Source of the DNA: a virus
Virus record (IMG/VR): IMGVR_UViG_3300048694_000429
Span: 1-25,109 of that record
DNA length: 25,109 nucleotides
Direction: 5' to 3' (one strand)
Of the stretch, positions 1 through 25,109 are shown piece by piece. The position numbers and the translations under genes were made by a program. The notes beneath the pieces are model-generated. The model was not told where the DNA came from and did not search any database. It saw nothing but the letters and a program-made list of their open reading frames with translations. The first letter of the stretch is position 1. Each line of letters begins with the position of its first letter.

Positions 1-2111
1 CAAATATCAAAGCAATACAAGATCGCTTAAGTATCTTTGAAAAAAGACTTAGCGATATTTCAATGTTTCCCGGTCAAGATGCTGGCGGCGGTGAAACTAG
101 ACTTCGCGGTTTAGATGATATTGATCGCAGTACTATTGGAGATGGTAAGTATCTAAACTATAATGATACTACTAAGAAATTCCAGTTTAGTACATTATCT
201 GGCGGTGGCATTCAACAGGTTCAATCTGATTGGACACAAACAGATAATACTGAACCAAGCTTTATTAAAAATAAACCATCTATTCCATCATTAGATGGTT
301 ATGCAACTGAAACATATGTCACGACACGTGGATATATTACTAGCACAAGTCAACTTGTCAACGGATCATATACTGTATCATTAACATCTAGTGGGCAACT
401 ACAACTTCCAGTAATTACAACTGGTGGATATACTGGAGGATCTCTAGTTGCTGCAGGTGATCTAATCTTTAATGCTAATGGTAACTTATGGAAGTTTGGT
501 TCTGATGGTACATTAATTAGTCCATATAATGTAAAGATTACTACAGCAGGATTTCAATTCCCTGATTCTACCGTACAAACAACTGCATGGACTGGTATAG
601 GTTATGCTACAGAATCATATGTAACTACTGCAATCGCTAATGTTATTGGTGCAGCACCTGATGCATTAAATACTCTTAAAGAGATCGCAGACCAATTAGC
701 AGCAGATGAATCAGCAGTTAATTCATTGACAACTACAGTTGCTGGTAAAGTAAGCTTGACAGGTTCATATGCTAATCCATCATGGATTACATCTCTTGCT
801 GGTAACAAAGTAACTAATGCGGTATTAACTACTGATACTGGTACTGTTACAAATACAATGTTAGCAGGTAGTATTGCTAATGCTAAACTATCTAATAGTT
901 CAGTAACTATCAATGGAACAAGCATATCACTAGGTAGTAGCGCTACAGTAACCGCAGCCGCAGGTACACTAACTGGTACAACTTTAAACTCTACAGTAGT
1001 TACAAGTAGTTTAACCAGTGTAGGTACATTAAATGGTTTAACCGTTAGCGGTACAACAAATCTTGGTACCAATAGAGTAAACTATTTACAGGTCACAGGT
1101 GCAGGAACAGGGTACGAACCAACAATATCAGCACAGGGTACTGATACTAATATCAGTATAGCAATTAGTCCAAAGGGTGCTGGAGTAATAGCTACAATTG
1201 CTCCAGTGATAGTACATAATTCTACCGCATCAACATCAAGCGACACTGGAGCATTCATAGTTGATGGTGGTGTTGGTATTGGCGGCGCTGTAAATATTGC
1301 TGCTGCATCCACAGTTGTTAACAATATGGCAACTGACCACTATATTGCTTTTGGAACACACGGCAAAATATTTGATGATGGTAACTTACATATTCATGGT
1401 ATCACAGGATCTGTTTGGATTAATAGTTTAGATTCTAATCCAGTTAAGATTAATAATCAATATAATAGCGGCACAGGTGGAGGATTGGAAGTTACTGGTA
1501 CAACTGTTTCAAATGCCACAACAGCATTTAGAGCAGGTTCTGCCGCAATCAGTGGAGTGGCATTAGAGATACCATTCGAAGGCGCTATTCGTAGCACATA
1601 CAATGGTGCTAACAACAATATGTACTTTGACGTAAGTACAGGTGGCACATCGAATGGCACATTCCAGTTCCGTAGCTCTAGCAGTTATACCCCTTATATG
1701 ATCTTGGACGGTGATGGTCCCAAGGCAATAAGCGCTTATAAAGGCAAGAGGTTCAATGGAGCACTAAACGACGAAGTTAGTGTAGATAACTTAAAATATC
1801 GTGTGGCTAACAGTGGTGGTATTTTCCCTCAAGTTGAAAGCACTACTAGCGGTAACGTGGATATCTGTTGGTCAATAGTTGGCGTAGTATCAGGTATGGG
1901 CACAACGTCAAATGAAAATGCTGGCACATTGGTTGCAAATAATGCTTGGACAAGTCTATATACTTCACATGGTATGGACACACGTGGTGATAACCTAGTT
2001 GCCCACGTTGTAGACAAAGCGGCTGGCAAAATCTACCGCGTTACATTTATGGTTACTAATAACAGCGGTAACGCCACGGGCTACAGCATTGTAGTTGAAC
2101 GAATACTATAA
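1..2111 (+). CDS. Tail-fibre-like structural protein, 5' end outside window
   Basis: The frame is open from position 3, upstream of the first ATG at 63, so the gene probably starts before the window and only its C-terminal ~700 residues are seen. The protein is rich in Gly, Ser, Thr and Asn with low-complexity beta-type sequence. After ATG 63, residues ~16-36 (LRGLDDIDRSTIGDGKYLNY) match the 'LDDVDxSTxxDGKxLxYN' segments common in fibre and tail proteins of marine T4-like phages. Two YATE[T/S]YVTT segments (~79 and ~180) precede 'DALNTLKEIADQLAAD', a helical segment typical of tail-collar or fibre proteins. The C-terminus (~600-682) looks like a separate compact domain. Adhesin, fibre or baseplate wedge cannot be told apart; receptor binding is inferred. 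The next gene is the spanin pair, so this is probably the end of a late structural block. Confidence 0.75.
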   Translation, partial: NIKAIQDRLSIFEKRLSDISMFPGQDAGGGETRLRGLDDIDRSTIGDGKYLNYNDTTKKFQFSTLSGGGIQQVQSDWTQTDNTEPSFIKNKPSIPSLDGYATETYVTTRGYITSTSQLVNGSYTVSLTSSGQLQLPVITTGGYTGGSLVAAGDLIFNANGNLWKFGSDGTLISPYNVKITTAGFQFPDSTVQTTAWTGIGYATESYVTTAIANVIGAAPDALNTLKEIADQLAADESAVNSLTTTVAGKVSLTGSYANPSWITSLAGNKVTNAVLTTDTGTVTNTMLAGSIANAKLSNSSVTINGTSISLGSSATVTAAAGTLTGTTLNSTVVTSSLTSVGTLNGLTVSGTTNLGTNRVNYLQVTGAGTGYEPTISAQGTDTNISIAISPKGAGVIATIAPVIVHNSTASTSSDTGAFIVDGGVGIGGAVNIAAASTVVNNMATDHYIAFGTHGKIFDDGNLHIHGITGSVWINSLDSNPVKINNQYNSGTGGGLEVTGTTVSNATTAFRAGSAAISGVALEIPFEGAIRSTYNGANNNMYFDVSTGGTSNGTFQFRSSSSYTPYMILDGDGPKAISAYKGKRFNGALNDEVSVDNLKYRVANSGGIFPQVESTTSGNVDICWSIVGVVSGMGTTSNENAGTLVANNAWTSLYTSHGMDTRGDNLVAHVVDKAAGKIYRVTFMVTNNSGNATGYSIVVERIL

Positions 2112-2140
2112 CACTTAACGAATCATTTAAAGGAAACAAC

Positions 2141-2716
2141 ATGTTTTTACTATCATTTTTACCAGATTGGATATTCTATATCCTACTATTTTTAAGTGGT
2201 GCAGGATTATTTGTTGCCACATTCTTAGGTAAACTACCATTCATTGGTACATACGCTAAAGCAATCCAAATTGGTTCTGCGATCGTATTAGTATTCTCAA
2301 TCTACATGTGCGGCGGTATTGCCAATGAAGCCGGTTGGAGAGAGAAGGTGTTAAAGCAACAAGCAGAGATCGCACAGCTTAAACAAAAAGAAGCTGAAGT
2401 ATCAACTAAAGTTGTAACGAAGTATATAGATAAAATTACAGTCGTTAAGGAAAAGAACAATGAAATCGCAAAATTTATTAATCAAGACGCTGATGCTAAG
2501 TGTCAGCTGCCTAATTCTTTCAGCGTGCTCCACGACGCTGCCGCAAAAAACGAGCTTCCCGACCCCGCCCGAGCTACTGATGCGAGAGCCTCAGACATTA
2601 AACTTTCTGAAGCAACAAGCACCATCGTCAGCAACTACGGCGCCTGCAACCAAAACACCGAACAACTAAAGGCGTTGCAAGAATGGATTCGCGAGCAACA
2701 AAAGCTTAATCCATAA
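2141..2716 (+). CDS. Inner-membrane spanin (i-spanin, Rz-like)
   Basis: 191 aa. Start ATG 2141 is preceded by AAAGGA. Two hydrophobic segments (residues ~8-29 and ~42-60) are followed by a charged, Gln/Lys/Glu-rich coiled coil (~66-110) and a soluble C-terminal part with Cys ~116 and ~168. This is the plan of an i-spanin, which spans the periplasm and, with an o-spanin, fuses inner and outer membranes in the last step of Gram-negative host lysis. Classical Rz has one N-terminal membrane helix, so the second hydrophobic segment is odd and could be a hairpin anchor. The call rests mainly on the lipoprotein gene nested in its second half (2460-2669), the hallmark Rz/Rz1 arrangement. No endolysin or holin is visible nearby. 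Confidence 0.8.
   Translation: MFLLSFLPDWIFYILLFLSGAGLFVATFLGKLPFIGTYAKAIQIGSAIVLVFSIYMCGGIANEAGWREKVLKQQAEIAQLKQKEAEVSTKVVTKYIDKITVVKEKNNEIAKFINQDADAKCQLPNSFSVLHDAAAKNELPDPARATDARASDIKLSEATSTIVSNYGACNQNTEQLKALQEWIREQQKLNP
2460..2669 (+). CDS. Outer-membrane spanin lipoprotein (o-spanin, Rz1-like), nested
   Basis: 69 aa, entirely inside the i-spanin gene in the +1 frame. ATG 2460 has AAGGA 8 nt upstream. N-terminus: Lys2, then a hydrophobic stretch ending in lipobox L20-S21-A22-C23, the site for lipid attachment and signal peptidase II cleavage. The ~47-residue mature part is rich in Pro, Ser, Thr and Ala, as expected for Rz1-type proteins that sit in the outer membrane and bind the i-spanin C-terminus. 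The host-frame codons over 2510-2660 are unusually C-rich, consistent with two reading frames being constrained together. The family is recognised by architecture, not by sequence identity. Confidence 0.85.
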   Translation: MKSQNLLIKTLMLSVSCLILSACSTTLPQKTSFPTPPELLMREPQTLNFLKQQAPSSATTAPATKTPNN

Positions 2717-2748
2717 AATAATATTTTTATAAGTAATTAAACCTGCTA

Positions 2749-2777
2749 TGTACTTTTACAAGCAGGCGTGGTATAAT
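2749..2777 (+). promoter_or_regulatory. Promoter P1 upstream of nrdA
   Basis: -35 TGTACT, 17 bp, extended -10 GTGGTATAAT. Transcription should begin about 2784, giving a ~25 nt leader with GGAG at 2792-2795 before nrdA ATG 2810. A CCTGC/GCAGG inverted repeat flanks the -35 hexamer (about 2742-2765). Confidence 0.8.
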
Positions 2778-2809
2778 ATACTTCTGATTTTTGGAGTTTT
2801 TTATAGTAA

Positions 2810-5110
2810 ATGCATAATATTAATGTAACAAAAAGAGATGGTCAAGCAGAACCATTCGATGTAAATAAGATTCATAAAGTTTTAGAATGGGCTACAGAAG
2901 GAATTAATGGAGTCTCAATCAGCGAGATTGAACTTAAAGCCAATATTCAAATCAATGATGGCATGAAGACAGATGACATCCATGAATTATTAATTAAATC
3001 ATCTGCTGAATTAATATCTGAACATACACCAAACTATCAATATGTTGCTGCGCACTTAGTTAATTATAAGTTACGTAAACAGGTTTATGGACAATATGAA
3101 CCATCATCATTAATCTCTATCACTACTAAAAATGTAGAAAAGGGTGTATATGATGGTCAGGTTCTAAAAGATTATAGTGAACAAGAGTTCGATCAACTAG
3201 ATCGTCATATTAAACATGATCGTGATAATGAATTTACGTATGTTGGCATGGAACAATTTCGTGGAAAGTACTTAGTACAAGATCGCTTGACTAAAGTACC
3301 ATATGAAACACCACAGATATTGTACATGCTTATCTCGATGAATCTCTTTATGAATTATCCAAGAGATACTCGTTTGAGATATGTAAAGGAGTATTACGAT
3401 GCAATATCTCAGTTCTATATTAGTCTACCTACCCCAATCATGGCTGGACTTCGCACTCCTACTCGCCAGTTTAGTAGCTGTGTCCTTATTGAGTCAGATG
3501 ATTCTCTTGACTCCATCAATTCGACGTCGACTTCCATTGTCCGTTATATTTCTAAAAAGGCTGGCATTGGTATCGGCGCTGGTAGCATTCGTGCTATTGG
3601 TAGTCGTATCGGCGACGGTAGTGTTGTTCACACCGGTCTTATCCCATTCCTCAAGTATTTCCAAGCTGCCGTAAAATCATGTTCACAAGGCGGTGTACGT
3701 GGTGGTGCTGCAACAATTTATATGCCAATTTGGCATCTCGAGTTTGAAAATCTAATTGTATTAAAGAACAATAAGGGTACAGAAGAAACTCGTGTACGTC
3801 ATATGGATTATTGTTTCCAATTTAATAAGACGATGTATGAACGTCTATTGACAGGTGGTAACATTACTCTATTTTCTCCAGATGAAGTTCCTGATTTATA
3901 TGAAGCATTCTATGCAGATCAGGATAAGTTCAAACAACTCTATGAGTCTTATGAACGTAAAGAAGGTATTCGTAAGAAGATTTTACCAGCAATGGAAGTC
4001 TTTACACAGTTCTTAACAGAACGTAAAGATACTGGTAGAATTTATTTGATGAACGTAGATCATGCTAATAGTCATGGTGCATTTATTCCAGAGAAAGCAC
4101 CCATTCGTATGTCTAATCTATGTTGTGAAATCGATTTACCAACTAAGCCATTAACTTCAGCGGAGGATGAAAATGGAGAGATCAGTTTGTGCACTTTGTC
4201 AGCCATTAACTGGGGACTCATCAACGAACCAAGAGAATTCGAAAAGTATTGCGACCTCTCAGTCAGAGGCCTCGATGCGCTACTCGACTATCAATGGTAC
4301 CCAGTTAAAGCAGCGGAAAGATCAACGCAAAATCGCCGCCCTCTTGGTAACGGCATCATCAACCTCGCATACTTCCTTGCAAAACGAGGACTTAAGTACG
4401 ATGACGCAGCACTCCCAGTAATTGATGAGTATGCAGAAGCATGGTCATATTATTTGATTAAAGCGTCTGTACAACTTGCTAAAGAGAAGGGTGCATGTCC
4501 ATTATCTGGTGAAACTAAATACTCTCGTGGAGAAACACCAAATAATACATATAAGAAAGAAGTTGATGAATTAATCCCACATCAAGAACGTATGGATTGG
4601 TTCGATCTACGTCAAGACTTAATTCATTTTGGTATTCGCAACTCTACTTTAATGGCTTTGATGCCTGCAGAAACATCTGCACAAATTAGTAACTCTACTA
4701 ATGGCATTGAACCACCACGCGCATTAGTGTCATTCAAACAATCTAAAGATGGTGTGATGGCACAGGTTGTACCAGGTTATCACAAGCTACGTAATCAATA
4801 CGATTTATTGTGGAACCAAAAATCTCCTGAAGGTTACCTAAAGATCTGTGCTGTCTTACAGAAGTACATCGATCAAGGTATTTCTGTCAATACTTCTTAT
4901 AATCCAGAAAATTATGAAGACCATAAAGTGTCTATGTCAGATATGATTAAACACTTGGTTATGTTTTATAAGTATGGTGGTAAGCAACTGTATTATTTCA
5001 ATACTTATGATGGTGCTGGTGAGTTACACGAAAAAGAATTCAAGGCAATTGAAGCGCAACTTACTGAGCCAGTAGAAGGTGAAGAAGACTGCGAATCATG
5101 CAAGATATAA
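2810..5110 (+). CDS. nrdA: Ribonucleoside-diphosphate reductase, class Ia, large (alpha) subunit
   Basis: 766 aa, full length for the family. It reduces ribonucleoside diphosphates to deoxy forms with NrdB, feeding phage DNA synthesis. The N-terminal ~95 residues look like an ATP-cone (V-x-K-R-D-G start). Active-site residues line up with E. coli NrdA: C224 (FSSC), the N436-L-C438-C-E440 loop with the radical Cys and Asn/Glu, and C461 (SLCTLSAIN), which pairs with C224. The C-terminus ends DCESCKI, the mobile Cys pair re-reduced by glutaredoxin; only two residues separate the Cys. Its last 13 bases overlap the next start. Third-position base use changes sharply in two stretches, ~3435-3680 and ~4160-4420, which encode the catalytic core (see findings). 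Confidence 0.97.
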   Translation: MHNINVTKRDGQAEPFDVNKIHKVLEWATEGINGVSISEIELKANIQINDGMKTDDIHELLIKSSAELISEHTPNYQYVAAHLVNYKLRKQVYGQYEPSSLISITTKNVEKGVYDGQVLKDYSEQEFDQLDRHIKHDRDNEFTYVGMEQFRGKYLVQDRLTKVPYETPQILYMLISMNLFMNYPRDTRLRYVKEYYDAISQFYISLPTPIMAGLRTPTRQFSSCVLIESDDSLDSINSTSTSIVRYISKKAGIGIGAGSIRAIGSRIGDGSVVHTGLIPFLKYFQAAVKSCSQGGVRGGAATIYMPIWHLEFENLIVLKNNKGTEETRVRHMDYCFQFNKTMYERLLTGGNITLFSPDEVPDLYEAFYADQDKFKQLYESYERKEGIRKKILPAMEVFTQFLTERKDTGRIYLMNVDHANSHGAFIPEKAPIRMSNLCCEIDLPTKPLTSAEDENGEISLCTLSAINWGLINEPREFEKYCDLSVRGLDALLDYQWYPVKAAERSTQNRRPLGNGIINLAYFLAKRGLKYDDAALPVIDEYAEAWSYYLIKASVQLAKEKGACPLSGETKYSRGETPNNTYKKEVDELIPHQERMDWFDLRQDLIHFGIRNSTLMALMPAETSAQISNSTNGIEPPRALVSFKQSKDGVMAQVVPGYHKLRNQYDLLWNQKSPEGYLKICAVLQKYIDQGISVNTSYNPENYEDHKVSMSDMIKHLVMFYKYGGKQLYYFNTYDGAGELHEKEFKAIEAQLTEPVEGEEDCESCKI

Positions 5111-5259
5111 AAGAATTAGCTATAAAAAGATATGAGATCTGTTCTACTTGTCCTAGAAAAACAGATCTTTTAAAAGTTGAACGTTGTAAAGAATGTGGGT
5201 GTGTACTGTTATTAAAGATAATAGTACCAAGTTTTAAATGTCCGCTAGGGAAATGGTAA
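5098..5259 (+). CDS. Small Cys-rich protein between nrdA and nrdB
   Basis: 53 aa. ATG 5098 lies inside the end of nrdA in another frame, and the stop at 5257-5259 directly abuts nrdB ATG 5260. Six Cys are arranged C-x2-C (residues ~15 and 18), then C-x2-C-x-C (~30, 33, 35) and a final CPLGKW close to the C-terminus, which suggests a small metal-binding or redox fold. Small proteins with a CxxCGC...CPxGKW ending are common in T4-like phages but I know no assigned function. Its exact placement inside the nrd operon suggests it is co-translated with the reductase and may bind or re-reduce it; that is inference only. Confidence 0.8.
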   Translation: MQDIKELAIKRYEICSTCPRKTDLLKVERCKECGCVLLLKIIVPSFKCPLGKW

Positions 5260-6381
5260 ATGTCAGTATTCAAAATAAAAAGTAAAAGTCACCTTGAATC
5301 TCCGATGTTCTTCGGTGAACCAGTAGATATAGCACGTTATGATGCGGTACGATACTCACAATTTGAAAAGTTAACTGACAAACAACTTGGTTTCTTTTGG
5401 AGACCAGAAGAGATGGACCTATCGAAGGATCGTAAAGACTTTCATGATCTAAACGAATATGAACAACACATCTTTACATCAAACCTTAAGCGACAGATCT
5501 TATTAGACTCTGTACAAGGTCGTTCACCAAATCTAGCATTTTTACCAATGGCATCTGTGCCAGAACTTGAAGTGATGGTCGAAACGTGGGCATTCTTTGA
5601 GACAATTCATTCACGTTCATATACACATATTATTCGTAATGTTTATGCAAACCCTTCAAAAGTATTTGATGAGATTAAAACAATTCAACCTATCCTCGAT
5701 TGCGCTCATGATATTAGCGTTTATTATGATGACTTTATTTCTTACAGTCGTTATTATGAAATGCTTGGACTCGGAGATCATACGGTCAACGGCGAAACTA
5801 TACGCATCGATTTATATGAACTGAAGAAGAAATTATTCTTGTGCTTAATGAGCGTATACATACTTGAAGGTATTCGCTTCTATGTTTCATTTGCCTGTTC
5901 ATGGGCATTTGCTGAACTCAAAAAGATGGAAGGTAATGCAAAGGTAATTAAGTTTATCGCTCGTGATGAGAACACTCACCTAGCTGCTAGCACTTCTATC
6001 ATTAAACATCTTATCAAAGATGATAAAGACTTTGTTCAGATTCGTCAAGAGACTGAGAAACAAGTGATGGATATGTTTACTTCAGCCATTGAACAAGAAA
6101 AAGATTGGGCTAAATACTTATTTAAAGACGGTTCAATGATTGGTTTAAATGAAAAGTTATTAGCTGACTATGTAGAATGGATTGGTTGTCGTCGCATGCG
6201 TGCATTGTCATATCATTGTCCATACACCGTGTCACAGTCTAATCCTCTTCCATGGACAGAGAAGTGGATTGGTGGTGGTAACGTTCAAGTTGCACCACAA
6301 GAAACAGAAATTACAAGTTATATTACAGGTGGAGTCAAGCAAGATATCTCCGCTGATACACTAAAAGGTCTATCACTATGA
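5260..6381 (+). CDS. nrdB: Ribonucleoside-diphosphate reductase, class Ia, small (beta) subunit
   Basis: 373 aa, normal length. It houses the di-iron centre and tyrosyl radical that activates NrdA. Ligands and radical site line up with E. coli R2: D83 (LLDSVQGRSP), E114 and H117 in FFETIHSRSY, and radical Tyr121 in the same segment; the second E-x2-H half-site is in 'RDENTHLA' near residue 240. So it is a classical NrdB (subclass Ia) that keeps the tyrosine. ATG 5260 follows the upstream stop without a gap, and the end overlaps the glutaredoxin start by 4 nt (ATGA). Confidence 0.97.
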   Translation: MSVFKIKSKSHLESPMFFGEPVDIARYDAVRYSQFEKLTDKQLGFFWRPEEMDLSKDRKDFHDLNEYEQHIFTSNLKRQILLDSVQGRSPNLAFLPMASVPELEVMVETWAFFETIHSRSYTHIIRNVYANPSKVFDEIKTIQPILDCAHDISVYYDDFISYSRYYEMLGLGDHTVNGETIRIDLYELKKKLFLCLMSVYILEGIRFYVSFACSWAFAELKKMEGNAKVIKFIARDENTHLAASTSIIKHLIKDDKDFVQIRQETEKQVMDMFTSAIEQEKDWAKYLFKDGSMIGLNEKLLADYVEWIGCRRMRALSYHCPYTVSQSNPLPWTEKWIGGGNVQVAPQETEITSYITGGVKQDISADTLKGLSL

Positions 6382-6620
6382 CACACGAATGGATTGTATA
6401 TAGCAGAACAGTATGTCCTTATTGTACACAAGCTAAAGCATTACTTGAGTCTAAAGGCATTGAATATACTGAAATTAATATCGATAAAAATGCAGCAGGT
6501 AGAGATCTACTTGTTGAACAAGGTTTACGATCAGTACCACAAATTTATCATAAATCAGAATTGATCGGAGGATTTGATAAATTAAAAATCTGGTTTGATT
6601 TAAAAGAACAGAGTTTATGA
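6378..6620 (+). CDS. Glutaredoxin
   Basis: 80 aa thioredoxin-fold protein with the classical glutaredoxin active site C13-P-Y-C16, a cis-Pro segment RSVPQIY and the GG of the glutathione-binding region (LIGGFDK). It passes electrons from glutathione to the C-terminal Cys pair of NrdA. ATG 6378 overlaps the nrdB stop (ATGA), and its own stop overlaps the next start, so it is translationally coupled in the nrd operon. Confidence 0.95.
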   Translation: MTHEWIVYSRTVCPYCTQAKALLESKGIEYTEINIDKNAAGRDLLVEQGLRSVPQIYHKSELIGGFDKLKIWFDLKEQSL

Positions 6621-6802
6621 CAAAGAAAACACTAGAATGTACTACGTGTAGTATAGAAGCAACGATCGAATATGATTACGATCAGGTTACAGAGGAACCA
6701 ATGTTTTGTCCGTTTTGTGGATCATCATATATAGAAGAGGATGAAGATTACGACCTCTTAAAGGACAATATATTTGATGATGACATGGACATACAATGGT
6801 AA
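6617..6802 (+). CDS. Small acidic zinc-ribbon protein, unknown function
   Basis: 61 aa. ATG 6617 overlaps the glutaredoxin stop. Two C-x2-C knuckles (C8/C11 and C31/C34) predict a one-zinc ribbon, followed by a strongly acidic C-terminus (EEDEDYD, FDDDMD). Acidic tails of this kind occur in nucleic-acid mimics and polymerase-binding proteins but nothing here shows the target. It overlaps the next gene by 26 nt. Confidence 0.75.
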   Translation: MTKKTLECTTCSIEATIEYDYDQVTEEPMFCPFCGSSYIEEDEDYDLLKDNIFDDDMDIQW

Positions 6803-7193
6803 ACCATACGAACTAGGAGAACAAACACATAAAGATGTTTATGGATTTGTTTATCTAATTACTGATACTACCACACAAAAACAATACGTTGGTAAAAAAC
6901 TATTTTGGTCTAGTAAGACTAAACAAGTAAAAGGAAAGAAGAAAAGACTCAAAGTAGAATCTGACTGGAAGACATACTTTGGATCTAACAAAGTTTTACT
7001 TGAAGAAATAGCAGAGAACGGCGAAGATCGATATAAACGAGAAATCTTACATCTGTGTGCAGGAAAAGGTGAATGTAACTATTTAGAAGCCTATGAGCAG
7101 TTCACCAGAGGTGTTCTAACTAGCAAAGAATATTACAATGATTGGATTATGGTTAAAGTGCACAGAGCCCACATAAAGGGTTTACAGCAGTAA
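6777..7193 (+). CDS. GIY-YIG-like nuclease, possible free-standing homing endonuclease
   Basis: About 138 aa. Residues near the N-terminus, YGFVYLI...QYVGKK, fit the GIY-YIG core (G-[VI]-Y then Y-[VI]-G with a following basic residue), with Lys/Arg-rich sequence after it, a conserved 'ESDWKTYFGSN' segment and 'KREILHLC' around residue 95. This family is widespread in T4-like phages and often called a Seg-like or putative endonuclease. Possible starts are TTG 6774 and ATG 6777 or 6780; AAGGA at 6761-6765 is 8 nt from the TTG and 11 nt from ATG 6777. It sits between the nrd genes and the RNase H gene, positions where phage homing nucleases are often found. Activity is inferred; the catalytic Arg and Glu were not assigned with certainty. 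Confidence 0.7.
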   Translation: MMTWTYNGKPYELGEQTHKDVYGFVYLITDTTTQKQYVGKKLFWSSKTKQVKGKKKRLKVESDWKTYFGSNKVLLEEIAENGEDRYKREILHLCAGKGECNYLEAYEQFTRGVLTSKEYYNDWIMVKVHRAHIKGLQQ

Positions 7194-7209
7194 AAAATTA
7201 TGGTATAAT
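7181..7209 (+). promoter_or_regulatory. Promoter P2 for rnh, predicted leaderless
   Basis: TTTACA, 17 bp, TATAAT preceded by TGG. The ATG of the next gene starts 6 nt after the -10 hexamer, so transcription should begin at or within a base or two of the start codon. The promoter lies over the end of the preceding gene. Confidence 0.8.
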
Positions 7210-7215
7210 TACATT

Positions 7216-8067
7216 ATGATACTAATTGACTTCTCTCAAATCTCTATTGCAGCATTCTATGCTCAGCCAAATGCTGAGTTAACAGAAGGGTTCTTGCGTC
7301 ATCTAATTCTAAATACTATTAGAATGTATTCTAAAAAATATAAAGCAGAATACGGACAAATTGTATTAGCGTGTGATGGTGGTAATTCTTGGCGCAAGAG
7401 TATTTTTCCACAATATAAAGCTAATCGCAAGAAAGCGCGTGAACAATCTACAATGGATTGGAATCTCTTCTTTGAATTATTGAACATGATTAGAGATGAG
7501 ATTAAAGAAAACTTTCCATATAAAGTAGTTCATATAGATCGTACTGAAGCAGATGATGTAATTGCTGTATTGATTGAGCAAACACAAGAGTTTGGTAAGA
7601 ATGAACCCGTGATGATTATTTCTTCTGATGGAGACTTTATACAACTTCATAAGTTTAAGAATGTTAAACAGTTCTCGCCAATCCAAAAGAAAGTCGTCAC
7701 AGACTCAAACCCTCATTTATACCTGTTTGAGCACATCATTCGTGGCGATAGCGGGGATGGTATCCCTAATATTCTTTCTGCAGATTCTACTTTTGTGGAT
7801 GGCGGTAGACAAACTCCTATTAGTAAAAAGAAAATTGATGGATGGTTGGAAAAAGCTGAAGACCTTAAATCAGCAATGAATGAAGAGACATTTAGAAACT
7901 ATCAACGTAATAAGCAATTAATTGATCTATCGATGATCCCACAAAACATTAAGGACGGGATTATAAATACATACGAAGAGCAAACCGTTGCACCTCGTGC
8001 AAAGATCTTAGATTATTTAATTAAGAAACGTTGCAAAATGTTAGTTGATTCAGTACAAGAGTTTTAA
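7216..8067 (+). CDS. rnh: RNase H-type 5'-3' nuclease (T4 Rnh/FEN family)
   Basis: 283 aa, slightly short of T4 Rnh (~305). It removes RNA primers and flaps from lagging strands during phage replication. Acidic metal-binding clusters of the FEN family are all visible: D5 (ILIDFSQ), D54 in ACDGGNSWR with R60, E111-A-D113-D114, S137-D138-G-D140-F-I-Q-L, and G177-D178-S-G-D181-G-IPN. No Shine-Dalgarno sequence precedes ATG 7216; the promoter -10 ends 6 nt upstream, so a leaderless message is predicted. The next gene begins 2 nt after its stop. Confidence 0.93.
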   Translation: MILIDFSQISIAAFYAQPNAELTEGFLRHLILNTIRMYSKKYKAEYGQIVLACDGGNSWRKSIFPQYKANRKKAREQSTMDWNLFFELLNMIRDEIKENFPYKVVHIDRTEADDVIAVLIEQTQEFGKNEPVMIISSDGDFIQLHKFKNVKQFSPIQKKVVTDSNPHLYLFEHIIRGDSGDGIPNILSADSTFVDGGRQTPISKKKIDGWLEKAEDLKSAMNEETFRNYQRNKQLIDLSMIPQNIKDGIINTYEEQTVAPRAKILDYLIKKRCKMLVDSVQEF

Positions 8068-8069
8068 AT

Positions 8070-8504
8070 ATGGCACAAAAAATATTAGTATCAGAAGTTT
8101 TAGAATTGGTTGCAAAGACAGATTCTCGTAAAGAGAAGGTCTCTCTTTTACAACAATATAACTCTTTAGAATTGAGAGACATTCTAAAGGGTGCATTTGA
8201 TGATACGATTCAGTTTATTCTTCCGGTTGGTGTTCCACCAATCGATGAACACGAGAAGCGTCTATATGATAAAAATCATTTGATGGCTGAAACAAAAAAA
8301 TTTAGATATTTTGTAAAAGGCGGTCCAGGAGAACAAGTAAACAGAGTTCGTAGAGAGAAAATGTTTATAGATATTCTATATAGGATTGATAGTAAAGAAG
8401 TTCCTCTAGTTTGTCATATGAAAGACAAGACACTCGAAGGCGTATATAAGGGTGTGACTAAAAAATTAGTTCAAGAGGCTTTTCCAGGACTCATCGAAAA
8501 ATAA
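8070..8504 (+). CDS. DUF6433-like conserved phage protein
   Basis: 144 aa. N-terminal helical part (SEVLELVAKTDSRKEKVSLLQQ) followed by a segment PPIDEHEKRLYDKN and 'FRYFVKGG', then a basic stretch and a C-terminal helical part. I recognise the overall pattern as the DUF6433-type protein carried by many T4-like cyanophages next to replication genes; that is from memory. The function is unknown. It is the last gene before the terminator at 8537, so it ends the nrd/rnh block. Confidence 0.7.
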   Translation: MAQKILVSEVLELVAKTDSRKEKVSLLQQYNSLELRDILKGAFDDTIQFILPVGVPPIDEHEKRLYDKNHLMAETKKFRYFVKGGPGEQVNRVRREKMFIDILYRIDSKEVPLVCHMKDKTLEGVYKGVTKKLVQEAFPGLIEK

Positions 8505-8536
8505 ATAGTAGTATGCTTACAGCAACAATTTTTAAC

Positions 8537-8571
8537 AAAGGACTAGGTCGTGAGACCTTAGTCCTTTTTTT
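8537..8571 (+). terminator. Rho-independent terminator
   Basis: AAAGGACTA-GGTC, loop GTGA, GACC-(T bulge)-TAGTCCTTT, then a run of T to 8571: a 13-bp stem with one bulge and a U tract. It closes the 2810-8504 transcription unit. Confidence 0.9.
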
Positions 8572-8636
8572 ACTTCAGGGGGAAGCAAAATCTATATTAT
8601 GAATTAATTAACTTACAGTAGGAGAACCATAACCTA

Positions 8637-8858
8637 ATGATTCCTTTAACAATAGAAAAATTAAAAAGAGACTCTCGCAGATTAGAACATAACATACAGC
8701 GAATGAAGAAGAAAGGAAGAAATGACGCAGCATCAAGATTAAAAAGTAAAAAGGCGTTAATTGATGCACAACTCACTAATTTGGTAGAAGAAGCTTATCA
8801 TCCTTCATACTATGAAGTTTATAATGCTCCTTACTATACTCCTCCAAGTTTACACTGA
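8637..8858 (+). CDS. Small basic protein, unknown function
   Basis: 73 aa. GTAGGAG lies upstream of ATG 8637. The first ~50 residues are helical and Lys/Arg-rich (KLKRDSRRLEHNIQRMKKKGR), which fits nucleic-acid binding or a coiled coil. The tail is Tyr/Pro-rich with several YY and YT pairs. First gene after the terminator; no promoter of the family described here precedes it, so its transcription is unexplained. Confidence 0.65.
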   Translation: MIPLTIEKLKRDSRRLEHNIQRMKKKGRNDAASRLKSKKALIDAQLTNLVEEAYHPSYYEVYNAPYYTPPSLH

Positions 8859-8876
8859 AAGTAGGTGATCCTATCT

Positions 8877-8896
8877 CGGGCAGCAAACGCTGCCCG
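8877..8896 (+). terminator. Strong hairpin after the 8637-8858 gene
   Basis: CGGGCAGC, loop AAAC, GCTGCCCG: a perfect 8-bp GC-rich stem with a tetraloop. There is no long T tract after it, so it may be a weak terminator or an mRNA 3' end stabiliser. Confidence 0.5.
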
Positions 8897-8915
8897 TTAT
8901 GGTTTCCAGGGCCTA

Positions 8916-8944
8916 TGTACAACATGTTATTTTTATGGTATAAT
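8916..8944 (+). promoter_or_regulatory. Promoter P3, predicted near-leaderless
   Basis: TGTACA, 17 bp, TATAAT preceded by TGG. The start codon at 8953 is 8 nt after the -10 hexamer. The 16 bases AGGGCCTATGTACAAC around the -35 recur exactly at promoter P7 (about 17616-17631). Confidence 0.85.
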
Positions 8945-8952
8945 AATACCAT

Positions 8953-9282
8953 ATGAGCATGATCTATACAAACCAAAAGTCTAAGCTATCTAAAAAACAA
9001 CGCGCTAAGCGAGAAGCATTGCTTAAAGAGCAACGCGCTATCAAGCGCGAGTTAAAGCTTAACACATTTACACCTTTGACTAGTAAGACTACGTTCACGC
9101 GTGATACTGGTCCAAAGATCAACAGTTTACCATTCACCGGTGCACCATGCACCAAGCCAATCGAAGGCAAACGATACACTGGTTCAGCAATGTTAGGTAT
9201 CGGTACACTTCACAAGTCGAACGCAGTTCCTATCTTCAGCAGCGAGGATGCAAAAGATCAGGCACGTATGCGAAGAGGCTAA
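8953..9282 (+). CDS. Conserved phage protein of unknown function
   Basis: 109 aa. A basic N-terminal helix (SKLSKKQRAKREALLKEQR) is followed by a low-complexity middle and a C-terminal segment GIGTLHKSNAVPIF...DQARMRR. That last segment is strongly reminiscent of a short protein found across marine phages ('G-I-x-T-x-H-K-S-N-A-V-P-[VI]-F'). No function is known to me. ATG 8953 has no Shine-Dalgarno sequence and lies within 1-2 nt of the predicted transcription start. Confidence 0.75.
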   Translation: MSMIYTNQKSKLSKKQRAKREALLKEQRAIKRELKLNTFTPLTSKTTFTRDTGPKINSLPFTGAPCTKPIEGKRYTGSAMLGIGTLHKSNAVPIFSSEDAKDQARMRRG

Positions 9283-9449
9283 ATGTCCAGTTTTTTTCCA
9301 AGTCGAAATAGCGTGGGGGTGACCCCGGGCCCCCTTGCGCACCCAGGATCACGGGCCCCTAGGGGTAGCTAAAAGTACTAATTTCATGCAATAGTCTACC
9401 GTTTTAGTCAAGTAAAAAGTCCAATGAAATCAATAACTTGTAAAGGCTA
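9283..9449 (+). other. Gene-free stretch with a GC-rich island
   Basis: No ORF. 9309-9372 is extremely GC-rich against AT-rich surroundings and contains interleaved inverted repeats of G and C runs (GGGG-TGA-CCCC at ~9315; GGGCCCC twice; CCCCTAGGGG at 9357-9366). A TTTTTTT run just after the upstream stop (from ~9290) precedes it. It could be a terminator-like or structured RNA; no known class was recognised. Confidence 0.5.
9392..9408 (-). repeat. 17-bp promoter-proximal repeat, copy A (inverted)
   Basis: TAGTCTACCGTTTTAGT, the reverse complement of ACTAAAACGGTAGACTA found at 19902-19918. It lies ~40 bp upstream of promoter P4. Confidence 0.75.
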
Positions 9450-9478
9450 TGTACAAACAGCAAGTTTTAGGGTATAAT
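9450..9478 (+). promoter_or_regulatory. Promoter P4
   Basis: TGTACA, 17 bp, TATAAT preceded by AGGG in place of TGG. The predicted start near 9485 gives a ~24 nt leader carrying AAGGA 8 nt before ATG 9509. Confidence 0.8.
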
Positions 9479-9508
9479 AGATCCATAAATTGAAAAAGGA
9501 CGAATTAT

Positions 9509-9892
9509 ATGATGATCGTTATCACTACACAAGACTATGAAAATTACGCAGCACATCAAGGCTTTGATGGCAGCTATCATTGGAAAGCAAAAGGTGGTAG
9601 TCAGTATAAAATTACAGGAATTCCTGCTAATTGTGACATCGATGAAATCGTAGAAATTGTTCGCAATGATATTGAACGTTTTGATGATTATTTTCAAACT
9701 TTCATCCTTGGTTATACTGAAGAATCAGATGACTATTTAAGCGATTTTGAGCGTAGTCAAATGGAATATGAAGGTCGCATAGTTTATGCAGAACCAGTGA
9801 TTGAGTACTCAGACATATTTGATCGTTTTACAGATCCAATGGAATATGCTGAGATGTGTGCAGATAATGATGCTATTGCTTATGGAGAATAA
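9509..9892 (+). CDS. Acidic protein of unknown function
   Basis: 127 aa, two ATG codons in tandem (9509, 9512); AAGGA at 9496-9500 favours 9509. The protein is Asp/Glu- and Tyr-rich, with an N-terminal 'GSYHWKAKGGSQYKI' and then 'DIDEIVEIVRNDIERFDDYFQTFILGY', which reads as an alternating strand/helix globular protein. No family recognised. First gene of the small-gene array driven by P4. Confidence 0.75.
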   Translation: MMIVITTQDYENYAAHQGFDGSYHWKAKGGSQYKITGIPANCDIDEIVEIVRNDIERFDDYFQTFILGYTEESDDYLSDFERSQMEYEGRIVYAEPVIEYSDIFDRFTDPMEYAEMCADNDAIAYGE

Positions 9893-9893
9893 T

Positions 9894-10130
9894 ATGAGTT
9901 ATGAAAATTATGGCACTTTTAATGGTAAAAATTATGGAGATCGACATGGTGGTCCATTCGATCGTGGAAGTGCAGACTCTTACTATGGTCGACCACGTAA
10001 ACCACACTATTATGTAGGTGGTACTGGCACTAGTGATGAAGTTGTTGAATTGACTGCAGATGAGATTGAAGCGTATCACGCAGGTTACGATTGGAATGAA
10101 CGCTTCGGTGATAAGAAAATATGGGATTGA
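9894..10130 (+). CDS. Small Gly/Tyr-rich protein, unknown function
   Basis: 78 aa. ATG 9894 is 1 nt after the previous stop, with GGAG at 9884-9887 upstream. The N-terminal half is Gly, Tyr, Asn, Arg-rich (YGTFNGKNYGDRHGG, RGSADSYYGRPRKP), looking disordered; the C-terminal half 'VVELTADEIEAYHAGYDWNERFG' is helical. No family recognised. The frame also stays open upstream, but the chosen start fits the gene spacing. Confidence 0.7.
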   Translation: MSYENYGTFNGKNYGDRHGGPFDRGSADSYYGRPRKPHYYVGGTGTSDEVVELTADEIEAYHAGYDWNERFGDKKIWD

Positions 10131-10131
10131 T

Positions 10132-10344
10132 ATGAATACAGTATTTGCATTGATGATTATCACTAGCACAGGTGTTATGGAAGCGCCTAATGCGTTTAAG
10201 ACTGAACAAGCTTGTTTAGCAGTTCAAAAACAACTTGTAAACACACAATCATATTGTGTTGCAAAGGAAAATGTTACACCTGAACAAGCATTTGCAAAAA
10301 TGTCTGTAATGATGAAAAATATGATGAAAGAAATGGAGAAATAA
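10132..10344 (+). CDS. Small two-Cys protein, possibly secreted
   Basis: 70 aa. ATG 10132 follows the previous stop by 1 nt. The N-terminal ~16 residues (MNTVFALMIITSTGVM) are hydrophobic but short. C28 and C42 flank an amphipathic helix and could form a disulfide; the C-terminus is Met/Lys-rich. An export signal is possible but weak. Its stop TAA overlaps the next ATG by one base. Confidence 0.65.
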   Translation: MNTVFALMIITSTGVMEAPNAFKTEQACLAVQKQLVNTQSYCVAKENVTPEQAFAKMSVMMKNMMKEMEK

Positions 10345-10556
10345 TGTTAGCATATTGTGATTATATTATGTCTAGAATTCGCAATGAATTGATCGTTGCA
10401 GCTTCAGAGACGGCAGCACCTGTTGCAGTTCAGCGAGTTGGAAGAGTTGAATTTGATCTTAATGAAGCTGGTAGTTTTATGTCAACCACTAAGCGTTTAC
10501 GTGTAATTGTTGAAGGAAAAGAGTATCTTGTAACTGTTGAAGAAGTGAAGGAGTAA
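10344..10556 (+). CDS. Small protein, unknown function
   Basis: 70 aa. ATG 10344 overlaps the previous stop and GGAG lies just upstream. The N-terminal helix (YCDYIMSRIRNELIVAASETAA) is followed by a beta-rich part (GRVEFDL, RLRVIVEGKEYLVTVEEV). No family recognised. Confidence 0.7.
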   Translation: MLAYCDYIMSRIRNELIVAASETAAPVAVQRVGRVEFDLNEAGSFMSTTKRLRVIVEGKEYLVTVEEVKE

Positions 10557-10559
10557 ATC

Positions 10560-10940
10560 ATGGGTTTGGATATGTACGCTTATCGCGTTAAGAAAGAACA
10601 CGTTGTGAACGATTTTGAGTTCAATTCTGACCAAGATCCTGCATATGATATAGCTTATTGGCGCAAGTTTAATGCGCTACATGGTTGGATGGAACGACTC
10701 TATCGTGCAAAGGGTGGTACTAAAGAAAGCTTTAATTGTGTACCAGTGCGTCTCGAATTGACAGACCTTGACCAACTGCAACGTGCTATTGGAGAAAACA
10801 AATTAGAACCCACTCAAGGATTCTTTTTTGGATCACAAGAAATTTATCCTGAAGATATTGCCTCAGCAATGAAGTTTATTTTCGAAGCACGTGCAGCTAT
10901 TAAAGAAGGTGATGCTGTCTACTACGATTCATGGTGGTGA
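10560..10940 (+). CDS. Conserved phage protein with GLDMY/YWRK motifs
   Basis: 126 aa. Begins MGLDMYAYRVKK and contains 'AYWRKFNALHGWMERLY', a combination shared by a widespread family of small phage and bacterial proteins; such proteins are sometimes mislabelled as kinases, which nothing here supports. ATG 10560 follows GAAGGAG. Function unknown. Confidence 0.8.
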   Translation: MGLDMYAYRVKKEHVVNDFEFNSDQDPAYDIAYWRKFNALHGWMERLYRAKGGTKESFNCVPVRLELTDLDQLQRAIGENKLEPTQGFFFGSQEIYPEDIASAMKFIFEARAAIKEGDAVYYDSWW

Positions 10941-10941
10941 T

Positions 10942-11157
10942 ATGGTGATTAGAGCAAAACAAAATAGTACACCTGTGATTGACCTCACAGGTCCACAAGG
11001 CAACGCGTTCTGTTTACTTGGTAATGCACGTAAACTTGCGTATGATCTTGGTTTAGATAGTAATGCTATCCTTGAAGAAATGAAACAAGGAGACTATGAA
11101 CATTTAGTCTCAACATTCGATAAATACTTTGGTGATTATGTAATTTTGGAGCGGTAA
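10942..11157 (+). CDS. Small protein, unknown function
   Basis: 71 aa from ATG 10942, one base after the upstream stop, with GGTGGTG as a weak ribosome-binding sequence. The frame is open further upstream (from 10891), but that would need a 50-nt overlap. 'VIDLTGPQGNAFCLLGNARKLAYDLGL' looks like a folded N-terminal part, then helices. No family recognised. Confidence 0.75.
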   Translation: MVIRAKQNSTPVIDLTGPQGNAFCLLGNARKLAYDLGLDSNAILEEMKQGDYEHLVSTFDKYFGDYVILER

Positions 11158-11158
11158 A

Positions 11159-11665
11159 ATGGGAATTCGTTGGATTGAAAACGTAGCATGGGATGATGTT
11201 AAGAATGGTTGGCATTCTGACATGGGTCCAAATGCTATGCTCATCCAGATCATGGATCCACCAGGTAATTTTCCGACACCAAAGCATCAATTCAAAGAAG
11301 TTCATCAATTTGACTTCCTTGACATTGAAGACACTGATGTGAAGATGGATCCAAATATGGGTGAGTTTGCTATTCAGAAAGATCAAGCAAAAGAACTCGT
11401 TCGTCTTCTGCAGCATGCACTAGATAATAGCATGAACGTGTTAGTTCATTGCTTTGCTGGTGTTTGTCGTAGTGGTGCAGTCGTAGAAGTTGGTACTCTA
11501 TTGGGTTTCACTTCAACTGATCGCTATCGCCAACCAAACCTTCGTGTAAAGCACATGATGATGCGCGAATTGGGAATGTACTATGACGAGGACGAGAAGT
11601 CTGAAGGCAAAGGCGGAATGCTTAGCGCTGGTGGAATTCTCGTTCCTTATAAGGATTACGAATGA
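11159..11665 (+). CDS. Cys-based protein phosphatase-like (dual-specificity type)
   Basis: 168 aa. Residues 97-105 are H97-C98-F-A-G-V-C-R104-S105, matching the phosphatase P-loop HC-x5-R-[ST] used by dual-specificity and tyrosine phosphatases: C98 would be the nucleophile and R104 would bind phosphate. An Asp/Glu-rich stretch (FDFLDIEDTD, 51-60) could supply the general acid. A C-terminal Gly-rich part follows (EGKGGMLSAGG). The substrate is unknown; phage phosphatases of this type might act on host proteins or on nucleotides or RNA ends. It overlaps the next gene by 4 nt. Confidence 0.8.
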   Translation: MGIRWIENVAWDDVKNGWHSDMGPNAMLIQIMDPPGNFPTPKHQFKEVHQFDFLDIEDTDVKMDPNMGEFAIQKDQAKELVRLLQHALDNSMNVLVHCFAGVCRSGAVVEVGTLLGFTSTDRYRQPNLRVKHMMMRELGMYYDEDEKSEGKGGMLSAGGILVPYKDYE

Positions 11666-11946
11666 TTGAATATTTTAACACAACTATAGAATGGATTAAA
11701 GATGACTATCGCACTCATCCTCTCCGCTTTTTTGTCGAGTTGCTTGCTTGGGCGGTATCTATTGGTTGCTCCATCACGATGGCTACTACAGTACCCAACC
11801 CTCCACTTTTGGCTCTTTATCCTGTTTGGATTAGCGGTTGCGCTATGTATGCTTGGGCTGCTTATACTAGGAAATCATTTGGCATGTTGGCTAACTACAT
11901 CCTATTAACTTCTATTGACACCGTCGGATTGATTCGTATGCTATGA
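11662..11946 (+). CDS. Small membrane protein conserved in T4-like phages
   Basis: 94 aa. About three hydrophobic segments (~24-43, ~47-66, ~72-92). Conserved-looking phrases are 'DYRTHPLRFFVELLAWAVSI', 'NPPLLALYPVWISGCAMYAW' and 'SFGMLANYILL', a pattern I recognise from many marine T4-like phages. Function unknown. ATGA overlaps with both neighbours (4 nt) imply coupling. Confidence 0.8.
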   Translation: MIEYFNTTIEWIKDDYRTHPLRFFVELLAWAVSIGCSITMATTVPNPPLLALYPVWISGCAMYAWAAYTRKSFGMLANYILLTSIDTVGLIRML

Positions 11947-12137
11947 TAAAGGCATTTCTTCATGCTTTATTGATATTTGGTGGAGCGTTATTCTGGTTTT
12001 TTGTAGCCGTACATTTTGCTTCAGGAGAGAAAGTTATTAGATATGACTGTAGTATTGCAGAGATATCACCTGATTATCCAGCAGAAGTAGTAAATGAATG
12101 TAGGAGAATAAGAAGTGTCAGACCCATCTCAACGTGA
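11943..12137 (+). CDS. Single-pass membrane or exported protein
   Basis: 64 aa. A hydrophobic segment at residues ~5-26 (ALLIFGGALFWFFVAVHFA), then a short polar part with two Cys (RYDCSIAEISPDY, NECRRIRS) that would be periplasmic if the N-terminus acts as an anchor. ATG 11943 overlaps the previous stop. No family recognised. Its end overlaps the next gene by 23 nt. Confidence 0.7.
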   Translation: MIKAFLHALLIFGGALFWFFVAVHFASGEKVIRYDCSIAEISPDYPAEVVNECRRIRSVRPIST

Positions 12138-12372
12138 AAAACATGGAGAGCGTTTTTTTCAAAAAGTAAAGAAACTTGCTCGTAAACTTAAACTAGCTAA
12201 AGAATATGGATATGATCATGTTCTAAAAAATCCACACAAATATCACAAACAATCACCCTTTAACTGTGGAAATCCAGATTGTGTTATGTGCATGAACCCT
12301 CGTAAAGCATTTAAAGAAAAGACAATGCAAGAGAGGAAATTTGAACAAACTGAGAAACTAAAAGATGACTGA
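12115..12372 (+). CDS. Conserved small phage protein with Cys motif
   Basis: 85 aa. Starts at GTG 12115, with AGGAG (12102-12106) 8 nt upstream deciding the start inside the previous gene. After a Lys-rich N-terminus comes 'KNPHKYHKQSPFNCGNPDCVMC' with 'MNPRKAF', giving three Cys (C-x4-C-x2-C) and a nearby His that could hold a metal. This phrase is shared by many phage small proteins. Function unknown. Confidence 0.8.
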   Translation: MSDPSQREKHGERFFQKVKKLARKLKLAKEYGYDHVLKNPHKYHKQSPFNCGNPDCVMCMNPRKAFKEKTMQERKFEQTEKLKDD

Positions 12373-12523
12373 AGATCGTAAAATGATTATGCAAGCTGTA
12401 TTAGAAGGCAAGTTACCAGCTGATTCAGTTACAATGGAAGAACTTCATGAGGTAGAAGAGGTTCTCTTTGAATTAATTGCATCAAAACATACACCATTCG
12501 AAACATATGGAGTGATGCAATGA
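12365..12523 (+). CDS. Small acidic protein, unknown function
   Basis: 52 aa. ATG 12365 overlaps the previous gene by 8 nt. Acidic and helical (MEELHEVEEVLFELIASK). No family recognised. ATGA overlap with the next gene. Confidence 0.6.
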   Translation: MTEDRKMIMQAVLEGKLPADSVTMEELHEVEEVLFELIASKHTPFETYGVMQ

Positions 12524-12675
12524 AAAAGTGGGATGGCTTCAGAAGTTGGGTTCATCAATTGTGGATTCTTAATTGTGAAGAACATAGTATGTTTAACATC
12601 CCAAAAGATGATGTACAAGTATATTTTAATAAACACAAATGGTGGTTAAAACGTGAATACAGAAAACAAAGATAA
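12520..12675 (+). CDS. Small Trp-rich basic protein, unknown function
   Basis: 51 aa. ATG 12520 overlaps the previous stop. Five Trp and many Lys/Arg (KKWDGFRSWVHQLWIL, KHKWWLKREYRKQR). The start and tight spacing are typical of this array; the product could bind nucleic acid or membrane but no family is recognised. Confidence 0.6.
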   Translation: MKKWDGFRSWVHQLWILNCEEHSMFNIPKDDVQVYFNKHKWWLKREYRKQR

Positions 12676-12829
12676 TTTTGCGCGTGATATTGCAGAGATG
12701 ATTAAACATATCACTGATGAAAACACACGCCTTCAACAAGAAAATACAATGTTAACTGGTGAATGCAATGCATTGCGATCACAGGTTTCTGAGCTAGAAC
12801 GATTAGTTTATGGTGGTAGAACAGGCTAG
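12653..12829 (+). CDS. Small coiled-coil protein, unknown function
   Basis: 58 aa from GTG 12653 (overlap 23 nt); an in-frame ATG at 12698 would give a shorter form. Residues ~15-52 show a clear heptad pattern (ITDENTRLQQENTMLTGECNALRSQVSELERLV). It ends one base before promoter P5. Confidence 0.6.
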   Translation: MNTENKDNFARDIAEMIKHITDENTRLQQENTMLTGECNALRSQVSELERLVYGGRTG

Positions 12830-12858
12830 TGTACAACAGTGTATTATCATGGTATAAT
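12830..12858 (+). promoter_or_regulatory. Promoter P5, predicted leaderless
   Basis: TGTACA, 17 bp, TATAAT preceded by TGG. The start codon at 12864 is only 5 nt after the -10, the shortest spacing in the set. Confidence 0.85.
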
Positions 12859-12863
12859 ATATC

Positions 12864-13205
12864 ATGAGCTTAGAAGGATTTTTTGCAACAAATAATAATG
12901 ATGAGATCAAAAGTAAAATTCGGCAACGTAGGGCACAAATGCTTGTACATTCTTGCATATATTACGAGCTTAATGATAACATCATTAGTGATCATCGTTG
13001 GCAAGTTTGGGCAGATGAGCTTGAAGTACTACAGCAAAATCATCCTGATTGTTGCGCTATTAATTTTTTTGATGATGTGTTTTCTAATTGGACTGGAGCA
13101 ACAGGTAATCACTTACCCCATAGACATCCGTGGGTTCTTGGGAAAGCCACTTATATAATGGATTTACATAGGAAATTGTATGGAACAGATCACGTTGTAC
13201 CTTGA
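12864..13205 (+). CDS. Stand-alone protein resembling domain Ia of NAD-dependent DNA ligase
   Basis: 113 aa. Residues ~14-62 follow the plan of the LigA N-terminal domain Ia (helical, Y-Y-x-x-[DN]-x-x-I-S-D then a helix ending HP[ED]): 'IRQRRAQMLVHSCIYYELNDNIISD' aligns with the E. coli start, and 'LEVLQQNHPD' with 'LRELETKHPE'. A 'TGATGNHLP' segment follows. The residues of the DAEYD stretch that bind NMN in LigA are replaced here by DHRWQ, so NAD use is doubtful. No adenylation domain is present. Similar small proteins occur in other phages. No Shine-Dalgarno sequence precedes ATG 12864. Confidence 0.7.
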   Translation: MSLEGFFATNNNDEIKSKIRQRRAQMLVHSCIYYELNDNIISDHRWQVWADELEVLQQNHPDCCAINFFDDVFSNWTGATGNHLPHRHPWVLGKATYIMDLHRKLYGTDHVVP

Positions 13206-13695
13206 TATGGACGGAGTTTTAACAAACTTCGAAAAAGCATACCGCGCAATGTGGAATGAATATGAATATGATCGTGAACGCTTTCGTGAAGCAGTGCTAA
13301 GTCGAGGGATTTTTGAAACTCTTGAATGGATGCCTAATGCCGAAATTTTCATTGATGAAATTCGTCGTATAGAAAAAGCATATAGCAATTTAACTGTTGA
13401 AATGCTAACATCAACTGGTTCTCATAGAACTGATATGAAACTTGCTGCAATGACACAGAAGACACAATGGTTGATGGATCATGATATTCACTGGAAAGCA
13501 AACTTTGTGTGTGCAAAGCCAGAAAAATCTCAGTACGCTGGATCGTATAAAATCTTGATTGATGATATGGCAGGTTGTACAGAGCCTTTCATTGAAAAAG
13601 GTGGAATCGCATTTATTCACAAAGATTCTGACTATCGCGCAACCATCGATAGGTTAGATTGGTGTTTAGATGAACTAACAAAAGAGTTTGTATGA
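13180..13695 (+). CDS. HAD-family 5'(3')-deoxyribonucleotidase-like phosphatase
   Basis: 171 aa. N-terminal catalytic motif Y-L-D9-M-D11-G-V-L-T-N-F is HAD motif I with both Asp. 'EMLTSTGSH' gives motif II Thr/Ser, a Lys follows near 'KPEKSQY', and 'ILIDDMAGC' provides motif IV with paired Asp. It would dephosphorylate deoxynucleoside monophosphates, controlling pools alongside the nrd genes; substrate choice is inferred. ATG 13180 overlaps the upstream gene by 26 nt and its end overlaps the next by 4 nt. Confidence 0.88.
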   Translation: MEQITLYLDMDGVLTNFEKAYRAMWNEYEYDRERFREAVLSRGIFETLEWMPNAEIFIDEIRRIEKAYSNLTVEMLTSTGSHRTDMKLAAMTQKTQWLMDHDIHWKANFVCAKPEKSQYAGSYKILIDDMAGCTEPFIEKGGIAFIHKDSDYRATIDRLDWCLDELTKEFV

Positions 13696-14354
13696 ATATT
13701 TTTTGGCTAGATAGAGATCCTGTCAAGAATGCAGAAATGCACCTTGACAAACATGTTGTGAAAATGATTTTAGAATATGCTCAATTATTATCAACTGCTC
13801 ATCGTATTCTTGACGGGACTCAGCTTTCCATTACTTCTGCGTCTGGTAGAAAAAAGAAAGTATGGCAACTTCCTGATCATCGCGATAGTGTGTTGTATTC
13901 TGCTACTCACACCAATCATCCTTCCGCTGTTTGGACAAGGGACAACTACCACAATTACAAAAGACTTTATGCCCTCTTTGTAGCAACATGTGACGAATAT
14001 ACACATCGTTATGGTAAAGTTCATGCAACCGATACTAAATTGCGTTCTATTTTGGCAACACCGCCAAATTTCCCAGATGATCATCAAACTAGACTTCTTA
14101 CTGATCCTACACCTGCAATGCCGGATGAATGTAAAATTGCTGGTGATGTAGTAGGTTCATATAGAAAATATTATATAGATAAAAAAGCAGATATGGCTAT
14201 GTGGACTAAACGCGAGCCACCTGAATGGTTTATTAATGGAGTAAAAGAGAAAGATGCCTACGTACGCGTATCGATGCAGCAACTGCGAGAACATTTTCGA
14301 AAAGTTCTCGTCAATAAGCAATCGAAAAAATCCAGAGCAAGAAGCTTGTCCTAA
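13692..14354 (+). CDS. Conserved phage protein (MNIFWLDxDP...DKHVVKM family), unknown function
   Basis: 220 aa. N-terminus MNIFWLDRDPVKNAEMHLDKHVVKMILEYAQLL is highly characteristic, with His pairs (H17, K19-H20) and later 'HTNHPSAVWTRDNYHNY' and 'CKIAGDVVGSYRKYY'. I know this family from T4-like phages; a DNA-glycosylase-like role has been suggested for similar proteins, but I cannot confirm it. The last ~34 residues (from KDAYVRV) overlap the next gene by 101 nt and look overprinted, since 'PPEWF' is where I would expect the conserved part to end. Confidence 0.75.
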   Translation: MNIFWLDRDPVKNAEMHLDKHVVKMILEYAQLLSTAHRILDGTQLSITSASGRKKKVWQLPDHRDSVLYSATHTNHPSAVWTRDNYHNYKRLYALFVATCDEYTHRYGKVHATDTKLRSILATPPNFPDDHQTRLLTDPTPAMPDECKIAGDVVGSYRKYYIDKKADMAMWTKREPPEWFINGVKEKDAYVRVSMQQLREHFRKVLVNKQSKKSRARSLS

Positions 14355-14514
14355 TTGCAATCAAATAAATTGTGTCGAACAAACACTAACAGAACCACCA
14401 AAATTGGTGAGTGATAGTAAGGGTATTCATACCAGAGCTGGTAGAGAATTTAACGATAGGCTAAAGCAAATTAAGAAGGGATCAGGTCGTTCTAATACGA
14501 TCAAACATATTTAA
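14254..14514 (+). CDS. FmdB-type zinc-ribbon protein
   Basis: 86 aa. MPTYAYRC8-x2-C11-ENIFEKF, then PEQEAC32-x2-C35, exactly the FmdB zinc-ribbon plan: two knuckles binding one zinc. The family is often called regulatory, but no phage role is established. Start ATG 14254 is inside the previous gene; GAGAAAG precedes it. The zinc-ribbon N-terminus is conserved across the family, so this frame is probably ancestral to the overlapping tail of the upstream gene. Confidence 0.88.
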   Translation: MPTYAYRCSNCENIFEKFSSISNRKNPEQEACPNCNQINCVEQTLTEPPKLVSDSKGIHTRAGREFNDRLKQIKKGSGRSNTIKHI

Positions 14515-14515
14515 C

Positions 14516-14689
14516 ATGAGTAGCAACCGTGAATACGGCAAAGAAAAACGTAGCCGTAAAAATAAGAAGCAACATAGAAATGTTAATGATTATGAAACAT
14601 CTCATCACTTTGAACAAAAGGTGAAGAGAATGTTTGAAAAGAATAAATATGATAAGTATAAGCGCTTTGACGTCGAGGAAGATATTTAA
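14516..14689 (+). CDS. Small Lys/Arg-rich protein, unknown function
   Basis: 57 aa. ATG 14516 follows the previous stop by one base. The N-terminal third is very basic (GKEKRSRKNKKQHR), the rest mixed helical (HHFEQKVKRMFEKNKY) with an acidic end. The next gene starts inside it, sharing 41 nt. No family recognised. Confidence 0.65.
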   Translation: MSSNREYGKEKRSRKNKKQHRNVNDYETSHHFEQKVKRMFEKNKYDKYKRFDVEEDI

Positions 14690-15362
14690 ACATAGTCCAA
14701 TCGATCTTGGTTATAAAGATTTACTAACAGAGTCAACCGAGCAAGGTAGGAAATATGTTACTCCTGATGGAGAGAAGTATCCATCGATCACTACAGTCCT
14801 TGGGCATTTTAGCAAGGCTGGGATCATGGAATGGAGAAAACGAGTTGGTGAAGAAGAAGCCAATCGTGTTTCTTTGCATGCCACTACTGGTGGTACTGCG
14901 TTGCACAAAGTTTGTGAACGTTATTTAGATAACGAGGAAGACTATTTTGGCAACGCGATGCCGCATGTGCGGGGAATGTTCAACTCAATCAAGCCAATCT
15001 TGGATGAGCGAATTGGTGTGGTATACATGCAGGAAGTGCCGCTCTACTCTAAACACCTCAGGTTGGCAGGTAGGGTGGACGTCATCGCTGAATTCGACGG
15101 TGTACCCTCCATCATCGACTTCAAAACGTCAAAAAGAACAAAAGAAGAAGAAGACATCAAAGACTACTTCGAACAAGAAGCTGCATACGCAGTGATGTAT
15201 GAAGAACGAACTAAAAAGCCAATCGTTAATTTAGTCACTATCATGGCAGTTTTAGATGGAAAGCCTCTGGTTTTTAAAGAACACAGAGATAATCATGTGA
15301 AAGATCTGATATATAAAATAAGGTTATATGAAAAAGAAAAAGGACTTAGTTATGCCAGTTAA
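14649..15362 (+). CDS. PD-(D/E)XK exonuclease (RecB/MGME1-like)
   Basis: 237 aa from ATG 14649; a TTG at 14634 is the most upstream option. 'YPSITTVLGHFSKAGIMEWRKRVGEEEANRV' and 'TTGGTALHKVCE' are the N-terminal helical and GTxxH motifs of Cas4/RecB/MGME1-type nucleases. 'GRVDVIAEFDGVPSIIDFKTSKR' holds the catalytic Asp residues and Lys of the D-x(n)-[DE]-x-K centre. Phage versions process DNA ends or recombination intermediates. The stretch coding for the core (~14940-15180) is richer in C and G at third positions than its flanks. It overlaps the next gene by ~11 nt. Confidence 0.9.
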   Translation: MISISALTSRKIFKHSPIDLGYKDLLTESTEQGRKYVTPDGEKYPSITTVLGHFSKAGIMEWRKRVGEEEANRVSLHATTGGTALHKVCERYLDNEEDYFGNAMPHVRGMFNSIKPILDERIGVVYMQEVPLYSKHLRLAGRVDVIAEFDGVPSIIDFKTSKRTKEEEDIKDYFEQEAAYAVMYEERTKKPIVNLVTIMAVLDGKPLVFKEHRDNHVKDLIYKIRLYEKEKGLSYAS

Positions 15363-16035
15363 AACCTCAACACCATCTACTGTACAACAAAACGCTTCTA
15401 TTCAAAAAGCCTTTGTTAATAAAGCAATTAATCAACTACATTCATTCTATCTTTCAGGTAGCATCGAAGATCCATCTGAATATATTGCTTGGTTTGAAAT
15501 AATGAGAAATGCTGGAGAGCATGACGTTATTCAAATTCATATTAATTCATTTGGCGGCGATCTATTCACTGCTATTCAATTTATGCGAGCAATCGCAGAC
15601 ACTCAAGCTCATGTAATTTGTTCCGTAGAAGGAGCATGTATGAGCGCAGCTACCATGATCTTCATGTGCGGAGATACGTATGAAGTAAGTGAACACTCTA
15701 TGTTTATGTTCCACAATTATTCAAGCGCAACGTTTGGTAAAGGCGGAGAGATGTTTGACAACATCATTCACGAACGAAAATGGTCAGATCATCTTTTAAA
15801 TAGAGTGTATGATGGCTTCTTAGAAAAAGACGAGATCGCATCACTTCTAGCAAATAAAGATATTTGGATGGATGGCGAAGAAGTCCTAAAACGCCTTGGA
15901 AATCGCCAGAAAAAGTTTGAAAAACTTGCAAAAGAACAAGCAAAAAAACTTGCAGTAAAAAATCCTGCTGCAAAGAAAACACCATCCAAAAAGACTCCAC
16001 GCAAAACCTCCACATCCAAAAAATCAGCAAGTTAA
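15352..16035 (+). CDS. clpP: ClpP-like serine protease with Lys-rich tail
   Basis: 227 aa from ATG 15352; the in-frame ATG 15328 is possible, but AAAGGA 8 nt before 15352 is the stronger ribosome site. The protein shows the ClpP/crotonase fold: 'IQIHINSFGGDLFTAIQ', catalytic Ser in GACMSAATM, His in MFHNYSS, and 'KDIWMDGEEVLKRLG' as in ClpP. No AAA+ partner is encoded nearby, so it may pair with host ClpX or ClpA or act alone (some phages use ClpP-like prohead proteases). The last ~35 residues are a Lys/Pro/Ser/Thr-rich tail like histone H1 (KKTPSKKTPRKTSTSKK), not part of ordinary ClpP. Confidence 0.88.
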   Translation: MPVKTSTPSTVQQNASIQKAFVNKAINQLHSFYLSGSIEDPSEYIAWFEIMRNAGEHDVIQIHINSFGGDLFTAIQFMRAIADTQAHVICSVEGACMSAATMIFMCGDTYEVSEHSMFMFHNYSSATFGKGGEMFDNIIHERKWSDHLLNRVYDGFLEKDEIASLLANKDIWMDGEEVLKRLGNRQKKFEKLAKEQAKKLAVKNPAAKKTPSKKTPRKTSTSKKSAS

Positions 16036-16041
16036 AACCGG

Positions 16042-16070
16042 TTTACAAAAGCTAAAAAGTGTGGTATAAT
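16042..16070 (+). promoter_or_regulatory. Promoter P6
   Basis: TTTACA, 17 bp, TATAAT preceded by TGG. It drives the envelope-protein pair. The leader to ATG 16102 is ~25 nt. Confidence 0.8.
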
Positions 16071-16101
16071 ATTCCAAAGAGATGGAATATTTACTGCAAA
16101 C

Positions 16102-16848
16102 ATGGATACACTACCAATTAGCTTATTAAGCCTGTTTATTTCTGCTGCATCAATCAATACGACTGCTGCAACAGGTACCGGCGAATGGCATTTCGGCCCA
16201 GATGTTAGTGAAAACTATGCTTGTCAAAAAGCAGAGACACTAGCAAGAGTCGATGCCATTCGTTCTGTCATTGGAGAGAATATTTTTGTAGATGAATTCT
16301 ATCAATGCAGAGAAGTTAACGATGAACGTAGGTGTGCTTCTGATACAGCTATGTTCTCAATGACTGATTCGTATGTCAAGAAGATAACAGCACGCAAACG
16401 AGAAGTAAAACCAGCAATTGGTACTTCTAATGGTAAAGTTTGCACTGTTGATGTTGATGTTAAGGTGACTACTGATAGACCAAAGATCGATGCATTCGTA
16501 GATGGTCGTTTCATGTACAAATCCGGTGAAACAATGCAATTCAAGATGGCAACAAATCAACCTACTAAGGTTTATATGTTTCACATTGAAGGCAAAAAGG
16601 CTACGATGATGTGGCCAACATTTGTTGGTACTAACAATAAAGTTGCAAATGAGTTGACAGTTCCAACTCAAGGCTATAAAATGATCGCTCGAGCAAGTAA
16701 ATTTGACGAGTCAATAGTATTCGTGTTCTCGAATGAAGAACTAAACTTCATGCGAGATTACGATGTGAACGATCTGAATGCGAAGTTACTCTCCATTCCG
16801 ATCTCTGATAGACGAATAGTTCGTCGCAACCTTGTTATTGAACAGTAA
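16102..16848 (+). CDS. Periplasmic DUF4384/FlgT-like envelope protein
   Basis: 248 aa. N-terminal ~20 residues (LPISLLSLFISAASINTTAA) look like a weak export signal. Residues ~26-130 ('GEWHFGPDVSENYACQKAETLARVDAIRSVIG' then 'KVCTVDVDVKV') resemble the N-terminal domain of Vibrio FlgT and related proteins, with Cys pairs. The C-terminal ~110 residues fit the DUF4384 pattern: 'FVDGRFMYKSGETMQFKMATNQPTKVYMFHIEG', 'MMWPTFVGTNNKVANELTVP', then a short beta-rich end. Such proteins work with LPP20-type lipoproteins in envelopes. Start ATG 16102 lacks a clear Shine-Dalgarno. Family assignment is by recall. Confidence 0.65.
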   Translation: MDTLPISLLSLFISAASINTTAATGTGEWHFGPDVSENYACQKAETLARVDAIRSVIGENIFVDEFYQCREVNDERRCASDTAMFSMTDSYVKKITARKREVKPAIGTSNGKVCTVDVDVKVTTDRPKIDAFVDGRFMYKSGETMQFKMATNQPTKVYMFHIEGKKATMMWPTFVGTNNKVANELTVPTQGYKMIARASKFDESIVFVFSNEELNFMRDYDVNDLNAKLLSIPISDRRIVRRNLVIEQ

Positions 16849-16857
16849 GGATATATT

Positions 16858-17577
16858 ATGAAAAAGGTTATTTTAGCAGCAGCAATTGCCGCAGCACTAA
16901 CAGGTTGCGGCACAACATCACTAGTTGAAAAGAAAGCTGATTGGGTTCAGGGTTCAGACAAAGTAGATTTGGCTATGGCACCTGAATGGTTCACTATGCA
17001 TTTAGCAAATGATGATTCACACATCTTTGCAACTGCAACTGAATATTCAGCAGATTATCAATTTGCTATCGATCGTGCTATGATGGCAGCAAAAATTAAT
17101 TTAGCTGGACAAATCAATCAGCGTGTAGAATCTGAAATGAATTCATTCATTTCAGAATCTGGTACAGGTGGAGATATCGATGATGTTGAGCGCAGTGTAG
17201 AACGTAAATCGCGTGCTGTGATTGATACTACTATGTTAGTAGGTTATAAGCGAGACAAGATCGAAGTTCGTCGCGAAGGTAAAGGCTATCGTGTATATGT
17301 TCGTTTAGTATACGACTATACAGACAACAATAAACTCGTACAACAAGCTGTAAAAGCTGAAAAGCGCAAAGCTAAAGCAGCTGAAAAAGCTCAGGGTGAT
17401 AATGTTAGAAGCTTGAATATTCCAAAGCCTGATACAAAGCCATCTGAAGACAAGACAGTTTCACAACGAGCAGATGAGCTTCCCCATAACACCATAAGCA
17501 ATCAGGCTGTGAAGAAACAAGTGGAAGATGCAATTGCACGTGGTGATGCGGTAATTATGACCCAGACTGTCCGGTGA
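16858..17577 (+). CDS. LPP20/FlgP-like outer-membrane lipoprotein
   Basis: 239 aa. Signal peptide KKVILAAAIAAALTGC17 with lipobox L-T-G-C. Residue ~43 onward 'PEWFTMHLANDDSHIFATATEYSADYQFAIDRAMMAAKINLAGQIN' follows the LPP20 domain: PxWf, then a repeated A-x-x-A-R/K-x-x-L-A pattern. The remainder is Lys/Glu-rich and looks flexible. AAGGA lies just before ATG 16858, 9 nt after the upstream gene, so the two are an operon. Target membrane and topology are inferred from the lipobox. Confidence 0.8.
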   Translation: MKKVILAAAIAAALTGCGTTSLVEKKADWVQGSDKVDLAMAPEWFTMHLANDDSHIFATATEYSADYQFAIDRAMMAAKINLAGQINQRVESEMNSFISESGTGGDIDDVERSVERKSRAVIDTTMLVGYKRDKIEVRREGKGYRVYVRLVYDYTDNNKLVQQAVKAEKRKAKAAEKAQGDNVRSLNIPKPDTKPSEDKTVSQRADELPHNTISNQAVKKQVEDAIARGDAVIMTQTVR

Positions 17578-17622
17578 GCTCTGGGGACATTTCATCTGGT
17601 GAAAATTAGAACCTAGGGCCTA
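17578..17622 (+). other. Short intergenic stretch
   Basis: A 5-bp inverted repeat (TGTCC/GGACA) spans the preceding stop; no T tract follows. It leads directly into promoter P7. Confidence 0.4.
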
Positions 17623-17651
17623 TGTACAACAAGCAAATTATATGGTATAAT
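17623..17651 (+). promoter_or_regulatory. Promoter P7
   Basis: TGTACA, 17 bp, TATAAT preceded by TGG. It shares the exact 16-base upstream block with P3. The leader to ATG 17686 is ~27 nt. Confidence 0.85.
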
Positions 17652-17685
17652 GGTATCCATAAATGTGTAACTTTGTGAGATAATT

Positions 17686-17943
17686 ATGACAATTGACGTT
17701 GTACAAGAAGCCAAAGAACAAGTAGCCAATGTTGAACAAACAACTAAAGCTGTAGTTCAACAAGATGGTTGGTCCAAAGCATTTGATGATATCATTCAAG
17801 GTGACTATAGTGGATTTTCTACTTTAGTTGCAGTGATTGTGTTCATCATATTGCTTAAACCTATCTTGTTTATAGCACGCTTCGCTATCGCTGGTTTTAT
17901 TGTTTTCATGTTCGTTAAATACTTCTTATATTATGCAAACTGA
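17686..17943 (+). CDS. Two-segment membrane protein, unknown function
   Basis: 85 aa. The N-terminal ~45 residues are polar and helical (VVQEAKEQVANVEQTTKAVVQQ), followed by two hydrophobic segments (~46-63, ~65-82). The layout suits a small membrane-bound protein with a cytoplasmic N-terminal helix. Its end overlaps the next gene by 11 nt. No family recognised. Confidence 0.75.
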   Translation: MTIDVVQEAKEQVANVEQTTKAVVQQDGWSKAFDDIIQGDYSGFSTLVAVIVFIILLKPILFIARFAIAGFIVFMFVKYFLYYAN

Positions 17944-18487
17944 TCAAAATTCGAAGTACATCCTTGATAAACTTGGAGAGATTAATCTCTATACGACTTA
18001 TCGTGTGGATCAAGCTTTCATCGATCTGCGTGAACAGAAGATTAAGACATATAAAGACAATAATGGTAAAAAACGTACTGATGATGAACGACGTCTTGAC
18101 ATCGACTGCGAATTCGTTGACGAGATGGTTAAACAAGCAGGCAAAGATTTTATCCTCGAAGCATCAGAATCTCGCAAGCATGATTTTAGATTTAGAAAAG
18201 ATCCAGAGAATGTCGTTTGGTGTGTCGACAACAAAGTCGTGCATGAAGATATTTTTTGGCTTCATGTAAATAAGTACATGCAATATCTTGAGTCATATAA
18301 TCAAGGTAGGTTACATTATTTTGCATTTTGGAAGTTCATGGATCGTCCAAGTAAACCATTGAAAATTGGTGATAAACCAGAATTTTTATTGTTGTCAGTA
18401 ATTCCTGCTGGTACACTATTACATAAGATGTGCAATCCTAAAGAGATGACAAAAGATAAGGAGAAGTATAAAGTATGCGTGGTGTAG
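17933..18487 (+). CDS. Conserved-looking protein, unknown function
   Basis: 184 aa from ATG 17933 inside the end of the upstream gene. The sequence is globular and mixed, with 'ERRLDIDCEFVDEMVKQAGKDFILEASESRKHDFRF' and 'RLHYFAFWKFMDRPSKPLK'. An acidic/His/Asp mix ('DIDCEF', 'HDFRFRKD') could bind metal but no signature is recognised. It overlaps the next gene by 13 nt. Confidence 0.75.
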   Translation: MQTDQNSKYILDKLGEINLYTTYRVDQAFIDLREQKIKTYKDNNGKKRTDDERRLDIDCEFVDEMVKQAGKDFILEASESRKHDFRFRKDPENVVWCVDNKVVHEDIFWLHVNKYMQYLESYNQGRLHYFAFWKFMDRPSKPLKIGDKPEFLLLSVIPAGTLLHKMCNPKEMTKDKEKYKVCVV

Positions 18488-18765
18488 ATCGTTATTTACT
18501 TCGTAAAGATCTGGCAGAAGAACTCCATGATTGGGTATTCTTTGCTGGTGTGAGTGATAAAGTTTATGGCTTTTCTAAAGTCACAAACGGAATTGACTCA
18601 TACTATGAAATACCTTTTATATCTAAAGATGTAAGAGGTTTCATTACAGTTGACACTCCTCGTAGTATTAGCGTCATTGCAAAAACTACGAATGGAGAAA
18701 TTAATAAACATTTTAAAACAACGTATGATGCAAAATCATATTTAACAAGGACATTTATACAATGA
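18475..18765 (+). CDS. Small protein, unknown function
   Basis: 96 aa, mostly beta-like with no hydrophobic segment. ATG 18475 follows AAGGAG. Translationally coupled on both sides (overlaps of 13 and 4 nt). No family recognised. Confidence 0.7.
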   Translation: MRGVDRYLLRKDLAEELHDWVFFAGVSDKVYGFSKVTNGIDSYYEIPFISKDVRGFITVDTPRSISVIAKTTNGEINKHFKTTYDAKSYLTRTFIQ

Positions 18766-19112
18766 CATTTGAACAAGTATTAGTTGCAGTTTTAGCTTGG
18801 TCAGTATTAATTGGTATTGCATATGCGCACAGTGGATGGAAAGCAATTAAAGATTGCTATGGCATGTGGTTTACTCGTGAATATTGGACTAATTATAATA
18901 TTGTAGAAGGCTTAAGTTGGTTTGCTAAGGCAATCATTATTGTACCAGGACTAATTTTTGGTATCCAAATTTGGTGGCTATACTTCTTAACTCTTGTTAC
19001 AAGTCTTACTCTCATTTGGGCTTCAAACAAGAAATTACTACCAACGTTAGTAGGATTTAACACTGTTTGGGCATTTATTAGTTGTATGGTATTGGCACAA
19101 CATTTAGTTTAA
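18762..19112 (+). CDS. Polytopic membrane protein, unknown function
   Basis: 116 aa. Three or four hydrophobic segments (~5-24, ~52-72, ~75-90 and ~95-114), Trp-rich ('SGWKAIKDCYGMWFTREYW'). ATG 18762 overlaps the previous stop. Reminiscent of small phage inner-membrane proteins; superinfection exclusion or envelope modification is a possibility, not shown. Confidence 0.7.
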   Translation: MTFEQVLVAVLAWSVLIGIAYAHSGWKAIKDCYGMWFTREYWTNYNIVEGLSWFAKAIIIVPGLIFGIQIWWLYFLTLVTSLTLIWASNKKLLPTLVGFNTVWAFISCMVLAQHLV

Positions 19113-19121
19113 GGAGTTATA

Positions 19122-19661
19122 ATGAAACAGCGTATTCCACATGTAACATTTGCATTTCGCGAAGGCGATGAACTACCAGAAGATGGTGGATGTCCAATTG
19201 GCGGTAAATTTGTGTATAAGACTACAGAAGATTTATTTGCAAAGAAGAACGTGATTTTATTTAGTTTGCCAGGTGCATTTACACCGACATGTTCGACATA
19301 CCAGTTGCCTGGTTTTGATGAGAATTTTGCAGAATTTAAAAAGCATGGTATTGATGAGATCTATTGCATTTCTGTAAATGATGCATTCGTTATGAATGAA
19401 TGGGCTCGTCATCTTGGCATTAAAAATGTAAAAGTAATTCCTGACGGTAATGGAGACTTTACTCGTTTTATGGGAATGTTAGTGAATAAAACATCTATTG
19501 GATTTGGTCTACGTTCACACCGATATGCAGCCATCATTAATGATGGAGTTATTGTAAAAATGTTTGAGGAACCAGGTAAAGAAGATAATCATAATGGTGA
19601 TCCTTATGGTGAATCATCTCCTGAAAATATTTTAAAATTTTTATCACAAGAGCTCAGTTGA
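19122..19661 (+). CDS. Prx5-type peroxiredoxin
   Basis: 179 aa. 'LFSLPGAFTPTC57STYQLPGF' is the peroxidatic-Cys segment of the Prx5/AhpE-like redoxin group (P-G-A-F-T-P-x-C), followed by 'CISVNDAFVMNEWAR' and the conserved C-terminal 'LRSHRYAAIINDGVIVKMFEEPG'. It reduces peroxides, probably recycled by glutaredoxin or glutathione, and would protect the host during infection. Preceded by AAGGAG. Confidence 0.93.
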   Translation: MKQRIPHVTFAFREGDELPEDGGCPIGGKFVYKTTEDLFAKKNVILFSLPGAFTPTCSTYQLPGFDENFAEFKKHGIDEIYCISVNDAFVMNEWARHLGIKNVKVIPDGNGDFTRFMGMLVNKTSIGFGLRSHRYAAIINDGVIVKMFEEPGKEDNHNGDPYGESSPENILKFLSQELS

Positions 19662-19686
19662 GCAAAAGTTTTGTATATATAAATCT

Positions 19687-19815
19687 ATGAACAAAAATAT
19701 ACTCACATCCCTAAAACCAAGAATGACGTTTAGTCAGGTAGCGTTACGCCCTGAGCACACATCACTATGGTCAATGGGCTATGACTGCGCTAATATTGGA
19801 GGTTGCGGGCATTAA
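19687..19815 (+). CDS. Possible 42-aa peptide before terminator
   Basis: An uninterrupted ATG-to-stop frame (MNKNILTSLKPRMTF...) ending GYDCANIGGCGH. No Shine-Dalgarno sequence precedes it; TATATAAATC lies just upstream. It falls between the peroxiredoxin gene and a terminator, so it could be the last gene of the unit or just the 3' UTR. Confidence 0.35.
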   Translation: MNKNILTSLKPRMTFSQVALRPEHTSLWSMGYDCANIGGCGH

Positions 19816-19842
19816 GTAGATAAGTTCAACTAGATTTTACTT

Positions 19843-19876
19843 AAAGCCTCTGACCAAAAAATCAGAGGCTTTTTTT
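19843..19876 (+). terminator. Rho-independent terminator
   Basis: AAAGCCTCTGA, loop of ~8 nt, TCAGAGGCTTT followed by a T run: 11-bp stem. It separates the 17686-19815 unit from the tRNA cluster. Confidence 0.93.
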
Positions 19877-19895
19877 ATATCTGAAACAAAAGTAT

Positions 19896-19918
19896 TAGTC
19901 TACTAAAACGGTAGACTA
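19896..19918 (+). repeat. Promoter-proximal repeat, copy B, with hairpin
   Basis: TAGTCTAC-TAAAACG-GTAGACTA: an 8-bp inverted repeat with a 7-nt loop. It contains ACTAAAACGGTAGACTA, identical to the complement of copy A. It ends 3 bp before the -35 of P8. Confidence 0.8.
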
Positions 19919-19921
19919 CTA

Positions 19922-19950
19922 TGTACAAACCCCAAAATTCAGGGTATAAT
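19922..19950 (+). promoter_or_regulatory. Promoter P8 of tRNA cluster
   Basis: TGTACA, 17 bp, TATAAT preceded by AGGG. The predicted start is ~11 nt before tRNA-Gln. Confidence 0.85.
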
Positions 19951-19967
19951 AGCAGTTATTAAATTGT

Positions 19968-20041
19968 AGGGGTATGGTGTAGCAGTAACACACTTGACTT
20001 TGACTCAAGTATCCTAGGTGCGATTCCTAGTACCCCCGCCA
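19968..20041 (+). tRNA. tRNA-Gln(TTG)
   Basis: 74 nt. Acceptor AGGGGTA/TACCCCC with an unpaired 1-72 (A.C), as fits GlnRS, which prefers a weak first pair. Anticodon loop CTTTGAC; CCA encoded. Confidence 0.95.
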
Positions 20042-20042
20042 A

Positions 20043-20060
20043 TAGTCTACTAAAACGGTA
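20043..20060 (+). repeat. Promoter-proximal repeat, copy C
   Basis: TAGTCTACTAAAACGGTA, 18 bases identical to the first part of copy B, then diverging. It starts one base after the tRNA-Gln CCA and ends 9 bp before P9. Confidence 0.8.
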
Positions 20061-20069
20061 AAGTATTAG

Positions 20070-20098
20070 TGTACAAATGGCAAAAAGTATGGTATAAT
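20070..20098 (+). promoter_or_regulatory. Promoter P9 of tRNA cluster
   Basis: TGTACA, 17 bp, TATAAT preceded by TGG. It gives a second entry point before tRNA-Ser(TGA). Confidence 0.85.
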
Positions 20099-20131
20099 CA
20101 TACTCGTTCTTTAAAAATTTGGATTGCATTT

Positions 20132-20221
20132 GGAAGTGTGGCAGAGCCCGGTTTATTGCACCTGTCTTGAAAACAGACGAACAGAAATGTTCCGTGAGTT
20201 CGAATCTCACCGCTTCCGCCA
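20132..20221 (+). tRNA. tRNA-Ser(TGA)
   Basis: 90 nt with a long variable arm. Acceptor GGAAGTG/CGCTTCC, G73, CCA. Anticodon TGA. Confidence 0.93.
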
Positions 20222-20432
20222 TTTTTAATTGCATTGGGTTACCAATTCCAGTAGGGATTGTGTTAAGTCTACATGTGTGCGACGGCACACGCTTAACATA
20301 ATTCATGAAGCCATCCGACGGTGCTGGAAAAAAGTTGGTTCGTAATGTGGAAAACAACTACTCGGTAGACGATACCGTGAGAAGCTAGATGGAGTTCTAG
20401 AACGTTGTTGACATCCTAGTGTAATTAAAAAT
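20222..20432 (+). ncRNA. ORF-free structured stretch, candidate RNA 1
   Basis: No supported gene in ~210 nt between two tRNAs. Nested inverted repeats: TGTTAAG/CTTAACA (20261-20267/20292-20298) enclosing GTGTGC-GACG-GCACAC; AACAAC/GTTGTT (20353-20358/20404-20409) enclosing two hairpins (CGG/CCG at 20363-20365/20375-20377 and CTAGA/TCTAG at 20385-20389/20396-20400), a three-way junction. No known RNA class recognised. Confidence 0.5.
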
Positions 20433-20523
20433 GGTAGATTGGCAGAGAGGCTGATTGCGTCGGTTTGCTAAACCGAAAATCGTGTCGAACGGTTCACAGG
20501 TTCGAATCCTGTATCTACCACCA
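20433..20523 (+). tRNA. tRNA-Ser(GCT)
   Basis: 91 nt, long variable arm, acceptor GGTAGAT/ATCTACC, A73, CCA; anticodon GCT in CGGTTTGCTAAACCG. Confidence 0.95.
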
Positions 20524-20530
20524 ATGATAT

Positions 20531-20604
20531 GTCTCGCTGGTGTAATGGCAGCATCACAGTCTCCAAAACTGTTGGTCGGGGTTCGAGTCCCTGGCGGGAT
20601 GCCA
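20531..20604 (+). tRNA. tRNA-Trp(CCA)
   Basis: 74 nt, acceptor GTCTCGC/GCGGGAT with two G.U pairs, G73, encoded CCA, anticodon CCA. Confidence 0.93.
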
Positions 20605-20616
20605 ATAATATAATTT

Positions 20617-20694
20617 GCCCTCGTGGACAAATTGGTAAAGTCATCTCTCTCAAAAGGAGAAGTTCTCTCAGTTCGAATCTGAGCGAGGGTACCA
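20617..20694 (+). tRNA. tRNA-Leu(CAA), short variable loop
   Basis: 78 nt. Acceptor GCCCTCG/CGAGGGT, D-arm GAC/GTC, loop CTCAAAA with CAA at 34-36, T-stem CTCAG/CTGAG. The variable region is only 6 nt (AGTTCT), whereas bacterial tRNA-Leu normally has a long arm. Confidence 0.85.
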
Positions 20695-20700
20695 AAAATT

Positions 20701-20774
20701 GGGGATGTAGTTAAATGGGATAACACTAGCTTTGCAAGCTTGGATTGAGAGTTCGATTCTCTCCTTCTCCACCA
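20701..20774 (+). tRNA. tRNA-Ala(TGC)
   Basis: 74 nt, loop TTTGCAA, CCA encoded. The acceptor GGGGATG/CTTCTCC has a G.U and one mismatch. Confidence 0.88.
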
Positions 20775-20781
20775 AAATATT

Positions 20782-20856
20782 GCTTCCGTAGCTCAGAGGA
20801 AGAGCACAGTCTTGATAAGGCTGGGGTCGACATTTCGAAATTGTCCGGGAGTACCA
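20782..20856 (+). tRNA. tRNA-Ile(GAT)
   Basis: 75 nt, acceptor GCTTCCG/CGGGAGT, loop TTGATAA, CCA encoded. Confidence 0.93.
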
Positions 20857-20862
20857 AATTAT

Positions 20863-20940
20863 GGTGCGGTGGCCGAGTGGTCCAAGGCAACGGATTGCAA
20901 ACCCGTAAAACCGTCAGTTCAAATCTGACTCGCACCTCCA
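20863..20940 (+). tRNA. tRNA-Cys(GCA)
   Basis: 78 nt, acceptor GGTGCGG/TCGCACC, T73 (the Cys discriminator), CCA, loop TTGCAAA. Confidence 0.92.
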
Positions 20941-20944
20941 AATT

Positions 20945-21019
20945 CTGGCGTTAGTATAATGGATAATACATAGAGCTTCTACCTCTAGAATATGGGTTCG
21001 ATTCCTGTACGCCGGACCA
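20945..21019 (+). tRNA. tRNA-Arg(TCT)
   Basis: 75 nt, acceptor CTGGCGT/ACGCCGG, loop CTTCTAC, A73, CCA. It reads the AGA/AGG codons that an AT-rich phage uses often. Confidence 0.93.
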
Positions 21020-21027
21020 AAAAGTAG

Positions 21028-21056
21028 TGTACAGCAATAAAAAAGTATGGTATAAT
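21028..21056 (+). promoter_or_regulatory. Promoter P10 inside tRNA cluster
   Basis: TGTACA, 17 bp, TATAAT preceded by TGG. It starts a third tRNA transcription unit at tRNA-Leu(TAA). Confidence 0.85.
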
Positions 21057-21072
21057 AGATGCCATATTAAAT

Positions 21073-21149
21073 GCGGATGTGATGGAATTGGTATACATAT
21101 CAGACTTAAAATCTGAGTTCTGAGGGTTCGAGTCCCTCCATCCGTACCA
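21073..21149 (+). tRNA. tRNA-Leu(TAA), short variable loop
   Basis: 77 nt, acceptor GCGGATG/CATCCGT, loop CTTAAAA, T-stem GAGGG/CCCTC. The variable loop is GTTCT (5 nt). Confidence 0.92.
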
Positions 21150-21155
21150 AATAAT

Positions 21156-21231
21156 GCACGGTTCGTCTATCGGTTTAGGACACTAGCCTTTCACGTTAGT
21201 AAGACGGGTTCGATTCCCGTACCGTGTACCA
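21156..21231 (+). tRNA. tRNA-Glu(TTC)
   Basis: 76 nt, acceptor GCACGGT/ACCGTGT, loop CTTTCAC, A73, CCA. Confidence 0.94.
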
Positions 21232-21682
21232 GAATTCGACTGGTAATCGAGTAGCGTATTTCTTCCACGCTCTATAAATGGGAAGGTCACGGCAACGGTG
21301 ACTAAGTCTGTTGTGAGTTTGCTGCACTACGACTCGCATAAAAGTGCAGATAGTTTAGACTGTGACTGATAGACAGTTGGTTTTATGAGTAAGTCTCCAT
21401 AATTGACTACTTCACTCTCGCTTAAGAGTGGTTCTCGCAAGGAACTGATTTACCAGATCATAGCACTCTTAGTTGTATTGTTTATGGAAAAATGCAGTGT
21501 CCACCTGCATAATGCACTATCAATGACGTCACTGGTTCGAAACACACGTTACATAGTTGTGCCAAACGAAATTGAGGCTAGCATCTGCAGATGTCCTCAT
21601 ATAAGGTTTGGGCGATAAAAGCAAACGACAATAGGGTTATTGTTGTCCATAACGTAGACAATACAACTAAGAGTAAGAATAT
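21232..21682 (+). ncRNA. 450-nt ORF-free structured stretch, candidate RNA 2
   Basis: No supported gene. Many complementary pairs: GTCAC/GTGAC (21286/21298); AGTCT/AGACT (21305/21357) around CTGCACT/AGTGCAG (21322/21343); CCATAA/TTATGG (21397/21482) around TAAGAGTG/CACTCTTA (21423/21464), itself enclosing GTTC/GAAC and TGAT/ATCA hairpins; the palindrome CATCTGCAGATG (21582-21593) inside TGAGG/CCTCA; ACAATA/TATTGT (21628/21638). The nesting implies a folded RNA. No known class, tRNA or ORF recognised. Confidence 0.55.
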
Positions 21683-21758
21683 GCTTCGTTAGCTCAATCG
21701 GGAGAGCACTACACTGTCACTGTAGAGGTAAGGGGATCGAAACCCCTACGAGGCGCCA
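21683..21758 (+). tRNA. tRNA-Asp(GTC)
   Basis: 76 nt, acceptor GCTTCGT/ACGAGGC, G73 (normal for Asp), loop CTGTCAC, CCA. Confidence 0.94.
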
Positions 21759-21762
21759 AAAT

Positions 21763-21833
21763 CGCGGGGAGTCAGGGTAGAGGAGAGTCTCATAAGCTTT
21801 TCCTAGAAAGTTCGAATCTTTCCCCCGCAACCA
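21763..21833 (+). tRNA. tRNA-Met(CAT), initiator-like
   Basis: 71 nt. Acceptor CGCGGGG/CCCCGCA leaves C1.A72 unpaired, the mark of bacterial initiator tRNA, and the 3' end CCCCGCAACCA equals E. coli tRNA-fMet. Loop CTCATAA. The D region is shortened by ~5 nt and the anticodon stem is weak, lacking the three G:C pairs typical of initiators, so an elongator or degenerate gene remains possible. Confidence 0.75.
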
Positions 21834-21840
21834 ATTTTAT

Positions 21841-21918
21841 TGTGCATGAGCAAGCAAGGTGTATGCGCCTGACTGTTAATCAGGAATGAGCTAGGTTCGA
21901 TCCCTAGATGCACAGCCA
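21841..21918 (+). tRNA. tRNA-Asn(GTT)
   Basis: 78 nt, acceptor TGTGCAT/ATGCACA, G73, loop CTGTTAA, CCA. Confidence 0.94.
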
Positions 21919-21924
21919 TATTAA

Positions 21925-22012
21925 GGGTGTTGCCCCCGCCGGCGGACTGTAAATCCGTTACTCTAAGAGGTGGGAAGTTGAGTTCGTGGAGCGTTACCAT
22001 CAACACCCACCA
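21925..22012 (+). tRNA. tRNA-Tyr(GTA), D-arm-less
   Basis: 88 nt. Acceptor GGGTGTT/AACACCC, A73, CCA, anticodon loop CTGTAAA, long variable part. Only 10 nt separate acceptor and anticodon stems, so no normal D-arm fits, and the T-loop reads AGCGTTA instead of TTCRANN. Confidence 0.7.
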
Positions 22013-22016
22013 TATT

Positions 22017-22091
22017 GGTAATGTAGCAAAGAGGCCTTGCACTTCCTTCATACGGAAGCTAACGTTGGTTCGAATCCAACCATTACCACCA
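22017..22091 (+). tRNA. tRNA-Met(CAT), elongator type
   Basis: 75 nt, acceptor GGTAATG/CATTACC fully paired, loop TTCATAC, CCA. A CAT anticodon modified to read ATA (Ile) cannot be ruled out, but a separate Ile(TAT) tRNA is present. Confidence 0.9.
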
Positions 22092-22107
22092 AGATATATA
22101 GTTATTT

Positions 22108-22181
22108 GCCCTATTAGTTTAATGGTAAAACATCGGTTTTGTAATCCGAGGCTTGCAGTTCGATTCTGTGATGGGGCACCA
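22108..22181 (+). tRNA. tRNA-Thr(TGT)
   Basis: 74 nt, acceptor GCCCTAT/ATGGGGC, loop TTTGTAA, A73, CCA. Confidence 0.92.
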
Positions 22182-22186
22182 CTTAT

Positions 22187-22264
22187 CGGAGATTAGCGCA
22201 GTCTGGCTAGCGCATCTGCTTTGGGAGCAGAGGGTCACAGGTTCGAATCCTGTATCTCCGACCA
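22187..22264 (+). tRNA. tRNA-Pro(TGG)
   Basis: 78 nt, acceptor CGGAGAT/ATCTCCG, loop TTTGGGA, A73, CCA. The next start codon is 2 nt after the CCA. Confidence 0.95.
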
Positions 22265-22266
22265 AC

Positions 22267-22917
22267 ATGAGAGATTATATGATTCCACAATTTGATGAAT
22301 CAATTAGACATACTTTATTTCCAACTAGAATTTGGGAATATCATTTAGCTGATACAACAATATTAAATGAATATACACAAAAATTTATAGATATTCGTGA
22401 AAATGAAGATAGTGGAGTTTATTCTGGATTGGGAAATTGGGTAAGTCCAGATGATTTACACTTAAGAGAAGAGTGGTTTCCTATAAGAGATATATTCTTA
22501 AGTAGAGTTGCAGCTGCAGTTGATGATATGGGTATTTTACACGAAGATCTTCATATTAATTGTATGTGGGGAAATTCACACGTTGATAAAAGTCAGCATG
22601 AAATACATCATCATCCAAACAGTATGTTTTCGGGTGTATTTTATTTAAATGCACCAGAAGGTTCAGGAGATTTGTTTTTTACTGATCCTCGAGGACCAAT
22701 ATCAAATACGTATGTTTTTGACTATAAGCCTGGATTTAATAATTTTGAAATATATAAATTTAAACCAACTCAGGGTAAAATTTTTATATTTCCAAGTTGG
22801 TTACAACACGGAACACAACCAGGAAATTTTATAGGAGAACGTATTTCGCTAAGTTTTAATGTTATGTTAAAAACAAAGGTCTCAAAAAGATCCATAAAAT
22901 GGAATTATTATGACTGA
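22267..22917 (+). CDS. 2OG-Fe(II) oxygenase-like protein (PF13759 type)
   Basis: 216 aa from ATG 22267; ATG 22279 is an alternative. 'HEIHHHPNSMFSGVFYLNAPEGSG' (from residue 111) gives the His ligand region H114/H116, D130 in FFTDPR the acidic ligand, H171 in FPSWLQHG the second His, and R182 in ERISLSFN the 2-oxoglutarate anchor: the order H-D-H-R of the double-stranded beta-helix family. Marine phages often carry this family; the substrate is unknown (protein, lipid or nucleic acid modification). It lies between tRNA genes, so processing of tRNA-Pro would release its 5' end. It overlaps the next gene by 8 nt. Confidence 0.85.
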   Translation: MRDYMIPQFDESIRHTLFPTRIWEYHLADTTILNEYTQKFIDIRENEDSGVYSGLGNWVSPDDLHLREEWFPIRDIFLSRVAAAVDDMGILHEDLHINCMWGNSHVDKSQHEIHHHPNSMFSGVFYLNAPEGSGDLFFTDPRGPISNTYVFDYKPGFNNFEIYKFKPTQGKIFIFPSWLQHGTQPGNFIGERISLSFNVMLKTKVSKRSIKWNYYD

Positions 22918-23077
22918 AGATAAAAAGTGTACATGCGGTAGATCGTTGACGTCTAAGTGTGTCGGTTGGCATTCACTCAGTGAAGAGGAATGGAAACAAA
23001 AATTGTTAAACACAGTTCAAGCCTTAGACGGACGTATTAAACAAAAACAAGTTGAAAAGCGCAGAGGTAAAAAATGA
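22910..23077 (+). CDS. Small Cys-containing protein, unknown function
   Basis: 55 aa from ATG 22910. 'KKCTCGRSLTSKCVGWHSLSEEEWKQK': three Cys and a His within 15 residues may bind metal; the rest is a basic helix (GRIKQKQVEKRRGKK). Stop and next ATG overlap by 4 nt. No family recognised. Confidence 0.7.
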   Translation: MTEDKKCTCGRSLTSKCVGWHSLSEEEWKQKLLNTVQALDGRIKQKQVEKRRGKK

Positions 23078-23298
23078 GTGATGGTGGAAAAGGAAGTAAA
23101 CCAAGACCATTTAGTGTTTCTCAAGAAGAATATGATAATCGTTGGGATGCTATCTTTGGAAAGAAAAAGAAAACTGAAGCTGAAAAATTTGATGAAGCAA
23201 TAAATAAAGATGAGTATTATGATTTAGAGTCCGAGGATAAAAAAGAAGTAAAAATTACTGCAATTATTCCAGACATTAAAATCAAAGGTTCAATCTAA
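23074..23298 (+). CDS. Small conserved phage protein (MSDGGKGSxxRPFS...)
   Basis: 74 aa. The N-terminus MSDGGKGSKPRPFSVSQEEYDNRWDAIFGKKK is a phrase found repeatedly in phages as a small protein of unknown role; the C-terminal half is acidic/basic mixed. Preceded by AGAGGT. The tRNA-Gly gene starts 7 nt after its stop. Confidence 0.8.
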   Translation: MSDGGKGSKPRPFSVSQEEYDNRWDAIFGKKKKTEAEKFDEAINKDEYYDLESEDKKEVKITAIIPDIKIKGSI

Positions 23299-23305
23299 AA
23301 AACAT

Positions 23306-23379
23306 GCGGGTATGATGTAAAGGTAACCTGAAACCTTGCCAAGGTTTATTTGCGAGTTCGAGTCTCGCTACCCGCTCCA
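23306..23379 (+). tRNA. tRNA-Gly(GCC)
   Basis: 74 nt, acceptor GCGGGTA/TACCCGC, T73 and CCA, loop TTGCCAA. Confidence 0.94.
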
Positions 23380-23393
23380 AATATTGGAAAAAT

Positions 23394-24035
23394 GTGAAAC
23401 CAAAAATAGGTTTATTTGTTGCACAACCATATTGTTCAACGCAGTCAAATAATGGTATAATGGCTGCGTTATCTTCTCATTATGATTTTAAACTATTCAC
23501 TAAGCAGGAAGTAGAGAATGGATTCTTTGAAACGGTTGATGCAATATGTTTTGGGGGCGGGTTCGGTGATAGCGATTCTTTCCGTCACTTGTTTGTCAAT
23601 AATAGAGATCATATACGGAAATTTGTCAGGTCCGGTCGACCCTACATTGGTATATGCATGGGAGGTTATTGGGCAGGGTCTCATTATTTTGGCATACTTA
23701 ATGCTTGTGATACAACTCAGTATATCACTCGCCCAGGAACAGATACAAGAAGACCGCACGCAAAAGATTTGGAAGTTGACTGGAACGGTAGACGGGAAAG
23801 AATGTTCTTTTACGATGGATTTGCAGTTACAGGAAGTGAAGAAAATTTTAGAACATATGCAAGATACATGAACGGTGATCCGATGGCAATTATACAAGAC
23901 AATGTTGGTCTAATAGGTTGTCATCCTGAAGCAGAACAATTTTGGTATGATTCATATACATGGATGAAGGGTAAGTATAAACCCAAACAACAATTACTAT
24001 TAGATTTTGTCAATGAGTTGATGAAATCGAAATAA
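23394..24035 (+). CDS. Class-I glutamine-amidotransferase-like protein (BPL_N type)
   Basis: 213 aa, start GTG 23394. 'YIGICMGGYWAG' has a nucleophile-elbow Cys (C88) and 'GCHPE' supplies H177 and E179, i.e. the C-H-E triad of class-I amidotransferases; the 'FGGGFGD' loop precedes it. The arrangement resembles the N-terminal domain of biotin-protein ligases and related DJ-1/PfpI-fold proteins, but no ligase domain follows. No partner synthase is nearby, so ammonia transfer is speculative. It sits between tRNA-Gly and tRNA-Leu, and a promoter-like match lies inside its 5' end. Confidence 0.75.
   Translation: MKPKIGLFVAQPYCSTQSNNGIMAALSSHYDFKLFTKQEVENGFFETVDAICFGGGFGDSDSFRHLFVNNRDHIRKFVRSGRPYIGICMGGYWAGSHYFGILNACDTTQYITRPGTDTRRPHAKDLEVDWNGRRERMFFYDGFAVTGSEENFRTYARYMNGDPMAIIQDNVGLIGCHPEAEQFWYDSYTWMKGKYKPKQQLLLDFVNELMKSK
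23433..23461 (+). promoter_or_regulatory. Intragenic promoter-like match
   Basis: TGTTCA, 17 bp, TGG-TATAAT inside the amidotransferase-like gene. One base in the -35 differs from the family consensus; spacing and extended -10 are exact. Confidence 0.4.
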
Positions 24036-24042
24036 CAACAAT

Positions 24043-24119
24043 GCCCTGGTGACGGAATTGGTATACGTACTGGTCTTAGAAACCAGGTTCTGAGAGTTCG
24101 AGTCTCTCCTAGGGCACCA
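24043..24119 (+). tRNA. tRNA-Leu(TAG), short variable loop
   Basis: 77 nt, acceptor GCCCTGG/CTAGGGC, loop CTTAGAA, T-stem GAGAG/CTCTC, variable loop GTTCT. Confidence 0.92.
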
Positions 24120-24128
24120 ATTAATTTT

Positions 24129-24204
24129 CCCGATAAAGCTAATCTAGTGAAAGCGCTGGTCTGAAAAGCCAGAGAGCTTGGTGCGTAACCAAGTGTCGGG
24201 ACCA
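24129..24204 (+). tRNA. tRNA-Phe(GAA), variant T-loop
   Basis: 76 nt, acceptor CCCGATA/TGTCGGG, loop CTGAAAA, T-stem CTTGG/CCAAG but T-loop TGCGTAA instead of TTCRANN; the D-loop lacks the usual GG. Confidence 0.85.
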
Positions 24205-24209
24205 ACAAT

Positions 24210-24285
24210 GCCCCGTTGGTGAAATGGATGATCATACAACGCTACGAACGTTGAGGTAGAGGTTCGATTCCTTTACGGGGTGCCA
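24210..24285 (+). tRNA. tRNA-Arg(ACG)
   Basis: 76 nt, acceptor GCCCCGT/ACGGGGT, loop CTACGAA, G73, CCA. It needs A34 deamination to read CGN. Confidence 0.92.
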
Positions 24286-24292
24286 GATCAAT

Positions 24293-24387
24293 GCTCCTGT
24301 AGTTTAATGGTAAAACTCCAAGCTTATACCTTGGCGATGTCTCTAGATGAGGGAATGATATCGGTTCGAATCCGGTCGGGAGTACCA
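24293..24387 (+). tRNA. tRNA-Ile(TAT) with long variable arm
   Basis: 95 nt. Acceptor GCTCCTG/CGGGAGT, anticodon loop CTTATAC, T-loop TTCGAAT, CCA. A 25-nt variable region contains a 5-bp hairpin (TCTCT/AGGGA), a feature normally seen only in Leu, Ser and Tyr tRNAs. Confidence 0.85.
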
Positions 24388-24388
24388 G

Positions 24389-24417
24389 TTTACAACAATT
24401 TAAAATTATGGTATAAT
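24389..24417 (+). promoter_or_regulatory. Promoter P11
   Basis: TTTACA, 17 bp, TATAAT preceded by TGG; it begins 2 nt after the tRNA-Ile CCA. The start near 24424 leaves a ~20-nt leader. Confidence 0.83.
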
Positions 24418-24444
24418 ATACTATACAATGCAAAGGAAATGAAT

Positions 24445-25023
24445 ATGCAAATTAATCTTCGTAAAGCAAATGCAATCCAAAGTGAACTTCGTCGTGCAAT
24501 TGGCGGCGTAAACACAAAAACAGATATCGTAGTGAATGAATTCACTGCAGATGTAGAAGGTACCTTGAGTAAAGGTGCATTAGAATTTAAACAAGCGCTT
24601 GAGCGTAAAGAAGCTTTGAATAAAGCTTTGTACCAGATTCGAGCTGCAGTGGGACGTGCAAACGTTGAAAGCGGCATTAGCGATGTATTGGCTGATGTTG
24701 AATTAATTGATGCACAGATCGCAATCAATAACGTAGTTGTAAATACACAGCCTCGTAAAGACGTTAGCGAGATCAATGCGCGCATCGTTAAGATGAAGCA
24801 AACTCCAGTAGATGCGCGTAGTGCACTATATGGTGAACGTTACAACAACGTTGACACTACTGTGGTATCTGAGACAGATATCGTAGCTGCAAAGGCAACG
24901 GTAAAGATGTTGAAGCGTGAGCGTCAAGGTCTAGCTGATAAGCTATTGCAGCTAAATGTTAACACACTCATTCAATTGAGTAATCCAACTAAATTGACTC
25001 TTCAAGAGGAAGGTTTAGTTTAA
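24445..25023 (+). CDS. Helical protein, unknown function
   Basis: 192 aa from ATG 24445, chosen because AGGA (24434-24437) is 7 nt upstream; the nearby ATG 24439 is too close. The protein is almost all helix (NAIQSELRRAIGGV, EFKQALERKEALNKALYQIRAAV, AAKATVKMLKRERQGLADKLLQL) with no Cys and few aromatics, suggesting a coiled-coil or structural role. No family recognised. It has its own promoter. Confidence 0.8.
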   Translation: MQINLRKANAIQSELRRAIGGVNTKTDIVVNEFTADVEGTLSKGALEFKQALERKEALNKALYQIRAAVGRANVESGISDVLADVELIDAQIAINNVVVNTQPRKDVSEINARIVKMKQTPVDARSALYGERYNNVDTTVVSETDIVAAKATVKMLKRERQGLADKLLQLNVNTLIQLSNPTKLTLQEEGLV

Positions 25024-25073
25024 TTTTCGGAGGTAAGAAGGATAAGAGGATCTGCATTAGATAAGCGCACAAA

Positions 25074-25096
25074 CAATTCCACTTTTACTGGAATTG
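25074..25096 (+). terminator. Hairpin near window end
   Basis: CAATTCCA, loop CTTTTAC, TGGAATTG: an 8-bp stem. No T tract follows within the window, so terminator function is uncertain. The ~50 nt between the upstream stop and this hairpin hold no gene; a GGAGG at 25029-25033 has no start codon nearby. Confidence 0.45.
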
Positions 25097-25109
25097 GTTA
25101 GCCTTGAAA

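Follow-up and report, generated by a model that had tools for sequence, protein, structure and literature searches.

The window analysed here, the whole 25,109-nt stretch of DNA (IMG/VR virus record IMGVR_UViG_3300048694_000429, 25.1 kb), carries a tRNA array with over 20 members, and inside this array a gap at positions 21232–21682 separates a tRNA-Glu from a tRNA-Asp. ARAGORN and Rfam found neither a tRNA nor an Rfam family in this gap, and among the relatives of RNA-A, the RNA that we describe in its second half, no reading frame is conserved, with only 12 of 47 members containing any fully open frame and these differing in frame and strand, in line with the original prediction of a gene-free stretch in the tRNA cluster. 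Across the whole window, tRNA was the only Rfam 15 family to reach its gathering score. At E ≤ 10, a search of 21150–21760 with the 4227 families of Rfam 15 returned only tRNAs and chance-level scores, with no credible match in the gap; matches to FTX_3 and mir-3804 were at this chance level. ARAGORN called no tmRNA in the window, and the sole fragment matching a tmRNA model at E ≤ 10 was the T-arm of the tRNA-Glu. A tmRNA tag reading of GCAAACGAC, made by eye, was dropped because the relative L072 has GCAAACGAATGA at that place. Downstream of the gap, 21761–21833 and 21924–22013 were recognised by eye as a probable tRNA-Met (CAT) and tRNA-Tyr (GTA), uncalled by ARAGORN and Rfam, and a tRNA at 24129–24201, its anticodon read as GAA (Phe), was called by Rfam and not by ARAGORN.

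The gap as a whole folds to -136 kcal/mol (z -4.65), a value that none of 100 dinucleotide shuffles equalled. This single-sequence signal stems from the second half of the gap (21465–21674), which has a z of -7.03 and was matched by none of 200 shuffles, versus a z of -0.91 for the first half alone (21232–21462), for which 36 of 200 shuffles folded as well.

Relatives of the window were fetched via neighbouring proteins; L073 proved to be almost the same phage, and L068, L069 and L072 were less closely related. Comparison with related sequences indicates that the gap holds two separable predicted RNAs, RNA-B followed by RNA-A (Table 1). In L072 and L251 the order of the two is reversed and the halves are parted by tRNAs, and in L068 a tRNA-Ile is placed between RNA-B and RNA-A; these differing places rule out the single continuous 450-nt RNA that had been envisaged. 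The 91-nt CCATAA/TTATGG domain with a supposed truncated cloverleaf (21397–21487, pairing 21397–21402 with 21482–21487) fails for the same reason: it crosses the border between RNA-B and RNA-A, is not conserved, and represents a false pairing. The TTATGG at 21482–21487 instead belongs to helix P1 of RNA-A, where its partner is the CCATAA at 21647–21652.

Table 1. Features in and around the gap between tRNA-Glu and tRNA-Asp, in window coordinates.
Feature	Position	Strand	Description
RNA-C	20222–20432	+	Non-tRNA module in the second array gap, closed by TTTTTAATTGCA/TGTAATTAAAAA
Promoter-like site	21026–21056	+	TGTACA, 17 nt, TGGTATAAT; pattern and consensus scan; putative activity
tRNA-Glu	21156–21231	+	Directly 5' of RNA-B; ARAGORN, Rfam
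RNA-B	21235–21461	+	About 227 nt; sequence conservation, helices kept by different letters, covariance model of the 3' half
RNA-B 5' hairpin	21236–21250	+	Loop CTGGTAA (21240–21246)
RNA-B TTACCAG	21450–21456	+	Complement of the 5' hairpin loop near the 3' end; proposed pseudoknot closing RNA-B
RNA-A	21465–21674	+	210 nt; covariance model R1, 191.6 bits (the window being one of its 18 training sequences); 61 contigs; covariation; fold z -7.03
P1 5' strand	21465–21487	+	ACTCTTAGTTGTATTGT TTATGG; pairs with 21647–21652 and 21658–21674
P2 hairpin	21492–21510	+	ATGCAG/CTGCAT, then conserved AATGCAC; 4/6 pairs changed on both sides
P3 arm	21516–21557	+	P3a 21516–21519/21554–21557; P3b 21524–21529/21546–21551
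P3 apical loop palindrome TTCGAA	21536–21541	+	Proposed symmetric kissing-loop contact; palindrome of at least 6 nt in all members
P4 arm	21561–21613	+	GCCAAAC/GTTTGGGC; covarying helices 7–9
P4b apical hairpin	21582–21593	+	CATC-TGCA-GATG, itself palindromic
Conserved single-stranded motif TAAAAGCAAACGA	21616–21628	+	Motif used in the 3' pattern search
P5 hairpin	21627–21647	+	GACAATA-GGGT-TATTGTTGTC
P1 3' strand	21647–21674	+	CCATAA, bulge CGTAG, ACAATACAACTAAGAGT
tRNA-Asp	21683–21758	+	Begins 9 nt past the RNA-A end; ARAGORN

RNA-A belongs to a family found in 61 IMG/VR contigs, with members of about 180–230 nt. Two independent motif scans of IMG/VR arrived at this same family: a pattern from the 3' part matched 47 viral stretches, of which 44 were genuine, and a pattern from the 5' part, blind to the 3' pattern, added 17 members. 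A covariance model (R1), built from 18 members without the P4 insertion, confirmed all 61 contigs, with held-out members, including extra-hairpin types, matching at E-values of about 1e-20 to 1e-50, which are rough owing to a short calibration. Exactly one copy was present in each of the 46 records searched whole, including contigs of up to 222 kb.

Outside these contigs, RNA-A matched no Rfam 15 family even at E ≤ 10, and blastn searches with three variants against 50,697 phage records gave either no match or matches at chance level. A pattern scan of GTDB contigs produced 13 matches, all attributable to chance upon inspection of their flanks, and R1 found nothing in T4, in a set of nine jumbo phages or in a further nine IMG/VR records related to the window, where the stricter filters applied to the named records could let a weak relative escape. 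Given these searches, RNA-A is known here only from uncultivated phages. A T4-type Gp23 capsid model matched 4 of the 21 records tried (carriers together with close relatives), so at least some carriers are T4-like. A limited literature search, with most subscription journals and bioRxiv preprints outside it, found no published report of the family.

The architecture of RNA-A consists of a long closing helix (P1) and the branches P2, P3, P4 with P4b, and P5, interspersed with the conserved single strands GGAAAA, AATGCAC, TAAAAGCAAACGA and CCATAAC. The TAAAAGCAAACGA motif is still recognisable in members that were found without it, the version in L251 being TAAAAGCAAACGG. In a MAFFT alignment made without fitting its rows to the structure (A2), 39 of 54 base pairs are changed on both sides and the share of paired cells is 83%, compared to 12–21 pairs and 36–41% of cells when the partners are slid by 1–3 columns. 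The covariation score of 0.399 lies well above the 0.07–0.10 obtained with slid partners and was reached by none of 500 shuffles, although shuffle statistics are inflated by the relatedness of members. All six pairs of P3b show changes on both sides, with 99% of cells paired, as do nine of the ten outer pairs of P1. The structure was drawn from one A2 row, which favours it somewhat, a bias that is minor in view of the size of the gap to the controls and the held-out matches. In a larger alignment of 47 RNA-A sequences, 46 of them distinct (A4, rows fitted to the model), 44 of 54 pairs are changed on both sides. We regard the status of RNA-A as a conserved structured RNA as nearly certain. The original prediction of a functional RNA, perhaps of a new class, is supported for the second half of the gap, in view of the 61-contig family, the strong covariation and the lack of an Rfam match.

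In every member, held-out ones included, the apical segment of P3 contains a run of 6 nt or more that is complementary to itself. All 26 distinct P3 segments of normal length carry such a palindrome (shuffle mean 5.1, maximum 12, in 2000 runs), as do five longer segments; the rate in windows elsewhere in RNA-A members is 11%. The palindromes fall into 11 hexamer types, with TTCGAA in the window and CTGCAG, CGGCCG, TTGCAA, TGATCA, GTGCAC, GTCGAC, GACGTC, TAGCTA, TCTAGA, TGTACA and further ones in other members, and in held-out contigs all 11 distinct P3 loops are palindromic, TGTACA being a new type among them. Since the central four loop bases are unable to pair in one strand, their co-variation points to pairing between two copies. 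Reading this palindrome rule as the signature of a putative symmetric kissing-loop homodimer is well supported by comparative evidence; what the palindromic loops denote is that copies could pair with one another, which is not the same as oligomers forming in the cell. The same palindrome argument has been applied to the L9.3 and L21a kissing loops of OLE and GOLLD, respectively, with fewer palindromes mentioned there (PMC12286853). The P4b loop is also palindromic in about 27 of 47 members (GGCC, TGCA or TGATCA cores), and in the remaining approximately 20 it is GACG, GCAA or others, so that a second symmetric contact would be optional at best and a closed higher-order assembly would not be general.

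RNA-A occurs mostly in same-strand tRNA arrays, often next to a tRNA-Glu, a setting that it shares with GOLLD; in L152, L156 and L183 it lies away from detected tRNAs, and for a small number of members the retrieved sequence contains no tRNA at all. ARAGORN places the end of a tRNA directly at P1 in 17 of 47 members (11 tRNA-Glu, 3 tRNA-Leu, 2 tRNA-Ile and 1 tRNA-Val). The P1 pairing reaches over the CCA and discriminator of the abutting tRNA and covaries where other sequence is found there, and in this outward extension the outer positions 1–8 all lie beyond 500 shuffles. An equal extension is seen in members without an abutting tRNA (L150, L158 and L183).

Upstream of the run formed by tRNA-Leu, tRNA-Glu, RNA-B, RNA-A and tRNA-Asp, the nearest promoter-like site is that at 21026–21056. 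Its pattern has 16 matches in the window against 3.8 expected, a number that none of 100 shuffles reached. A motif of the form TGTACA-N17-(TG)GTATAAT was observed at about ten window sites, 5' of genes and tRNA runs, including 7179, 12828, 16040, 17621, 19920, 20068, 21026 and 24387.

RNA-B is rarer than RNA-A and was found in five lineages (the window with L073, L072, L251, L068 and L069). The stem of its 5' hairpin differs among relatives (TCGA/TCGA, TTGCTG/CAGCAA, TTGTTG/CAACAA or CGTTG/CAGCG) around a loop that is identical in all five, and the proposed pseudoknot of this loop with the 3' end has 7/7 pairs in three relatives and 6 and 4 in the other two. Several further hairpins are kept by different letters, for example one as GTCAC/GTGAC, CTCTC/GAGAG or CGCTC/GAGCG around GGCRACG, and another as CACTCT/AGAGTG, CGTTCT/AGAGCG or TCGCCT/AGGTGA around CGCTTA. 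A pattern scan recovered no member beyond those already known, its matches in L145 and L147 being due to chance, and the RNA-B model, run on 45 records, gave two strong matches and one marginal one (E 0.0014). Comparison across the five lineages argues that this rarer RNA is likewise structured, its single-sequence fold being no better than shuffles.

Other modules were seen in related arrays. Relatives of RNA-C lie directly 5' of RNA-A in L158, L159 and L181; a match of the RNA-C model R3 in L219 (E 1e-6) was rejected, as it coincides with RNA-A and is probably due to nothing more than the closing stem. At about 6046–6180 of L069, the slot of RNA-A after RNA-B is occupied by an element with a P1-like closing stem (CCCTTAATTATGTTGTTTG/CAAACAACATAATTAAGGG) and a different interior, possibly through cassette exchange. 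Around and upstream of RNA-A in L150 and L188, there are repeated modules closed by stems of the CCATATTGAAACACATT...GTGTGTTTCAATATGG type, some with a tRNA-like T arm inside, which may be another RNA family. Phage tmRNA genes (beta_tmRNA and permuted tmRNA models) were detected in L068 (15849–16225), L070 (9091–9442) and L157 (6948–7355, minus strand), and GOLLD RNAs in L169 (2411–2870, minus strand), L160 (7549–8012, minus strand) and L070 (2933–3392), all three enclosing a tRNA.

We consider it probable that RNA-A is a tRNA-operon-encoded, self-associating, trans-acting RNA scaffold, resembling GOLLD and ROOL in setting and mode while constituting a separate family, with RNA-B beside it. 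We infer the transcription, processing, dimer or oligomer formation and scaffold role of RNA-A as follows. It would be transcribed together with the tRNAs from the promoter-like site near 21030, and its ends would be set by the closing P1 helix and by processing or release at the flanking tRNAs. Two copies would then pair via the palindromic P3 loop (TTCGAA in the window), and in members with a P4b palindrome (TGCA in the window) two self-complementary contacts could link monomers into a larger symmetric assembly. By this route RNA-A would form a homo-oligomeric scaffold that works during infection along the lines of GOLLD and ROOL, and RNA-B may be a second, rarer trans-acting RNA, held by the pseudoknot between its loop and 3' end. 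That RNA-A monomers go further and form, via P3 and P4b, closed RNA-only rings or cages which display or store a tRNA, its CCA clamped in P1 where a tRNA abuts, strikes us as distinctly unlikely; if true, this would be a tRNA-carrying RNA particle made from subunits of about 200 nt, with mostly tRNA-Glu as the upstream tRNA.

An alternative that we judge unlikely is that RNA-A works as a monomer or with protein, for instance by inhibiting, or acting as a decoy for, a ribonuclease of the host, RNA polymerase or the ribosome, and that its palindromic loop serves only an occasional or regulatory dimer. The single-stranded GGAAAA, AATGCAC, TAAAAGCAAACGA and CCATAAC do resemble binding sites, and host defences attack phage tRNAs, which would make a decoy among tRNAs plausible. 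This account, however, leaves unexplained why the P3 loop always keeps a palindrome even though the hexamer itself varies over 11 types, and an unsystematic look identified no linked protein gene.

Two further readings relate to the tRNA setting. RNA-A and RNA-B could be cis elements, stem-closed spacers that guide or delay the maturation of neighbouring tRNAs, with P1 including the upstream CCA end; the pairing over discriminator and CCA, covarying beyond 500 shuffles at all of the outer positions 4–8, and the frequent upstream tRNA-Glu would fit, but the interior of RNA-A is far more elaborate than would be required of a spacer, the same P1 extension exists where no tRNA abuts (L150, L158 and L183), and three members (L152, L156 and L183) lie away from detected tRNAs, making this reading very improbable. 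Hardly credible at all is that the gap consists of remnants of lost tRNA genes that fold by chance. Its position in a tRNA array and the Lys, Val and His acceptors, absent from the window, would speak for this; yet these tRNAs are present further downstream in L068 (Lys 9158, His 9379 and Val 9462), in a stretch that would fall past the end of the window. Moreover, cmscan at E ≤ 10 found nothing in the gap that matches a tRNA model, not even as a remnant, a cloverleaf is absent from both RNAs, and RNA-A shows compensatory changes over 46 distinct sequences.

Returning to RNA-A as a self-associating scaffold, its self-pairing loop suggests that the phage may make RNA particles. To our knowledge, natural RNA homo-oligomers are rarely documented. 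The best-known phage homo-oligomeric RNAs, GOLLD and ROOL, are giants that map to tRNA arrays. The widespread RNA-A family is about a third of their size, and its P3 loop, with no fewer than 11 different palindromes across members, is always self-complementary, which would make the role of self-assembling RNAs in phages far easier to test, because a 200-nt RNA is readily transcribed, mutated and imaged, and a palindrome swap is a change in one loop. Our observations also suggest that, beside GOLLD and tmRNA, a range of RNAs that have escaped annotation (RNA-A, RNA-B and RNA-C) is present in the tRNA arrays of phages.

Among known RNAs, GOLLD (RF02032) is, like RNA-A, phage-encoded, located in tRNA arrays and structured, and has symmetric kissing loops with covarying palindromes (PMC12286853). 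It is larger, with a model of 416 positions and many RNAs of >800 nt, in contrast to the approximately 180–230 nt and one conserved self-complementary loop of RNA-A. The model of the conserved GOLLD 3' region had no match in the window at the gathering score, nor in 21150–21760 at E ≤ 10, whereas it does match L070, L160 and L169 as separate elements. Of the 48 related records searched for it, 7 contain GOLLD and 6 of these also carry RNA-A; where both occur they are separate elements. ROOL, which is encoded by phages and prophages close to tRNA islands, forms protein-free assemblies and has kissing loops among its contacts (PMC12286853), is approximately 660 nt long with a structure unlike RNA-A, and no Rfam match to it was obtained in the region at E ≤ 10, its presence in Rfam being taken from PMC12286853. 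The OLE RNA dimer has a symmetric kissing loop varying among GGCC, GAUC and AGCU palindromes (PMC12286853); unlike RNA-A, OLE is bacterial, larger and has protein partners, and it had no Rfam match in the region.

T4 encodes RNA C and RNA D (rnaC and rnaD; species 1 and 2), small stable RNAs that, as with RNA-A, lie beside tRNA genes; they are annotated at 70908–71046 and 71053–71171 (139 and 119 nt), with no homology to RNA-A detected by R1 in the T4 genome. The pRNA of phi29 is a phage RNA of comparable size that oligomerises via loop-loop pairing between two distinct loops complementary to each other, and its gene is close to those for packaging. It had no Rfam match in the region at E ≤ 10, and phi29 is cited as an exception in PMC12286853. 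At the level of sequence, RNA-A shares with the GOLLD, ROOL and OLE type a predicted symmetric kissing loop with palindrome covariation (26/26 segments, 11 types, and 11/11 held-out loops).
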